Positions 1 through 64,000 of a DNA stretch of 64,000 bases are shown piece after piece. The translations under genes were made by a program, and so were the position numbers. Source of the stretch: Thermoanaerobacter kivui (GTDB lineage Bacteria; Bacillota; Thermoanaerobacteria; Thermoanaerobacterales; Thermoanaerobacteraceae); NCBI RefSeq assembly GCF_000763575.1, contig NZ_CP009170.1:397501-461500 (forward strand), in the 5' to 3' direction. Every line of letters begins with the position of its first letter. Positions within the stretch are counted from its first letter, which is position 1. The notes beneath the pieces were generated by a model. It was not told the DNA's origin. It did no database searches and was given only the letters and a program-made list of their open reading frames with translations.

Positions 1-210
1 TCATTTGAGGATGAGGTAATGGATAAATGTATGCTTTCACAGTATAAAGAATTACTTGAACCAGAGGAATTTGAGGTATTAATGCTAAACATTGTAGAAG
101 GCGTATCTCAAAAAGAAATTGCATCAATGCTCCACAAAACGCAGTCTTGTATAAGCAAAATGAAGAAAAGGGCTCTTAGAAAATTGGAAGAATTTATAAA
201 GGAAGTTTGA
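1..210 (+). CDS. sigma-70 region 4-like protein, 5' end outside window
   Basis: The reading frame is open from the first base of the window, so the ATG at 19 is probably internal and the gene starts upstream. The visible part is a helix-turn-helix of sigma-70 region 4 type: a GVSQKEIASMLHKTQSCISK helix pair followed by a basic MKKRALRKLEEF helix that would contact the -35 element. Full sigma factors are much longer, so this is either the tail of one or a short region-4-only protein like Orf7 of Tn916. It lies 4 bp ahead of a broken HTH_16-type gene, the same order as orf7-orf8 in Tn916-like elements. A relic of a similar gene sits at 11693-11803 on the other strand. The fold is clear; the promoter set it would serve is unknown. 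Confidence 0.65.
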   Translation, partial: SFEDEVMDKCMLSQYKELLEPEEFEVLMLNIVEGVSQKEIASMLHKTQSCISKMKKRALRKLEEFIKEV

Positions 211-214
211 AACT

Positions 215-416
215 ATGGAGGAATGTGAAAGGCTTTTTGAAATTATTTTGAAAGCAAAACAGGGGGATAAAGAAGCTTATAGAGGAAATAATAAGGCGCT
301 TTGAACCCTTGATAATGGGTAGTGTAAAAGGTGTAGATGAAGAAATAAAAGAAGAGTTAAAACAGGATTTAATCGAGATTATAATAAGAGCAGTAAAGAA
401 TTTTGAGATAAAATGA
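215..416 (+). pseudogene. HTH_16-type conjugative-transposon-like regulator, frameshifted
   Basis: ATG at 215 begins MEECERLFEIILKAKQGDKEA, the usual start of the short HTH_16 proteins that follow sigma-like genes in Tn916-type elements. The frame then closes at 304. From about base 276 a second frame continues the same protein (IEEIIRRFEPLIMGSVKG, then a stretch rich in E and K, then LIEIIIRAVKNFEIK) and stops at 414-416. The two halves join naturally if one or two bases are missing around 273-278. The product was about 65 residues, cytoplasmic and probably a transcriptional accessory protein. An assembly error cannot be excluded. Confidence 0.6.
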
Positions 417-753
417 AAAATAAAATTTTGAATTGTGGAATATTTTTTATAAATTTTAGCTTTTATATAGATAGAGGGGGAAATAAAAAAGTGGGAGGTG
501 AAAATGTTTATAAAACGTTCCCCTGGAATAAAATATGAGGGAGGAGATTATAGGGAAAATCCCACATAAAAGATATAAAATTCAAGAGTGGTAGAAAAAA
601 GTATGTCTGCAGAATGGCTTAAATGAAGGCTTTTGAATTTTGCATAAATCTAAAGTATATAATAGAAAAGCGGTATTTCAAAAAGACATTTAAAAATATC
701 TGTAAGTGAAAGATGTTTTAAGTTAAAAAATTAGAGAGGAGGATTATATAAAA
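417..753. other. gene-poor gap of 337 bp
   Basis: Nothing large is coded here. One 21-codon ORF (504-569, beginning MFIKRSPGIKYEGG) has a good ribosome binding site (GGGAGGTG at 493-500) but I do not recognise it; it may be a degenerate fragment. The stretch just before 754 carries the GAGAGGAGG binding site of the next gene at 735-743. Confidence 0.3.
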
Positions 754-1422
754 TTGAAGAAAATAATTAGCATGGTTGTAATTTTCATGATGTTGATCAA
801 TTTAGGTTGCGCATTTGGAATGGAGAATGAAACACCGTTTTCAAAAAATAATGAAATAAGTTTGCCAAGTGGAATAGTTAATCCTGATTATGTTGACTAT
901 CCAGATGGGACTGTGGATATTCAAATTGAACCGCCAATTACAGATGGTACTACTATTCCCGATGATTCGAGAAGTGGAATTGCAAGTGCCATATGGGATA
1001 TTGGGTTAAGAATAGGAAGTTACTTTTTTAGAACTGCTGGAAATATTATTTTAGATGTGGCTACAATAGCATTTGGCTTAACAGAAGCTCATGTCAATAA
1101 AAATAAAGGAGCTTCGGTTCATTTATATCATTCTTATACATACAGAAACAAAGTTGCAAAAGTTTATAACCAAAGTACCAGAACATGGAAAACTTATGTA
1201 ATAGAGGGGAATAGAGAGTGGTATAGGCATGAGTTTGCTTCTTTTGCACAAACCAATGGATTTACAGCGACAGCCTCAGTAGATTTTACTGCTGATAAGG
1301 GATATCCACCGATTCATGTGGATGTAGCACCTCATTATTATGACGATAACTGGATTAGAAATATGGCTCAGTATAATTACTATTTTAACAGAGGAGTTAC
1401 TGAGGAATATGGATGGAGGTAA
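754..1422 (+). CDS. exported protein of unknown function, probable lipoprotein
   Basis: This 222-residue protein starts with TTG at 754, chosen because GAGAGGAGG lies about 10 bases upstream. Residues 1-20 are a lysine-started hydrophobic signal peptide ending in LINLGC, which fits a lipobox with Cys19 as the lipidated residue. The middle (about residues 75-110) has a hydrophobic glycine-rich stretch, and the C-terminal half is rich in Tyr, Trp, His and Asn (SYTYRN, TWKTYV, EWYRHEF), typical of an extracellular beta-rich domain. I recognise no family. The next gene starts inside its last codons, so the two are translationally coupled. The sigma-like pair upstream may control it, which is inference from position only. 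Confidence 0.55.
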   Translation: MKKIISMVVIFMMLINLGCAFGMENETPFSKNNEISLPSGIVNPDYVDYPDGTVDIQIEPPITDGTTIPDDSRSGIASAIWDIGLRIGSYFFRTAGNIILDVATIAFGLTEAHVNKNKGASVHLYHSYTYRNKVAKVYNQSTRTWKTYVIEGNREWYRHEFASFAQTNGFTATASVDFTADKGYPPIHVDVAPHYYDDNWIRNMAQYNYYFNRGVTEEYGWR

Positions 1423-2059
1423 TAGTATAAACATCAAACGAATAATATTTTATGTACTATTGATTGCTGTGATATTAGTGGCTTTTGTGGGTTATGATTA
1501 TTATAATTACAATAGAAGCCATCCATTTTTATACAATACTAATAAAGCTCCTAATTTGAATTATTCTACACAAAGTAAGAATTTTAAAATTTATACTCTA
1601 ATTGAGGTAGGAAAGAAATATCAATTTTCTGGCAATGAAACTTCTGAGTGGGCTAAAAATGCAAAAGAAGCTCAAGAGTCTAATAAATATACTTCTTTAC
1701 AGTATACAATCATAATAGAAAATATTAGTGATAAAGTTATAAGAGACTTTAAAGCACAAGCATTTGTTGACGAAGGATTGCAGCCTTATATAATGTCTGG
1801 GATATTATATTTCGGTACTCTAAATCAGCAGAAGATAGATTTAAATGTAAAAAATAATGAGAAGATGGATTATATGACAGAAATTAGTCGGTTTACCTGG
1901 TTGCCAAATATAAATCAAATTGATGTGAAAGATAGGGAAAAAATTTTGGAAGCCATTAAAAAGCCTATAAAACTCATAATTAAGTGGAGAGATGGAGAAG
2001 AATATTTGCTTTTAGAAAATGCTGAAGTGAAGCAGTTTGTTGACAAAGCAAAATTTTAG
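1409..2059 (+). CDS. membrane-anchored unknown protein with IS-encoded C-terminus
   Basis: I place the start at ATG 1409 (GAGGAG at 1391-1396), overlapping the previous gene by 14 bp; an upstream ATG at 1340 has no such site. The protein has one transmembrane helix near residues 10-30 (IIFYVLLIAVILVAFVG) followed by an extracytoplasmic domain of about 185 residues without a family I know. The last residues, QFVDKAKF, and the TAG stop are encoded by the terminal inverted repeat of the IS inserted after base 2032. If the element is removed at its 6-bp target duplication, the frame reads AEVKIY and then TGA at 3611-3613, so only the last two residues were exchanged and the protein may still work. 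Confidence 0.55.
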   Translation: MDGGNSINIKRIIFYVLLIAVILVAFVGYDYYNYNRSHPFLYNTNKAPNLNYSTQSKNFKIYTLIEVGKKYQFSGNETSEWAKNAKEAQESNKYTSLQYTIIIENISDKVIRDFKAQAFVDEGLQPYIMSGILYFGTLNQQKIDLNVKNNEKMDYMTEISRFTWLPNINQIDVKDREKILEAIKKPIKLIIKWRDGEEYLLLENAEVKQFVDKAKF

Positions 2060-3505
2060 CCCCTGTTTTCTTAGTACCGAAAGCAGGGGCTGTATATATC
2101 TGGATAAAATTTTCTTTAAAACTCCAAATAATGAATAAAGTTTTGAAATGTCAAAGGGCCCTTTGCCCTTCCTCCATAACCATAAGGCCATTTTCTTTAA
2201 ATTCATGGCAGCAAAAACAAGCATCGCTTGCATGGACAATTTTTCCTTCCCTCTTAACGTCGTCCATCGCAAACCATGCTTCTCCTTTAAATCTGCAAAT
2301 ACTCTCTCTATTGTCTCTTTCCTTCTCTCATATACTTCTTTACAGTAAGGTGTATGCCTTAGGTGTTCTGCTTCTTCTACATATCCTTCCCATATGTGCC
2401 TGAATATCCTCTTTGTGTAGTCTTTACTTTGGGTACACTTTTCTCTTAGAGGACAGTTTTTACATTTTTCTGGGTTTGATTTGTATTCTCTATATCCTTC
2501 TCTGTTGGTTGTAACATATGTTAATATTTCATTCTGCGGGCATATGTAACAGTCATAGTATTCATCATAAACAAATTCATGTTTTTTCATGAAACCATCT
2601 TTTGTTTTTGGCCTTGTATACGGCACTGATGGTATTATTTGTCTATCAAATATTGTCTTTAATATGTACGGATTTTTATAGCCTGCGTCTACTGCTATTG
2701 CTTTCGGTTTTCTTACCCTCTTTTCAACTTCTTCTAATACTTCTTGAAACATCACACTGTCGTGTACATTTGCAGCTTCAACTTTTACTCCTAATACAAA
2801 TCCGTTTTTATCGCAGGCTGTGTGAAAAGAATATGCAAAGATTTTTTCTTTTCCGTTTTTGTTTAACATTCCGCTATCCGGGTCTGTTTTGCTTACTTTC
2901 ACTTCTTTCGTCTTTATCTTCTTGATTTTCTTTAATGGCTTTTTGCCATGAGCCTCTCTATCCTTGTTTATTTCTTCTTCTAGTTTTTCTTGATAAGTCC
3001 TGGCTTCTTTTTCTACTATTTCTTTGGTGTATTTCTTCTTGTTGGCACTTGCTTTTACATGGGTTGAATCTATGAATACTTCCTCTGCATTTACTAGCCC
3101 ATGTTTTATTGCTTCTTCTAAAATTTTCGTAAATATTTTTTCAAATATATCCGTCCCCTTGAATCTTCTTATGTAGTTCTGACTAAATGTTGAAAAATGA
3201 GGTATTTCTTCTGTCAGCCCATACCCTAAAAACCATCTATACGCTACATTTGTTTTTATTTCTGCTATTGTCCTCCTCATCGATGGTATACCAAAAAGAT
3301 ATTGAATGAAAAGTATTTTTATGAGTACTACTGGGTCTATGCTTGGTCTGCCGTGATCTTCGGAATATTTCTCTTTTACTAAATCATATATGAAACTAAA
3401 ATCTATAACTCTTTCTATCTTCCTTAAAAGGTGATCTTTTGGAACTAACTGATCTATGCTTACAAATTCTATTTGATGTCTGGCATCCTGTTTCTTTGAT
3501 AACAT
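2012..3505 (-). CDS. IS1182-family transposase
   Basis: This 497-residue DDE-type transposase starts at 3505 with an AGGAGAGGAG site upstream. The N-terminal part (about 15-110) has the DHLLRKIE and GRPSIDPVVLIKILFIQYLFG region and the FLGYGLTEEIPHFSTFSQNY block typical of IS1182/IS5-like enzymes. The catalytic core includes FIDSTHVKA (about 145), AVDAGYKNPY (about 275) and, after a cysteine-rich stretch near 315-365, the HGLRWTTLRG region with the last acidic residue in the preceding ERVFADLKEKHG helix. The gene has no stop inside the element: it reads through the left inverted repeat and borrows a stop at 2012-2014 from the host gene, so its last residues are host-encoded. It appears intact and could be active. 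Confidence 0.85.
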   Translation of the reverse strand: MLSKKQDARHQIEFVSIDQLVPKDHLLRKIERVIDFSFIYDLVKEKYSEDHGRPSIDPVVLIKILFIQYLFGIPSMRRTIAEIKTNVAYRWFLGYGLTEEIPHFSTFSQNYIRRFKGTDIFEKIFTKILEEAIKHGLVNAEEVFIDSTHVKASANKKKYTKEIVEKEARTYQEKLEEEINKDREAHGKKPLKKIKKIKTKEVKVSKTDPDSGMLNKNGKEKIFAYSFHTACDKNGFVLGVKVEAANVHDSVMFQEVLEEVEKRVRKPKAIAVDAGYKNPYILKTIFDRQIIPSVPYTRPKTKDGFMKKHEFVYDEYYDCYICPQNEILTYVTTNREGYREYKSNPEKCKNCPLREKCTQSKDYTKRIFRHIWEGYVEEAEHLRHTPYCKEVYERRKETIERVFADLKEKHGLRWTTLRGKEKLSMQAMLVFAAMNLKKMALWLWRKGKGPFDISKLYSLFGVLKKILSRYIQPLLSVLRKQGLKFCFVNKLLHFSIF

Positions 3506-3598
3506 CTTTCTTCTCCTCTCCTCTTTTGCTTTGTACCGTTAAAAAAACAAGGAACCCTTCTCATCATAACGGGTTCCCGATATTTTGTCAACAGTCTG
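2033..3598. mobile_element. IS1182-family insertion sequence, complete, 1566 bp
   Basis: The element is bounded by imperfect terminal inverted repeats, CAGTTTGTTGACAAA at 2033-2047 and the reverse complement of CAGACTGTTGACAAA at 3584-3598 (13 of 15 match), and flanked by the direct repeat GTGAAG at 2027-2032 and 3599-3604. It carries one transposase gene on the minus strand. An internal hairpin (AGCCCCTG at 2058-2065 pairing with CAGGGGCT at 2084-2091) lies at the left end. Removing the element plus one GTGAAG restores a natural end for the gene at 1409 directly before its terminator at 3620, which supports both boundaries. Confidence 0.85.
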
Positions 3599-3619
3599 GT
3601 GAAGATATATTGAGATTAC

Positions 3620-3666
3620 AATGGCGCAATTGACAATAGATTTCTGTTAAGTGCGCCATTATTTTT
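3620..3666 (+). terminator. rho-independent terminator
   Basis: AATGGCGCA at 3620-3628 pairs with TGCGCCATT at 3652-3660 and is followed by ATTTTTT. It belongs to the gene at 1409, from which it is now separated by the IS. Confidence 0.7.
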
Positions 3667-3780
3667 TAAATTTTTGTATTTTTATAGTATAATGAAGATA
3701 AAGAAAAAGTGGAGGATGATTTGTGCTTATTAATCAGACTGTGACTTTGTGTATAACAATCTGTGAAAGGGGAATAGAAG

Positions 3781-4666
3781 ATGAATAAAGAGCAATTTGA
3801 GAGAATGCATACAGGCAAAATTTATTGCTGCTTTGGATCAAAGTGGAGGTAGTACACCTAAAGTATTGAAACTCTATGGTATCCCAGAGGAAAGTTATGC
3901 TAATGAGGAGGAAATGTTTGATTTAATTCATCAAATGCGATCTCGCATTATTAAAAGCCCTGCTTTCCGATCAGAGTATATATTAGGAGCGATTCTTTTC
4001 CAGAACACAATGGAACGAGAAATTGAAGGGTATTTTACTGCTGATTATCTATGGAAAGTGAAAGGTATTATTCCTTTTTTGAAGGTGGATGTAGGCCTCG
4101 AGAAAGAGGAAAATGGAGTACAGCTCATGAAACAAGTACCTCATTTAGATGAGACGTTGAAGAGGGCGAAAGAGCGAAATATATTTGGGACTAAGATGAG
4201 GTCTGTCATTAAAAGAGCAAATCAAGAAGGAATTCGCAACATTGTAGCACAGCAGTTTGAGGTCGCAAAGCAGATCATCGCAGCGGGATTTTTGCCTATA
4301 TTGGAACCAGAAATAGATATTTACAGCCCGGATAAAGAGAAGGCAGAAGAAATTCTTAAAGAGGAGATTGTAAAACATTTATCAAGCCTTGGGCATGAAG
4401 AAAAAATTATGCTTAAAATGTCAATTCCATCAAAGGATAATTTTTATCTGGACTTGATGGCTGATCCGCATATAGTAAGGATTCTTGCCTTATCGGGAGG
4501 TTATAGCAGGAAAGAGGCTAACGAGAGACTTTCCCGCAATCACGGGATGATTGCCAGCTTCTCTCGAGCTTTGATGGAGGGACTTACTGCTCAACAATCC
4601 GAGGAGGAGTTTAATGATACTTTAGCTGCTGCGATTAAGTCTATTTATGAGGCTTCTATTACTTAA
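3781..4666 (+). pseudogene. fda: class I fructose-1,6-bisphosphate aldolase, N-terminal frameshift
   Basis: Class I aldolases of this bacterial type cleave fructose 1,6-bisphosphate to dihydroxyacetone phosphate and glyceraldehyde 3-phosphate through a Schiff-base lysine. ATG 3781 follows AAGGGG and begins MNKEQFERMHTGK, the normal start of the family, but the frame is lost after codon 13. The rest (FIAALDQSGGSTPKVL through to 4666) continues in another frame, consistent with loss of two bases near 3820 (aaagga reduced to aaaa). Downstream the protein is complete: LKVDVG near residue 95 and the ILEPEIDI block with KMSIPS near 210 are present, and LALSGGYSR is the phosphate-binding loop. A TTG at 3797 could give a 289-residue product with an altered start but lacks a clear ribosome site. 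Either a recent lesion or a base-calling error. Confidence 0.75.
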
Positions 4667-4707
4667 GACTGAACATAAATTATTAAGAAAAAACATTTTA
4701 AATATAA

Positions 4708-4767
4708 GAGACGGTCTTTTATCTTTCTCATTTAAAGTTTAGATGAAAGGAACCGTCCCTTTTGTCC
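4708..4767. repeat. GGAACCGTCCC-type inverted repeat, copy A
   Basis: The right arm AGGAACCGTCCCTTTTGTCC (4748-4767) is well kept; the left arm (AGAGACGGTCTTTTATCT, about 4708-4725) is degenerate. The same motif recurs at 10118-10180 and 27534-27596, always between genes. Confidence 0.6.
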
Positions 4768-4927
4768 TTATGGTAATAGATGTATGCTCTTTTCCTACAA
4801 ATTTCAAAGGAAAAGACCTTTTGGGACTGCCAATGGAGATTTTCTTTGTAAAATTTAGAAGACCAGATGGATTTTTATAAAGTGTGAATATTTGATAGTT
4901 TTTAAGATAGACTAAAAGGTGGTATTT

Positions 4928-6172
4928 ATGTTTCGATTTCATGAAAGTCGCTTTTTTGAAAATTGGTTTGGAGCTTATGCAATCTTAGGTGCGATTGCTT
5001 CAGGATTGATACCTATTTTAATCCCTCTTTGGACGCAGCAACATAGCAGTGCAGCAAATGTCGGGATTGTAATGTCGTTGTTCGGATTAGGGCAGCTTAG
5101 TGCTCCTTTGTGGGGAGAAATAGCAGATACATTGAGACTAAATAGAGTTTTATTTTTGATGGGGTTATTTATCATTGGCTTGTCCCTTTTAAGCATTACA
5201 TTTATTCCATTACCATCAATTTTGGGATTCTTTAGTTTAATGGCTGGCTTAGGATTTTCTTTAACGAATACATTTGCCAATCTTTGGATTGTAGAACGGT
5301 TTTCTTATGCTGAAGTAACTGAAAGGGTGGGAACTCTCCAAAAAGTTTATGGGATAGGTCAAGTGGTTGGATTAGCGATAGCAAGCTTACTCAGTGCAAC
5401 ACATATAAAAATAGCTCTTATAGTTACTTCTTTGATGGCATTTTCTTCCTTGATATTTTATAAAACTATGCCAACAATTAGCAGAGATGGGAAAATTAAA
5501 TTGCGGCCTGCTTTGGAGAAATTACATCCTAGGATACAGCCATTATTAGCTTCGATAAGCCAATCCTATCATTTATTACATATAAAAACTTTATTACCAC
5601 ATTTGTCAAAAACTGCTTTATCAACTTTAACCTTTAATATTTTATGGTTTATAATTGTTGCTGCATCTTCTTTCTTTTTCTCCTTTTACCCCATTATAAT
5701 GAAATACGTGTATAAAATAAGCCCTTCAATTTCTTCTATAATTTTTTCTGTGGCAGTTGGTCTTAGCATTTTTATATATTCTTTGGTGGGTAGGATTGCA
5801 GAAGAAAGAGGAGACAAAAAAGTATTGCTTTTGGGCATTTTTTTGAGATTGATATCTATCTTAGGTTTAACCATACTGGGGTATTTTGTAGTATCAGCAA
5901 GAATGTTTTTAGTGGCTCTATTTTTTGTACTGATTATATTTTCGTGGCCAATAATTTCTGTAAGTGGGACAGCTATAGCATCAGAGTCAAATCTACCACA
6001 AGGAGCTGCAATGGGACTTTTTAGTGCAAATAATGCTTTGGCTTTATCAATAGGATCATTTATTGGGGGCTTTATAGCTCATGTGAAAAGTTACAACTTT
6101 TTACTTGCTTCTTCTGCAATTTTAATGTTCATCGGGCTGCTGTTAAGCGTAATATTGATAAAAGAAGAATAG
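4928..6172 (+). CDS. major facilitator superfamily transporter
   Basis: This protein of about 414 residues is almost wholly hydrophobic with roughly twelve predicted membrane spans. The first span (YAILGAIASGLIPILIPLW) is followed by a GQLSAPLWGEIADTLRLNR loop after TM2, which matches the MFS motif A (G-x-L-x-D-R/K). A second pseudo-repeat (VGRIAEERGDKK, about residue 290) marks the C-terminal half. The start at ATG 4928 is preferred over GTG 4919 because AGGTGG sits 6 bases upstream. It resembles the 12-span nucleoside/sugar permease-like MFS group, but the substrate cannot be read from the sequence. It stands alone between a repeat and a gene-poor region. Confidence 0.75.
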   Translation: MFRFHESRFFENWFGAYAILGAIASGLIPILIPLWTQQHSSAANVGIVMSLFGLGQLSAPLWGEIADTLRLNRVLFLMGLFIIGLSLLSITFIPLPSILGFFSLMAGLGFSLTNTFANLWIVERFSYAEVTERVGTLQKVYGIGQVVGLAIASLLSATHIKIALIVTSLMAFSSLIFYKTMPTISRDGKIKLRPALEKLHPRIQPLLASISQSYHLLHIKTLLPHLSKTALSTLTFNILWFIIVAASSFFFSFYPIIMKYVYKISPSISSIIFSVAVGLSIFIYSLVGRIAEERGDKKVLLLGIFLRLISILGLTILGYFVVSARMFLVALFFVLIIFSWPIISVSGTAIASESNLPQGAAMGLFSANNALALSIGSFIGGFIAHVKSYNFLLASSAILMFIGLLLSVILIKEE

Positions 6173-6285
6173 CAATGTAATTTGACGTTATATTATTCTT
6201 AATAACACCATGTAAAATGTCATTATGACAAATACATCCCTCATAAGCTTTGGCACAGGGATGAATATGTTTAGAAAAAGCATAA

Positions 6286-6309
6286 AAAATTTTTACTTTG
6301 TCAACAAAA
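6286..6309 (-). repeat. possible relic of an IS1182-type left end
   Basis: Read on the minus strand this gives TTTGTTGACAAAGTAAAA, matching the left end of the IS at 2033 (TTTGTTGACAAAGCAAAA) at 17 of 18 positions. No transposase sequence is attached. AT-rich composition makes chance similarity possible. Confidence 0.35.
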
Positions 6310-6391
6310 TAAAACAGGGTTTGCTTGAACTTTGGTTATAATTTTTATTTTACTCAAGGAAATATTTAACATTTTGCTTTACTACTAAGAC

Positions 6392-6420
6392 TTGACAGAA
6401 AATGTAGTTAATAATATAAT
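6392..6420 (+). promoter_or_regulatory. consensus sigma-A promoter
   Basis: TTGACA at 6392-6397 and TATAAT at 6415-6420 are perfect consensus hexamers with a 17-bp spacer. Transcription would start near 6427 and run into the cysteine-rich peptide gene at 6458 and probably the ABC exporter behind it. Confidence 0.8.
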
Positions 6421-6457
6421 AATAAACAACAATACAAAAATAGGAGGTAACTTGAAA

Positions 6458-6778
6458 ATGAAGAAATTGATACTAGTTTTTTTGATTTCTGTATTTTTAT
6501 CCACTTCCATATCTTATGCCCTTAGTAAAGAATTGTAAAATAAGGAAAGTGACTTAAATAAAATTACCTTCACCGAAAATAATTTTAATTTTACCAATAA
6601 ATCTACCATTATTATGCCAAATTATTATATTGATTGTTATTGTAAAAAGGTATTAATACCAGATGTATCAGGTTTTAATATAATGTATTGTTACTGTTGC
6701 GATAAATATGACCCTTATGGTAACTATATAACGACAGAATGTTCAGGCTGTAGTTTTCTAGGTTGTCCCTATTATTAA
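6458..6778 (+). pseudogene. cysteine-rich exported peptide, in-frame TAA at codon 27
   Basis: ATG 6458 has an ideal AGGAGG (6442-6447). Codons 1-21 encode a textbook signal peptide (MKKLILVFLISVFLSTSISY, then A), and a TAA at 6536-6538 ends the frame after 26 residues. The same frame then stays open for 79 more codons to a TAA at 6776-6778. That part has nine cysteines arranged as CYC, CYCC, then CSGC and SFLGC near the end, with many Tyr and Asn. The full product would be about 105 residues, secreted and cysteine-dense, perhaps metal-binding or disulfide-bonded. It is 33 bp from an ABC exporter operon. I know no family with this pattern. The stop suggests a recent nonsense mutation. Confidence 0.6.
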
Positions 6779-6810
6779 GCAAAAAATTAACTGCGCAAAG
6801 GGGAAGTTTT

Positions 6811-7512
6811 ATGAGTGAAATAAACCTGCAACCTGCTGTTAATTTAAAAGAGGTTGTAAAGGTATACGCAAATCAATCTGAAGAACAAGTTGCCCTTCGT
6901 GGCGTAAACCTTACAATATGGCCGGGAGAATTTGTAACTATACAAGGTCCCTCTGGTTCCGGCAAAACTACACTTCTTAACATAATTGCCGGATTTGAAA
7001 AGCCTACAAGAGGTAAAATTGAAGTTTTTGGCATAGATGTTTCAACTCTTAAAGGCAAAAAACTAGCTGATTTTAGGTATTCTTATATAGGTTTTGTCTT
7101 TCAACAATTTTATTTAATCCCTTCTCTTACTGCCATAGAAAACGTAATTATACCAGTGATGCCAAGGCATACAGATTTTGACAAATATAAAAAAGCCCTC
7201 CTTCTTTTAAAAGAAGTAGGTTTATCAGGCAAAGAAAGTAGCCTTCCAAGTGAGCTCTCTGGAGGAGAGCAGCAAAGGGTAGCACTAGCAAGGGCTTTAA
7301 TGTCAAATCCACGTATAATCCTCGCTGATGAGCCTACTGGCAACCTAGATACATCAACGGGAGAAAAAATAATAGAAATCTTAAAATCTATAAATGAAAA
7401 ATATAGAACAACAATAATAATTGTGACCCACAACGATGAAATAGCAAAAAACTCACCTGTGAAAATATTTATGAAAGACGGACGCATTTTGGAGGTTTTG
7501 AGAAATGCTTAA
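6811..7512 (+). CDS. ABC transporter ATP-binding protein, LolD/MacB type
   Basis: This 233-residue ATPase starts at ATG 6811 (AAAGGGGAAG just upstream); an earlier in-frame codon at 6763 overlaps the peptide gene and is unlikely. It has Walker A GPSGSGKTT (about residue 50), the FVFQQFYLIPSLTAIENV Q-loop segment, the signature LSGGEQQRVALARAL (about 150), Walker B IILADEPTGNLD and the H-loop VTHND. This set is typical of the LolD/FtsE/MacB branch that powers FtsX-type permeases rather than bulk import. Its stop overlaps the next gene's start, so the two form one transporter. The job is most likely extrusion or lipoprotein/peptide release across the membrane. Confidence 0.85.
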   Translation: MSEINLQPAVNLKEVVKVYANQSEEQVALRGVNLTIWPGEFVTIQGPSGSGKTTLLNIIAGFEKPTRGKIEVFGIDVSTLKGKKLADFRYSYIGFVFQQFYLIPSLTAIENVIIPVMPRHTDFDKYKKALLLLKEVGLSGKESSLPSELSGGEQQRVALARALMSNPRIILADEPTGNLDTSTGEKIIEILKSINEKYRTTIIIVTHNDEIAKNSPVKIFMKDGRILEVLRNA

Positions 7513-10102
7513 ATATATATACAAAAATTTAATTTACAAAAAAGGACGCTTGGCTTTAATACTTTTTGGTGCCGCTATCTTATCAAGCGGCTTATCTTAT
7601 TTAGTAGGAATTGGTCAAACCTCAAAAATGACAGTACAGCAAGCATTACAGGAAAAATGGCGAAGTTCCTATGATATTTTAGTAATTCCGAAAGATATAG
7701 TTACTCCTTTAGATAAAAATTTAAATATTATGGAATCAAACCAAATTTCTAACTACAGCGGAGGCATTAGTATAAAAGATTGGGAAGAAATAAAAAAAAT
7801 TAATGATGTGGAAATTGCAGCTCCTGTCTCTATACTGGGATGGAGAATTCTTAATCTTCCACTTCCAACTTTTGAATCATTAGATCCCGGCGTATATCGA
7901 TTTGTCACAAAAGTTAAAACTTCTGACGGATTAAAAAATTACACTAAAGAAGTAGCTTATTATTTGATGAATCCATTTTCATTAGAAACAGTAAATAAAT
8001 TTCCTCCTACCTTATGGGATGATATGTGGAATAAATACGGTCTAAATTTTACCCCACAGAGCATCGCGAAGGCAAAAAATTTACCTTTTACATCTGTATA
8101 TTTTTATAAGCAAGCGATATTAGTTGGAGCGATAGATCCAGAAGAAGAAGCTAAATTAGTGGGACTAAATAAAAGTATAGTAGAAGGGAGATATTTTTCC
8201 AAATCAGACATTCCTAAAACTGATAAACCTATCACAATACCAGTTTTAGTCATGAATTGGCCTTTTTATGATATTTCCTACGAATACTATGTAGAGAAGT
8301 TGAAACTTCCAAAAATAGAAGATATACAATTGCTTTACTTCTTAAAGGAAAAAGGTGGTAAAAGTTACCTAGATAAAACACTTGCTAAAAAAAATGTATT
8401 TGAAAACAAATTAAGTGCCGAAAAAATGCATGAAATAGTAAAGAAGCAGCTTTTAGAAGGAAGTGAAGGAAGTAATGGTAGAAAACTTGTTTTGACAGGA
8501 GGTACTTATCTTCTTCCGACAAAAGTAAATTACAATTCAATAGAAGCCCCCTATAAAGACAGGTGGCCAATAGCTTTAGAAGCAGTTCCTCAAAATGTAA
8601 AAGATGAGGAAAAATATCGTTGGCTAAATCTAATTTTAATGGACGTCCCTGTTTTCAGACCTCTAAAAATAGCTTATGGAGAAGAAGTTGTCTTTAAAAC
8701 TATAGGCTTTTACGATGTGAAAAAGTTGCAAATAGCTACAGACCCTTTATCTGAACTTCCTATGGAACAATATAGACCCGCTCAGGCTCGAGTGGTATTG
8801 GATGATAATGGGAAGCCTTTAAATCCTGTTGTCACTTTAAAACCCACAGGAAGCCCTTTAGAAATCATCACAAGCCCTCCTCTCATACTTACCACAATAG
8901 AATCTGCAGAAGTTTTATTAGGGGATAAGCCTATCTCGGCAATTAGAATAAAGATAAAAGGAGTAGAACATTTTTCCTCAGAAAGTGAAAAAAAAGCAGA
9001 AAATATTGCCAAAGAAATAACCGCTCGTACAGGTCATAAAGCTTACGTAACACTGGGATCTTCTCCTAGAAATATTCTTGTTCATGCAAATAAAATAGGA
9101 TATTTAGAACAACTTTGGATTCAATTAGGAACAGCTATGACTATTGTAAAAGAAAACACATTAGCTTTTGGGATTTTTATTGCAATTTTAATTGTAGAAG
9201 CAATCCTGTTTGTCTTAGCTACCTCTATTGTCAATATTTTGTCTCGCAAAAATGAATTTGCCATACTTTTTTCCGTGGGATGGAGCACCGACTATATACA
9301 AAAGTTAATTGTAAAAGAAGGAGCGATAATAGGTGCAAGTGTAGGAATTATTGGAGTTATTTTGTCACTAATTGCATGGCATTTTCTAAATAGACCCGCC
9401 GAAACAAATAAGCTACTAGAAGTATTTTTAATATCTTTATTTTCCTACACTGCAGGTACAGCAATTTCATCTTTTACCATTAAAGAAGAAAATATATCTG
9501 AAATTTTAAAGTCTGGAGAAGTTAAAAGAGTAATTACCAAACGTTATAGCAAAAATTTGCTTTTAAATTTTCTTTTAAGTAGTATTTTCAATCGGCCGTG
9601 GAGAACTCTTTTATCAATTTTGTCAGCTTCTATACCAACATTCTTGCTAAGCGTTTTACTCTACATAAAAATACATTTGAACAATGTCTTACACATGACA
9701 CTGTTAGGAGAATACATTTCATTGGAACTTCAACCACAGCATTATTTGATAGGTATAATTTCAGTAATTATAGCAGTTGTCACAATTTCTGACCTTATAA
9801 GCCTTAACATTACAGATAAACGATTTGAACTGTCGCTCCTTTTAGCAGTTGGCTGGAGAAATAACTGGGTAAGAGGTTTAATTATAAGTGAAGGTGCAAT
9901 ATACGGTTTTGCCTCTGGAATAATTGGCATAATAGGATCAAATTTTATCTTATCTTTGCTTTATAAAAGTATGCACTTAAGTGTTGAAATAGTATTATTG
10001 ATGACAATGCTTTCAACAGTTATAGGATCCATAAGTGCTCTTATACCCTTTGAGCTTAAAGTAAAGTATTTAACTACATCAGGAGCTCTTAAAATACAGT
10101 AA
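7505..10102 (+). CDS. FtsX/MacB-like ABC permease with large external domain
   Basis: This 865-residue permease overlaps the ATPase gene by 8 bp. It has an N-terminal helix (about 13-33), a very large extracytoplasmic domain (about 40-545), then a membrane block near 553-660 ending the first FtsX domain (FAILFSVGWSTDYIQKLIVKEG), and a second FtsX domain near 720-860 (FELSLLLAVGWRNNWVRGLIISEGAIYG). The repeated SVGW and AVGW signatures followed by a basic helix are the coupling region of FtsX permeases. With the LolD-type ATPase it forms a mechanotransmission ABC machine; the external domain is far larger than in FtsX of cell division. The cysteine-rich peptide just upstream is a plausible cargo or partner, by position only. 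Confidence 0.8.
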   Translation: MLKYIYKNLIYKKGRLALILFGAAILSSGLSYLVGIGQTSKMTVQQALQEKWRSSYDILVIPKDIVTPLDKNLNIMESNQISNYSGGISIKDWEEIKKINDVEIAAPVSILGWRILNLPLPTFESLDPGVYRFVTKVKTSDGLKNYTKEVAYYLMNPFSLETVNKFPPTLWDDMWNKYGLNFTPQSIAKAKNLPFTSVYFYKQAILVGAIDPEEEAKLVGLNKSIVEGRYFSKSDIPKTDKPITIPVLVMNWPFYDISYEYYVEKLKLPKIEDIQLLYFLKEKGGKSYLDKTLAKKNVFENKLSAEKMHEIVKKQLLEGSEGSNGRKLVLTGGTYLLPTKVNYNSIEAPYKDRWPIALEAVPQNVKDEEKYRWLNLILMDVPVFRPLKIAYGEEVVFKTIGFYDVKKLQIATDPLSELPMEQYRPAQARVVLDDNGKPLNPVVTLKPTGSPLEIITSPPLILTTIESAEVLLGDKPISAIRIKIKGVEHFSSESEKKAENIAKEITARTGHKAYVTLGSSPRNILVHANKIGYLEQLWIQLGTAMTIVKENTLAFGIFIAILIVEAILFVLATSIVNILSRKNEFAILFSVGWSTDYIQKLIVKEGAIIGASVGIIGVILSLIAWHFLNRPAETNKLLEVFLISLFSYTAGTAISSFTIKEENISEILKSGEVKRVITKRYSKNLLLNFLLSSIFNRPWRTLLSILSASIPTFLLSVLLYIKIHLNNVLHMTLLGEYISLELQPQHYLIGIISVIIAVVTISDLISLNITDKRFELSLLLAVGWRNNWVRGLIISEGAIYGFASGIIGIIGSNFILSLLYKSMHLSVEIVLLMTMLSTVIGSISALIPFELKVKYLTTSGALKIQ

Positions 10103-10117
10103 AAATGATATTCCTCA

Positions 10118-10180
10118 AACAGAGGGGACGGTTCCTTCTGTCTGATTTTTTCAAACAAAAGGAACTGTTCCCTCTGTTTT
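10118..10180. repeat. GGAACCGTCCC-type inverted repeat, copy B, probable terminator
   Basis: AAACAGAGGGGACGGTTCCT (10118-10137) pairs imperfectly with AAGGAACTGTTCCCTCTGTT (10159-10178) and ends in TTTT. It follows the permease gene by 15 bp, where it can act as a terminator. It is the best preserved of three copies (others at 4708 and 27534). Confidence 0.65.
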
Positions 10181-10208
10181 CTGGAAATTGTATTAATAAA
10201 AATTTAAT

Positions 10209-10256
10209 AATTTGTAACCAATTTGTAATATCAGATGGACGAAATAATGGTATAAT
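10209..10256 (+). promoter_or_regulatory. promoter with 11-bp-spaced direct repeat, copy 1
   Basis: Two AATTTGTAA copies lie at 10209-10217 and 10220-10228, one helical turn apart. An extended -10 (TGGTATAAT, 10248-10256) follows 22 bp after TATAAT-upstream spacing identical to copy 2 at 11842. No good -35 is present, so the repeats are likely an activator site. It drives the gene at 10332. Confidence 0.6.
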
Positions 10257-10331
10257 GATAATATGAGTAGAAACATTGGATGCTTGGGTGAAAGATTAAA
10301 AAGTTTTTAAAGCAGTAATTGGGGGGATAAG

Positions 10332-10916
10332 ATGAGAGGAAGATATTTTTTAATTTTTGTACTTGGAATAATAATTGGTGTATTGATATCCCAGGGATTT
10401 ACAAAATATACAGCTAAGGAGACAATGGCGAAAAATATTCAAAACATTGATTTGGCAAATCCAATTTCTCAAAAAGAAATTTTGAAACAATTAAAGGAAA
10501 GTCCATCTTTTGATATGTCACAAATACCCGTGTATAGTTCTGATATTTATGGAGGAATATGGAAAGATTATGACGTTGATTCTGCTTCATTTGATGATTG
10601 GAAATTACCTAAAGTGTGGCAAAAATATATTTATTCTCAAGATGATAAAACAGACCCTACATCTATTAACAATGATTCCAATGATAATTTTTTATACATA
10701 ACGCTTCAAGGAGTTGTTTTCTTATATTCTCCACCTGACGGTAGGTATTGGCCGCCTGTGCCTATGTTTGGTGATATACCACCTGGTTCAGTAATAGTTG
10801 CACAGCATGTTCCTATAAAACCTGCTGTTGAATCAGGTATAATACCTGTATATCATGGGCAAGCATTTATAAAGGGTTATCCTTTGCCTGAAGAATGGAA
10901 AAGAGCATTAAAGTAA
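10332..10916 (+). CDS. membrane-anchored exported protein of unknown function
   Basis: The 194-residue product starts at ATG 10332 after a GGGGGG-rich site. Residues 4-22 form a signal anchor (YFLIFVLGIIIGVLISQGF). The exposed part has two sections: a charged linker to about residue 65, and a globular tail with many Tyr, Trp and Pro (YSPPDGRYWPPVPMFGDIPPG, repeated IPVYHG and IPVYSS). I recognise no family. Its promoter region is nearly identical to that of the lipoprotein gene at 11926, so the two are probably made together. It ends in a strong bidirectional terminator shared with the convergent gene at 10966. Confidence 0.55.
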   Translation: MRGRYFLIFVLGIIIGVLISQGFTKYTAKETMAKNIQNIDLANPISQKEILKQLKESPSFDMSQIPVYSSDIYGGIWKDYDVDSASFDDWKLPKVWQKYIYSQDDKTDPTSINNDSNDNFLYITLQGVVFLYSPPDGRYWPPVPMFGDIPPGSVIVAQHVPIKPAVESGIIPVYHGQAFIKGYPLPEEWKRALK

Positions 10917-10931
10917 ATGTAACAATTTTTT

Positions 10932-10970
10932 ATTAAAGAGGGACTGATAAAGTTACAGTCCCTCTTTAAT
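10932..10970. terminator. bidirectional terminator
   Basis: A perfect 15-bp stem (ATTAAAGAGGGACTG, 10932-10946, with its complement at 10956-10970) around a 9-base loop lies between two convergent genes. The stop codon of the minus-strand gene (10966-10968) is inside the stem. Confidence 0.8.
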
Positions 10971-11604
10971 AAATATAATTGTACGAATCTTGCCAACCCG
11001 AATTTATTACAATATTAATTAGAGATTGTCCAGGCTGGGTATCTGTTCCACTAAAATAATGACCAGCATCCCATTCAGATGCACCAAGAGCTTCTAAAAC
11101 AGAATATAGAGCTTGATGTTCATAATATGTCAATTGTTGAGGAGTTGGGAACTCAGGAATATCATTTAATCCATAATGTGTTACGCCTTGAGCTGTTACT
11201 GTATTTCCATTATCATTTTTTACTGTTGCTGTTTTTCCTCCCGCTTTATAACCGATGTTATAGAACGTTGAAAGTTTAGTTGGAAAGCCAAAAATGTCTA
11301 TATGACTGCCATCATTGTAATAATTCATTTGTGTTATATAAGCTTGCACACCGTCGTTTAAGGTACAAAATATAGGAAATGCATTTCCAGTACTACCTCC
11401 ACAATATCCACTCACACATATTCCACTTGGAGCCCATGTTTGAAATGCAGGATTTTTTATTGGCATTCCCCATTCTTGATACCAATGAGCTAATATTGCA
11501 GCAACGGGCAATTGTAAGGAGCGTGAAGCTGTTTGTGCATAACTTAAATAGTTGTTTACAAAAGTTGTATAATTTGGTTTTGGGCTTGTTGGACAAGTAG
11601 CCAT
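10966..11604 (-). CDS. putative peptidoglycan hydrolase, glucosaminidase-like
   Basis: This 212-residue protein starts at 11604 (GCGAGG upstream) and has no signal peptide. The N-terminal half has LQLPVAAILAHWYQEWG, which resembles the helix bearing the catalytic glutamate in GH73/FlgJ-type glucosaminidases, followed by NPAFQTW and FCTLNDGVQAYITQMNYY, the region that normally lines the glycan groove. The C-terminus has ALGASEWDAGHYFSG. Lack of an export signal would suit a phage- or bacteriocin-like lysin released another way. On the same strand, 89 bp upstream, sits a relic of a sigma-like gene. Family assignment is by motif resemblance only. Confidence 0.5.
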   Translation of the reverse strand: MATCPTSPKPNYTTFVNNYLSYAQTASRSLQLPVAAILAHWYQEWGMPIKNPAFQTWAPSGICVSGYCGGSTGNAFPIFCTLNDGVQAYITQMNYYNDGSHIDIFGFPTKLSTFYNIGYKAGGKTATVKNDNGNTVTAQGVTHYGLNDIPEFPTPQQLTYYEHQALYSVLEALGASEWDAGHYFSGTDTQPGQSLINIVINSGWQDSYNYIY

Positions 11605-11692
11605 AAAAATCTACCTCGCTTTTATTATTTTTTCGAAGGACTAATCGGCCGATTTACCCTTCTACCTATTAAAGAGAGTTTTATATGCTAAT

Positions 11693-11803
11693 TTACAACC
11701 CATCTAAGAAATCTTCTCCTAAAAATTCTCTCATTTTTTTCAATGCTTTTTTCTTTGTTTTATTTACTGCCTGCTGCGAAATATGGAGCTTTAAGGCTAT
11801 TTT
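11693..11803 (-). pseudogene. relic of a sigma region 4-like gene
   Basis: A 36-codon stretch ending at TAA 11693-11695 reads KIALKLHISQQAVNKTKKKA and then a LKKMREFLGEDFL helix, which lines up with the helix-turn-helix of the protein at 1-210 (KEIASMLHKTQSCISKMKKRA). A TAG at 11804-11806 closes the frame on the 5' side and no start is available, so only the C-terminus remains. It points toward the hydrolase gene at 10966. Confidence 0.6.
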
Positions 11804-11841
11804 CTAAGCAAATTATTAAGGGGAATTAATAAAAATTTAAT

Positions 11842-11889
11842 AATTTGTAACCAATTTGTAATATCTGACAAACGAAATAATGGTATAAT
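11842..11889 (+). promoter_or_regulatory. promoter with 11-bp-spaced direct repeat, copy 2
   Basis: AATTTGTAA occurs at 11842-11850 and 11853-11861, and TGGTATAAT at 11881-11889, with the same spacing as at 10209-10256. About 60 bp around it are nearly identical in the two places. It drives the lipoprotein gene at 11926. Confidence 0.6.
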
Positions 11890-11925
11890 GTTGGTAGAAG
11901 AATTTATGGGAGGTTTTGGTGAGGA

Positions 11926-13017
11926 ATGAAAAAAGCTCTTGTAATTTTGATAATTTTAACTTTGTTATTTGGCGGATGCCAAACAAAAAGAGAGGTTAAG
12001 GAGAGTAATACGTTTCACAAACTAATTCCTAATTTTCAATATTTCCAAATGATAGATAGAAATAATGGATGGGCTATTGGAGAAAATATGGGAGAAAATA
12101 AAGTATTTATTACAAATGATGGAGGCACTACATGGGTGACTGCTTCGACTTCTGCCATAGGTGACATTCGTGAATGGTTTTTTATGGATTCTGATCATGC
12201 TTGGATACTTTATTCTAATGAGACTCTCTATAAGACGGAAGATAGAGGTAAAAACTGGGATGCTGATGAAGTGCCTTTTGGTATGGGTAAATTATTTTTT
12301 ATAAATTCCGGTGGAGAATATCAAGGCTGGGCCCTTAAGGAATATGGGCTTGCGTCTGGGAATGTGCCTGTGGATGTTTATAAATTAATAAACAATAAAT
12401 GGATTCTCATTCACGAAGGAGAATTGCCTAACAGTACTTCAGCATCTCCTAATCCACTTCCATATGAAGGGGAGAAAAAGAGCTTTGTTTTTTTGCCTGA
12501 TGTAAAAACGGGTTTTATTACAGTGGAAAGGTGTGAACCAGGAAAATCTAGTTTATACATGACCACTGATGGAAGATATACATGGAATAAAAAAATTATT
12601 CCACTGCTTTCAAGATTTGATGAAGAATATATTTCTGTATATTCTCTTAAACTTGTTGATGGTGAAATCATTTGGCCAATATCTGCATTTGATGATGTGA
12701 GAGGGGATTTTGAGGAAGTGTTTTTAGTAAGCAAGGATAATGGGAATAGTTGGAAAGAGAAGGCTTCTTTTGTATCCAAGAATTCTCCCAGAGAGGTTTA
12801 TGTAGTAGATGAAGAAAACTGGTATGTTTTATTTGAAGATGAATTATTTAAAACAAATAACGGAGGAAATACATGGGAAAAGCTAAATATTCCTCAAGGT
12901 ACATTTCAAATTCAATTTATAGATAATAAAACAGTGTGGGCTTTAGCTTCAACATCGGGTGGGACAAATTTATTTTACAGTGAAAATGGCGGTTATACGT
13001 GGGATAAGAAGTTTTAA
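11926..13017 (+). CDS. lipoprotein with Ycf48/BNR-like beta-propeller repeats
   Basis: This 363-residue protein begins with a signal peptide and lipobox (LLFGGC, Cys near residue 19). The body has at least five Asp-box-like repeats of the form S/T-x-D/N-x-G-x-T/S-W: ITNDGGTTW, KTEDRGKNW, VSKDNGNSW, KTNNGGNTW and YSENGGYTW, spaced as in a six- or seven-bladed propeller (Ycf48 or sialidase type). Such proteins are surface-exposed binding scaffolds, so no enzymatic role is implied. It shares its promoter type with the gene at 10332 and heads a cluster with the membrane-anchored proteins at 13064 and 13536. Confidence 0.7.
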   Translation: MKKALVILIILTLLFGGCQTKREVKESNTFHKLIPNFQYFQMIDRNNGWAIGENMGENKVFITNDGGTTWVTASTSAIGDIREWFFMDSDHAWILYSNETLYKTEDRGKNWDADEVPFGMGKLFFINSGGEYQGWALKEYGLASGNVPVDVYKLINNKWILIHEGELPNSTSASPNPLPYEGEKKSFVFLPDVKTGFITVERCEPGKSSLYMTTDGRYTWNKKIIPLLSRFDEEYISVYSLKLVDGEIIWPISAFDDVRGDFEEVFLVSKDNGNSWKEKASFVSKNSPREVYVVDEENWYVLFEDELFKTNNGGNTWEKLNIPQGTFQIQFIDNKTVWALASTSGGTNLFYSENGGYTWDKKF

Positions 13018-13063
13018 AATTTCAATTGGTGTATAAGGAGAAAATGAGGAGGATGAGAACAGA

Positions 13064-13486
13064 ATGTATAGAAAAATAAGAGTTATTGTATTAATTGTAA
13101 TAATTTATTTTATCGCTATTTTGGCTAAAAATCTGTATGAATATAGAGTAAAGACCATTGATGAAGCCATTGGATTTAATCTTGATAATGTTTATAAAGT
13201 AGAGATATTAAGAAATGAGCAACCAAAAATAACAGAAGATAAAGAAAAAATTAAAGAATTAACCGAATGGTTAAGAGGATACAAATATAAAATGAGCAGC
13301 ACGGTAAAAGGAAAAATAGATTTTTCTTATTATGTAATAAATTTTTATTCTCATGTAGAGAACGGCTTTATAGCTTTTGATAAAGATAATAAAAAAATAA
13401 TTATAGTAAATGGGTATACATACGATGTTTTCGATAACTCTATTGTACAGGATTATTTACAGTCTTTTTGGGAATCTATCAGATAA
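13064..13486 (+). CDS. small membrane-anchored protein of unknown function
   Basis: The 140-residue product has an N-terminal signal anchor (VIVLIVIIYFIAILA, about 7-22) and a charged external domain of mixed alpha/beta character with a Tyr-rich end (YYVINFYSHV, VNGYTYDVFD). GAGGAGGATGAG precedes ATG 13064. It lies 46 bp after the propeller lipoprotein and 49 bp before the SurA-like gene, probably in one transcript. I do not recognise the family. Confidence 0.5.
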   Translation: MYRKIRVIVLIVIIYFIAILAKNLYEYRVKTIDEAIGFNLDNVYKVEILRNEQPKITEDKEKIKELTEWLRGYKYKMSSTVKGKIDFSYYVINFYSHVENGFIAFDKDNKKIIIVNGYTYDVFDNSIVQDYLQSFWESIR

Positions 13487-13535
13487 GGCGAAGTAAAAAA
13501 TAAAATAAATTAGGAATGGAAGGATTAATATTTGT

Positions 13536-14276
13536 TTGGAGGTAGGTGCAACGAGGAAAACAAAAACTTTTTTATTAATCGCTTTTGCCATTGTTTTATC
13601 ATTGAGTATAATTGCCGTTGGATTGTCAGTCTCGAGAGTTAGTGCAGGGGATGGGCCAAATCAATCACAGTTTGATAAAATTATTGAAAAAGTAGGCAGT
13701 TTTTTAAAGGGTAATAAAGACAAATTGAAAGTCAATGAAGGGGATGTGATTGCAGAGGCTAACGGTATACCGATATATAAAAACGAATTTGAATTGCGTA
13801 AGGGATTGACATTGGCATCGGAAGGACAGGTAAACGATATAAATAATTTTGTTTTAAATAAATTGGTGAGAGAGAAAGTAAAAGAATATCTTGCTATGAA
13901 ATACAATCTAAAGGTATCTGAAGATGAAATAAATTTATATATTGAAAAAGAGAAACAACAATTTAAAGAATTTCCTGAAGCGGAGGGAAAATTGAAAGAG
14001 TTAATTTCTGCAAGTGGTATGACATATGAGGAATACTGGAACGATTATGAGAGATACAATGTAAAAAGAATGTTGCTTTTTGATAAGCTGTACAATGCGA
14101 TAATCAATGAAGGAATTAAAAATAGGGAATTGAAGAAAACGGATAAAATGACCATAGAGGTGCAAAATGAGTATAAAAAGTATTTTGACAATATAATAGA
14201 TCAATATGTAAAACAGGCTAAAATATCGATTGATGAAAAATATAAAGATATGTTTAGAGGCTTCAGAGTAGATTGA
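13536..14276 (+). CDS. exported SurA/PrsA N-terminal-like protein
   Basis: This 246-residue protein has a signal anchor near residues 12-34 (LLIAFAIVLSLSIIAVGLS). The body begins VIAEANGIPIYKNEFELRKG, the standard opening of SurA/PrsA chaperone domains, followed by a helical region with NKLVREKVKEYLAMKYNLKVSEDEI, also typical. The parvulin peptidyl-prolyl isomerase domain that usually follows is absent, so it would be a chaperone-only member. The TTG at 13536 is the first start in frame with GGAAGG upstream; the true start could be a few codons later. It may assist folding of the exported proteins coded beside it. Confidence 0.6.
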   Translation: MEVGATRKTKTFLLIAFAIVLSLSIIAVGLSVSRVSAGDGPNQSQFDKIIEKVGSFLKGNKDKLKVNEGDVIAEANGIPIYKNEFELRKGLTLASEGQVNDINNFVLNKLVREKVKEYLAMKYNLKVSEDEINLYIEKEKQQFKEFPEAEGKLKELISASGMTYEEYWNDYERYNVKRMLLFDKLYNAIINEGIKNRELKKTDKMTIEVQNEYKKYFDNIIDQYVKQAKISIDEKYKDMFRGFRVD

Positions 14277-14299
14277 TTTTGTAGAGGTAGGAGAGGGGA

Positions 14300-14712
14300 A
14301 TGAAAAAATTTTTTATAATACTATTGCTCTATAGACGTTGGAAAAAATATATATTATAATAACCGTAAAGAATACTTAAGAGGTTTTACAAGATTTAAAA
14401 ATGTATAAATTTTACAAAATATTAAAAAATATCAATTGATAATAGTAGCAATGAGAAAAAATATAAAACCTTTACCTTTTACTAGAACGCCTTTTAAACC
14501 AGATGTCCTTTGGATACGAACACATAACCTTAACTTCTACAAAATATTTTTATCCGACATCAAACTATTATTACTATGATCTTTCAAGTTATGGTTGGCT
14601 ACCTGTAAGAACGGATATTTTGCATGGATATGTTTCTACTTCATGGGTAGCACTTCATAGGGAGACTAGTAGTGAATGGGTGTTGATGTTAAATAATGGA
14701 TATGTAAATTGA
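14300..14712 (+). pseudogene. degenerate exported-protein gene
   Basis: ATG 14300, with GAGAGGGG just upstream, encodes only MKKFFIILLLYRRWKKYIL before a stop at 14357, which looks like a signal-peptide start cut short. At 14503-14712 an ORF of 69 codons lacking a ribosome site encodes a Tyr/Ser-rich tail (TSNYYYYDLSSYGW, VSTSWVALHRETSSEW, LMLNNGYVN) like an extracellular domain end. I read the two as remnants of one secreted protein whose middle is lost or scrambled, but they could be unrelated. Confidence 0.35.
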
Positions 14713-14794
14713 TATTAAATTAAAAGAATTGAAAAGTATTACAATAACACAGAGGTATTCTTTTTTATAAAAATAAAAGAAAGGGAGAGTGTTA

Positions 14795-15181
14795 ATGAAA
14801 GAAGAAAATGTAGAGTTTAAGATATTTTTTATATTGCTAATATATATTTATTTAATGGTAGGTAACATATTGTTACAAAAGATAATCCGTATTTCAGAAG
14901 TTACATACAACTAAATAATACTTGTGTGGGGTAATCTAATTTTTTATTTCGCTTTAGGAATATTATTAACAATTCCTTTCTTTTTAAGTGAAACAAAGAA
15001 AGAAGGGAATTGGATGATAAATTATAAATGTCTATTGGCTTTTATTTTACCCTTATTTGCAGTAGTTTTTTTGTATTTTTATCCCATCTTATTGGACCTT
15101 TCTTATGTACTAGGACATGTTATTAATGCACTATCTGTGGTAGCAGGATATTCATTGATTTTTATAGTCAGCAAGAAGTAA
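14795..15181 (+). pseudogene. small membrane protein split by an in-frame TAA
   Basis: ATG 14795 (AAGGGAGAG upstream) opens a frame with one membrane helix (IFFILLIYIYLMVGNILL) that stops at TAA 14912-14914. The same frame continues at once to 15181 with three more helices (LIFYFALGILLTIPFF, LAFILPLFAVVFLYFYPI and VINALSVVAGYSLIFIV). Read through, it is one 128-residue four-helix membrane protein. A GTG at 14924 could start the second part but has no ribosome site. This is the second gene in the region broken by a single TAA, after 6458. Function unknown. Confidence 0.55.
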
Positions 15182-15224
15182 GAAATAGCTTTAAAAATAA
15201 ATTGGTACACCAACTGTGAAAATA

Positions 15225-15256
15225 CCCCTCTGAGCTAGATTTACATCTCAGAGGGG
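15225..15256 (-). terminator. terminator of the YtrA-type operon
   Basis: CCCCTCTGAG (15225-15234) and CTCAGAGGGG (15247-15256) form a perfect 10-bp stem. On the minus strand it is followed by TATTTT, so it serves the operon ending at 15318. Confidence 0.65.
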
Positions 15257-15317
15257 GAGAATCAAATAGATGTTTTATAGGAAAATCAATTTAAATTTCT
15301 TATTGTTACCTTGTTTA

Positions 15318-16115
15318 TTAGGTACTTTTTAGGTAGCCTACAATTATTTGATTTAAGCGGGGATATTCACCTATATCTTCTTCAGTTTGTACTAAAACTT
15401 CGTTATTCATTACTGCGATTACTTTTGCCCCTTTTATGTTTTCATTCAAACTTACTATTCTGTGCTTTTGTTTTGCATCATCAATGGAATCTGTATATAG
15501 TATTTTTCCATCTTTTATTATGGCAAAACTTGTGGCATATTCTTCTAATTCGAATATTTCATGAGAGGAAAGAAGTATTGTACCTTTCTTTTCATTTACA
15601 TATTGTTTTATAATTTCTATGAGTTCAAACCTAGCAGCTGGGTCAAGATGCTGTGTAGGCTCATCTAAAATTATGAATTTTGCATTTGTTGAAAAAGCTA
15701 ATATCGCTAATATAAGGGTTTTTTGACCCCTTGAGAATTTTTGCATCTCTTCATTTAAGTTAAAGCCATATCGGGAGAGAAAGTTTTTAAAAAACATATC
15801 ATCCCATGATGGATACAGAGTTTTGTACAGTTTGTAATAGTCTGCCAGTTGTAAATTGTTAAAGACTTTTCTGTGTTCTGTAACAAACGCTATATCTTTT
15901 TTTATAGAAGGGTGAAAAGGCTTTTCGAATATGAATATTTCGCCTGAATCCTTTTTTACTGCGTTCATTATGCATTTTAATGTTGTGGTTTTTCCTGCAC
16001 CGTTTGGACCCACAAGTGCCATTATTTCTCCTTCTTCTACTTTAAAAGTTACATTGGAGAGTATTTGTTTTCCATCAATTTGTTTACTTAGATTCTTTAC
16101 TTCTAATGTGTACAT
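15318..16115 (-). CDS. ABC transporter ATP-binding protein, YtrB type
   Basis: This 265-residue ATPase carries Walker A GPNGAGKTT (about residue 36), Walker B FIILDEPTQHLD (about 160) and the H-loop SSHEI. The signature is FSRGQKT rather than LSGGQ, a variant common in the YtrB/YtrE-like exporters that travel with short GntR regulators. It is the last gene of an operon with a permease and a YtrA-like regulator. Such systems in Bacillus respond to cell-envelope antibiotics; the same role here is inference. Confidence 0.75.
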   Translation of the reverse strand: MYTLEVKNLSKQIDGKQILSNVTFKVEEGEIMALVGPNGAGKTTTLKCIMNAVKKDSGEIFIFEKPFHPSIKKDIAFVTEHRKVFNNLQLADYYKLYKTLYPSWDDMFFKNFLSRYGFNLNEEMQKFSRGQKTLILAILAFSTNAKFIILDEPTQHLDPAARFELIEIIKQYVNEKKGTILLSSHEIFELEEYATSFAIIKDGKILYTDSIDDAKQKHRIVSLNENIKGAKVIAVMNNEVLVQTEEDIGEYPRLNQIIVGYLKST

Positions 16116-16705
16116 TAATTTTCACCGCCTTTTATTACATATGACCAGAAGCCCAAGAGACAAATGAGGGATGAGTATATCAAGGATAGAAGTAAATTTC
16201 CCTGCCGAGTAAAACTTATCAGGCTGTAAGGATTGAAGGCAAAGCTATTAATATCTGTTGTGCCCATATATCCGAAAAGTGCATCTAAGAAAACTATAAA
16301 AGCGCTCCAACCTAATCCATCCATCTCAAAGCCTGAAAAAGTCATTTGAAGTCCAAATATTGCAAGTAAAAGTATTAAACTTCTCAAAATAGGCTCAAAT
16401 TTATTTATAAAAGGGCCTTCTAAAAATATTCCTTCAATAGCAGAGGTCACAATCACAACGAGGCTTAAAAAAATGAGATTGTAAAGGAACAATTCTTTTT
16501 TAGAAAAAGGTAGGAAGTATAAAAGTTCTGCATTTTGATGCCTTATATCATACACTATAAAAGTGGCAGATAAAAACAAAAGTGCAATTGTTTTGATTAA
16601 TATTACTGGTATGAATAGTAGAAAAGTAAGAAAAAGTATTCTTACAGTTTTCTCCTTTAATTCTTTCTGTATATAAATATCCATTTTATTTATCACTTCA
16701 TTCAT
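16115..16705 (-). CDS. ABC transporter permease of YtrA-type operon
   Basis: I place the start at 16705 (MNEVINKMDIYIQKELKEK), with GAGGAGGT 8-15 bases upstream, overlapping the regulator gene by 8 bp. The product of 196 residues has about six hydrophobic segments with little charged loop, as in ABC-2 type permeases (VRILFLTFLLFIPVILI; LIFLSLVVIVTSAIEG; SLILLLAIFGLQM). It ends one base inside the ATPase gene, so the pair is translationally coupled. The transported compound is unknown. Confidence 0.7.
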   Translation of the reverse strand: MNEVINKMDIYIQKELKEKTVRILFLTFLLFIPVILIKTIALLFLSATFIVYDIRHQNAELLYFLPFSKKELFLYNLIFLSLVVIVTSAIEGIFLEGPFINKFEPILRSLILLLAIFGLQMTFSGFEMDGLGWSAFIVFLDALFGYMGTTDINSFAFNPYSLISFTRQGNLLLSLIYSSLICLLGFWSYVIKGGEN

Positions 16706-17054
16706 TTTTCCAGACCTCCTCAAAAATTAACATAGAAGTATAATAGTCTATACGACTGTTTTTCAATTTTGTGACACATTCTCTTATAATTTTTATTATA
16801 CCTTCTTCTACATCAATGTCTTTCTTTATAAAATATCCTATGCCTTGCTCTGACTCTATATATCCTTCGTTTTTTAATTTTTCTAAAGCTTTTATAACTG
16901 TATTTATATTTACGTCAAATATCACCTGTAAATCTCTGATAGATGGAAGTTGACTGCCTTTTTGAAGGTTACCTAATAAAATTTCTGATTTTATCATGTT
17001 TACTATTTGTAAATATGCAGGCACTCCACTGTGTTTATCTACTTTTCTTAGCAT
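16698..17054 (-). CDS. GntR-family regulator, YtrA subfamily
   Basis: This 118-residue protein has the GntR winged helix at 10-75: YLQIVNMIKSEILLGNLQKGSQLPS, here abbreviated to its landmarks YLQIV, GSQLPSIRDL and NINTVIKALEKL, with the wing GYIESEQGIGYFI. The short tail of about 45 residues without a ligand domain is characteristic of YtrA-type regulators, which repress their own ABC operon. The 40-bp palindrome at 18207-18246 upstream of the operon's first gene is the natural operator. Confidence 0.85.
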   Translation of the reverse strand: MLRKVDKHSGVPAYLQIVNMIKSEILLGNLQKGSQLPSIRDLQVIFDVNINTVIKALEKLKNEGYIESEQGIGYFIKKDIDVEEGIIKIIRECVTKLKNSRIDYYTSMLIFEEVWKNE

Positions 17055-17063
17055 TTTGCACCA

Positions 17064-18191
17064 TCACTCTCTGATTAATTTTATAATGCCTGAATTTTTT
17101 ATGTCGATAGGAGCTTTGCTTTTGTTTATAATTTTTAAAGAACCGCCTGTTGCATCTATATAAAATTCACCAGTTTCATCAGGAGTATTTAAAATTTCAA
17201 GTGTTCCATTTAAAGAAGTGGCATTTATATTAAAATTATTAAATTTTGATTTTATATTAATATTTACACCAGTGGCGTCTAATATGATTTTATCAAAATC
17301 TAATTCTCCTTTTATGTTACTCCCTGTAGTATTGAGATTTAAGTTTTTACCTTTTAATTTGCCATTCAAGTCAAAACCAACGGTGTTTATATAAATGTTA
17401 TTTTCTGATACGATATCAGCATTTATTGTAGTTCCAACAGAGTTTATATGAATGTCTTTAATGTTTCCACTACCAATTATCTTGACTGATGTACAATCAA
17501 TATCAAGGTTTTTTGCAAGTGATGTACCTAATTTTATAACATAAGTAGAATTTTTTATAGGAGAAAATTCTTCTAAATGTAAAACTTTATTATCTCCGGT
17601 TTCTATTAATCGAGAAGGATAAGACAAAGTATCGCCTTCAACAAGTTCCAACTCAATTTCTGAGGAGACTTTAATAGATATGCTATCTATGTCTTTTACT
17701 GAAATTGATTTATCCGGCAGAAAATTTTCATGAGGGCGTAAGTCATAATTAGAACTATTCGGGATAGTTATTGGGGGAATATTAATATGAATACCTGGAA
17801 TATCAATTTTTGTGCCATTGTCTTTTATAGTTTTTGTCTTAACATTAGTAAAAAATAAACCCATTCCTAAAATTGGTACGGTAATTACCATTATAAATAA
17901 TACGAGTAAAACAATTGAAAGTGAAGAAGATAGCCCTTTTCTTATAGGGAAGATACTTATTAAAAGTACAAAAGATAAAATAAAAAGCGATACTTTTAAA
18001 GAAATCCATGGAGAAATCCAAGCTAATAAGATGCTAACTCCTGATGCAGTTACTCTTATAGTGGCACTTTCTTTAAAAGTTTTTACAATGGGCAAATTTG
18101 AAGTTTTGCTTGAGAATAGGAAAATAAAACCGGTTACTAAAGCTACAAAAGCCACTAAAAATACAATAGTTTCAATTAAATTTTGATTCAT
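17064..18191 (-). CDS. membrane protein with DUF4097-like beta-helix domain
   Basis: This 375-residue protein is the first gene of the YtrA-type operon (GGGAGG before ATG 18191). Residues 5-115 hold about four membrane helices. After them comes a long repetitive domain of short alternating strands rich in Asn, Ile, Asp and Ser (ININTVGFDLNGKLKG, LNLNTTGSNIKGELDF, INATSLNGTLEI), typical of the DUF4097/adhesin-like right-handed beta-helix. Such proteins sit at the envelope and often belong to stress operons. It is followed by the regulator 9 bp downstream, then permease and ATPase. Confidence 0.65.
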   Translation of the reverse strand: MNQNLIETIVFLVAFVALVTGFIFLFSSKTSNLPIVKTFKESATIRVTASGVSILLAWISPWISLKVSLFILSFVLLISIFPIRKGLSSSLSIVLLVLFIMVITVPILGMGLFFTNVKTKTIKDNGTKIDIPGIHINIPPITIPNSSNYDLRPHENFLPDKSISVKDIDSISIKVSSEIELELVEGDTLSYPSRLIETGDNKVLHLEEFSPIKNSTYVIKLGTSLAKNLDIDCTSVKIIGSGNIKDIHINSVGTTINADIVSENNIYINTVGFDLNGKLKGKNLNLNTTGSNIKGELDFDKIILDATGVNINIKSKFNNFNINATSLNGTLEILNTPDETGEFYIDATGGSLKIINKSKAPIDIKNSGIIKLIRE

Positions 18192-18206
18192 AAGACGACC
18201 TCCCGA

Positions 18207-18256
18207 AGTTTTATACTGTTATATAATTATATAACACTATAAAACTTTTTTGTCAA
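18207..18256 (-). promoter_or_regulatory. promoter overlapped by 40-bp palindromic operator
   Basis: Bases 18207-18246 form an almost perfect palindrome: AGTTTTATACTGTTATATAA and its mirror half differ at one position. On the minus strand TTGACA (complement of 18251-18256) sits 17 bp from TATATA or 19 bp from TATAAT within the palindrome, so a bound repressor would cover the -10 and spacer. The YtrA-type regulator at 16698 is the obvious ligand. Confidence 0.8.
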
Positions 18257-18402
18257 TGAGTTTTAAAAAATTATTAAAACAATTTTTAAGCTAGAAAAAA
18301 TAAGAAGGAATTTAAAGATCTATGTAGAAATAATAAACTTGTAGAGGTTAATCATTAAAATTTGAAGGTGGTTTAATAAAACTATACGGGAAGGGGTAGA
18401 AA

Positions 18403-19443
18403 ATGGATTATAAGGATTTATTAAAAAAGCTTAGTGAAAGCTACGGGGTTTCTGGGCATGAGAGAGGAATTTATGACCTCTTAAAAAAAGAATTTGAGCC
18501 AATTTCAGATGAAGTTAAAGAAGACAATTTTGGCAATCTTATTTTTAAAAAGAAGGGCACAAAAGGCAAGTACAAGGTGATGTTAGCAGCTCATTTAGAT
18601 GAAATAGGCCTTATGGTGAAAGATATTGATGAGAAAGGATTTATAAAATTTACAACAGTAGGAGGGGTTGATCAGAGGACTCTTCCTTCCCAAGAAGTTA
18701 TAGTTCACGGTAAAAAGGATTTGTTGGGAGTTATAGGAAGTAAGCCACCACATCTTTTGTCTTCTGAGGACATGGAAAAAGCTATAAAAATAGATGATAT
18801 GTATGTGGATGTTGGACTTCAAAAGGAGGAGGTAGAAAAACTTGTAAGTATTGGAGATATAATAACCGTAAAAAGGGAGTTTAAAGAGCTTTTGAATGAG
18901 AATGTTTCGGGAAAAGCTTTGGACGATAGAGCAGGGGTTGTGGTGATGGCAGTATGCCTTGAGGAGCTCAAGAAGGTGTACCATTATCACGACGTATATG
19001 CTGTAGCCACTCTTCAGGAAGAGGTGGGAGTAAGAGGAGCTACGACTTCTTCTTACAATATTGAACCTGATATAGCTATAGCGATTGATGTGACTCATGC
19101 GAAAGCGAGGGGAGTTAGCCGAGACATAGAGGTAGGGAAAGGGCCTGCGATTGGGAAGGGGCCTAATATTCATCCTGCTGTATATAAAGGGCTTGTAGAT
19201 ATAGCTAAAAAATACAATATAAATTATCAGATAGAGCCGCTTCCTGGGCATTCAGGCACTGATGCATGGGCAATCCAGGTGTCAAAAAAAGGAGTTCCTA
19301 CAGGGCTTGTGTCAATACCTTTGAAGTACATGCATACTTCTGTGGAAACTGCTAATATGAAAGACATAATAGAAAGCGGCAGACTGCTGGCACACTATAT
19401 TGCCAATCTGCCTGAGGAATTGGAGGGACATTTATGTTATTAA
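18403..19443 (+). CDS. M42 family metallo-aminopeptidase, paralogue 1
   Basis: This 346-residue enzyme belongs to the cytoplasmic M42 (TET/FrvX/YsdC) aminopeptidases that trim short peptides with two metal ions. Visible ligands are the AAHLDEIG motif (His64, Asp66), LDDRAG (about 174), the catalytic QEEVGVRG pair (about 205), AIDVTHA for the next Asp, and MHTSVE near the C-terminus for the last His. GGAAGGGG precedes the ATG. It overlaps the next paralogue by 10 bp. M42 proteins form 12-subunit tetrahedra; whether the three here mix is open. Confidence 0.85.
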   Translation: MDYKDLLKKLSESYGVSGHERGIYDLLKKEFEPISDEVKEDNFGNLIFKKKGTKGKYKVMLAAHLDEIGLMVKDIDEKGFIKFTTVGGVDQRTLPSQEVIVHGKKDLLGVIGSKPPHLLSSEDMEKAIKIDDMYVDVGLQKEEVEKLVSIGDIITVKREFKELLNENVSGKALDDRAGVVVMAVCLEELKKVYHYHDVYAVATLQEEVGVRGATTSSYNIEPDIAIAIDVTHAKARGVSRDIEVGKGPAIGKGPNIHPAVYKGLVDIAKKYNINYQIEPLPGHSGTDAWAIQVSKKGVPTGLVSIPLKYMHTSVETANMKDIIESGRLLAHYIANLPEELEGHLCY

Positions 19444-20453
19444 AGGAGTTAACTGAGCTTTTAGGTGCTTCTGGAGATGAAAAAGAGGTAAGAGAGAAAA
19501 TAAGAGAAATAGTAAAACCTTATGTGGATGAGCTTTATGTAGACAGAATTGGAAATTTAATAGCCTGCAAAAAAGGGAAAAAGGAAAAGCCAAAGGTGAT
19601 GCTGGCTGCTCACATGGATGAAGTTGCTTTAATGGTGAAGTCTGTAAATGAAGACGGGACATTGAGTTTTTCTCCTGTGGGCGGAGTTGACAACCGTATT
19701 CTGGTAGCCAAAGCAGTAAAGGTAGGGGAGAAGAAGATAAACGGGGTAATAGGTGCAAAACCTATACATCTTCAGAAAAAAGGAGAGCAGGAAAAACCTC
19801 TTGACTTTGATGAACTCTATATAGACATTGGAGCAGCATCTAAAGAAGAAGCTTTAAAGCACGTTTCACCCAGTGACTATGTCTACTTTGAATCAAATTT
19901 TGAACTTTTGGGGGATGGATACGTTAAGGCAAAGGCTTTAGACGATAGGATAGGTTGTAACGTGCTGATAGAAATTCTGAAGAATACATATGAGTATCCT
20001 GTTTGTGCAGCTTTTACAGTTCAAGAAGAAGTTGGTTTAAGAGGCGCAGGTGTAGCAGCTTACAATGTAGATCCTGATTTTGCAATAGTGGTAGAAGGCA
20101 CTGTCGCTGCAGATGTTGTGGATTCAGAACCTCATTTGGTTTCTACAGAACTAGGAAAAGGACCAGCGATTTCACTTATGGATAGAACTACTTTGTATGA
20201 TAGAAAGATTATCGATAAAATCGTCAAGATAGCAGAAAAGAATAAGATACCCTATCAGTTTAGAAGAATAGCTAGCGGTGGTAATGACGCAGGGAAAATT
20301 CACCTTACAAAGGGAGGAATAAAGACGGTAGCTATATCTGTACCTTGCAGGTATATTCATTCCTTCAATTCTGTAGCTAAGCTGAGTGACTTTGAAAATA
20401 CAGTTAAGCTTGTGGACTTAGTGATTAAAAATATTGAGGAGGTATTGAAATGA
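19434..20453 (+). CDS. M42 family metallo-aminopeptidase, paralogue 2
   Basis: The 339-residue product keeps AAHMDEVAL, LDDRIG, QEEVGLRG and a C-terminal IHSF histidine. At the fourth metal-binding block it reads AIVVEGTVAAD, with Glu where paralogues 1 and 3 have Asp (DVT); both forms are known in the family and may alter metal or substrate preference. A second difference is the NDAGKIH segment in place of TDA(W/G). It overlaps its neighbours on both sides (10 and 4 bp), so all three are one coupled operon. Confidence 0.85.
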   Translation: MLLKELTELLGASGDEKEVREKIREIVKPYVDELYVDRIGNLIACKKGKKEKPKVMLAAHMDEVALMVKSVNEDGTLSFSPVGGVDNRILVAKAVKVGEKKINGVIGAKPIHLQKKGEQEKPLDFDELYIDIGAASKEEALKHVSPSDYVYFESNFELLGDGYVKAKALDDRIGCNVLIEILKNTYEYPVCAAFTVQEEVGLRGAGVAAYNVDPDFAIVVEGTVAADVVDSEPHLVSTELGKGPAISLMDRTTLYDRKIIDKIVKIAEKNKIPYQFRRIASGGNDAGKIHLTKGGIKTVAISVPCRYIHSFNSVAKLSDFENTVKLVDLVIKNIEEVLK

Positions 20454-21433
20454 GTGTGAATGTGGAACTTATAAAAAAGCTAACACAGGCTTTTGGACCT
20501 TCGGGAAGTGAGGAGAAGGTTTTTGAGATTATAAGAGAGGAAGTCAAAGGTTTTTGCGATGAAATTACTCATGATGCGATGGGAAACATGATATGTGTGA
20601 AAAAGGGAAAAGGGAAAAAGATAATGGTGGCTGCTCATGCTGATGAAATAGGCATTATGGTTACGCATATTGAAGAGGAAGGCTTCTTGAGGTTCACAAC
20701 GATAGGTGGCGTTTATGTAGAGCACCTTGTAGGAAGAAGAGTTAAGTTTAAAAATGGTACAGTAGGAGTGATTGGAGTAGAACATTTGGAGGATAAAAAG
20801 GATTTTAAACTGGAGAAGCTTTACATAGACATAGGTGCAAAAGATAAAAAAGAAGCAGAAGAGCTTGTCAAAATAGGGGAGAGTGGAAGCTTCGTAGGAG
20901 AGTTTGTAGAAGCTGGAGATAGGTTAGTCTCCAAAGCTTTTGATGACAGGATAGGTTGTTATGTAGCGATTGAGGCGCTAAAAAACGTGAAGACAGAAAA
21001 TGAGCTGTATTTTGTTTTCACAGTGCAAGAAGAGGTAGGCTTAAGAGGTGCTACTACAGCCGCTTACAGTATTAATCCTGATTTTGCTATTGCTGTGGAT
21101 GTGACTGCAACGGGAGATATTCCTAAAGCGAAGAAAATGGCGATGGCTCTCGGTAAAGGTGCAGCAATAAAGGTGATGGACAGATCGATAATTGTAAGCC
21201 CTTTTGTGAGAGATATGATGATTGAAGTGGCGAAAGAGAATAATATTCCGTATCAATTAGAAATACTGGAATTTGGTGGTACTGATGCGGGAGCAATTCA
21301 CCTTTCAAGAGGGGGAGTACCCTCTGGAGTGATTTCTATTCCCACAAGGTATGTTCACAGCGTTTCAGAGATGGTGGATAAGAAGGACGTAGAGGCAAGT
21401 ATTAACCTCCTGATAAAAATACTGGAAAAATAA
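20450..21433 (+). CDS. M42 family metallo-aminopeptidase, paralogue 3
   Basis: This 327-residue member has AAHADEIGI, FDDRIGC, QEEVGLRG, AVDVTATGD and YVHSVSE, so all metal ligands and the catalytic Glu are present. It is the shortest of the three. It starts four bases inside paralogue 2 (ATGAGTGTG overlapping the TGA) and ends before the terminator at 21437. In Thermotogae and Clostridia, sets of M42 genes with different specificities (acidic, basic, neutral N-termini) are known, which fits three divergent copies here. Confidence 0.85.
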   Translation: MSVNVELIKKLTQAFGPSGSEEKVFEIIREEVKGFCDEITHDAMGNMICVKKGKGKKIMVAAHADEIGIMVTHIEEEGFLRFTTIGGVYVEHLVGRRVKFKNGTVGVIGVEHLEDKKDFKLEKLYIDIGAKDKKEAEELVKIGESGSFVGEFVEAGDRLVSKAFDDRIGCYVAIEALKNVKTENELYFVFTVQEEVGLRGATTAAYSINPDFAIAVDVTATGDIPKAKKMAMALGKGAAIKVMDRSIIVSPFVRDMMIEVAKENNIPYQLEILEFGGTDAGAIHLSRGGVPSGVISIPTRYVHSVSEMVDKKDVEASINLLIKILEK

Positions 21434-21436
21434 AGC

Positions 21437-21467
21437 AAAAGACCCTGCTTTTTAAGCTGGGTCTTTT
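21437..21467 (+). terminator. rho-independent terminator
   Basis: AAAAGACCC (21437-21445) pairs with GGGTCTTTT (21459-21467), with an inner GCTT/AAGC stem, then TTAT. It ends the M42 operon and may also serve the small minus-strand gene. Confidence 0.75.
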
Positions 21468-21478
21468 TATTTATAGGC

Positions 21479-21607
21479 TTATGCACTTTCACTAGAGGTG
21501 TTATTTTTTGAATTTACAAGCCAGTTGACTATAAAAAATATAGCTGCTACGAGAAGTACAAGCCCTGCTATTGCCCAGAGGAAATTTTTAAGGTTGAATT
21601 TAAACAT
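21479..21607 (-). CDS. small single-span membrane protein, 42 residues
   Basis: ATG at 21607 on the minus strand is preceded by an ideal GAGGAGGGAG. The peptide has a basic start (MFKFNLKNF), one transmembrane helix (LWAIAGLVLLVAAIFFIVNWLV) of which I name only the core AGLVLLVAAIFFIV, and a Ser/Asn-rich tail ending SSESA. The binding site, clear start and well formed helix make it a real gene. Function unknown; such peptides often regulate membrane partners. Confidence 0.65.
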   Translation of the reverse strand: MFKFNLKNFLWAIAGLVLLVAAIFFIVNWLVNSKNNTSSESA

Positions 21608-21819
21608 TTTTTCTCCCTCCTCGGGAAAAGGTTAAAATTTGTTCTTTATTTTCATTGTACAAGATATTATGGGAAATATCAACACTTTTTGACAGAATGG
21701 AGTGATAGAGGTGGTGTTTGAATTTAGCTTTAACGTGGATTTAACATAAACTTAATATTCATATAACATAGAAGTTTTATAATTAAATCGACAAGTAGAT
21801 AACCCTTTTGTTAGAGATT

Positions 21820-21890
21820 GGAGAGAAACCTTTAAATGGACTAATAGATGAAGGCTATTGGTTTTTTAAAGGTTTCTCTCCTTTTTTGTG
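21820..21890 (+). promoter_or_regulatory. leader terminator, probable GlpP antitermination site
   Basis: GGAGAGAAACCTTTAAA (21820-21836) pairs perfectly with 21865-21881, followed by TTTTTTG. The loop holds a second stem, ACTAATAG (21838-21845) with CTATTGGT (21855-21862). The same inner stem and right arm recur just ahead of glpP at 24439-24488. A strong terminator upstream of the genes and a GlpP antiterminator in the same locus suggest glycerol-3-phosphate-dependent readthrough; that is inference. Confidence 0.6.
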
Positions 21891-21978
21891 AGGGGAAAGT
21901 GATATTAATGCTTAGATTGATTTTAGATGACTAGAAATTTTAAAACAAGCATAAAACTTTAATTTTGGAGGATGAAAA

Positions 21979-22773
21979 ATGATTGATAGCAATAAGATTT
22001 TTGTAAGCACATTAGTGTTAAATAAGATTGGGGAGATGGAAACGTTGGTATCAAACGGGGTAGGCATAGAGATATTTGCGGAAGGACCTGAATGGGATGA
22101 TTTAGACAAGGGTTTTAAAGTTGTAAAAGACATTTTTAAAAATTACCCTTGTAGTTTCGATTTAAATTTGGCTTCTAGTTATCCTGTAATACGTAAATTA
22201 ACCACTGATATTTATAAAAATGTCATAGAAAAAAGTTCAGAAATAGGATGTCATTATATAGTTTTTCACACTCATAATTACAGTGCCCATATATTTAACA
22301 AAAAAGAGGTACAAAAACGAGTAAAAGACACCTTATATGAATTATCTAATTTAGCTAATCGTGTAGGTGTAAAGATGTTAATTGAAAATGTAGGATTTGG
22401 CCCTTCGCAGCTTTTTGATGAAAAAGAATTTGTAGAAGTGATTTACGAAATAGACAATATAGGAGCTCTTTTAGACGTAGGACATGCCTATATAAATCGA
22501 TGGAATATTCCTGGGGTGATATCTCGATTAGGATACAAATTAGAAGCTTTGCATATTCACGATAATAAGGGACAGAGTGATGAACATAGAGCCATTGGAA
22601 AAGGGGCAATTGAATTTTTTGAGATATGGAAATCTTTGAATAACACTTCTTCGAATCCAGTGTTAGTATTAGAATATTATAATGTTTCTTTAGAGCGAAC
22701 TTTAAAAGATGTAGAGTTTTTGAGGAAAATTGCGAGGGAGGTTATAAATACAAATGAAAAAGAATTTGTTTAA
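21979..22773 (+). CDS. sugar phosphate isomerase/epimerase-like TIM barrel protein
   Basis: This 264-residue protein matches the xylose-isomerase-like TIM barrel (AP endonuclease 2) superfamily: CHYIVFHTHNY (about 95), MLIENVGFG (about 137), GALLDVGHAY (about 165), ALHIHDNKG (about 195, the metal-binding His and Asp) and LVLEYYN (about 230) are the ends of successive strands. The metal ligands Glu, Asp, His and His are all in place. GGAGGATG precedes the ATG. It opens the glycerol-3-phosphate-type uptake locus behind the attenuator and overlaps the next gene by 20 bp, so its substrate is probably derived from the imported compound. Confidence 0.7.
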   Translation: MIDSNKIFVSTLVLNKIGEMETLVSNGVGIEIFAEGPEWDDLDKGFKVVKDIFKNYPCSFDLNLASSYPVIRKLTTDIYKNVIEKSSEIGCHYIVFHTHNYSAHIFNKKEVQKRVKDTLYELSNLANRVGVKMLIENVGFGPSQLFDEKEFVEVIYEIDNIGALLDVGHAYINRWNIPGVISRLGYKLEALHIHDNKGQSDEHRAIGKGAIEFFEIWKSLNNTSSNPVLVLEYYNVSLERTLKDVEFLRKIAREVINTNEKEFV

Positions 22774-24077
22774 ATTTTCAATTCTGTTTTTATTAACAGC
22801 TGCTTTATTAGTAAGCATTATTACAAGTTGTGGTGTAAGTAAAAATCAAGAGCATTCTACAAAGCCTGTTCAATATGCTCAGAGTGAAGTTCCTGTTACA
22901 ATAGAATATTGGCATGTCAATACAGAAAACTTTGGAGGTCCTACTGTAAGGGAATTAGTAGAAGAATTTAATAAAACTCATTCAAAGATTAAAGTAACTG
23001 ATAAGTTTAATCCCAATTCTTATACAGGATTAATGCAAAATCTTTAGGCAGCTTTAGCTGCAGACAATCCTCCAGCAGTAGCTCAGGTAGGATATAATTA
23101 TTTAAATTACGTATCCAATAACTTTCCTTATTTTCCATTAAATGATGTAAAAAATTTTGACCCTGAATATCAAAACTTCCTAGATGGTTTTAGTGATGAA
23201 ATTTTAGACTTAGGGAAAATAGGAGATAAAATAGTCCTTATTCGGTTAGTGTACCTGTCCTGTACTATAATTCTGACATGTTTAAAGAAGTAGGGCTAGA
23301 TCCATCCAATCCTCCTAAAACATGGAACGAAGTAAAAGAATATGCAAGTCTTATTAAGCAAAAAACGGGTAATTACGGCATTTTTGTAGAAGACGTGGCT
23401 AATTGGGCTATTGACGCGATGGTTCTTTCAAATGGAGGCCAAATATATAAAAAAGGGGGAATGTTAGCATAGCTGCGTTTGATACTCCAGAAGCAATAGA
23501 AGTATATCAATTTCTTCAGGATATGGCTAAGGATGGATTATTATTGCATGCCACTCAAAAAGAAGGACAACAGGCTTTTTTGAGTGGAAAATTAGCGATG
23601 ATTGTGCAAACTATAGGCTTACAAAAATATTTTCGTGATAGTGCTAATTTTGAAATAAAAACAGCTCCCTTTCCTGAGTTTAAAGGTAAACCCCGAAAAG
23701 TTCCAGCAGGTGGAAATACACTTTCTATCTTTGCAACACGCCCCGAAGAACGAAAAGCAGCATGGGAATTTATAAAATTTTTAAACGCGCCTGAAGCTTT
23801 AATGAAATGGGTAAAGGGGACAGGATATTTACCGCATAGAAAAGAAATGTTAGAAGATAAAAATTTTCTTGATTCTTTTATAAAGGAGAATCCTTTGGTG
23901 AAGGCTGCAATTGAAGTGTTACCAGACGTGGTACCTTGGCCTAGTTTTACGGGGGGAAATAGTTTAGAGGTAGAGAAGGTAAGAATTGATACTACCAATG
24001 CGATATTGTCTGGGAAAGTTAGTGCAGAAAAGGGTTTAAAAGAAGCTGTTTCTAAAATAAACAATCTAGCAAAATAA
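22754..24077 (+). pseudogene. UgpB-like solute-binding lipoprotein, nonsense plus two frameshifts
   Basis: The start (ATG 22754, signal peptide, lipobox SIITSC) and the end (NAILSGKVSAEKGLKEAVSKI) are those of an extracellular binding protein for glycerol-3-phosphate or sugars. Three lesions break it: TAG at 23045-23047, exactly where CAG (Gln) is expected in MQNLQAALAADNP; a one-base loss near 23240, after GKIGDKIV; and a one-base gain near 23455-23462, after GGQIYKKG. Between lesions the frames align smoothly with the intact paralogue at 26145 (VLYYNSDMFKEVGLDPSNPPKTW versus its ILYYNKTAFKEAGLDP). The protein cannot be made in full. Confidence 0.8.
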
Positions 24078-24175
24078 AAAACTACTAAATGTCTCATAAG
24101 GGGGGGAAAGAAAGTGTTGAAGTGATTAATTTAAATTTTAATCTTTTAAAACTTAAAGGAGGAGGGAAAGAAAAA

Positions 24176-24472
24176 ATGAGGAATATTAAAAGAACAGTTG
24201 TTGTAGGAATGTTGATGATAGTACTGCTTGCGACAACGGTAACGGGTTGTGGGAGTAATGGCAATATAAATCCTACGAGTAAGCCTACGGAGACTACCCA
24301 GACAGAAAATGCTAGTAGTACACCTTCTGAAAAAGTAAAAATCGAGTACTGGCACGTATTTTCAGAAAACATGGGGGCCCCTTCTGTTCAGGAACTAGTT
24401 GAAAAATTTAATCAGCAGCATAAGGATATCGAAAATGGACTAATAGATATTCTAATTCTATTGGTCTTTTAA
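24176..24472 (+). pseudogene. truncated solute-binding lipoprotein, N-terminus only
   Basis: ATG 24176 with AGGAGGGAAAG upstream begins a signal peptide and lipobox (TTVTGCGSNG), a Ser/Thr linker and the first strand of a binding protein (KIEYWHVFSENMGAPSVQELVEKFNQQH). After HKDIE the sequence changes abruptly to NGLIDILILLVF, which is the leader found ahead of glpP read as protein. A deletion therefore removed the remaining three quarters of the gene and fused it to the attenuator. It resembles the first 90 residues of the pseudogene at 22754. Confidence 0.8.
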
Positions 24473-24488
24473 GGGTTTCTCTTCTTTT
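24439..24488 (+). promoter_or_regulatory. truncated copy of the GlpP-type leader
   Basis: The inner stem ACTAATAG/CTATTGGT (24439-24446, 24458-24465) and right arm ending GGTTTCTCTTCTTTTTG match the leader at 21820, but the left arm of the main stem is missing at the deletion junction. The terminator can no longer form, so glpP expression should have lost this control. Confidence 0.6.
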
Positions 24489-24500
24489 TGTGAGGGGAAA

Positions 24501-25079
24501 ATGATGGAAAAAGAGGCATTTATAGAAAGGCTAAAGAAATACAAATTGGTTGCAGCTGTAAAGGAGGAAAAGCATCTTGAGAAGGCTTTAAAAAAGCCAT
24601 TGAGTGGAATTTTTCTGCTCACAGGTAATATCGGAGTAGTGAAGAGGTTTGTGGATTTTTACAGAGAAAATGACTTCATGGTATTTGTACACATTGAAAA
24701 AATAGGCGGTATAAGCTTTGACCAGGAGGGTTTGCAATTTATAGCTCATTATGTGAAGCCTGATGGAATAATTACTACAAAAGCCAATTTAATTAAAATT
24801 GCTAAAAAGCTAAATTTGATAACTATTCAGAGGTGCTTTTTAGTTGATTCTGATGCATTTAGAAATGCGTTAGAAATTACAAAAGAAGTACAGCCTGATT
24901 TTGTGGAATTGATGCCTGCAGTGATTCCCGAAATGATTGAAAAATTTAAGACAGAGACAAATTTACCCATAATTACAGGAGGACTTTTGCAAAACAAGGA
25001 ACAAATGATAAGGGCACTCGCAAGTGGTGCTATTGCGGTATCTACAGGGAATCCTGAATTATGGAATGTAAAACTTTGA
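24501..25079 (+). CDS. glpP: glycerol-3-phosphate responsive antiterminator
   Basis: This 192-residue TIM-barrel-like protein matches GlpP, which binds glycerol-3-phosphate and then glp leader RNA to prevent termination. Landmarks are LKKYKLVAAVKEEKHLEKAL, GIFLLTGNIG, FVHIEKIGG (about 75), VKPDGIITTKANLIKIAKK (about 95), QRCFLVDSDAF, DFVELMPAVIPE (about 145) and LPIITGGLL, all close to the family consensus. Length is normal. GAGGGGAAA precedes ATG 24501; ATG 24504 is also possible. Its own leader is damaged. It sits inside a decayed glycerol-3-phosphate-type ABC locus, so it may now act mainly on leaders elsewhere, plus the one at 21820. Confidence 0.85.
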   Translation: MMEKEAFIERLKKYKLVAAVKEEKHLEKALKKPLSGIFLLTGNIGVVKRFVDFYRENDFMVFVHIEKIGGISFDQEGLQFIAHYVKPDGIITTKANLIKIAKKLNLITIQRCFLVDSDAFRNALEITKEVQPDFVELMPAVIPEMIEKFKTETNLPIITGGLLQNKEQMIRALASGAIAVSTGNPELWNVKL

Positions 25080-25098
25080 GTTTTGGAGGTAATTTGGG

Positions 25099-26108
25099 AT
25101 GTATAGGATTGAGACTATAACTTCAAAAGCAAGTTATAAGGTAAAAATAGGAACTTTTTGGTTGTTTTTAAAAAATTTTAAGACGGAAATTGAGCCTTTC
25201 TTATATCTTTTGCCAGCTGCTTCTATTATTTATTGCCTTTACTTTTTATCCTTTCTTTAAGACCATTTATATAAGCCTTTTTATAACAGATCCCCAAGGA
25301 GGGTTAAGCAAATTTATAGGTCTTAAGAATTATTTCGACCTGTTGACATCTTCAGATTTTTTAAACAGCCTTTACGTAACTTTCAAGTTTGTATTACTGA
25401 CGGTACCTTTTTCGATAGTCATTTCATTGGTTCTTGCCATATTTGCTAACTTAAATATAAGAGGGAAGAGTATTTTTAGGACCTTTTACGCACTACCCAT
25501 CTCGATATCTTCAGCTTCAGCCGCAGTGATATGGACTCTTCTGTTTAACCCTAGCGGCTTATGCTTTTACTTACTACAATTTCAAAGGGAAAAATGTAAT
25601 ATTCTTGATATTTCTTTCAACAATGATGATTCCAGGAGAAGCTACGATTATTGCGAACTATCTGACGATAAGGTCTTTAAATTGGCTTGATACGTATCAG
25701 GCTTTAATAGTGCCTAATTTAAGCACTGCTTTAGGGATATTTTTGATGAGACAGTTTTTCTTAACAATTCCTAAAGACTATTATGAAGCGGCTGCTATGG
25801 ATGGAGCTTCTAAATTTCAATTTTTTATAAAAGTGCTTTTGCCTCTTTCAAGGCCGGCAATAGGGTCTTTAGCGATTTACAGTTTTCTCATGACGTGGAA
25901 TCAATACATGTGGCCTTTGCTTGTTACAAATAGTGACGAGATGAGGACGGTGCAAATAGGTATAAGTATGCTGCAGATGGCGGAGTCGCAGTCTTTTGGT
26001 CTTATAATGGCAGGAGTTGTGATGATAATAATACCGTCCCTCGTAGCTTTTATTGTAGGGCAAAAACAGCTGATTGAAGGACTTGGTGCCGGAGCCTTGA
26101 AAGGGTAA
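25099..26108 (+). pseudogene. ugpA-ugpE hybrid permease created by deletion, plus frameshift
   Basis: ATG 25099 begins an ABC sugar permease of UgpA type. Its frame is lost by a one-base change near 25222-25235 (PAASI, then FIAFTFYPFFKTIYISLF in the next frame). That frame runs to TLLFNPSGL at about 25561. From 25560 a third frame continues as the C-terminal two thirds of a UgpE-type permease (YAFTYYNFKGKNVIFL, MMIPGEATIIANY, then the EAA loop YYEAAAMDGASKFQFFIKVLLP, here cited by EAAAMDGA). The second half of ugpA and the first part of ugpE are gone; the junction lies within ggcttatgc. The result cannot be a working permease. Confidence 0.8.
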
Positions 26109-26144
26109 AAATATAAATTATAACCATAAGGAGGGCACATTTAT

Positions 26145-27533
26145 ATGAATTTTAAAAGATTTCTCAGTTTAGTAGTAGTTTTGACGTTGTTAATTGCGGC
26201 GGTAGGATGTTCTCAAGGGCAGGGAGGAAGTGCTACTGCTTCTACTTCGCAATCCTCTAGTTCCAATTCATCGCAGAATAAAATAATAGAAATTACTTTT
26301 TGGCATGCTATGGGAGGAAATTTAGGGGCAGCGCTTAACAAAATGGTGGAGAATTTTAACAAGACGCATCCAAATATCAAAGTAATAGCTCAATTTCAAG
26401 GAAATTATGATGAAGAATTAAATAAATTAAGAACCGCAGAGCAGTCAAAGTCTGGTCCTGATATTGTTCAGGTTTATGATATTGGAACAAGATTTATGGT
26501 AGACAGCGGTTGGGCTGTACCTGTTCAAAAATTTATTGATGAGGAAAATTACGATACCTCTCAATTAGAACCTAATCTATTGGCTTATTATACAGTAGAC
26601 AACAAACTTTATTCAATGCCTTTTAATTCTTCAACTCCTATATTGTATTACAATAAGACGGCTTTTAAAGAAGCAGGGCTTGACCCTAATGTACCTCCTA
26701 AAAACTTTGATGAAATAGAGCAGTACAGTAAAAAGCTTATCAAAAAAGATGCTTCTGGGAAAGTTACGCAGTACGGGTATTCTATGGCGATATATGGTTG
26801 GTTCTTTGAGCAGTTTATGGCTAAACAAGGAGCACTTTATGCTAATAATGGAAATGGAAGAGATGCAAGAGCTACAACCGTTGTTTTCAATGATGAAGCA
26901 GGGCGTAATATAGTTAATTGGTGGAAGAAGTTAGTGGACGAAGGGTTGGCGGGAAACTTTGGGAGGAATTACGATGATACTTTGAATGCTTTTACAGCAG
27001 GTCGTACTGCCATGTTTATAGCTTCAACTGCAAGTTTAAAGCAAGTATTGGATGGTGTTGGGAATAGATTCGAGGTAGGTACTGGTTTCTTGCCTGCGTT
27101 AAATAACAGCAAAGACGGGGGAGTTATAATTGGAGGAGCTTCTCTGTGGATTTTGAACACTAGGTCTGAAGAATATCAAAAAGCAGCATGGGAGTTTATC
27201 AAATACATGGTATCACCTGAGCAACAGCTTTTCTGGCATCAGAATACGGGATATTTCCCTGTGACCAAAACAGTTTATGATATGCTAGAGATGAAGGCAC
27301 ATCTTGAAAAATATCCACAATTTAAGACTGCTATAGAACAACTTCATACGACACCTATAAATAGAGCTACACAAGGAGCATTAATAGGAGTATTTCCCGA
27401 AGCGAGGCAGACAGTGGAAAAGGCAATAGAGAAAGTTTTACAAAATCAAGCAACTCCAAAACAGGCTTTAGATGAGGCTGTACAGAGCATAAACAAGGCT
27501 ATAGAAAATTATAATCAGACAATAGGTAAGTAA
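26145..27533 (+). CDS. extracellular solute-binding lipoprotein, UgpB type
   Basis: This intact 462-residue binding protein has a signal peptide with lipobox (AAVGC, Cys near residue 23), a Ser/Gln-rich tether, then the two-lobed binding fold: ITFWHAMGGNLGAALNKMVENF (opening strand and helix), DIVQVYDIGT, PILYYNKTAFKEAGLDP (about 165), AMFIASTASLK (about 285) and AAWEFIKYMVSPEQQ (about 345). The WH motif and overall order match sn-glycerol-3-phosphate/glycerophosphodiester binders. Its own permeases upstream are destroyed and no ATPase gene is present, so it would need partners coded elsewhere. Confidence 0.8.
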   Translation: MNFKRFLSLVVVLTLLIAAVGCSQGQGGSATASTSQSSSSNSSQNKIIEITFWHAMGGNLGAALNKMVENFNKTHPNIKVIAQFQGNYDEELNKLRTAEQSKSGPDIVQVYDIGTRFMVDSGWAVPVQKFIDEENYDTSQLEPNLLAYYTVDNKLYSMPFNSSTPILYYNKTAFKEAGLDPNVPPKNFDEIEQYSKKLIKKDASGKVTQYGYSMAIYGWFFEQFMAKQGALYANNGNGRDARATTVVFNDEAGRNIVNWWKKLVDEGLAGNFGRNYDDTLNAFTAGRTAMFIASTASLKQVLDGVGNRFEVGTGFLPALNNSKDGGVIIGGASLWILNTRSEEYQKAAWEFIKYMVSPEQQLFWHQNTGYFPVTKTVYDMLEMKAHLEKYPQFKTAIEQLHTTPINRATQGALIGVFPEARQTVEKAIEKVLQNQATPKQALDEAVQSINKAIENYNQTIGK

Positions 27534-27596
27534 AGAAGGAGAGATGGTTCCTTTTGTCTGATTTTTCGGATGAGAGGAACCGTCCCTTTTGTCTGA
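27534..27596. repeat. GGAACCGTCCC-type inverted repeat, copy C
   Basis: GGTTCCTTTTGTCTGATTTT (27546-27565) faces GAGGAACCGTCCCTTTTGTC (27574-27593). It follows the binding-protein gene directly, where the stem could terminate, and abuts the truncated VIT-like gene. Confidence 0.6.
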
Positions 27597-27599
27597 AAT

Positions 27600-27959
27600 T
27601 TAGGCGGTTATTCCAAATACTTTTTGCACTAATGTTCCAAAGAGGTAGGATAGCGTTGCTGCTCCAAGGCCTGTTGCTACCATTTCTAAAACCTTTCCTT
27701 TTATAGACAGACTTTCTGACGCGACAGATACTACGATTCCGACTATAGAGAGGGCTATCGCTGCAAATACTACAGAAAATGCAAGAGCTACTAAAGATGA
27801 TGAGGTGATTATAAAGTAAAGCAAAACTGGGAATACGAGTCCTACAAGGTATGCAATACCTGTATACAAAGCAGATTTTATCTCATTTTCTGAAACATCC
27901 TCAGTTAAGAGGTTTGTCATGGCATCTTCATTGTCACTAAGTTTGTCTACAAAAATTTT
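27600..27959 (-). pseudogene. VIT1/CCC1-family transporter, C-terminal fragment
   Basis: The frame reads KIFVDKLSDNEDAMTNLLTE, then ALYTGIAYLVGLVFPVLLYF, LVALAFSVVFAAIALSIVGI and LEMVATGLGAATLSYLFG, the last three helices of a VIT1/CCC1 iron or manganese transporter. The first half, with the two acidic N-terminal helices that bind metal, is missing, and the frame upstream is non-homologous. An ATG at 27920 could start 106 residues but has no ribosome site. A relic, most likely. Confidence 0.6.
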
Positions 27960-28196
27960 AAATGAGCAAGAATAACAAAAAATAAATGGAATGCTATATT
28001 AGTGCATATAATTTTACATATGATATATTTACAAAGTGACAAACACTCGTATATATTATACCACATTAGAATTAATATTAATGGTTACAGACATTTGCAG
28101 TGTGTATTACAAACTTGTAGGTTGCGCGCTTTCTGCATAAAGTTAGCTATATTATTTTTTCTACTAAAATTTTACACACATGCCTTTTGAAGAGAT

Positions 28197-28226
28197 AAAA
28201 AATGGAGGGAATGTTCCCTCCATTTT

Positions 28227-28228
<2 letters not shown>
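28197..28228 (-). terminator. terminator of pyruvate:ferredoxin oxidoreductase gene
   Basis: TGGAGGGAA and TTCCCTCCA (28203-28211, 28214-28222) form a tight stem flanked by A and T runs; it can work on both strands and follows the gene ending at 28227. Confidence 0.8.
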
Positions 28229-31769
<3,541 letters not shown>

Positions 31770-31935
31770 TTATTCAAATGATGCTAAAAAATCACCAATC
31801 AGTGTAAAATGTACCTGATATAGTACAGTATACAATATCTTATTTTATTATATAACAGACATTTTAAAACAATAAAACAGGGCGTATGGATTTTGATTTT
31901 TGCACTTATTAAACCCCTTTAACAGGTATACAATA

Positions 31936-32023
31936 ATTATACCATATCTATTAAAAAATTAAAACTTTTTTATGACAAATTTGCATCGATGAAAGTTACA
32001 GCTAACAAACTGTTTGCAAATTT
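31936..32023. promoter_or_regulatory. control region between oxidoreductase and HD-GYP genes
   Basis: On the minus strand an extended -10 (TGGTATAAT, 31936-31944) is the best promoter candidate for the oxidoreductase gene; no strong -35 is seen. AAATTTGCA (31977-31985) and TGCAAATTT (32015-32023) form a 9-bp inverted repeat 30 bp apart. I see nothing else in 31755-32106. Confidence 0.4.
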
Positions 32024-32106
32024 ATATTGACTTTTTGTTAACATTTGTGCTAAATATACAAAAAAATTTAATTTGAAAAAAGTTTTTTTTTGAAAGTTTT
32101 TTAAAA

Positions 32107-32135
32107 TTGACAATATGAGAAATAAATGGTATAAT
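32107..32135 (+). promoter_or_regulatory. consensus sigma-A promoter of the HD-GYP gene
   Basis: TTGACA at 32107-32112 and TATAAT at 32130-32135 with a 17-bp spacer. The hexamers overlap an upstream ATG (32115), which shows that translation must start later, at GTG 32172. Confidence 0.85.
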
Positions 32136-32171
32136 TTCTTTGTCAAATTATGTCGAAAAGAAGGGAAACAG

Positions 32172-32772
32172 GTGGAAGTTTATACTTACAGCGAACACTA
32201 TTTAAGGAAACATTTGATGACAAGTTTAAAACACTACCATTATACAACTTATTTGCACAGTATAAGGGTTGCAAAACTTACATATTTGGTTTCAAAGCAG
32301 TTAGGGCTACCGCCTGAGGAACAAATTTATAATTGCAAAGGGGGGTTGTTGCACGATATAGGTAAATTTTTAGTACCAGTGTCCATTCTTGATAAACCAG
32401 AGAAACTTACAGACATAGAATATGAATTTGTAAAAATTCATCCGGGTTACGGTGCAGAGATGTTAAAGATTTTTCCTTCATTAAAAGAGTTAATTCCAGG
32501 GGTACTTTATCATCATGAAAGGTTGGATGGGTCTGGTTATCCGTTTGGAGTAAGTATTATTCCTTTAAGCGCTCAAATAATTGGAATTTGCGATTCTTTT
32601 GACGCTATGACTACAAAACGACCTTATAATGAAAATAGACTCAAAAGCATGCAAGAAGCGATTTTTGAACTAAAAACTAAGCCAGGAAAAGTACAACCAG
32701 GGGATAGTGGAAGCGCTAGAACAAGTTATTTTGGAGACAAAGGGGAATCAATATCATTCTATTTCTGTGTAG
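32172..32772 (+). pseudogene. HD-GYP domain phosphodiesterase, C-terminal frameshift
   Basis: HD-GYP proteins hydrolyse cyclic di-nucleotides. GTG 32172 (AAGAAGGGA upstream) starts about 200 residues: HSIRVAKLTYLVSKQLGL, LLHDIGKFLVP (about 60), HPGYGAEML, YHHERLDGSGYPFG (the GYP motif, about 120) and DSFDAMTTKRPY, so the catalytic set is complete. After LKTK, near 32679, the frame drifts into a low-complexity tail ending at 32786. A neighbouring frame instead reads YNQGIVEALEQVILETKG and stops at TAG 32770-32772, the expected family ending. One extra base explains this. The product lacks only the last helix and might retain activity. Confidence 0.65.
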
Positions 32773-32837
32773 TAGGAGGTAGGTAACAGTTGAAGATAGT
32801 CATGCAAAGTGGTATAATTTTAATTGGGTGATAATAA

Positions 32838-33428
32838 ATGTTACTAAGCATGCAAAAAGTAAAGGAAATGTACTCAATTAGTCGAAGAACACTTATAAAC
32901 TGGGAAAAGGAAGGATTAATAACACCTGTGAGAACTCCAAAAGGCATCAGAAGGTATAAAAAAGAAGATATAGAGAAGCTGCTGGGCATGGTTGAAGAAA
33001 AACCAAAACCTAAAGTAGTTTTGTATGCAAGAGTGTCCACAAAGAAACAAGAAGAATATCTTAAGAATCAAATTAGAAGGCTTGAAGAATACGCTAATTC
33101 CAAAGGATGGCAGTATGAAGTCATACATGAGATAGCAAGTGGGGTAAATGAAAATAGAAGAGGCTTATTAAAGCTTTTGAACAAGATAAAAAGAGGAGAA
33201 GTTGAAAAAGTTGTAATAGAATATCCTGATAGACTAGCGAGATTTGGCTTTGAATATCTCAAATTTTTCATGGAAAGCTTTGGGGTAGAGCTTATAGTTT
33301 TAAACGGGAAAGAAAACGAAGAAGATACAAATAAAGAGCTAGCAGAAGACTTAATAGCAATAGTAACATCTTTCGCAGCAAGAATTTACGGGCAAAGGGG
33401 CAAAAAACATGATAGTGATACAGGCTAA
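32838..33428 (+). CDS. tnpA: IS607-family serine recombinase TnpA
   Basis: The 196-residue protein begins with a MerR-like winged helix (MQKVKEMYSISRRTLINWEKEG, cited by SRRTLINWEKEG, about 12-25; PKGIRRYKKEDI) and continues with a resolvase-type catalytic domain from about residue 60: VVLYARVSTKKQ with the nucleophilic Ser near 66, then the DRLARFGFEYLKFF segment with the conserved arginines and VVIEYPDRL. HTH-first order is the hallmark of IS607 TnpA. Its end overlaps tnpB by 20 bp. It looks complete. Confidence 0.9.
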   Translation: MLLSMQKVKEMYSISRRTLINWEKEGLITPVRTPKGIRRYKKEDIEKLLGMVEEKPKPKVVLYARVSTKKQEEYLKNQIRRLEEYANSKGWQYEVIHEIASGVNENRRGLLKLLNKIKRGEVEKVVIEYPDRLARFGFEYLKFFMESFGVELIVLNGKENEEDTNKELAEDLIAIVTSFAARIYGQRGKKHDSDTG

Positions 33429-34845
33429 ACTTATTTTTCTAAACCAACAAGCCAAACAAATAGTATTAGACTTAATGAGAAGATGGTCATCCTGCATGAG
33501 ATTTGCATATAACAGACTTTTAGAAGGAGAAAAAAGAGCAGATTTAAAAAGAAAGTTACCCCAGGTATTCAATTTAAACTCAAGATATGTAGATGATGCA
33601 ATAATGAAAGCAAGGAGTACACTGGAATCTGCGAAAGAACTAGGTAAAAGTCCAAGAAAAGTCATTTTTGGCGGGAAAAAACTGTTTAGAAAACTTCAAA
33701 AACATCATTTAAATGGTAAAGCATATAAAAAATTAAAAATTAGGTGGCAGGAGAAAAGAAAAGGAAATCTCTATTCAAGAGGGGATAAAAGCAAAAAAGG
33801 AAATCTCAACACAAGAATAGAAGTAAGAAAAAACGGCACTTTCTTAAGGATAAATGTAGGGGAAAGAAAATATGTATACGCCAAAATAGAAGCAGGCTAC
33901 AAAAAGAATAAAAAAAGAAAAGAACTCCTGCAGGAAATTGCCCAATCAAACATACCATACTCTGTAGAACTAAAACTCAAAAATGGCAGCATATGCGCCT
34001 ATTTTGCCATTGAAGAACAATATCCAGAAATAAAAATAACAAAAGAAAAAGGAATCATAGGAATAGATGTGAACGCATATCCGGACAACATATCATGGGC
34101 AGAGGTAGATGAAAAAGGAAATCTAATAAGCTATAGCAGTATACCGATGCCGGAACTTGCAAGCGGCAATTCAGATAAAAGAGAGTATTTCAGATGGCAG
34201 TATGTTCATGAGATAGTAAAGATAGCAAAAGAAAAAAGAAAAGCAATAGTAATTGAAAAATTAGACATAAAAAACAAAGGAGAAAAAGGAGACTTTTCAG
34301 GCAAAAAGTCAAGGAGAATAAGACATAACTTTAGCTACAAATCCCTTTTAAAAAAGATAAAAATTTTAGCAAAAAAGGAAGGGATAGAAGTAATAGAAGT
34401 CAATCCTTCTTACACCTCAATAATAGGCATGTTAAAATATGCGCCGCAGTACATGATAACAAAAGACATAGCAGCAGCTTACGTAATAGCAAGAAGAGGA
34501 TTAGGCAGAGAAGAAAAGATACCAGACAATTATATAAAGTTTCTTAACGCACTAACTATAGATGAATTAGAAGAATTAAAAGAGCATGTAAAGAAAACAG
34601 TCAGGAACAAGCAGTTGAAGAAAAAACACTTAAAAGAGATAAATAAAGCAATAGAAATTTTACAAAGCCTTGAGAGTGAGCCAGGAAGGGTGCTAAAACC
34701 TCTGGATGGAACAAGTTTTAGTACCTATGATTTCTGGCAAGTTCTCAAGGCAGCGGTGGTAACTCCACTCTCCCCTGAGAAGGTGCCAAGAGACTTCTCT
34801 GCCCTAAAAAAGCTGTTAATTCAGGGCAAGTGGGGAGACCCATAA
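33409..34845 (+). CDS. tnpB: TnpB-like RNA-guided nuclease without zinc-finger cysteines
   Basis: TnpB proteins are RuvC-type nucleases guided by an RNA from the element's right end. This 478-residue member has GIDVNAYPDN (RuvC-I Asp, about 220), AIVIEKLDIK (RuvC-II Glu, about 281) and YMITKDIAAAYVIARRG (RuvC-III Asp, about 351), so the DED triad is intact. Between II and III, where most TnpBs have a four-cysteine zinc finger after VDPxYTSQxC, it reads VNPSYTSIIGMLKYAPQY with no cysteines at all. A basic N-terminal half precedes the core. About 110 residues follow RuvC-III, and the last 50 codons are GC-rich and structured because they overlap the putative guide RNA. Confidence 0.85.
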   Translation: MIVIQAKLIFLNQQAKQIVLDLMRRWSSCMRFAYNRLLEGEKRADLKRKLPQVFNLNSRYVDDAIMKARSTLESAKELGKSPRKVIFGGKKLFRKLQKHHLNGKAYKKLKIRWQEKRKGNLYSRGDKSKKGNLNTRIEVRKNGTFLRINVGERKYVYAKIEAGYKKNKKRKELLQEIAQSNIPYSVELKLKNGSICAYFAIEEQYPEIKITKEKGIIGIDVNAYPDNISWAEVDEKGNLISYSSIPMPELASGNSDKREYFRWQYVHEIVKIAKEKRKAIVIEKLDIKNKGEKGDFSGKKSRRIRHNFSYKSLLKKIKILAKKEGIEVIEVNPSYTSIIGMLKYAPQYMITKDIAAAYVIARRGLGREEKIPDNYIKFLNALTIDELEELKEHVKKTVRNKQLKKKHLKEINKAIEILQSLESEPGRVLKPLDGTSFSTYDFWQVLKAAVVTPLSPEKVPRDFSALKKLLIQGKWGDP

Positions 34846-34986
34846 AGGCGTGAGTCCCTGCTTCTTGGGGCAGGGGCTATGGCTTTCCCAAAAACCGCCT
34901 GCTGGGGCTGGGAAAGTCTGAAGGGCGGACTACAAATACCCTAGCTGCCCAAACTGCACAGTTTTGCACAGTTTGGGTAACCAGGT
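34735..34986 (+). ncRNA. putative omega/reRNA scaffold at the 3' end of tnpB
   Basis: The region is far more GC-rich than its surroundings and full of stems: GAGAAG/CTTCTC (34777-34799), GCCCT/AGGGC (34801-34827), CCCTGC/GCAGGG (34856-34875), CTTTCCCA/TGGGAAAG (34883-34916) and CCCAAACTG/CAGTTTGGG (34948-34977). CCGCC in the loop of the fourth stem (34895-34899) can pair with GGCGG at 34924-34928 to form a pseudoknot. TnpB guide RNAs come from just this position. The guide would then be the sequence past 34986, at the start of the chemoreceptor gene. Confidence 0.7.
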
Positions 34987-34993
34987 TAATAAT

Positions 34994-36973
34994 ATGAAGA
35001 GTATTAAGACAAAACTTCTGGTGTTTATATTTTTGGTAATTTTAATTCCCCTTGTCATAACAGGATATTTTTCAACAAACATCGCAGAAAGTGTTCTTAA
35101 ATCTAAAATAAACGATTCCAATCAGGCAGCTCTCTCAGTTTTAAATAAATATATAGCTTCTTTTAAACAAAGTACAGAATCGATAATAGGGATTTTATCA
35201 CAATCAGATGCGATAGCGCACTATGATGGAAGTGATACTTCAGATGAAGCAGTACTCAAAAAATTAGAAGAAGCAAAAAAATCACTGCCAGATGCAATGA
35301 ATGTGTACTTTGCAACACCTGATAAAAAGATGATTTTGTACCCACCACAGCAATTGGAAAATTACGATCCCACAGAAAGGCCTTGGTATAAAGATGCTGA
35401 AAAGGCAGGGGGTAAAATTGTCTGGACAGATCCGTATGAGGACTTTGCAAGTAAAATTCCTGTAATAACAATCACTAAGGCGATTATAGATCCAAATGGG
35501 AAATTATTAGGAGTTTTAGGTATTGACATAAGCCTTGAGCAGCTATCTAAAAACATATCCAATGTCAAACTCGGTCAAACAGGGTATATATACATAGTTA
35601 CAAAAGATGGAAAATTCATTATCCATCCTGATAAAAACACGTTATTTACTTCTGTTTATAAATATGACTTTGGTAAAAAGTTAATGAACCTTGATAATAC
35701 TACCTTTCAATACACTTTCAATAATGTTCAAAAATTTGCCAGTGTGAGAAACCTTGATAATTTCGGATGGAAATCAGTAGTTACGATGGGAGATTATGAA
35801 TTGACAAAAGATGTTGCGAAAATACGAAATTTTGTTATTACTGTAAGTATAATAGTTCTCCTTATCGGCTTTTTAGTAGCTTACTTCTTTGCGAATTCAC
35901 TGTCATCAGGAATAAAAAAAGTAGTCACTGCTATGGCTGCAGCAGCTAAAGGAGACATCACAGTAAAAGCTAATGTCAAAGTAAAAGACGAAGTGGGAAT
36001 ATTAGCAAATAGTTTCAACGCCATGATTGAAGGAATTAAAAAGTTAGTTTTTGACATAAAAAGTGTATCAGAGTCTGTAAATCATTCTGCTGAAAACATG
36101 GCTGTCGCTTCTGAGCAAGCAGCACAAGCCACTCAAGACGTTGCAAAAGCCATTGAAGAGATTGCTCAAGGAGCTTCTAGCCAAGCGAAAGATGCTGAAG
36201 AAAGTGCTAATTCAACTGTTTTACTTGGAAAACTAATCGATGAATCGCTTAAAAATGCCAATGAAATTAACGATGAAATTGCAAATGTCAACATGGTATC
36301 AAATGAAGGACTTGTTACTATAAGAGACTTGATTGAAAAGACAAAACTGACAATAGAAGCGAATAACAACGTAAAAGAATCCACAAACTATCTCCTTGAG
36401 AAATCTGCTGAGATAAGTAAAATTGTGGAGACAATAACGGGAATAGCAGACCAGACAAACCTTCTTTCGCTAAATGCGGCAATAGAGGCGGCAAGAGCAG
36501 GAGAAGCAGGGCGAGGCTTTGCAGTTGTGGCAGACGAAGTGAGAAAACTGGCAGAGCAGTCTTCACAAGCGGCGAGGAACATAGCCAATTTAATATCTGA
36601 CATACAAAATACCATTAATGATACTTACAAGACAGTAGAGAATTCTACAAAGTCAATAGAAGAACAGAGCAATGTGGTTAATACCACAAAAGATGTATTT
36701 GAGGGAATACTTCATGCAGTGAATTTCATAACAGAGAAAATAGAAAATCTCGATAAATCTTTAAAAGAGATAGAGTCTCACAAGAACAAAATAATAGATT
36801 CTATACAAAACATAGCAGCGGTGTCAGAAGAGGCCGCAGCATCGGTGGAAGAAGTATCTGCTACATCTGAAGAACAGTCAGCTATTGTGGAAGAGATGGC
36901 TTCAACAGCAAATGAGCTTAAAAATTATGCGAATATGCTTATGGAATCAATCAAACAGTTTAAAATTGAGTAA
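34994..36973 (+). CDS. methyl-accepting chemotaxis protein with dCache sensor
   Basis: The start is ATG 34994, because the IS607 end and the reconstructed ribosome site fix it. The 660-residue receptor has TM1 (about 8-28), a double-Cache ligand domain (about 35-275) with [17 protein letters not shown] and WTDPYED, which match the amino-acid-binding dCache motif, TM2 (about 283-305), a HAMP domain (about 306-360) and the cytoplasmic signalling hairpin with [20 protein letters not shown] (cited by [12 protein letters not shown]) and [19 protein letters not shown] near 500. All parts are complete. The insertion upstream took its original ribosome site, leaving only CCAGGT, so expression is probably lower. 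Confidence 0.9.
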
Positions 36974-37012
36974 GCGAGGAGAATCTCGCTTTCAGATTGT
37001 AGACAAAGCACA
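36973..37012 (+). repeat. hairpin followed by IS-end-like sequence
   Basis: AGCGAG and CTCGCT (36973-36978, 36985-36990) form a hairpin ending the chemoreceptor gene. It is followed by CAGATTGTAGACAAAGCA (36993-37010), which matches the left end of the IS at 2033 at 16 of 18 positions. The same arrangement occurs at 46124-46165. Confidence 0.45.
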
Positions 37013-37137
37013 AAGTGCATTGCGGAAGTATCTTAGTGTGCCTTGGCGAAGTTTTGGAAAAGCAGCTTCTCATGAGATTATTACTTGAGGATAGAAGACT
37101 TTTCTGAAAAGATGGTTTTGGAAAATAGGATATACGA

Positions 37138-37390
37138 ATGGAAGCGGATTTGTTAATATACAACATTAAGAGAATTTATACACTTCTTGGCATCGCCCTT
37201 TTGTGGAAATGACATGGAGAGAATAAAAGAGATTGAAGATGCCTACATCGCAATAAAAGACGGAAAAATTTTGGCGGCAGGTAAATCACCTGCCGCAATT
37301 TCTGCAAAAGAAAAAATCGATGCAAAAGGGATGATTGCTATTCCCGGTTCTGTCGATTGCCACACACATCTTATCCTTTACGGCTCATAG
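37138..37390 (+). pseudogene. hutI: imidazolonepropionase-like amidohydrolase, 5' fragment
   Basis: ATG 37138 begins EADLLIYNIKRIYT, then one base of slippage near 37185 leads to SPFCGNDMERIKEIEDAYIA, then IKDGKILAAG and MIAIPGSVDCHTHLIL. This is the N-terminal strand bundle and the first metal motif (HTH) of HutI-type amidohydrolases, the third step of histidine degradation. After LYGS the frame ends at 37390, exactly where a minus-strand gene fragment begins. About five sixths of the gene is missing, so it is a relic. I found no other hut gene in the window. Confidence 0.75.
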
Positions 37391-37434
37391 TCCTCATAGG
37401 TATAACGTTTTTGCTTTTCAGGGAAACTATTCAT
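37378..37434 (-). pseudogene. Uma2-type nuclease gene, 5' fragment
   Basis: ATG at 37434, with GGAGGT upstream on the minus strand, encodes MNSFPEKQKRYTYEDYEP and then stops. The RYTYEDY segment matches the opening of Uma2 proteins, as in VYTYGDLLMWPEEERIE at 47974. It is cut at the same point as the hutI fragment, giving a tail-to-tail deletion junction near 37385. Bases 37435-37693 hold only a short ORF (37536-37631, ending SIKKVIVEDI) of no known family. Confidence 0.5.
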
Positions 37435-37693
37435 TTGAAAAACCTCCAAATAGGATAAGTCTTTTAAAAATATTATAACATTTTTTTTGCCAATTGTATT
37501 ACAAAAATTATATGTCATTGGTATAATAGGTGGTGGTGGGGATCGAAAAAGTAGCCTCTGCTTCTCCAACTCCAGGAAGAAAGAGTGTTTTAGGTAGTTC
37601 GATAAAAAAAGTAATTGTTGAAGATATATAAAGAAAAACGAAGATTTTTAGAGAAATTGTACATTGAATAAAAAAAATGAAGATATTTAAAAG

Positions 37694-37775
37694 TTGTGTA
37701 GAGACTTCAATAAAGTTATAATAAAGTTAGATGTCAGACAAGCTTATATGTTTACCGAGTGCAAAATCGGTAAAC
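37694..37775 (+). promoter_or_regulatory. promoter and 9-bp inverted repeat of the nucleoside operon
   Basis: TTGTGT (37694-37699) and TATAAT (37717-37722) are 17 bp apart. Twenty-seven bases after the -10, GTTTACCGA (37750-37758) and TCGGTAAAC (37767-37775) form a perfect inverted repeat with an 8-base centre. It could be an operator, for example for the GntR regulator at 42440, or an RNA hairpin. No purine riboswitch core is visible. Confidence 0.6.
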
Positions 37776-37802
37776 GGTAACAAAATTTTTGTAGGAGGTT
37801 AT

Positions 37803-38864
37803 ATGATGAAAAGGTGGCGTGTTATTTTAGCATCCTTGTTAATTGTAGTGTTATCAGTTTCAGTGCTTTTGTCAGGATGCTCTTCAAAGACAAAGCAAGA
37901 AAGTACACAACCCCAAACTACTACACAAGAATCTAAAAACAAAGATTTTAAAGTAGGTCTTGTAACAGATGTGGGTGGCATCAATGACCACAGCTTTAAC
38001 CAAATGGCTTATGAAGGCTTGCAAAGAGCTGCTAAAGAATTAGGTGTTACAGTTAACGTAATACAATCAAAGAAAATGGAAGACTATGTACCAAACTTAA
38101 CAAATTTTGCACAACAAGGGTACAACTTGATAATTGCAGTAGGTTTTATGATGCATGATGCTGTTGAAGAAGTATCACAAAAATTCCCAGACACGAAATT
38201 TCTTATAATTGACTCAGAAGTGACAGACAGACCTAATGTTTCATCAGCTATGTTCAAGACAGAGCAAGTCGGTTATCTTGTAGGTGCTATGGCTGGATTA
38301 ATGGAGAAAGAAAAAGTCGGTAAAGTAAAAGGTACAAACACCATAGGTGTGGTTGGAGGAATGCAAATACCACCAGTTGATAGCTTTATTGCAGGTTATC
38401 AACAAGGTGCAAAAGCTGTAAATCCTGACATAAAAATTATTATCAATTATACAAATAATTTCAATGACCCAGCGGCAGGTAAGCAAATGGCTTTGACAGA
38501 GATAAGCCAGGGTGCAGAAATAATCTTCCAAGTTGCTGGTGGTACTGGTGACGGAGTAATAAAAGCGGCACAAGAGAAAAACGTATATGCTATTGGTGTT
38601 GACGCAGACCAAAGCTATTTAGCTCCTGATCATGTTTTGACATCAGCAGTAAAAAGGGTTGATGTTGCAACATATGATGTTATAAAGGATACTTTAAATG
38701 GTAACTTCAAGAGTGGTATTGTATACTTTGATTTGAAAAACGAGGGTGTAGGAATAGGTAAAGTGAATAAAGATGTTCCACAATCTATCATAGATAAAGT
38801 TAATCAATTAGCACAGGATATAAAAGACGGTAAGATAACAGTATCTGATAAAGTTTCAAAATAA
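37803..38864 (+). CDS. bmpA: nucleoside-binding lipoprotein, BmpA/PnrA family
   Basis: The 353-residue protein starts at ATG 37803, with AGGAGGTT 4-11 bases upstream; the longer frame from 37731 overlaps the promoter leader. It has a signal peptide with lipobox (LLSGC, about residue 22), a Thr/Gln tether, and the BmpA fold: VGLVTDVGGINDHSFNQMAYEG (cited by DVGGINDHSFN, about 55), the IAVGFMMHDAV segment, TIGVVGGMQIPPVDSF (about 180), FQVAGGTGDGVI (about 250) and AIGVDADQSYLAP. The DxGGxNDxSFN signature contacts the nucleoside. It is the binding component of the ABC importer that follows, after a terminator at 38883. Confidence 0.9.
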   Translation: MMKRWRVILASLLIVVLSVSVLLSGCSSKTKQESTQPQTTTQESKNKDFKVGLVTDVGGINDHSFNQMAYEGLQRAAKELGVTVNVIQSKKMEDYVPNLTNFAQQGYNLIIAVGFMMHDAVEEVSQKFPDTKFLIIDSEVTDRPNVSSAMFKTEQVGYLVGAMAGLMEKEKVGKVKGTNTIGVVGGMQIPPVDSFIAGYQQGAKAVNPDIKIIINYTNNFNDPAAGKQMALTEISQGAEIIFQVAGGTGDGVIKAAQEKNVYAIGVDADQSYLAPDHVLTSAVKRVDVATYDVIKDTLNGNFKSGIVYFDLKNEGVGIGKVNKDVPQSIIDKVNQLAQDIKDGKITVSDKVSK

Positions 38865-38882
38865 ACTAAAACCATAAAAACC

Positions 38883-38910
38883 GGGGCTGAATACTGTTCA
38901 GCCCCTTTTT
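38883..38910 (+). terminator. intra-operon terminator after bmpA
   Basis: GGGGCTGAA (38883-38891) and TTCAGCCCC (38897-38905) with TTTTT. Partial readthrough would give more binding protein than transporter, a usual arrangement. Confidence 0.8.
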
Positions 38911-38922
38911 GGAGGTAGGAGT

Positions 38923-40452
38923 ATGAGCGCGATATTAGAAGTAAAGAATATTACGAAAGTATTTCCTAAGGTTGTAGCAAATGACAATGTCAACCTTACA
39001 GTTGAAAAGGGAGAAATTCACGCTATACTTGGAGAAAACGGTGCTGGCAAATCTACTTTAATGAATATTATATACGGTTTATATAAACCGGATTCAGGTA
39101 AGCTTATTTTTGATGGGGAAGAACTCAATCTAAGTGGTCCTCATGAAGCTATTGAAAAGGGTATAGGAATGGTACACCAACACTTTATGCTTATTCCTGT
39201 TTTGACAGTTGCAGAAAACATCGTATTAGGTGCAGAGCCTAAAGGCATAACTTACGATAGGAAAAAAGCAAATGAACTCATAAGAGAGATTTCACAAAAA
39301 TATCACTTAGAAATAGATCCTGAAGCAAAAGTAAAAGATTTATCTGTTGGTCTTCAGCAAAGGGTTGAAATTTTAAAGGCTTTCTATAGGAAAGCGAAAC
39401 TTTTGATTTTAGATGAGCCGACAGCTATGCTTACTCCTCAGGAAACAGAAAAATTATTTGAAATAATGAGAGAACTTGTAAAACAAGGTATGTCAATAAT
39501 ATTTATAAGTCACAAATTAGAAGAAGTATTAGAGATTTCTGATAGAGTTACTGTTATGAGAAGAGGTAAAACTGTTGGTACTTTAAACACAAAAGAAACG
39601 AATGAGCAAGAACTTGCTAATTTGATGGTGGGTAGAGAAGTAGTATTGAGAATAGAAAAGAGCGAATACAAGCCAGGAAATGTTGTTTTAAGTGTTAAAA
39701 ATTTAAATGTAGTTGATCAACAGAATGTTCCAAAAGTGAAAGATGTAAGTTTTGATATTCGAGAAGGAGAAATTTTTGGACTGGCTGGTATTGATGGAAA
39801 TGGGCAGTTAGAATTAGTAGAAGCTATAATGGGATTAAGGCCTAAGAAATCAGGTACTATTTTATTTTATGGCAAGGATGTAACGAATTTTTCTACAAGG
39901 CAACTCTACAGAGAAGGAATATCTTATATTCCTCAAGATAGACAAACTGATGGGCTTGTTTTAGATTTCACAGTTGCAGAAAATTTAATTTTAAGGGAGT
40001 ACAAAGATTCAACTTATTCTCGTTATGGTGTTATTCAATATAAAAAAGTATATGAAAATGCGGAGAAAAAAGTAAAGGAATTTGACATAAGGCCTCCTGA
40101 ATATATGCTTAAAGCACGTAATTTATCAGGAGGTAACCAGCAGAAGGTAATATTAGCAAGGGAAGTAGGGTATAATCCTAAACTTTTGATTGCAGTTCAG
40201 CCTACAAGAGGAATGGATGTTGGCGCCATAGAATATATCCATAAGAGAATACTGGAATTGAGAGATAAAGGTGCTGCTGTATTTCTCGTTTCATTAGAGC
40301 TAGAAGAAATAATGTCATTATCAGATAGGATTGGAGTTATATACAATGGACAGCTTATGGATGTTTTGGACGGCAAAACTGCAACGAGAGAACAAATAGG
40401 AATGCTTATGGCTGGTTCACGATTTGATAAGACGACATTGGAGGCGAGATAA
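38923..40452 (+). CDS. nucleoside ABC importer, double ATP-binding subunit
   Basis: The 509-residue protein has two ATPase domains as in RbsA/YufO: Walker A GENGAGKST (about 38) with the signature LSVGLQQRVEILKAF and Walker B LLILDEPTA (about 163), then a second, degenerate domain with GIDGNGQLELVEA in place of Walker A (about 290), LSGGNQQKVILAREV (about 400) and LLIAVQPTRGMD in place of Walker B. That asymmetry is normal for this family. GGAGGTAGGAG precedes the ATG. Its stop overlaps the first permease start. The binding protein and two permeases next to it complete a nucleoside importer. Confidence 0.9.
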   Translation: MSAILEVKNITKVFPKVVANDNVNLTVEKGEIHAILGENGAGKSTLMNIIYGLYKPDSGKLIFDGEELNLSGPHEAIEKGIGMVHQHFMLIPVLTVAENIVLGAEPKGITYDRKKANELIREISQKYHLEIDPEAKVKDLSVGLQQRVEILKAFYRKAKLLILDEPTAMLTPQETEKLFEIMRELVKQGMSIIFISHKLEEVLEISDRVTVMRRGKTVGTLNTKETNEQELANLMVGREVVLRIEKSEYKPGNVVLSVKNLNVVDQQNVPKVKDVSFDIREGEIFGLAGIDGNGQLELVEAIMGLRPKKSGTILFYGKDVTNFSTRQLYREGISYIPQDRQTDGLVLDFTVAENLILREYKDSTYSRYGVIQYKKVYENAEKKVKEFDIRPPEYMLKARNLSGGNQQKVILAREVGYNPKLLIAVQPTRGMDVGAIEYIHKRILELRDKGAAVFLVSLELEEIMSLSDRIGVIYNGQLMDVLDGKTATREQIGMLMAGSRFDKTTLEAR

Positions 40453-41510
40453 TGAAGAATCTTTTAAAAGAACTGTATATTCCTGTTGTAGCTGTGCTTA
40501 TAGCAATAATAGTTGGTTCTATTATAATGCTTATTACAGGATTTAATCCTATAACAGCTTATATATCTTTATTTATAGGTGCTTTTGGTTCAGTTAATAA
40601 TATTGCAAATACTCTTGCAGCTGCTGTACCTCTTATATTGACAGGATTGGGTGTAGCTATATCTTTTAAGGCTGGACTATTTAATATAGGTGCAGAAGGA
40701 CAGTATTGGATAGGTGCAATAGTAGGTGTTTGGATAGGCTATAGTTTTACTGGATTGCCATGGTATATTCATATACCCTTTGCACTTATAGCTGCGATGA
40801 TAGCAGGAGGACTTTGGGCAGGACTCATTCCAGGACTTGCAAAAGCCTATACTGGTGCTAATGAAGTTATAACTACCATGATGATGAGTTATATTGCTAT
40901 ATATTTTAGCCATTTTTTACTTGAGTTTGGCCCTATGATGGAGAAGGGAGGAACAATTCCTCAATCTCCTGTAATTAAGGAAAGTGCAGTAATACCATTT
41001 TTGATTCAAAACACTCAACTTTCTTATGGAATTTTTATTGCTCTTGCTGCTGCAATTTTTGTATATTGGCTTATGTTTAAAACGACATGGGGTTTTGAAA
41101 TGAGAGCAGTAGGATATAATCAAAGAGCAGCAAGGTACGCAGGAATGAATGTGCCTTTGAATATGGTGCTTTCATTAGGACTAAGTGGCGCCTTTGCAGG
41201 ACTTGCAGGTGCTGTTCAGATGTTAGGAGTCCAGCATAGGCTTTATGACAGTTTTACTTCTGGATACGGTTATACAGCAATAGTTGTAGCGCTTCTCGCA
41301 AACAACAATCCGATAGGAGTTATATTTGCGGCAATTTTGTTTGCGGCTTTAGGTACTGGTTCTCAGTATATGCAGCTTAATGCGCAGGTACCAGGTCAAA
41401 TGGCAGACGTTATTACAGGGCTTATAGTATTCTTCGTTGCAGCTCATAGAGTAGCAGAAGTTATAAAAGGTATGTTTGCTAAAAAGCAAAAGAAGGAGGC
41501 AGAAGCATGA
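40452..41510 (+). CDS. nucleoside ABC importer permease 1, YufP type
   Basis: The 352-residue membrane protein has about nine to ten helices of the RbsC/BPD_transp_2 family: GLGVAISFKAGLFNIGAEGQYWIGA (cited by FNIGAEGQ, about 75), TGANEVITTMMMSYIAIY (about 135), RAVGYNQRAARYAGMN (the coupling helix, about 220) and LSGAFAGLAGAVQMLG (about 243). FNIGAEGQ is typical for nucleoside permeases of this type. It overlaps its neighbours by one base upstream and four downstream. Confidence 0.88.
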   Translation: MKNLLKELYIPVVAVLIAIIVGSIIMLITGFNPITAYISLFIGAFGSVNNIANTLAAAVPLILTGLGVAISFKAGLFNIGAEGQYWIGAIVGVWIGYSFTGLPWYIHIPFALIAAMIAGGLWAGLIPGLAKAYTGANEVITTMMMSYIAIYFSHFLLEFGPMMEKGGTIPQSPVIKESAVIPFLIQNTQLSYGIFIALAAAIFVYWLMFKTTWGFEMRAVGYNQRAARYAGMNVPLNMVLSLGLSGAFAGLAGAVQMLGVQHRLYDSFTSGYGYTAIVVALLANNNPIGVIFAAILFAALGTGSQYMQLNAQVPGQMADVITGLIVFFVAAHRVAEVIKGMFAKKQKKEAEA

Positions 41511-42430
41511 AGGAAATATTTTTAAACCCACAACTTTGGGCAGCTACTTTGGCTATGGCCACACCATTAGCATTACCTGCGCTAGGTGGTACTTTTTCTG
41601 AAAGATCTGGCGTCGTAAATATAGCGATGGAAGGTATTATGCTTATTGCAGCGTTTTTTGCAGTTGTATTTGCTCATGCGACAGGTAGCGCTTGGTTAGG
41701 ATTTTTAGGTGCTATAATAGTAGGGCTTATAGTTGCTTTGATTTTTGCGTGGGCGGCTGTAAGCTTAACGGCTAATCAAATAATTTTAGGTATGGCGATT
41801 AATATTTTTGCATCGGGTATTACGGCGTACCTTTTAAATACGATGTATGGTTTTACAGGTACTCCTACTGATACTCCTATGCTTCCCACTATAGATATTC
41901 CAGGCATTAAGAATATACCATTTTTAGGTCAAGTTTTAAGTGGGCACAGTGTAGTAGTATATTTGATGATAATAATTTTATTCATATCAGATTATTTTCT
42001 GTTCCACACAAATTTGGGACTAAGACTTCGAGCAGTTGGTGAAAATCCTGAGGCGGCTGAAACAGCGGGTATTGATGTTATAAAATTAAGGTATCTTGGC
42101 GTTGCATTAAGCGGTATTCTTTCTGCGATGGGTGGCGCTTACCTGTCAATAGGTGCGTTAAATAGTTTCAACCCTGATATGACAAGTGGTAGAGGTTATA
42201 TTGCGTTGGCAGCAATGATTTTTGGTAAATGGACACCTTTTGGGTCTTTTGGTGCTGCACTTCTCTTTGGATTTGCAACAGCTCTCAGCATGCAGCTTCA
42301 GAATACGGCATTTTCTAAGAATATAATCATGATGTTGCCATATATATTGACAATACTTGCACTTGTGGGTGTCGGTGGAAAGAGCGTGCCACCTGCTGCA
42401 GATGGAGTACCTTATACACCAAAGAAATAA
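41507..42430 (+). CDS. nucleoside ABC importer permease 2, YufQ type
   Basis: This 307-residue partner has the same fold: GTFSERSGVVNIAMEGIMLIAAF (cited by VVNIAMEG, about 38), LTANQIILGMAINIFASG (about 88), RAVGENPEAAETAGID (coupling helix, about 180) and LSGILSAMGGAYLSIG. The NIAMEG motif is the counterpart of NIGAEG in permease 1. It starts inside the last codon of permease 1 (ATGA overlap) and ends nine bases before the regulator gene. Confidence 0.88.
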   Translation: MKEIFLNPQLWAATLAMATPLALPALGGTFSERSGVVNIAMEGIMLIAAFFAVVFAHATGSAWLGFLGAIIVGLIVALIFAWAAVSLTANQIILGMAINIFASGITAYLLNTMYGFTGTPTDTPMLPTIDIPGIKNIPFLGQVLSGHSVVVYLMIIILFISDYFLFHTNLGLRLRAVGENPEAAETAGIDVIKLRYLGVALSGILSAMGGAYLSIGALNSFNPDMTSGRGYIALAAMIFGKWTPFGSFGAALLFGFATALSMQLQNTAFSKNIIMMLPYILTILALVGVGGKSVPPAADGVPYTPKK

Positions 42431-42439
42431 GGGGATTTT

Positions 42440-43171
42440 ATGTCGATGTTGTTACCTGAGAAAAAACCGCTGTATGAGCTCGCCTTAAGGAAAATGGAAG
42501 AATTGATAAAGACAGGGCAGTGGAAGGAAGGGAGCAAGCTCCCTTCTGAATCACAGCTTGCCAAACAATTTGGCATTAGTCGAGCTACTTTAAGGGAAGC
42601 AATGAGAATTTTAGAAGATGAAGGACTTATAGTGAAACAGCAAGGGGTAGGAACTTTTGTAAGGAGAAAACCACTTATAAAGAGTGGCTTGGAAGAGTTA
42701 TTTAGTGTTACCACTTTAATTGAAAGACAAGGAATGGTGCCTGGTACAAAAGATTTTACCGTATACAAACTTCCTGTTACAGAAAATGAGGCAAATCATC
42801 TTAGATTAAAGCCAGGAGATATCATATATAAAGTAGAAAGGGTAAGGACAGCTGATGATGTGCCTGTTGTTTACTGTATAGATAGATTGCCTCAAAATAT
42901 TGTAGGGGAATCTTTTACGGGATTTGAGCAATCTGTGTTTGCTTATCTTGAAAGTGAGCATTCTATAACAATAACTTATGCAGTTTCCAATATAAGAGTC
43001 ATAAAACATGACCCTGTAGTTGAGAAAAAACTTATGATGGATAAAAATGATTCAATACTTCTTTTAGAGCAAGTCCATTACGATGAAAACAACATGCCAA
43101 TCCTTTATTCTTCTAACTACTTTAACGCATCTAAATTTGACTTTTATATTATACGCAAAAGGACATTATAA
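42440..43171 (+). CDS. GntR-family regulator, HutC subfamily
   Basis: The 243-residue protein has an N-terminal GntR winged helix (KPLYELALRKMEELIKTGQW, GSKLPSESQLAKQFGISRATLREAMRILE cited by LPSESQLAKQFGISRATLRE, and GVGTFVRRKP) and a C-terminal UTRA ligand domain from about residue 90 (KLRLKPGDIIYKVERVR; VVYCIDRLP; HYDENNMPILYSSNYFN). HutC-type regulators bind small effectors such as nucleosides or their phosphates. It lies inside the nucleoside uptake and salvage operon and most likely represses it, possibly through the inverted repeat at 37750. Confidence 0.85.
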   Translation: MSMLLPEKKPLYELALRKMEELIKTGQWKEGSKLPSESQLAKQFGISRATLREAMRILEDEGLIVKQQGVGTFVRRKPLIKSGLEELFSVTTLIERQGMVPGTKDFTVYKLPVTENEANHLRLKPGDIIYKVERVRTADDVPVVYCIDRLPQNIVGESFTGFEQSVFAYLESEHSITITYAVSNIRVIKHDPVVEKKLMMDKNDSILLLEQVHYDENNMPILYSSNYFNASKFDFYIIRKRTL

Positions 43172-43185
43172 GGTAGGTGCATAAA

Positions 43186-43593
43186 GTGGAGTATAGAGAT
43201 TATGAAAAACTTGTAGAATTAGCAAAAGAAGCAAGGGAGAAGGCTTATGTGCCTTACTCCCACTTTAAAGTAGGCGCATGTGTTCTTACAGAAGACGGAA
43301 AAACATATCAAGGCTGCAATATTGAAAATGCTTCTTATGGTCTTACCAACTGTGCAGAAAGGACAGCGCTTTTTAGTGCTTATGCAAATGGAGAGAGAAA
43401 ATTAAAAGCAATTGCTGTAGTTGCAGATACTGAAGGTCCTGTCTCTCCTTGTGGTGCTTGTAGGCAGGTAATGATGGAACTTGGTGGAGAAGACATGGTC
43501 GTTATACTCAGCAATATGAAAGGCGATTACGCTGTTGTTACTGTTAAAGACTTATTGCCAGGTGCTTTTACCTCAAAAGATTTAGGGGAATAA
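43186..43593 (+). CDS. cdd: cytidine deaminase
   Basis: This 135-residue enzyme deaminates cytidine and deoxycytidine to uridine forms. GTG 43186 is chosen since AAGGTAGG is 8 bases upstream; GTG 43177 lies inside that site. The zinc motif is clear: NIENASYGLTNCAERTAL (Cys and catalytic Glu in CAE, about 52-56) and SPCGACRQ (the two further Cys, about 87-90). YVPYSHFKVGA near residue 20 is the substrate loop. It is the small tetrameric type. It sits between the regulator and phosphopentomutase, as in many pdp-deoB-cdd operons. Confidence 0.92.
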   Translation: MEYRDYEKLVELAKEAREKAYVPYSHFKVGACVLTEDGKTYQGCNIENASYGLTNCAERTALFSAYANGERKLKAIAVVADTEGPVSPCGACRQVMMELGGEDMVVILSNMKGDYAVVTVKDLLPGAFTSKDLGE

Positions 43594-43635
43594 TGGGGAA
43601 TAATACGAACACAAGTTCATAGAAGAGGTGGTAAA

Positions 43636-44805
43636 ATGTTCAAAAGAGTCATACTAATAGTTTTGGATAGCGTAGGAGTAGGAGAATTGCCAGACGCATA
43701 TAAGTTTGGGGATGAAGGTTCAAACACCTTAGGTCATGTGACAGAAAAGACAGGTGTTGAACTTCCTAATATGGGACGTTTAGGGCTAGGAAATATAATT
43801 CCTTTAAAAAGTGTTCCTGAAAACCCTAACGCTATTGGTGGATATGGCAAAATGGCTGAGAAATCGGCAGGGAAAGATACTACAACAGGCCATTGGGAGA
43901 TAGCAGGACTTATTACTGAAAAGCCTTTCCCTACTTATCCCCATGGTTTTCCTGAGGAAATTATCAAAGAGTTTGAGAAGAGGATTGGGAGAAAAGTTTT
44001 AGGAAATAAGCCTGCTTCAGGAACTGAGATAATAAAGGAATTGGGAGAAGAACATGTAAAAACGGGATATCCTATAGTTTATACTTCTGCTGATAGCGTA
44101 TTTCAAGTAGCAGCCCATGAGGATGTGATACCTCTTGAAGAGCTTTATAGAATTTGTGAAATTGCCAGGGAAATACTAAAAGGAGACCATGCGGTAGGAA
44201 GAGTAATTGCAAGACCTTTTACCGGTACTCCTGGAAATTTTGTGAGAACAGGAAATAGGAGAGATTTTTCGTTAAAGCCTTTTGAACCTACAGTATTAGA
44301 TATGTTAAAAGAAGCTGGATATGAGGTTTTTGCTATAGGAAAGATTGAGGATATTTTCGCTGGACAGGGAATTACTGAAAAAAACCATACGATAAACAAT
44401 GACGAAGGCATTACAGCTACTATAAAAGCGATGGATGACATTAAAAATGGCTTGATTTTTACAAATTTAGTTGATTTTGATATGTTGTATGGCCATAGAA
44501 ATGATGTTGAAGGATATGCAAAAGCTCTAAAACATTTTGATAACAGACTTCCTGAGATAATGGGAAAACTTACAAAGGAAGATTTACTAATTATAACTGC
44601 TGACCATGGGTGTGACCCTACTACACCAAGTACTGACCATTCAAGGGAGTATGTACCACTATTAGTTTATAGTCCTTCAATGAAACATGGAATAAATCTT
44701 GGAGTGAGAAGTACTTATTCAGACGTTGCAGCTACAATAGCCGAGATATTTAAAGTTGGACCTACAAAACATGGCACATCTTTCTTGAAGGAATTACCTT
44801 TATGA
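43636..44805 (+). CDS. deoB: phosphopentomutase
   Basis: The 389-residue enzyme interconverts ribose or deoxyribose 1- and 5-phosphates, linking nucleoside cleavage to the pentose pathway. The alkaline-phosphatase-like metal sites are visible: [13 protein letters not shown] (first Asp, about 10), DTTTGHWE with the acceptor threonine (about 86), [11 protein letters not shown] (about 280) and [20 protein letters not shown] (about 320). AGAGGTGG precedes the ATG. Complete, and 15 bp ahead of the phosphorylase gene. Confidence 0.95.
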
Positions 44806-44820
44806 GTGGGGGTATAATTT

Positions 44821-46116
44821 ATGCGAATGTATGACCTTATAATGAAAAAGAGAGATGGTGGAGTTCTTACAAAAGAGGAGATTGATTTTATAATCTCTTC
44901 TTACACAAAAGATTATATTCCTGATTATCAGATGAGCGCTTTAGCAATGGCCATATATTTTAGGGGAATGACGCCAGAAGAGACTGCCAATCTTACTATG
45001 GCTATGGCTTATTCTGGCGATGTGATGGATTTATCAGCGATTAAAGGAATCAAAGTGGATAAACACTCAACCGGTGGTGTAGCTGATACTACCACATTAG
45101 TACTTGCTCCTATGGTAGCAGCCTGTGGAGCTCCTGTTGCCAAAATGTCAGGAAGAGGTTTAGGGCATACTGGTGGAACGATAGACAAACTGGAGTCAAT
45201 ACCAGGAATGAGAGTAGAACTCAGCGAAGAAGAGTTTATTGACAACGTAAATAAATACGGTATTGCTGTGATTGGGCAGACAAAAAATCTCACTCCTGCA
45301 GATAAAAAGTTATATGCATTAAGGGATGTTACTGCGACAGTAGATTCTATTCCGCTTATAGCGAGCTCTATAATGAGTAAAAAGATTGCTGCAGGAGCGG
45401 ATGGAATAGTATTAGATGTAAAAGTTGGAAGAGGAGCTTTCATGAAAGACTTAGAAAGTGCCAAAGCCCTTGCTAAGTTGATGGTGGATATAGGAAATTC
45501 TGTAGGGAGAAAGACTGTAGCCCACGTTACAAATATGGATTATCCGTTAGGGCTTGCGATAGGAAATGCACTTGAGATAGTAGAAGCTGTTCAAGTATTG
45601 AAAGGTCATGGTTCTAAAGATTTATTGGAAGTATGTATGCTACTTGGTTCTGATATGCTTCAAATTGCAGGTGTTGCAAAAGACGACAAAGAGGCGAGGG
45701 CAAAGCTAAAAGAAGCACTTGATAGCGGAAAAGCCCTACAAAAATTTAAAGAATTTATAAAGGCTCAAGGTGGAGATGAAAGAGTAGTTGACGATTTATC
45801 ACTTTTACCACAGGCTAAGTATATAAGACCTTGGATTGCCGACAGGGATGTATATATAAAAGACCTGATGGCTTTAGATTTAGGCCTTGTAGCGATGAAG
45901 TTAGGAGCGGGAAGAGAGAAAAAAGAAGACAAAATAGATTTAGCAGTTGGTATAGTGTTAGGTGGAAAAGTTGGAGATATAGTTAGAAAAGGTGAGCCTA
46001 TTGCGACGATATATGCTAATGATGAGGGTAAAGCTGAATGGGCTTTCAATGAAATCAAAAAATACATTTTGCTCTCAGATGAACCTGTTGAAAGGCCGAC
46101 GTTGATATTTGAGTAG
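44821..46116 (+). CDS. pdp: pyrimidine-nucleoside phosphorylase
   Basis: The 431-residue enzyme splits uridine, deoxyuridine and thymidine with phosphate. Signature blocks are [19 protein letters not shown] (phosphate loop, cited by [12 protein letters not shown], about 80), [18 protein letters not shown] (about 108), [22 protein letters not shown] (cited by [11 protein letters not shown], about 183) and the C-terminal swivel domain from about 345. ATG 44821 has GTGGGGG upstream; ATG 44827 is an alternative. It ends the operon, followed by the hairpin at 46124. Together with Cdd and DeoB it turns imported pyrimidine nucleosides into free bases and pentose phosphate. Confidence 0.93.
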
Positions 46117-46123
46117 TACTCTG

Positions 46124-46165
46124 AGCGATTCTTACTAAATAGAATCGCTTCAGACTGTTGACAAA
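46124..46165 (+). terminator. operon-end hairpin followed by IS-end-like sequence
   Basis: AGCGATTCT (46124-46132) pairs with AGAATCGCT (46141-46149). Two bases on, CAGACTGTTGACAAA (46151-46165) is identical to the right inverted repeat of the IS at 2033-3598. No run of T follows, so termination strength is uncertain. The stretch 46166-46285 shows nothing else. Confidence 0.55.
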
Positions 46166-46285
46166 CTTTTTACGTATAAATTAAAGTCTCCAGCTTTTAT
46201 GCTCGAGTATTTAAAAGTTGAGTATGCAGAAAATCAAAAAGCTAATATGCAGAAAATTACAAGTATAGTGATGCAGTTGTAATAA

Positions 46286-46404
46286 TTGACATACACTACT
46301 TCATGGTATATAATTTAGTTAAACAGCGTGCGACGGGTTACGGCATGAGCTGGTAAGGTAGCTATTACCTTGCCAGCTTTTAATTTTGAGAGAGGAGGAT
46401 TTTT
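46286..46404 (+). promoter_or_regulatory. consensus promoter with structured leader and attenuator
   Basis: TTGACA (46286-46291) and TATAAT (46309-46314) with a 17-bp spacer are followed by a leader of about 85 bases. It contains a small hairpin (CGTGC, 46327-46331, with GCATG, 46343-46347, around GACGGGTTACG) directly joined to a 12-bp stem (GCTGGTAAGGTA with TACCTTGCCAGC, 46349-46377) and TTTT. This looks like a sensor plus terminator. It matches no riboswitch class I know. Confidence 0.6.
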
Positions 46405-47352
46405 ATGAAAAGGATTTTTGAGCTTACAATGAAAGACATTGAGAGAATGGACAAAAATACACTCATTGAAACAATCAAAACTTCCGAAGGAAGGACGGTA
46501 ATGGCAGAGACTATTGTAACAGTTCCACCGCTGGTTTATGGAGTATCAAACATGGAGCTTGCAGCGGCTTTTGGCAGTGATATGATTACGTTGAATTTTT
46601 TTGATTTTCAAAAACCATTTATTTTTGGTATAGATGATGCAGGAATAAACTTTTCAGCTGGGCCTTCTGAATTACAAAAAATAGTCGAAATAGCCTCCAA
46701 AAACGCAGAAGATTTTGACTACATCAAGAGAGTTAAAAAAATTGTTGGAAGGTTTATAGGTGTAAATATAGAGCTTGTTCCTGAAGGAGTAGAATATGTA
46801 GAGGGACGAAAATTAAATAAAGAAAATCTTTTAAAAGCTAAAGAATACGGATTTGATTATATCGTTATAACTGGGAATCCCAATACAGGGGTAAGTGTAG
46901 GCACGATAATAAAAGGAATAGAATTAGCAAAAGAGATTTTGGGCGAAAATATGATGATCATTGCCGGAAAAATGCACGGTGCTGGTTCAGGAAACATATA
47001 TGAAGACAAAATTTTAAAAGATTTTGTAAAAGCAGGTGCCGACTGTATTTTGATACCAGCGCCTGGTACTGTTCCAGGAATTGATTTAAATCTTGCTAAA
47101 AGGCAGATAGAAGCCGTCCATGAAGAAGGTGCCTTGGCAATGACGACAATTGGCACCTCACAAGAAGGTTCACAAAAAAGCACAATAGAATTTATCGGGG
47201 TTCAATCAAAAATGGCGGGAGCAGACATACAGCATATAGGAGATGCAGGATATGCAGGAGTGGCACTTCCTGAAAACATAATGGCACTTTCTATTGCTAT
47301 AAGAGGAGTAAGGCATACTTATAGGAGAATGGCATATTCTTTGAATAAGTAA
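46405..47352 (+). CDS. DUF7916-type conserved protein of sugar PTS loci
   Basis: This 315-residue protein has the look of a TIM barrel with phosphate-binding ends: VMAETIVTVPPLVYGVSN (about 33), VGRFIGVNIELVPEG, YIVITGNPNTGVSVG (about 150), MMIIAGKMHGAG (about 183), CILIPAPGTVPGID (about 213) and IQHIGDAGYAGVALP (about 275). Database entries for the family are often labelled haloacid dehalogenase-like without cause. It commonly accompanies PTS genes for amino sugars, and PTS pieces follow here. GAGAGGAGG precedes the ATG. The enzymatic role is unknown. Confidence 0.6.
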   Translation: MKRIFELTMKDIERMDKNTLIETIKTSEGRTVMAETIVTVPPLVYGVSNMELAAAFGSDMITLNFFDFQKPFIFGIDDAGINFSAGPSELQKIVEIASKNAEDFDYIKRVKKIVGRFIGVNIELVPEGVEYVEGRKLNKENLLKAKEYGFDYIVITGNPNTGVSVGTIIKGIELAKEILGENMMIIAGKMHGAGSGNIYEDKILKDFVKAGADCILIPAPGTVPGIDLNLAKRQIEAVHEEGALAMTTIGTSQEGSQKSTIEFIGVQSKMAGADIQHIGDAGYAGVALPENIMALSIAIRGVRHTYRRMAYSLNK

Positions 47353-47364
47353 TTATGGTTATAA

Positions 47365-47400
47365 AAAAAGGCCTATGGTGAAATCATTATAGGCCTTTTT
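47365..47400. terminator. bidirectional terminator
   Basis: AAAAAGGCCTAT (47365-47376) faces ATAGGCCTTTTT (47389-47400) between two convergent genes. Confidence 0.85.
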
Positions 47401-47974
47401 ACACTCTTTTGAATATGTCTTTTAAATTTATAGTGAGGTCATCGAAGATACTCACTTTTATGCTATCATCTTCTGAGTAAGTTTTAACTATTCTGTAACG
47501 TCCATCTTCAAGGATAAACACCATAACGACTTTTTGCTCAGGTTCGACTATCCAATATTCCTTTACTCCCGCTTTTTCGTATAGATTAAATTTTTCTACC
47601 TTATCTTTTCTTGCAGTAGATGGTGATACAATTTCTACAATTAAGTCAGGAGCTCCTTTACATCCTTCATCATCTAACTTTGATTCGTCACATACGACCA
47701 CTATATCCGGTTCAACGATAGTCTTTATTTCTTTATCACTTTTTTCATTGCCAGAAGGAAACCTTACACCAAAAGGTGCACTGTATACTCTACAACTTTT
47801 ATCTTTCAGATATACAGAAAAAGCAGTTAATAGTTCTCTTGAAATTTCTTGGTGAATTCTCGATGGAGGTGTCATCATAAAAGGCTGTCCATTAATTAAT
47901 TCAATTCTTTCTTCCTCTGGCCACATCAAAAGGTCACCATAAGTATATACCTTATCTTCTTTTGGCAAAGGCAT
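47399..47974 (-). CDS. Uma2-family endonuclease-like protein
   Basis: The 191-residue protein belongs to the Uma2 (DUF820) branch of PD-(D/E)xK nucleases. Landmarks: YTYGDLLMWPEEERIELINGQP (cited by EEERIELINGQP, about 20), PSRIHQEISRELLTAF, then IVEPDIVVVCDESKLD (the Asp, about 90), GAPDLIVEIVSPST (the E-x-V/S part, about 107) and YEKAGVKEYWIVEPE (about 130). All core residues are present. GGAGGT lies before the ATG. Cellular roles of the family are unsettled. It interrupts a PTS locus and points away from it. Confidence 0.8.
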   Translation of the reverse strand: MPLPKEDKVYTYGDLLMWPEEERIELINGQPFMMTPPSRIHQEISRELLTAFSVYLKDKSCRVYSAPFGVRFPSGNEKSDKEIKTIVEPDIVVVCDESKLDDEGCKGAPDLIVEIVSPSTARKDKVEKFNLYEKAGVKEYWIVEPEQKVVMVFILEDGRYRIVKTYSEDDSIKVSIFDDLTINLKDIFKRV

Positions 47975-48066
47975 TATCAGAAACCTCCAATTTAAATATA
48001 TTTTTATTATTCCTTAACTTTAATTATAAATTATTTTTCAAATAATTCAATGAAAAACGAGGGTGC

Positions 48067-48711
48067 GATTACCAAAGAAAAGCTGTGTCTGGTGTGTTAA
48101 TAAGTGCAGCTCTTACAGCATTTCTAACAGGTATTACAGAGCCTATTGAATTTTCATTTATGTTCTTGGCGCCAGTACTTTATGTAATACACGCTCTTTT
48201 GACAGGTTTATCTCTTGCTATAACTTATGTTCTTGGTATAAAGGATGGCTTTGGCTTTTCAGCTGGTCTCATTGACTATATCTTAAGTTATGGTATAGCT
48301 ACAAAACCTCTTTTGCTCCTTCTAATAGGTATAATTTATGGTGCAATATACTATGTAATTTTCTACTATATAATAGTGAAATTCAACCTGCCAACTCCTG
48401 GCAGATTAGAAGAAGAAGCTGTTGACCAATATGCAGACATGTCAAAATCAGAACTTGGTGATATTGCTGCACAATACGTAGAAGTATTGGGTGGAGCAGA
48501 AAACATCCAGTCTTTGGAGGCTTGCATAACAAGGTTGCGCTTGACTGTGAAAGACGATACAATAATAGACGATGATAAACTTAAAAAATTAGGAGCAACA
48601 GGTGTTATGAGAATGGGCAAAAATGCGCTGCAGGTAATTGTTGGTACAAAAGCTGATTTGATTGCACAAGAAATGAAAAAACACATGAAAAAAGCAGGAG
48701 GTAAAATTTAA
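48067..48711 (+). pseudogene. PTS enzyme IICB, GlcNAc/glucose type, C-terminal part
   Basis: The frame opens just before YQRKAVSGVLISAALTAFLTGITEPIEFSFMFL (cited by ALTAFLTGITEPIEF, the hallmark of the glucose-family IIC sugar site) and continues through three more helices to the IIB domain, which begins near residue 130 and holds LEACITRLRLTVKD with the phosphorylated Cys. The IIC part lacks its first two thirds, about 270 residues. The GTG at 48085 has no ribosome site. A gene fragment left by a deletion or replacement; the IIB domain itself is complete. Confidence 0.8.
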
Positions 48712-48726
48712 GGTGAAAATGTTTTA

Positions 48727-48747
48727 GGCGGCCGTAAACTGGCCGCC
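48727..48747 (+). terminator. hairpin after PTS fragment
   Basis: GGCGGCC (48727-48733) and GGCCGCC (48741-48747) form a GC stem 15 bp after the stop; the downstream T content is modest. Confidence 0.6.
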
Positions 48748-48823
48748 ATCAAAATTATTTTAAGAAGTTTGAAATATATGGGTATAATAAGATATTATAA
48801 AAAATACAGAAAGGGCTGATTAC

Positions 48824-49309
48824 ATGTTTAACATATTTAAAAAGAAAAAATACGTAGATATATATTCTCCTATTAATGGCAGATTATTAAAAATTGAAGA
48901 TGTCCCAGACCCTGTGTTTTCTCAAAAAATGGTAGGAGATGGAGTGGCATTAGAACCCACAGAAGGTATTGTATATTCACCGGTTAATGGAACTCTTATA
49001 CAATTATTTCCTACAAAACATGCTTTGGGAATAAAAACAGAAGAAGGATTAGAAATACTAATTCATATTGGGATGGATACAGTAGAAATGAAAGGAAATG
49101 GATTTGAAAGTTTTGTTTCCGAAGGTGAAAAAGTCAAAGTAGGAGATAAGTTGATAAAATTTGATATGGAATTGGTTAAAAAAGAACACCCATTGACATC
49201 TCCAATTATTATTACTAATATGGATATAGTGGATAAAATTGTAAAAGAACCTGATGGTGAGGAAGTAAAGGCTGGAAACACAAAGGTTATGAGAGTATAC
49301 CTCAAGTAA
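48824..49309 (+). CDS. PTS enzyme IIA, glucose family
   Basis: The 161-residue protein is a soluble IIAGlc-type phosphocarrier: IYSPINGRLLKIEDVPDPVFSQKMVGDG (cited by VPDPVFSQKMVGDG, about 25), VYSPVNGTLIQLFPTKHALGI with the first active-site His (about 66), GLEILIHIGMDTVEMKG with the phosphorylated His (about 83) and a C-terminal VKAGNTKVMRVYL strand. It would receive phosphate from HPr and pass it to a IIB domain; the adjacent IICB gene is broken, so it may serve another permease. The LicT/GlcT-type gene follows 17 bp downstream. Confidence 0.9.
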   Translation: MFNIFKKKKYVDIYSPINGRLLKIEDVPDPVFSQKMVGDGVALEPTEGIVYSPVNGTLIQLFPTKHALGIKTEEGLEILIHIGMDTVEMKGNGFESFVSEGEKVKVGDKLIKFDMELVKKEHPLTSPIIITNMDIVDKIVKEPDGEEVKAGNTKVMRVYLK

Positions 49310-49326
49310 AAAGTGAGGTATTGATT

Positions 49327-50154
49327 ATGTATCGGGTAATAAAAGTTCTTAACAATAACGTGTGTATGGCAAAGGATGATAAAAATGTGGAATGCATAGT
49401 TGTGGGGAAAGGTATAGGATTTGGCAAAAGACCGGGTGATATTATTGAAGAAGATAAATTAGAGAAAATATTTTATGTACAAGAGGATGTTAATAAGATT
49501 AAGTTTTCTGAGTTGATGGAAAAGATAAGAGGAGATGTAATAGGTATTGCAGAAGAAATAATAGCGATGGCAGAAAGAATAAAAAGCAAAAAACTTAATG
49601 AGCATATACACATTGCACTTGCTGATCACATTGCCTTTGCGATTGAAAGAATAAATATGGGAATAGAAATAAAAAACCCTTTTAATATAGAAATAAAAGC
49701 TTTGTATAAAGATGATTATAATATTGCATTAAAAGCGCTGGAATTGATAAATCAAAGGCTTAACATTTCACTTCCTGAGGATGAAGCAGGCTTTATAGCT
49801 CTTCACTTGCATGCTGCTTTAGAAAATGCTGGCTTATCAAACACTTTAAAAAATACTAGATTGGTATCTCAATTAGTGTCAACAATTGAAAAACACCTAG
49901 GGAAACATATTGATAGAGATTCGATTGATTATCTAAGACTTGTAACTCACCTGCGTTTTGCTATTGATAGATTAGAAAAAAATGCTCCTGTGGCAAATGA
50001 ACTTTTGGCCTCTATAAAGAAAAAATTCAAAAAAGCTTATAATATAGAAATACAAGTAGCAAAAGTAATAGAAGATACGTTAGGAAAGAAAGTGCCTGAG
50101 GAAGAAATAGGATATATTGCAATACACATTCAGCGATTAATCAATACTATTTAA
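49327..50154 (+). CDS. BglG-family transcriptional antiterminator, LicT/GlcT type
   Basis: ATG 49327 (GTGAGG upstream) gives 275 residues: an RNA-binding CAT domain (YRVIKVLNNNVCMAKDDKN, VVGKGIGFGKRPGD, about 1-55) and two PTS regulation domains. PRD1 has HIHIALADHIAFAIERI (about 93-110) and EAGFIALHLHAA (about 155); PRD2 has LRLVTHLRFAIDRL (about 203) and EEEIGYIAIHIQRL near the end. The paired histidines are the phosphorylation sites that link it to PTS flux. It would bind a leader terminator of a PTS gene; I see no standard target sequence here, perhaps because the 5' part of the PTS gene is lost. Confidence 0.9.
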   Translation: MYRVIKVLNNNVCMAKDDKNVECIVVGKGIGFGKRPGDIIEEDKLEKIFYVQEDVNKIKFSELMEKIRGDVIGIAEEIIAMAERIKSKKLNEHIHIALADHIAFAIERINMGIEIKNPFNIEIKALYKDDYNIALKALELINQRLNISLPEDEAGFIALHLHAALENAGLSNTLKNTRLVSQLVSTIEKHLGKHIDRDSIDYLRLVTHLRFAIDRLEKNAPVANELLASIKKKFKKAYNIEIQVAKVIEDTLGKKVPEEEIGYIAIHIQRLINTI

Positions 50155-50155
50155 C

Positions 50156-50189
50156 AAACCCGAACTAAAATTAATTTTAGTTCGGGTTT
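50156..50189 (+). terminator. rho-independent terminator
   Basis: A perfect 34-bp palindrome, AAACCCGAACTAAAATT and its complement, directly after the antiterminator gene and followed by T. Confidence 0.85.
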
Positions 50190-50223
50190 TGCAATTTTTA
50201 TAATACAAAATTGCAAAATACTA

Positions 50224-50252
50224 TTGACTTTATAAGTGGTTACATATAAAAT
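50224..50252 (+). promoter_or_regulatory. promoter of the synthase-aconitase operon
   Basis: TTGACT (50224-50229) and TAAAAT (50247-50252), 17 bp apart, each one base off consensus. GAAGGGGGAAG (50271-50281) is the ribosome site of the next gene. Confidence 0.65.
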
Positions 50253-50285
50253 ATCTTATAAAGGGTTTTTGAAGGGGGAAGCGGA

Positions 50286-51437
50286 ATGACTCTTAAAAAG
50301 GGCAAGAAAGTTTACATTGTTGACACAACTTTAAGGGATGGAGAGCAAACTGCAGGGGTTGTGTTTGCAAATAACGAAAAAATCAGAATTGCACAAATGT
50401 TGGATGAAATCGGGATAGACCAATTAGAAGTAGGTATTCCGACAATGGGAGGAGACGAAAAAGAAACTGTTGCAAAAATTGCAAAGCTTGGATTGAATGC
50501 CAGTATAATGGCATGGAATAGAGCAGTTGTAAAAGACGTTCAGGAATCTTTGGAATGCGGTGTTGATGCTGTTGCAATCTCTGTGTCTACTTCGGATATT
50601 CACATTGAGCACAAGCTTAAAAAGACAAGGCAATGGGTTTTGGACAATATGACAGAAGCAGTTAGGTTTGCCAAAAAAGAGGGTGTATATGTTTCTGTCA
50701 ACGCAGAAGATGCTTCTCGTACGGATATGGACTTCCTTATTGAATTTGCAAAATGCGCAAAACAAGCAGGAGCTGATCGTTTGAGATTTTGCGACACCGT
50801 AGGATTTTTGGATCCTTTTAAAACATATGATATGGTCAAGGCAATAAAAGAAGCTGTTGACATTGATATTGAAATGCATACTCATAATGACTTTGGGATG
50901 GCTACTGCCAATGCTCTTGCAGGTATGAAAGCAGGGGCAAAGTTTATAGGAGTTACAGTAAACGGCCTTGGCGAAAGAGCCGGAAATGCTGCTTTAGAAG
51001 AGGTTGTAATGGCATTAAAGCACGTCTACAAAATAGATTTAGGAATAGATACAACTAGATTTAGGGAAATTTCTGAATACGTTGCTTTGGCCTCAGGAAG
51101 ACAGTTACCAGCATGGAAAGCTATAGTTGGAACAAATGTCTTTGCCCATGAGTCAGGTATTCATGTAGATGGTGCCCTTAAAAATCCTCACACATATGAA
51201 ATATTTAATCCTGATGAAGTAGGCCTTGAAAGACAGATTGTGATAGGCAAGCATTCTGGGACTGCGGCTCTTATAAATAAATTTAAAGAATACGGCAGAG
51301 TTTTAACAGAAGAAGAAGCAAATCAACTTTTGCCTCATGTCAGAAAATTAGCTATACAACTTAAGAGGCCGCTTTTTGATAAAGAGCTCATGTACCTTTA
51401 TGAGGATGTTATCAAAAACAGAGAAAAGGCTATATAA
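50286..51437 (+). CDS. homocitrate synthase family; probably Re-citrate synthase
   Basis: The 383-residue enzyme joins acetyl-CoA to a 2-oxo acid: DTTLRDGEQTAGVVF (about 13-27, first metal Asp and catalytic Arg), RLRFCDTVGFLDP (about 165), IEMHTHNDFGMATANALAG (metal His pair, cited by HTHNDFGMATANA, about 198), NGLGERAGNAALEEVV (about 228) and the linker AHESGIHVDG. It is closest to NifV/homocitrate synthases. In several Clostridia, proteins of this type act as Re-stereospecific citrate synthases, and here aconitase follows at once, with no other nif or lysine gene near. I therefore favour citrate formation for glutamate synthesis, but sequence alone cannot settle it. Confidence 0.8.
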   Translation: MTLKKGKKVYIVDTTLRDGEQTAGVVFANNEKIRIAQMLDEIGIDQLEVGIPTMGGDEKETVAKIAKLGLNASIMAWNRAVVKDVQESLECGVDAVAISVSTSDIHIEHKLKKTRQWVLDNMTEAVRFAKKEGVYVSVNAEDASRTDMDFLIEFAKCAKQAGADRLRFCDTVGFLDPFKTYDMVKAIKEAVDIDIEMHTHNDFGMATANALAGMKAGAKFIGVTVNGLGERAGNAALEEVVMALKHVYKIDLGIDTTRFREISEYVALASGRQLPAWKAIVGTNVFAHESGIHVDGALKNPHTYEIFNPDEVGLERQIVIGKHSGTAALINKFKEYGRVLTEEEANQLLPHVRKLAIQLKRPLFDKELMYLYEDVIKNREKAI

Positions 51438-51463
51438 AATTATGTTACAGGAGTGAAGGGGCA

Positions 51464-53389
51464 ATGAATCTTACACAGAAAATACTATCTTCTCACCTTG
51501 AAGAAGGAGAAATGGTGAAAGGTCAAGAAATAGCCATTAAAATTGACCAAACTTTGACTCAAGACTCCACTGGTACCATGGCGTACCTACAATTAGAAGC
51601 TCTTGGAATAGATAGGGTAAAAACTGAACTTTCGGTTGCTTATATTGACCACAATACATTGCAGCAAGGTCCTGAAAATGCTGATGACCACAGATACATC
51701 CAGACTGTTGCAGCAAAATACGGCATATATTTTTCAAGGCCGGGAAATGGCATCTGCCATCAAGTGCATCTTGAAAGATTCGGAAGGCCAGGGAAAACCC
51801 TTTTAGGTTCTGATAGCCATACGCCAACAACAGGTGGGTTAGGAATGTTAGCTATAGGTGCAGGCGGCTTAGATGTTGCTTTGGCTATGGCGGGAGAGCC
51901 TTACAGGATTATTATGCCTTCCATTGTCAATGTAAGGCTTACTGGGAAACTTAGACCTTGGGTATCGGCAAAGGATGTGATATTGGAGCTTTTAAGAAGA
52001 CTTACTGTAAAAGGTGGAGTTGGAAAGATTTTTGAATATTCAGGGGATGGGGTAAAAACTCTATCAGTACCCGAAAGAGCTACAATTGCCAATATGGGGG
52101 CGGAATTAGGAGCTACTACTTCAATTTTTCCCTCAGATGAAAGGACTTATGAATTTTTAAAAGCCCAAGGAAGAGAAGATGCATTTGTGCCTTTGGCTGC
52201 TGATGAAGATGCAGAATACGATGAGGTCATTGAAATAAACCTTGATGAACTGGAACCTTTAGTAGCACTTCCTCATAGCCCTGATAATGTTGTAAAAGTT
52301 AAAGACGCAGGAAGGCCAAAAGTTGACCAAGTTGCTATAGGGTCATGTACAAATTCCTCTTATGCTGATTTGATGAAAGTTGCTTCCATATTGAGAGGCA
52401 AGGTTATTCCAGAACATGTAAGCCTTGTAATTGCTCCAGGTTCAAGACAAGTTCTTAACATGCTTGCAAAAAATGGTGCACTTTCAGACCTGATATCGGC
52501 AGGTGCAAGAATACTCGAAAGTGCTTGTGGACCTTGTATTGGCATGGGTCAAGCTCCTGCAACAGGTGCAATTTCGATTAGGACCTTTAATAGAAACTTT
52601 TACGGCAGAAGTGGTACCAAGTCAGCGTCAGTTTATCTCGTAAGCCCTGAAGTTGCTGCTGTTGCAGCTTTGACAGGGTATTTAATAGATCCGAGAGAGT
52701 TAGGGGAAGCACCTTATGTACCTTATATGGAGAAATTTGAAATTAATGATAATATGATTATAAAACCGCCAGAGGATAGGGAAAAGGTGGAGATAATAAA
52801 AGGACCTAATATAAAGCCATTCCCTCTCAATACACCTCTTTCTGATATAGAAAAGAGGGTGCTAATTAAAGTAGGAGACGATATAACTACAGACCATATA
52901 ATGCCTTCAAATGCTAAATTGTTGCCATTAAGGTCTAATATTCCTGAGCTTGCTAAACATTGCTTCGAAATAATAGATGAAAACTTTTCTAAAAGGGCAA
53001 TGGAATGGGGCGGTGGCATAATTGTCGGTGGAAGCAACTATGGACAAGGCTCTAGCCGAGAACATGCGGCATTGGCTCCACTTCAACTGGGTGTAAAGGC
53101 TGTCATAGCAAAGTCATTTGCGAGAATACACAAAGCAAATCTTATAAATAGTGGAATTCTTCCTCTTACTTTTGTAGATGAAAAAGATTATGACAATATT
53201 GAGGTTGGGGATGTTTTAAAGATAGAAAATGCGGTAGAACAAGTAAGAAGAGGCGGCAGGATAACAGTGAAAAACCAAACAAAAGGTACAACCTTTGAAG
53301 TAGACCTTGATGTTTCAGACAGAAACAGAGAAGTACTCATAGCAGGCGGTATGATAAATTATGTAAAAAGTAAAAAGAAAACAAATTAA
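51464..53389 (+). CDS. acnA: aconitate hydratase
   Basis: The 641-residue enzyme isomerises citrate and isocitrate. It is the compact prokaryotic form with the swivel domain at the C-terminus: IKIDQTLTQDSTGTMAYLQLEALG (cited by IDQTLTQDSTGTM, about 25), LLGSDSHTPTTGGLGML (about 112), GSCTNSSYADL (cluster Cys, about 290), ESACGPCIGMG (two further Cys, about 350), FNRNFYGRSGTKSASVYL (about 372) and, in the swivel part, GGSNYGQGSSREHAAL (about 523). All [4Fe-4S] ligands are present. A homoaconitase role is possible if the upstream enzyme makes homocitrate. It is 27 bp behind the synthase gene. Confidence 0.9.
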   Translation: MNLTQKILSSHLEEGEMVKGQEIAIKIDQTLTQDSTGTMAYLQLEALGIDRVKTELSVAYIDHNTLQQGPENADDHRYIQTVAAKYGIYFSRPGNGICHQVHLERFGRPGKTLLGSDSHTPTTGGLGMLAIGAGGLDVALAMAGEPYRIIMPSIVNVRLTGKLRPWVSAKDVILELLRRLTVKGGVGKIFEYSGDGVKTLSVPERATIANMGAELGATTSIFPSDERTYEFLKAQGREDAFVPLAADEDAEYDEVIEINLDELEPLVALPHSPDNVVKVKDAGRPKVDQVAIGSCTNSSYADLMKVASILRGKVIPEHVSLVIAPGSRQVLNMLAKNGALSDLISAGARILESACGPCIGMGQAPATGAISIRTFNRNFYGRSGTKSASVYLVSPEVAAVAALTGYLIDPRELGEAPYVPYMEKFEINDNMIIKPPEDREKVEIIKGPNIKPFPLNTPLSDIEKRVLIKVGDDITTDHIMPSNAKLLPLRSNIPELAKHCFEIIDENFSKRAMEWGGGIIVGGSNYGQGSSREHAALAPLQLGVKAVIAKSFARIHKANLINSGILPLTFVDEKDYDNIEVGDVLKIENAVEQVRRGGRITVKNQTKGTTFEVDLDVSDRNREVLIAGGMINYVKSKKKTN

Positions 53390-53415
53390 GGCACTTACTA
53401 TAAAGTAGGTGCCTT
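53388..53415. terminator. bidirectional terminator
   Basis: AAGGCACTTACT (53388-53399) pairs with AGTAGGTGCCTT (53404-53415) with one mismatch; it separates aconitase from the convergent pan operon. Confidence 0.75.
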
Positions 53416-53421
53416 GATTTT

Positions 53422-53775
53422 TTACATATTTACTGGTTTATTGTTTTCATCTACAAATATTACTTTGGGCTTGTAATTTTTGGCTTCCTCATCCTCCATT
53501 ATTGCATAGGATATTATGATGATTATATCGGCTATCTGACATAGTCTTGCTGCTGCGCCGTTTATACATATTGTACCTGAGCCTCTTTCGCCTTCTATTG
53601 CGTAAGTGTCAAATCGTGCACCGTTGTTAATGTTTAAAACTTGTACTTTTTCATTTGGCAGTATATTAGCAAGTTCCATTAAATTTTTATCAATTGTTAT
53701 AGAACCCTGGTAATTTAAGTTGGACTCTGTTACAATTGCTCTGTGTATTTTAGATTTCATCATAAACCTTTGCAT
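53422..53775 (-). CDS. panD: aspartate 1-decarboxylase
   Basis: This pyruvoyl enzyme makes beta-alanine for pantothenate. The start is ATG 53775 ([13 protein letters not shown]), overlapping the panC stop by one base (TAATG) with a G-run upstream. The 117-residue chain has the self-cleavage site YQGSIT with Gly24-Ser25, which yields the pyruvoyl group on the alpha chain, plus [21 protein letters not shown] and GDLVIIISYA-like [10 protein letters not shown]. The length is a little under the family's usual 125. Last gene of the operon. Confidence 0.93.
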
Positions 53776-54626
53776 TATATATTTCCCCCCCACAATAGAT
53801 TATCTATAAGCCTTGTTGTCCCAATAAAGCAAGCTATTGCAATAAGTGCTTTATCTTTTATATAAGTTAAGTCTTCTAATGTATCAGGATGAACGCAGGA
53901 GACATATTGCACTTTGCATAAAGGCTCTGAGTTTAAGACTTCATTTACTTTTTTTATTATAGTATTAGCATTTCTTTCGCCATTTAGAAGTAATTTTTCA
54001 GCTTCTTTTAAAGATTTCGAAAGTATTAAAGCTGCTTTTCTTTCTTCAGGATTTAAATAGACATTTCTTGAACTCATTGCTAAACCATCAACTTCTCTTA
54101 CAATAGGCGCTTTGATTATTTCTACAGGGAAATTTAAGTCTTCCACCATTTTCTTTATTACTGCAACTTGTTGGGCGTCTTTTTGTCCGAAAACTGCGAT
54201 GTCAGGTGTGAAAATGTTAAATAATTTTGCCACAACTGTTGTGACGCCTTTAAAATGACCGGGCCTGAAAGCTCCACAAAGTTTATCAGTGATTTTATCT
54301 ACATTTACTGTTGTGAGAAGTTCAGAAGGATACATTTCGTGTACAGAAGGAGCAAAAACAAGGTCACATCCTTCTTTACCAAGAAGTTTTAAATCCCTTT
54401 TCAAGTCTCGAGGATATCTATCAAAGTCTTCATTAGGTCCGAATTGAATTGGATTTACAAATATGCTTACAGCTACAAAATTTGAATGCTTTTTTGCAAT
54501 TCTTACGAGGGACAAATGGCCTTCGTGCAAATATCCCATTGTAGGTACAAGTCCAATTTTTTTACCTGACAATTTTTGTTCTTTAATTATATTTCTTACA
54601 TCACTAATTTTATCTGTTACTATCAT
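53775..54626 (-). CDS. panC: pantothenate synthetase
   Basis: The 283-residue enzyme condenses pantoate and beta-alanine using ATP. Motifs: [17 protein letters not shown] (the HIGH-type ATP site, about 26-42), [20 protein letters not shown] (about 55-74), [27 protein letters not shown] (cited by FGQKDAQQ, about 145), and [14 protein letters not shown] (the KMSKS-like loop, about 180). Complete; overlaps panB by four bases and panD by one. Confidence 0.95.
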
Positions 54627-55447
54627 TTATTCTCCCTCTTTTCTAAAGTAAAAGAATGTTCTTCATCTGGAAACAAACCTTGTTGTACTTCTTTAATGTA
54701 GGCATTTATGCCCTCTATCATTATTTTTTCAATATCTGCGTATTGTTTTACAAATTTAGGCCTATGACCTTGTGTTATACCTAACATGTCATGGGTGACG
54801 AGGATTTGGCCATCGCAGTAAGGACCTGCTCCTATTCCAATAGTTGGAACTGAAATATTTTCTGTAATGTCTTTTGCAGGCTCCATTGGGATGCTTTCAA
54901 GCACCAGGGCACATATGCCAGCTTGTTCTAATACTTTTGCATCGTTAAAAATTTTTTTGGCTTTCTCTTTTTCTTTGCCTTGGACTTTATATCCTCCCAA
55001 TTGATGTACTGATTGAGGAGTAAGTCCGAGATGGCCTACCACCGGTATTCCTGCATCTACTATGGCTTTGACTATGGAAGCTATTTCTTCTCCACCCTCC
55101 AACTTTACGGCGTGAGCTCCGCCTTCTGCAATAAGCCTTGCAGCATTTGTCATAGCCTGTTCTTTTGATATGTGATATGACATAAAAGGCATGTCGGCAA
55201 CTACAAAGGCACGATTTACTGCCCTTGAAACGGCTTTTGTGTGATGTATCATGTCCTCCATTGTGACAGGTATTGTGCTTTGGTATCCTAAAACCACCAT
55301 TCCAAGGGAATCTCCTACTAAAATCATGTCAATTCCGCAATTATCGAGGATTTTAGCTGTGGGGAAGTCATAAGCGGTTAAAGCTGTTATTTTTTTGCCC
55401 TCTCTTTTAAATTTTTTTAATGTGAGAGTTGTTACTTTTTTATCCAT
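54623..55447 (-). CDS. panB: 3-methyl-2-oxobutanoate hydroxymethyltransferase
   Basis: The 274-residue TIM-barrel enzyme adds a hydroxymethyl group from methylene-tetrahydrofolate to 2-oxoisovalerate, giving ketopantoate. Motifs: ALTAYDFPTAKIL (about 24), MILVGDSLGMVVLGY (metal Asp, about 44), VADMPFMSYH (metal Asp, about 84), AVKLEGGEE (about 113), GHLGLTPQ and the catalytic LVLESIP Glu (about 181). Complete. It overlaps the upstream gene by eight bases. Confidence 0.95.
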   Translation of the reverse strand: MDKKVTTLTLKKFKREGKKITALTAYDFPTAKILDNCGIDMILVGDSLGMVVLGYQSTIPVTMEDMIHHTKAVSRAVNRAFVVADMPFMSYHISKEQAMTNAARLIAEGGAHAVKLEGGEEIASIVKAIVDAGIPVVGHLGLTPQSVHQLGGYKVQGKEKEKAKKIFNDAKVLEQAGICALVLESIPMEPAKDITENISVPTIGIGAGPYCDGQILVTHDMLGITQGHRPKFVKQYADIEKIMIEGINAYIKEVQQGLFPDEEHSFTLEKRENK

Positions 55448-56297
55448 TTAAAATGCCCTCCAATTCAAAATATTTTTCTTTACTCAAATTTCCTTTTTCA
55501 TAGGATATCTCAAGAGCTAATTTTCCTAAGTTTTTGTAAAGATTTATGAGATTTTGATCTTGTATGTTTTTAAGGTGGAGCTCTACTGTATTTACATCTC
55601 CTCTTGCTATAGGGCCAGTTAAGGCGCCGTTTATTCCTTTTTCTTTTATGTTTTTTAAAGTCCCCTCCATCAAAGGTATTAAAGCATCAGAATATTCTTC
55701 AAAAGGAAAGCCAGATTCTTTTAAAAGAAGTAGGCTGAGTTTTGACAAAGCTACGAGGTAATTTGAGGCTACAACACAAGCAGCGTGATAAAGAGGTTTA
55801 TTTATATTTTCCACAACTATGTATTTGCCTGAGATCTTATTTACAATTTCTTTTCCAATTTTAACTGCTTTTTCACACCCTTCTAAAGTGAAATAGGATT
55901 TTGGGAGAAGTTCTAAAGCTGCATCAAAGGAGGGACATGTCTGAATGGGGTGCATCACCATAATATATCCACCTTCAAGGTTAAGAGGATGTAAAACTTC
56001 TAAGCTTAAAGCTCCGCTCAAATGGCAAAATATTTTCTCTTTTAGCATATCTTTATGTTCAAGTAATTTGTTAACGACATCTGATATGCTACTGTCATTT
56101 GTGCTTATGATGATTACATCAGAATTTTTAAGTAGTTCTTCATAGCAGCTAAAAGCTGTTGTTTTTGTGAGCGTCGCAGACCTTTTAGCTGACTCAAAAC
56201 TCCTGCTTAAAAAACCCGAAACATCGGTGCCGCTTTTTGATAATAAAAAAGCGAGGCTTGTTCCTACAATGCCAGCCCCGACAAATCCAATTTTCAA
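55440..56297 (-). CDS. Rossmann/DUF2520 oxidoreductase, probable PanG-type ketopantoate reductase
   Basis: The 285-residue protein starts with a dinucleotide site IGFVGAGIVGTSLAFLLSKSG (cited by GFVGAGIVGTSLA, about 3-15), continues with ISTNDSSISDVV (about 70), HLSGALSLEVLHPL (about 90), and a C-terminal helical DUF2520 domain from about 140 (PLYHAACVVASNYLVALSKL; GPIARGD near 225). It is the first gene of the pantothenate operon, where no panE is found. PanG, a ketopantoate reductase from Francisella and some Firmicutes, has as far as I recall this same architecture, so ketopantoate reduction is the likely function. The function is inferred from family and position. Confidence 0.65.
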   Translation of the reverse strand: MKIGFVGAGIVGTSLAFLLSKSGTDVSGFLSRSFESAKRSATLTKTTAFSCYEELLKNSDVIIISTNDSSISDVVNKLLEHKDMLKEKIFCHLSGALSLEVLHPLNLEGGYIMVMHPIQTCPSFDAALELLPKSYFTLEGCEKAVKIGKEIVNKISGKYIVVENINKPLYHAACVVASNYLVALSKLSLLLLKESGFPFEEYSDALIPLMEGTLKNIKEKGINGALTGPIARGDVNTVELHLKNIQDQNLINLYKNLGKLALEISYEKGNLSKEKYFELEGILNG

Positions 56298-56334
56298 TAG
56301 TTTTCCCTCCTTTTACATGGGAGACAAACAAAAA

Positions 56335-56413
56335 CCTTCCACCGATGGGAAGGCAATTTCCTCTCCCGTCCCGGTCTTTTGATCCTGGCGGGGCTTTAAG
56401 TAAGCCCTATTGA
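56335..56413 (-). promoter_or_regulatory. pan-motif-like leader RNA with terminator
   Basis: Read on the minus strand, a GGGCTT/AAGCCC hairpin (56391-56407) is followed by a GC-rich stem in which CCCG-CC-A-GG faces CC-G-GG-A-CGGG, i.e. with an unpaired A on each side, and then by CCTTCC/GGAAGG (56335-56353) and TTTTTG. The described pan RNA motif, found upstream of pantothenate genes in several phyla, is a stem with two bulged adenosines. The terminator just ahead of the operon suggests attenuation. Confidence 0.7.
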
Positions 56414-56501
56414 GTTTTTAAAATTAAGTGTATGGTTCTGTGAAGATACCATCACTTTTAAAATATCACAACATTTTTATAGAGTCAATAAAGGGGAAAT
56501 A

Positions 56502-57269
56502 CTATTCTTCCAGCTTTTTTGCAAAAATTAAATATCCTGTGTGACCTACCATCAGGTCTTCTGGTCTTAACCTTTGAGGGATTAATTTATATTTTCTAAG
56601 CATAATTTCACTAACTTCTGAAATATAAAACCCATTTTTTTCAAGTGCAGCCAAACTTTCAGATACTTGATTTGTAGTGGGAACTAATATTCCTAAGTGT
56701 CCTGCAGGTTTTAGTGCTTTTCTTACTTCTTCTAAAACTTCCCATGGTTTTCTAACATCTAGGAAAAATGCGTCCAAATCTCTTTCTTTGATTCCATAAT
56801 TTATAGATTTATTGTACATTATGACATTGTCAAATTCCGAAAATTCGCTGAGATTTTTTTGTGCAAGCTTATAAAATTCTTCTCTTTGTTCATATGTATA
56901 TACTCTTCCATAAGGTCCCACAGCGCGAGAGAGGTATACAGTGAAAGCTCCAGAACCTGTTCCTGCTTCACCTACTCTTTTGCCTGGAAAAATGTCAAGG
57001 CGCATTGCTATGTAAGCTCCCTCTTTTGGATAGACAATTTGTGTTTGGCGCTTTAAGGAGTGCATTATGTAGTCAAAAGTATCGCAGTTAAGCACGTGAT
57101 ATTTTATCCCTTGTACTTCAAAGCTATTGCCGGGTTTTATTTGGGACAAAAAATCTGTATCAATTTGACCTTTTGGCAGTCCTATTTTAGAGGGAGAGGA
57201 TAGATCGACTACTTTTTTAAAATTATCTGGCCCTATTATTACGCGTTTTGTAGTTATTCGTGATTCCAC
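56502..57269 (-). CDS. trmI: tRNA (adenine-58-N1)-methyltransferase
   Basis: The 255-residue enzyme methylates A58 in the T-loop, which stabilises tRNA at high temperature. It starts with GTG 57269 (AAAGGGGGAAC upstream). An N-terminal beta domain (to about 75) is followed by a Rossmann methyltransferase: YIAMRLDIFPGKRVGEAGTGSGAFTVYLSRAVG (cited by VGEAGTGSGAFT, the SAM loop, about 108), VYTYEQREEF (acidic SAM contact, about 133), DAFFLDVRKPW (about 172) and LVPTTNQV (about 205). Length and order match TrmI. Monocistronic. Confidence 0.88.
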   Translation of the reverse strand: MESRITTKRVIIGPDNFKKVVDLSSPSKIGLPKGQIDTDFLSQIKPGNSFEVQGIKYHVLNCDTFDYIMHSLKRQTQIVYPKEGAYIAMRLDIFPGKRVGEAGTGSGAFTVYLSRAVGPYGRVYTYEQREEFYKLAQKNLSEFSEFDNVIMYNKSINYGIKERDLDAFFLDVRKPWEVLEEVRKALKPAGHLGILVPTTNQVSESLAALEKNGFYISEVSEIMLRKYKLIPQRLRPEDLMVGHTGYLIFAKKLEE

Positions 57270-57340
57270 AATTGTTCCCCCTTTCTTTTAAAAGGGTTTT
57301 TATGCCTATATTATAACACATTGTTTTATAAAGTTACAGA

Positions 57341-57724
57341 TTAAAGGATATTTTCAAGAATCGGTTTTTCGTTTTGAGGTATATGCCTTATTAACATTTT
57401 AATAGCTTTAAGCTGTGCCATGCTTAAATCTTTGTTTTTCGTCTCCACATAACTTTTTAATTTTTCCATGTTTATTTCTATCTCATCAATCTCTCTATGT
57501 TCTATTAGAATTGCCCATTTTTTATCTATCTTTTTCCATTCTTTTTCTGCTTTTTCAATGTTTTTTTTTGCTTCTTCCCAATGTCCTTTTTCTATGTTTT
57601 GCTGTACTGCTGTCAGCATTTTATTTAAATTTTCAGAGGTTTTATCAAGGTATTTAAAAGATATAATATCTAAAAGCAGGACGAAAATGACAATAGATAT
57701 CATCAAAGGAACTACATATCGCAC
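57341..57724 (-). CDS. DUF4363 family membrane-anchored protein
   Basis: The 127-residue protein starts with GTG 57724 right behind the YetF-type gene (2 bp gap; GAAAGGAAGG overlaps its end). One N-terminal helix (VVPLMISIVIFVLLLDII, about 3-20) anchors an all-helical, highly charged domain (MLTAVQQNIEKGHWEEAKKNIEKAEKEWKKI cited by KGHWEEAKKNIEKAEKEW, about 47-64) that resembles a four-helix bundle of sensor type. Pairing with a DUF421 protein is common in spore-forming Clostridia. Function unknown. Confidence 0.7.
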   Translation of the reverse strand: MRYVVPLMISIVIFVLLLDIISFKYLDKTSENLNKMLTAVQQNIEKGHWEEAKKNIEKAEKEWKKIDKKWAILIEHREIDEIEINMEKLKSYVETKNKDLSMAQLKAIKMLIRHIPQNEKPILENIL

Positions 57725-57726
57725 AT

Positions 57727-58401
57727 TTAACCTTCCTTTCTGTAAACAGTCAAAACTTTATTGGTATCTAAAGAGGCAAAAAGTACTTCTTTGACATTTT
57801 GTATTTTCCACATTTTAAGCTGTTCATTTAACCATTCCATGTCAATACCTGCTTTCTGCATATTTTGATGCATAATTCTGCCATCAATTATTATTGGAAG
57901 AGGCAAGCCTTCGTATTGAGGTGTCAAATTTAAATCTTGTGGTGTAACTGGTCTTTTATTGGATTTTGGTATTACGCTTAAACTGCCATTTGTTTCGAGT
58001 ATTGCGTATTCTACATCAGCTATGTTAGGATATCCCTTGACTCTTAACTCTTCCAAAAGGTCATTTATGTTGTACCTTTCTTTTTGGAGCTGAGATGTAA
58101 GGATTTTTCCATTTTCAACAAGGATTGTAGGAGTACCACAGATTATAGCCCTGGCTCTTAAACTTTTCATTGACAAATAGGATAAAAAAAGTTGTGAAAC
58201 TAAAAGCGTTAAGACAGGTATAATACCTGATAAAAGAGGAATCCCTTTATTTTGCATGGGGATAGCTACTAAGTCTGCTATCATGATTGCTACAACTAAC
58301 TCGTAGGGCTGAAGTTGACCTATTTGCTGTTTTCCTGAAATTCTCATAAATATTACCACAAGAGCGTATAAAATTAAGGTACGGAAAAACAGTATTAACA
58401 T
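57727..58401 (-). CDS. DUF421/YetF-type membrane protein
   Basis: This 224-residue protein has three N-terminal helices (LILFFRTLILYALVVIFMRI, YELVVAIMIADLVAIPM and ISGIIPVLTLLVSQLFLSYL in essence) with the conserved RISGKQQIGQLQPYELV between the first two, then a cytoplasmic alpha/beta domain: CGTPTILVENGKI (about 97), NINDLLEELRVKGYPNIADVEYAILE (cited by LLEELRVKGYPNIADV, about 122) and LPLPIIIDG (about 175). These are the family hallmarks. Relatives are found in spore envelopes and as stress proteins, but the biochemical role is unclear. Confidence 0.85.
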   Translation of the reverse strand: MLILFFRTLILYALVVIFMRISGKQQIGQLQPYELVVAIMIADLVAIPMQNKGIPLLSGIIPVLTLLVSQLFLSYLSMKSLRARAIICGTPTILVENGKILTSQLQKERYNINDLLEELRVKGYPNIADVEYAILETNGSLSVIPKSNKRPVTPQDLNLTPQYEGLPLPIIIDGRIMHQNMQKAGIDMEWLNEQLKMWKIQNVKEVLFASLDTNKVLTVYRKEG

Positions 58402-58622
58402 AATGTCACCCTTTCTAAGTCTTCATATATAGTATTGTTGGAGGGTTTTGAAAATATTCATTTACATTTATTTCAATATCTTTCATAAAACTTTGTTAAA
58501 AAACTTTTTGTAATGTAAAATTTTCAGTGGTAACGTTTTATAACAATTTATGATATAGTATGTAAATTTACAAACTGTTATAATATAGAGGAGGGATAAA
58601 TAAAAAATAGGGGTTGAAGAGT

Positions 58623-59444
58623 ATGTATAAGCTATTTGTCACAGATGCTGATGGGAGCTTATTAAATAGTAATTCTGAAATCTCTGATAAAAATAAAGAA
58701 GCAATAAAAGAGGTGATTTCAAGGGGAGTCATTTTTACTATTGCTACTGGACGTATGTTTTCTTCTATTTTGCCTTATGCCTTTGAACTTAATGTTAATG
58801 CTCCGGTGATTTCTTATAACGGTGCTTTAATAAAAGATATTTATACTAAAAAGGTGTACTATTACAACCCTATACAGCCAGAAGACGCGATATTTGCAAT
58901 AACATTGTTAAAAGAAAGCGGATACCATATAAATCTCTACATCGATGACGTGCTTTACGTTGAAGAAATAACGGACAGAGTGAAATGGTATCTTTCTTTT
59001 AACAATGTTACTGTAAATGCGGTGGGGGATTTAGAAGACTTTGTCAAAAAGACAGGCAGTGTCACAGCTAAAATTTATGCATTAAATGATATGGAAAATC
59101 CTATGTCTATTAGGGCAGAGGTATACGATGAGATTTCAAAAAGATTAGTGATATCTACTTCAGGTGGAGGACATTTAGAGATTAATGCAAAAGGAGTAAG
59201 CAAAGGCAATGCATTAAAAACTCTTGCAAACATGTATAACATAAAAAGAGAACATGTTGTGGCTGTAGGTGACAACTTAAATGATTTGTCGATGATAGAA
59301 TATGCAGGATTGGGAGTTGCTATGGGAAATGCTCCTGACCTTGTTAAAATAAAAGCTGATTACACCACTTCCTCTAATGATGAAGATGGAGTTGCCCATG
59401 TCATTGACAAGTTTTTCTTGAATAAAAAGACAGTAGCCGTTTAA
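58623..59444 (+). CDS. Cof-type HAD-IIB phosphatase
   Basis: ATG 58623 is preferred (GGGG at 58609-58612); a TTG at 58614 is in frame. The 273-residue protein has HAD motif I FVTDADGSLL with DxD (about 6-10), motif II ATGRMFSS (about 43), a C2B cap domain (about 85-190), motif III lysine in AKGVSKGNALKTL (about 196) and motif IV VAVGDNLNDLSMIEYAGLGVAMGNA (cited by GDNLNDLSMIEYAG, about 220). These dephosphorylate sugar phosphates or cofactors such as FMN or pyridoxal phosphate; substrate not deducible. Monocistronic with a terminator at 59472. Confidence 0.88.
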   Translation: MYKLFVTDADGSLLNSNSEISDKNKEAIKEVISRGVIFTIATGRMFSSILPYAFELNVNAPVISYNGALIKDIYTKKVYYYNPIQPEDAIFAITLLKESGYHINLYIDDVLYVEEITDRVKWYLSFNNVTVNAVGDLEDFVKKTGSVTAKIYALNDMENPMSIRAEVYDEISKRLVISTSGGGHLEINAKGVSKGNALKTLANMYNIKREHVVAVGDNLNDLSMIEYAGLGVAMGNAPDLVKIKADYTTSSNDEDGVAHVIDKFFLNKKTVAV

Positions 59445-59471
59445 GTAACAACTTTATAATAATGTGAATAA

Positions 59472-59505
59472 AATATATTACCGCAAAGCGGTAATATATT
59501 TTTTT
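59472..59505 (+). terminator. rho-independent terminator
   Basis: AATATATTACCGC and GCGGTAATATATT (59472-59484, 59488-59500) around AAA, followed by a T run. Confidence 0.85.
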
Positions 59506-59519
59506 ACTAGGTGATAATT

Positions 59520-59645
59520 ATGGAAAGCATTGTGATAAAGTTTGCCGTTTTGGTTATTATATTTATTGGGATTTTATACATGTTATTTGCCTTTTTACCT
59601 ATTTTTCGTGAGGAGGAAGCAGGTAAAAACACAAAGGATAATTAA
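59520..59645 (+). CDS. small single-span membrane protein, 41 residues
   Basis: ATG 59520 follows TAGGTGA. The peptide has one helix (VIKFAVLVIIFIGILYMLFAFLPIF, core VLVIIFIGILYMLFAF) and a charged tail (REEEAGKNTKDN). It sits in a 300-bp gap between a terminator and the promoter of the LacI-type gene. Start, binding site and helix look genuine; function unknown. Confidence 0.5.
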   Translation: MESIVIKFAVLVIIFIGILYMLFAFLPIFREEEAGKNTKDN

Positions 59646-59692
59646 TTCAAAAGTTTTCATGAAAATAAATGAAAAAAAATTGAGAAATTCTA

Positions 59693-59747
59693 TTGACAAA
59701 ATTCTATTTAAAAAGTAAAATAACATAAAGCGAAAACGATTAATCGT
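59693..59747 (+). promoter_or_regulatory. promoter with LacI-type palindromic operator
   Basis: TTGACA (59693-59698) and TAAAAT (59716-59721) with 17 bp between. Fifteen bases further, ACGATTAATCGT (59736-59747) is a perfect palindrome with the CG-N-CG spacing typical of LacI/CcpA sites, suggesting autoregulation of the gene at 59761. Confidence 0.65.
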
Positions 59748-59760
59748 GGGAGTGATTAGG

Positions 59761-60771
59761 ATGAGTGCGACTATTAAAGATGTTGCGAGAGAAGCAAAAG
59801 TTTCAATTGCTACAGTTTCAAGGGTTTTAAATAACAGTGCAGTTGTTACAGATGAGACCAGACAAAGGGTTTTAGAGGCTATAAAAAAGACAGGCTATAA
59901 GCCGAATGCTTTAGCCAGAAGTTTAAAGATTCAAAAGACCCATACTATAGGGCTTATAGTTCCTGATATCTCCAGCACTTTTTATCCAGAAGTAGTGAGA
60001 GGAATAGAAGATATCGCGGCGATGTATAATTATAACATATTTTTGTGCAATACTGACCAAAAAGAAGAAAAGGAAGTCAAATATATAGAAATATTGGGAG
60101 AAAAACAAGTAGACGGGATTATCTTTATGGGTGGTTTAATCAGAGATAGTGTTATACAGAGTTTTAACGAATTTGGTGTACCAGTGGTGCTGGCAGGTAC
60201 CCAGGACAAAGATAAGAGATATCCTAGTGTTATGATTGACAACGAAAAAGCCGCATATGACGCAGTAAAATACTTGATTTCTTTAGGACACAAAAAAATA
60301 GGTATGATTTCAGGGCCTGTGCATGACCCTATAGGAGGGCTTCAAAGAATTGAAGGTTACAAAAAAGCACTTGAAGAACACGGAATAAAATATGACCCCG
60401 AACTGGTAGTAGAAGGAGAATTTAAAACACGTAAAGCTTATCTGGCGATGCTGAAGCTTTTAGAGCACAAAGTAGATGCAGTTTTTGCAGCATCTGACGA
60501 TATGGCTGCAGCTGCTATAAATGCAATATTTGATTCAAATCTTAGGGTACCGGAAGATATCCATGTAGTTGGATTTGATAACACGTATATTTCTACTATA
60601 TTTAGGCCTACTATTACGACAATACAGCAACCAGCCTATGATATAGGGGCCGTCAGCATGAGATTATTGACTAAGCTTTTGGCAAAAGAGCCTATAGAAG
60701 AAATGCATGTGGTATTGCCTCACCAGCTTATTGTAAGAGAATCTACCGGTTTTGGGGAAGAAAAAAAATAG
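59761..60771 (+). CDS. LacI-family regulator, CcpA-like
   Basis: ATG 59761 gives 336 residues. The N-terminal HTH (TIKDVAREAKVSIATVSRVLN, cited by VAREAKVSIATVSRVLN, about 5-22) and hinge helix KPNALARSLK (about 48) are followed by a periplasmic-binding-like core: THTIGLIVPDISSTFYPEVVRGIED (cited by IGLIVPDISSTFYPEV), DGIIFMGG, DNEKAAYDAVKYL, GHKKIGMISGP (about 175), VFAASDDMAAAAINA (about 240) and VGFDNTYIS (about 270). Overall sequence style is that of CcpA, the carbon catabolite regulator that acts with HPr-Ser-P, but a sugar-specific LacI member is not excluded. Confidence 0.8.
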   Translation: MSATIKDVAREAKVSIATVSRVLNNSAVVTDETRQRVLEAIKKTGYKPNALARSLKIQKTHTIGLIVPDISSTFYPEVVRGIEDIAAMYNYNIFLCNTDQKEEKEVKYIEILGEKQVDGIIFMGGLIRDSVIQSFNEFGVPVVLAGTQDKDKRYPSVMIDNEKAAYDAVKYLISLGHKKIGMISGPVHDPIGGLQRIEGYKKALEEHGIKYDPELVVEGEFKTRKAYLAMLKLLEHKVDAVFAASDDMAAAAINAIFDSNLRVPEDIHVVGFDNTYISTIFRPTITTIQQPAYDIGAVSMRLLTKLLAKEPIEEMHVVLPHQLIVRESTGFGEEKK

Positions 60772-60790
60772 CCGCTAAGGCTATTTTTTT
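60762..60790 (+). terminator. rho-independent terminator
   Basis: ATAGCC and GGCTAT around GCTAA (stem 60768-60784), extended by A and T runs; the stop codon of the regulator (60769-60771) is inside the stem. Confidence 0.8.
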
Positions 60791-60832
60791 TATAAGCCTT
60801 TCTGGTATACTGGTGTCAGGAGGGAGGCTTAT

Positions 60833-61510
60833 ATGGAAAGATTATTGATTATAGATGACGAGGAGATGCTTGTAAAAGGATTGAAGCTTTCTTTGGAAGA
60901 AGAAGGCTTTGCTGTGGATGTCGCTTATGATGGAGAAGATGGACTTAGCAAAGTTCGTTTAGGAAATTACGACCTTGTGATTCTTGATATAATGCTTCCT
61001 AAATTAGATGGGTTTTCAGTGTGCAGGGAAATTAGGACTTTTTCAAATATTCCTATAATAATGCTTACAGCTAGAGGAGACGACATTGACAAAATCGTTG
61101 GTATAGAATTAGGAGCAGATGATTATTTAGCAAAACCTTTTAATACCAGAGAGCTTATTGCGAGAATAAGAGCTCTTCTCAGAAGAGCTGCAAATCCATA
61201 TACAAAGAAAAAAGATGAGATAAAAAGAGGGGATCTCTATATCAATATACCCGAAAGAGCTGTTTATAAAAGAGGCAAAAGAATTGACCTTACAAATAAA
61301 GAATTTGAGATATTAGTACTTTTGGCTTCAAATCCCGGTAAGTTGTATACAAAGGATAAATTGATGGATTTGATATGGGGATTTGAGTTTTATGGAGATA
61401 CGAATACTGTTACTGTGCACGTAAGAAAATTAAGAGAAAAAATCGAAGATGACCCTGCAAATCCTCAATATATTTTTACTAAATGGGGTGCAGGATATTA
61501 CATGAAATAA
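60833..61510 (+). CDS. OmpR-family response regulator
   Basis: The 225-residue protein has a receiver domain: LLIIDDEEMLVKG (acidic pair, about 7), DLVILDIMLPKLDG with the phosphoryl Asp near 53, IIMLTARGDD (Thr, about 80) and DYLAKPFN (Lys, about 102). The winged-helix output domain from about 130 has LTNKEFEILVLLASNPGKLYT and GDTNTVTVHVRKLREKI. AGGAGGGAGG precedes the ATG. It pairs with the kinase 10 bp downstream. The signal is not deducible. An extended -10-like TGGTATACT (60804-60812) lies just upstream. Confidence 0.92.
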   Translation: MERLLIIDDEEMLVKGLKLSLEEEGFAVDVAYDGEDGLSKVRLGNYDLVILDIMLPKLDGFSVCREIRTFSNIPIIMLTARGDDIDKIVGIELGADDYLAKPFNTRELIARIRALLRRAANPYTKKKDEIKRGDLYINIPERAVYKRGKRIDLTNKEFEILVLLASNPGKLYTKDKLMDLIWGFEFYGDTNTVTVHVRKLREKIEDDPANPQYIFTKWGAGYYMK

Positions 61511-61520
61511 AGGTGATAAA

Positions 61521-62918
61521 ATGAGTCTAAGATGGAAGATATTTTCATTATATCTAATCATTCTTATAGTCTCTTTGGTATCTACAGGATTTTATCTTTA
61601 TAACTACATAGAAAAAAGTTACTTAGATAACGTCAAGGTCAATAATTTGATGCAAGCCAACATGATATCTAATTTTGTATCAAGGTTTGTAGGCGCTTCT
61701 TCTTACTTAATTGAACCTACAATAATAGAGTATGCAAAGCAGATAAATTCAAGGGTATTATTTACTGATACTAATGGGAAGGTACTAGTTGATTCTGCTG
61801 CTTCAAAGGAAATGGAAGGAAAGATAATAAAAAGTTATAGCGATATACGGGAAGCTTTAAAAGGAAAAGGTTCTACCAGTATTCATGATATAAACGGTGT
61901 AGGTTGGGCGATGTATGCCGCAGTTCCTGTTACAGTGAAAAACAACGTGGTAGGGGCTATATTGATTTCTTCTTCTATAGATGAGGTAATGAGCCTTTTA
62001 AATTCAATAAAATACCGTATGATATATACTTTTGCAGGTATAGGCCTGATAGTCAGCATTTTAAGTCTTTTGGTGGCTTCTTTTATAACAAAACCTCTAA
62101 AGCGGCTAACAGATGCTGTAAATATCTTGTCTCAAGGGAAGTTGGATTACAAGGTAGATGTGAGAAGCAACGACGAAATAGGAAAATTGGCAGGAGCTTT
62201 TAATAAAATGAGTTTAAATCTCATGAAATTGGACGAAGAACGCAAAAGATTTGTCTCAGATGCCTCTCATGAACTTAAAACCCCTCTTGCGTCAGTGAAG
62301 GCTTTGGTTGGATCACTAATAGACAGCAGAAATACCGATGTACATTTTTATAAAGAAATATTGAGAGATGTGGACAGTGAACTTGATAGGATGACGAGAT
62401 TGGTCAATGACCTTTTAGAATTAGCCAGAATGGACAAAATTAAATCAGTAAGATTAAAGAAATGCGAAATTAGTGAAATCATATTGGACGTCATAGAAAG
62501 TCTCACTCCTCTTGCAAAGACGAAAGAAATAAACCTTGCCTTTCAAGGGAAAAGTAATGTTTTTGCGGAAGTGGAGGCGGATAGATTTTATAGAATGGTG
62601 TATAATATAGTAGAAAATGGAATAAAATACACCTATAATGGTGGGAATGTCATAGTGGGTTTAAAGGAAGATGAAAATAATATTTATATAACAATTGCTG
62701 ACAACGGAATGGGCATAAGTGAAGAAACCCTTCCAAAAATATTTGACAGGTTTACAAGAGGCGATACCGCAAGGTCTAAAAAGAGTGGCGGTTTTGGCTT
62801 GGGCCTTGCTATTGCTAAAGAGATAATAGACATCCACGAAGGCAAAGTCACAGTGGAAAGTAAAGTGGGAGAAGGAACGGTATTTAAAATTTCCATACCC
62901 AAAAAGAGAAGGAATTAA
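61521..62918 (+). CDS. membrane sensor histidine kinase
   Basis: The 465-residue kinase has TM1 (about 7-28), an extracytoplasmic sensor of about 135 residues, TM2 (about 168-192), HAMP (about 193-245), the HisKA motif FVSDASHELKTPLASVKAL (His near 250) and the HATPase domain with NIVENGIKYT (N box, about 365), DNGMGI (G1) and SGGFGLGLAIAKEI (G2, about 420). All catalytic boxes are intact. The sensor region (TIIEYAKQINSRVLFTDTNGKVLVDS) looks like a single PAS/Cache-type fold. With the regulator upstream it is a WalK/PhoR-like pair. Confidence 0.92.
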   Translation: MSLRWKIFSLYLIILIVSLVSTGFYLYNYIEKSYLDNVKVNNLMQANMISNFVSRFVGASSYLIEPTIIEYAKQINSRVLFTDTNGKVLVDSAASKEMEGKIIKSYSDIREALKGKGSTSIHDINGVGWAMYAAVPVTVKNNVVGAILISSSIDEVMSLLNSIKYRMIYTFAGIGLIVSILSLLVASFITKPLKRLTDAVNILSQGKLDYKVDVRSNDEIGKLAGAFNKMSLNLMKLDEERKRFVSDASHELKTPLASVKALVGSLIDSRNTDVHFYKEILRDVDSELDRMTRLVNDLLELARMDKIKSVRLKKCEISEIILDVIESLTPLAKTKEINLAFQGKSNVFAEVEADRFYRMVYNIVENGIKYTYNGGNVIVGLKEDENNIYITIADNGMGISEETLPKIFDRFTRGDTARSKKSGGFGLGLAIAKEIIDIHEGKVTVESKVGEGTVFKISIPKKRRN

Positions 62919-63001
62919 GCTTTTTTTAATAATTTTTTATGTTTATTTAATGTTTGTGTAACAAAAGTATAGTATGATTAAAGCAGAGGGAGGGAATAAA
63001 G

Positions 63002-64000
63002 GTGAAAAGAATTGCCTTATTGTTGATAGGTTTATTTATTTTAACGCTGTCGGGGTGTTTTACGAAAGTTAATAGCAACGATGAAAATGCACCTATCAAT
63101 CCAAAACCTGTGGTGCAAGATGTGTCAAAAGAGATTTCTCTTTATTTTTTAAATGATAAAATGAATGGCCTTATTTTAGAAAAAAGGCTTATTCCAAAAG
63201 AGGCTGATGTTTTAAAACAAGTTGTAACTGAAATGATTAAAGGACCGATAGATGAATACGCAAGGCCAGTGTTTCCCAATGGTACAAAGCTACTTTCTAT
63301 AGAATTACAAGAGGGAACTGCTTTTGTAAATTTATCCAAAGAATTTTTACAAGACAGTGAAGATGAAGAAATAGACAAATTAAGAGTTGCGGCACTCATA
63401 AATGCTTTGACCGATATACCCGGAGTTGACAGTGTTCAAATACTGGTAGAAGGAAATAAAATTGATGCGGTAGGGAAATACAAAATAGGTTTAGATCCTT
63501 TAAAAAGAATGATATTAATAGGAGATGTATACAATAACCCAGATAGGATAAAGAAATTACAAGAAAGAGCAGATTTAGGGAAAGAAACATGGCGTTTTGA
63601 CCCTATCCAACTCCTTAGAAAAGAAGGCGGTATAATAGGGATTGGAAGTGAAGATGATTTGACTTTAAAAAGCGAAGATAATGGTGTAGCTTATGTAGAG
63701 GCGGTACACGATAACAAAATGTACAGCATAACGTTGGTTCAGCCTCTTGGTAAAGGCAGTAACTATATTTGGGTTATAGACAATGTCAAAGCCAAGTTTA
63801 CTCAAATACCTGAAGCAAATCCTTTTAAAGGAGAATCTTTCATATACGGTATAGTGAAGGCTATTGACTATCAAAACAGAATTATAACAATTGAAAGAGA
63901 ATACCAAGACTCTCAGGACGTAAGAAATCAAGTAGGGCCGGATATAAAGGTATTGCCTGATGCTATTATACATTTTCAAGCGAAAGTAGGCTATGACAGC
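63002..64000 (+). CDS. GerMN-domain lipoprotein, 3' end outside window
   Basis: GTG 63002, with GAGGGAGGG 8-16 bases upstream, opens a frame that is still open at 64000 (333 codons visible). A signal peptide with lipobox (LTLSGC, Cys about 19) is followed by ISLYFLNDKMNGLILEKRLIP and then a GerMN (sporulation/germination) domain with VVTEMIKGPIDEY (about 75), FPNGTKLLSIELQEGTAFVNLSKEF (cited by EGTAFVNLSKEF, about 105) and LRVAALINALTDIPGVDSVQILVEG (cited by ALINALTDIPGVDSVQILVEG minus its first residue). A second, LpqB-like part begins near 165. In Firmicutes such lipoproteins work at the envelope, some in spore germination. Confidence 0.8.
   Translation, partial: MKRIALLLIGLFILTLSGCFTKVNSNDENAPINPKPVVQDVSKEISLYFLNDKMNGLILEKRLIPKEADVLKQVVTEMIKGPIDEYARPVFPNGTKLLSIELQEGTAFVNLSKEFLQDSEDEEIDKLRVAALINALTDIPGVDSVQILVEGNKIDAVGKYKIGLDPLKRMILIGDVYNNPDRIKKLQERADLGKETWRFDPIQLLRKEGGIIGIGSEDDLTLKSEDNGVAYVEAVHDNKMYSITLVQPLGKGSNYIWVIDNVKAKFTQIPEANPFKGESFIYGIVKAIDYQNRIITIEREYQDSQDVRNQVGPDIKVLPDAIIHFQAKVGYDS

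Follow-up and report, generated by a model that had tools for sequence, protein, structure and literature searches.

A pan RNA leader with a covarying antiterminator upstream of the Thermoanaerobacter kivui pantothenate operon, a probable feedback attenuator

The pan leader and the operon behind it

The window, i.e., the whole 64,000-nucleotide stretch of Thermoanaerobacter kivui DNA analyzed here, carries on its minus strand a leader placed between a GCD14-like tRNA methyltransferase gene (56502-57269) and a pantothenate operon with the gene order panG(DUF2520)-panB-panC-panD, beyond which lies a leuC/aconitase-like gene. The ketopantoate reductase PanG has been described as a DUF2520 protein in the available text of PMC4572677. 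The features of this region, all on the minus strand, were the following.

53422-53793, minus strand: panD, aspartate decarboxylase (Pfam, 1.1e-53)
53775-54626, minus strand: panC, pantoate-beta-alanine ligase (Pfam, 8.2e-112)
54623-55447, minus strand: panB, ketopantoate hydroxymethyltransferase (Pfam, 6.4e-121)
55440-56297, minus strand: panG-type ketopantoate reductase (Rossmann plus DUF2520), TTG start (Pfam DUF2520, 4.1e-36)
56327-56354, minus strand: predicted intrinsic terminator ahead of the first gene, hairpin 56354-56334 plus T-rich tail (terminator scan of the letters; stepwise fold)
56347-56353, minus strand: CCTTCCC, predicted antiterminator 3′ strand and terminator 5′ arm (stepwise fold; covariation)
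56360-56367, minus strand: switch strand GGGAGAGG, the 3′ base of P2 plus tail, predicted antiterminator 5′ strand (stepwise fold; comparative tests)
56366-56391, minus strand: pan hairpin 2 (P2), bulged A56383 and A56369 (Rfam RF01749; covariation)
56391-56407, minus strand: linker hairpin GGGCTT/AAGCCC between P1 and P2, outside the Rfam consensus structure (fold plus sequence)
56428-56455, minus strand: pan hairpin 1 (P1), bulged A on each side (Rfam RF01749; P1 covariation in relatives)
56460-56488, minus strand: promoter-like site TTGACT-17-TATTTT, TG before the second hexamer (consensus scan)

The single Rfam match in the whole window was to the pan motif (RF01749), at 56455-56362 on the minus strand, with 57.7 bits (E 1.8e-7) against a curated gathering cut-off of 36.2 bits, and it covered positions 1-92 of the 92 of the model. 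Both the match and the fold revealed a pair of tandem hairpins with two bulged As in each, and the folding energy of the leader was 3.4 sd below that of dinucleotide shuffles. A first-pass annotation, made from the letters of this stretch, had proposed a pan-like RNA upstream of the pantothenate operon, composed of a stem with one unpaired A per side followed by an intrinsic terminator. Its assignment to the pan family was borne out by the Rfam score, above chance; the stem is present at 56391-56366 with A56383 and A56369, the terminator hairpin with its T-rich tail at 56354-56334, and the Pfam matches confirmed the operon behind them. The span then given, 56335-56413, does include hairpin 2 and the terminator, but it leaves out hairpin 1 (56455-56428) and takes in the extra linker hairpin (56407-56391). 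Hairpin 1, the antiterminator and a second pan copy in the same genome, all described below, had been missed.

The consensus scan found one promoter-like site where 0.8 would be expected in shuffles, which is near the chance level. If this site is used, transcription would begin close to the first base of the pan motif, a position that is suggestive only.

Occurrence of the family and covariation of its hairpins

Among 101 relatives, pan RNA was detected at E <= 0.1 in 63, being above the cut-off in 55, and among 398 genomes sampled from the phylum it was found in 185 (139 above the cut-off). A pan RNA is also present in the laboratory strain of B. subtilis. The comparative set retrieved for the analyses below comprised 155 pan sites from 138 genomes. 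In an alignment of 38 sequences both hairpins covaried strongly, with 93.4% of cells paired and 131 double-change cells compared with 38.7 in shuffles; double changes were observed in 16 of the 18 pairs, that is, 7 of the 7 counted in P1 and 9 of 11 in P2. The loops varied freely in this alignment, and the stems and the bulged As were the only constant parts.

A switch between antiterminator and terminator

The last strand of P2 and the conserved tail are complementary to the 5′ arm of the terminator, and the pairing between them excludes both the P2 base and the terminator. The last four conserved model positions, which the Rfam consensus draws unpaired, were assigned by the present analysis to this antiterminator. 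In a stepwise fold of the T. kivui leader, P2 was closed at first, the antiterminator GGGAGAGG/CCTTCCC then displaced the P2 base (+16 to +24), and the terminator together with P2 prevailed at +27, with probabilities of 0.99 for the antiterminator and 0.95 for the terminator.

The same arrangement was recovered across the comparative set. A terminator hairpin was placed no more than 60 nt from the pan end in 137 of the 155 sites, and hairpins of -8 kcal or better occurred within 150 nt in 140 of 155, as compared with 35 of 155 shuffles. The duplex of switch strand and cognate terminator arm averaged -7.81 kcal over 125 distinct sites versus -6.52 kcal with swapped arms, a difference reached in 0 of 20000 permutations, and the reversed-arm control gave -6.61 kcal. 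Covariation was assessed with the register fixed by the other positions, one position being held out, in 5000 permutations. Pairing at switch-strand positions 2 and 4 to 8 was above every permutation (0/5000 each), positions 1 and 3 were nearly invariant and hence uninformative, and position 9 was weak (86/5000). For example, the divergent switch strand CTGCC of one site (L016) was matched by GGCAG in its terminator.

The signal persisted after dereplication, in which first gene products were clustered at 50% identity and a single site was retained from each of the 27 clusters: 128 of 215 cells were paired against 101.1 expected (sd 4.7; 0/3000 permutations). In these 27 clusters, positions 7 and 9 were not significant, and three of the four controls were flat, the P1 3′ side being nominally high (48/2000). 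Under equilibrium folding, the antiterminator exceeded 0.5 in only 57% of 137 sites, versus 39% with swapped terminators, and in some leaders (L007, L032) P2 won without any effector. It follows that in many leaders P2 would win, barring kinetically controlled folding or an overestimate of P2 stability by the energy model.

Judged from these comparisons, the predicted antiterminator is exclusive with the terminator and conserved by covariation, as an attenuator would require. Since it also excludes the P2 base, formation of P2 would mean OFF, and a closed P2 is thus taken as the repressed state.

A further TCTCCC lies 3′ of the terminator (within 56326-56304 of the window, minus strand) and could pair with the Shine-Dalgarno (SD) sequence GGAGGGA or with the switch strand. 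Pairing of GTCTCCC with the switch strand in the full-length T. kivui leader was judged irrelevant to attenuation: the site is 3′ of the T tract, and TCTCCC is absent from a leader of the same genus (L006).

Genes behind pan RNAs

A gene of the pantothenate/CoA pathway, or an operon neighbor of one, was found 3′ of the pan RNA in 153 of the 155 sites. Gene names were assigned by BLAST against reference proteins, representatives being checked with Pfam/NCBIfam. The first recognized gene was panG in 92 cases, panB in 19, panC in 15, an ECF S component in nine and a PanS-like gene (SBF family) in six. Rarer first genes were BioY (three), an OPT transporter (three), BirA (two), an amidohydrolase (two, followed by BirA and ecfS), panE (one) and panD (one), and two sites had none. 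The contexts therefore include a PanT-like ECF S component with CoaX, PanS-like-panC-panD, BioY- or BirA-ecfS, and OPT-type II pantothenate kinase. These four contexts were not reported in the literature searched. Two pan sites were present in 17 genomes, and the two nearly always preceded complementary parts of the pathway, such as panB apart from panG-panC-panD, or panG-panB together with ecfS-coaX. In reading these contexts as a regulon, it should be considered that co-transcribed kinase genes may be passengers.

Several of these loci have features of their own. In L063, L123 and L127 (genomes G398, G223 and G338), an OPT-family transporter gene comes first after the pan RNA and a type II pantothenate kinase gene second (271 bits to NCBIfam PRK13317, cut-off 234). 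This arrangement suggests pantothenate, or a CoA precursor related to it, as the substrate that the OPT protein takes up. The idea that these genomes belong to pantetheine users lacking CoaBC was rejected, a DFP/CoaBC match being present in all three. BioY or BirA share a pan RNA with ecfS or ecfS-coaX in L059, L067 and L121 and in L030, L043, L090 and L119, the amidohydrolase coming first in two of them, an arrangement that points to a link between biotin and CoA supply.

Two sites stood apart from the pathway genes. In a member of the same genus (L080, genome G006, about 2770-3388), the pan leader is kept, panGBCD is missing and the leuC/aconitase-like gene adjoins, reflecting either a deletion or an assembly fault. 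The other site (L058, G038:C110:69692-69787) combines a pan match of 54.5 bits and a strong terminator with no recognizable pathway gene within 3 kb, and may be either a relic or a small RNA.

A second pan copy at the panT-coaX locus

The Rfam model found another pan RNA in the T. kivui genome (G000:C1:2033642-2033737, minus strand; 32.6 bits, under the cut-off), whereas a whole-genome search with our own covariance model, R1, found the panG site only. This copy lies directly 5′ of two genes, one encoding an ECF S component and the other the type III pantothenate kinase CoaX. The best solved relative of the S component was chain S of 4rfs (E 2e-11), which we take to be PanT of Lactobacillus brevis; against NCBIfam it gave a weak, sub-cut-off match to the folate family alone. 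From these sequence relationships, its substrate is probably pantothenate, as for PanT.

A panT-coaX locus was matched in 22 of 37 genomes searched, and in all of the 21 strong loci tested R1 identified a pan RNA ending at the SD; of these 21, a single locus (L070, identical with L167) had been among the 38 training sites of R1, and the other 20, some of them close relatives of L070, had not. Similarly, pan RNA was found in 12 of 13 loci from named taxa, including those of Thermoanaerobacter wiegelii, T. thermocopriae, Caldanaerobacter subterraneus and Thermoanaerobacterium. GGAGG or a variant occupied a fixed place after hairpin 2 (the P2 tail) in 20 of 20 aligned leaders. The panT-coaX copies of the genus were under the cut-off and had an SD instead of a terminator. 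In three genomes without a panB match (G003, G004 and G021), the pan RNA was kept on ecfS.

This position suggests that panT-coaX may be controlled at the SD, at the level of translation. SD pairing in the panT-coaX leaders was not above that of shuffled leaders (0.64 vs 0.66; higher in 8 of 19), so sequestration of the SD by simple base pairing was left unsupported. Some panT-coaX leaders have an alternative pairing between the two 5′ strands. At three sites (L139, L143 and L145), ecfS stands behind a pan RNA with GGGAGG but with no ATG, GTG or TTG at the usual distance, where an AUU/AUA-like start is possible.

Proposed mechanism and nature of the signal

Taken together, the pan leader is probably a transcription attenuator that provides end-product feedback at the level of CoA. 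RNA polymerase would first produce both bulged hairpins. At a low CoA-level signal, the base of P2 would open, and its 3′ strand and tail GGGAGAGG would pair with CCTTCCC, thereby blocking the terminator and allowing transcription of panG-panB-panC-panD. At a high signal, P2 would be kept closed by a bound effector, leaving CCTTCCC free, so that the terminator forms and transcription stops. The second copy, on the ribosome-binding site of panT-coaX, would extend the same control to uptake and phosphorylation.

The signal would be CoA or a late intermediate of its synthesis. The putative targets comprise synthesis, import of pantoate or pantothenate and two kinds of pantothenate kinase, and a product formed after the kinase step fits them best; moreover, a sensor of pantothenate would repress the kinase just when pantothenate, its substrate, abounds. 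As for what reads the signal, two forms of this explanation were considered, and we lean towards an effector protein rather than the metabolite itself.

In the protein-mediated form, to which we assign about even confidence, the two bulged hairpins would be paired sites for a dimeric RNA-binding protein; CoA (or pantothenate) status would be read by this protein itself, and the switch-strand logic would be the same. Such a protein was suggested from the simple, dimeric arrangement of the motif in the available text of Weinberg 2010 (PMC2864571), and it agrees with loops that are free to vary while constancy is limited to the stems and bulged As. The panT leaders, where the motif abuts the SD without enriched SD pairing, would likewise suit a bound block. 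Against this, no candidate protein was found among the two examined, PanB and CoaX. PanB cannot be the sole sensor, since the RNA persists in the three genomes that lack a panB match, and for CoaX there is a genome (G079) with a pan RNA and no CoaX match. CoaX was rejected as a trans-acting regulator: it occurs in 62 of 63 pan-bearing genomes compared with 68 of 80 without detected pan RNA, mostly a base rate, the latter set (which includes G096, a genome with no pan match) having been defined by stricter filters that missed panT-type copies such as those of G003 and G004.

Direct recognition by the RNA, with the tandem hairpins together binding CoA, dephospho-CoA or 4′-phosphopantetheine and so closing P2, is the other form and is put forward tentatively. 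Genes spanning the route to CoA, kinases and importers included, would be apt targets, and CoA is listed among the conspicuously missing riboswitch ligands in the available text of reviews from the Breaker group. Few conserved unpaired bases and no conserved loops were seen, though, and no ligand was reported in the literature searched for a family known since 2010. It is doubtful that the pan RNA is the missing CoA riboswitch in the full sense, i.e., one whose two hairpins jointly bind CoA or 4′-phosphopantetheine free of protein and shut down vitamin B5 synthesis together with its import and phosphorylation, via terminators at most sites and via the ribosome-binding site at panT-coaX.

Sensing of a precursor (pantothenate, pantoate, ketoisovalerate or beta-alanine) through the same attenuator appears rather unlikely. 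The majority of the targets make pantothenate, as it would predict, but they also include kinases and genomes without panB, and a pantothenate sensor would repress the consumption of pantothenate itself. Finally, a plain unregulated attenuator, in which hairpins and terminator fix the readthrough, would account for a stable terminator ahead of the operon, but it is highly improbable given that a covarying antiterminator and strict gene association across the phylum need selection for switching.

Relation to known systems

Mutually exclusive aptamer-base, antiterminator and terminator helices are shared with TPP and FMN riboswitches, transcription attenuators that exchange antiterminator and terminator and are OFF on their end product. 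The sensory part of pan differs in consisting of two small bulged hairpins, and its sensor may be a protein as well as the RNA itself. Leaders bound by PyrR or ribosomal proteins have small hairpin binding sites and favor the terminator when bound, as is predicted for pan; we know of no cognate protein for pan, unlike PyrR-type leaders.

The available text of Weinberg 2010 (PMC2864571) describes pan as a proposed dimeric protein-binding motif, a tandem of hairpins that each bear two bulged As and lie upstream of panB, panC or panD, a structure shared by the present leader. The genes named in its pan passage are limited to panB, panC and aspartate decarboxylase, and no expression platform is given there; the last four conserved bases, unpaired in Rfam, belong here to the antiterminator. 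The view of the first-pass annotation that the ligand is not established fits that proposal and the absence of a later ligand in the literature searched. In the available parts of transcriptome papers, the motif is already listed upstream of panB operons of Paenibacillus riograndensis, Bacillus methanolicus and B. amyloliquefaciens. It is not mentioned in the available text of an RNA-regulon survey (PMC3766115), and the riboswitch list in that of PMC6593275 holds TPP, FMN, THF and B12 only. CoA riboswitches are not known, according to the portions of the Breaker-group reviews consulted. Two things go beyond the known motif, namely the covarying antiterminator and the wider regulon; neither an antiterminator nor targets beyond panB, panC and panD operons were stated in the literature searched, mainly open-access papers without their supplements.

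Implications

The conserved antiterminator supplies a defined readout and polarity, so that candidate effectors would be testable in a one-tube termination assay on the leader of T. kivui itself. The wider regulon, extending to importers, kinases, pantoate uptake and biotin genes, reduces the probable signals to CoA or a late intermediate. It may also give clues to the function of the OPT transporters whose genes adjoin those of type II pantothenate kinases.
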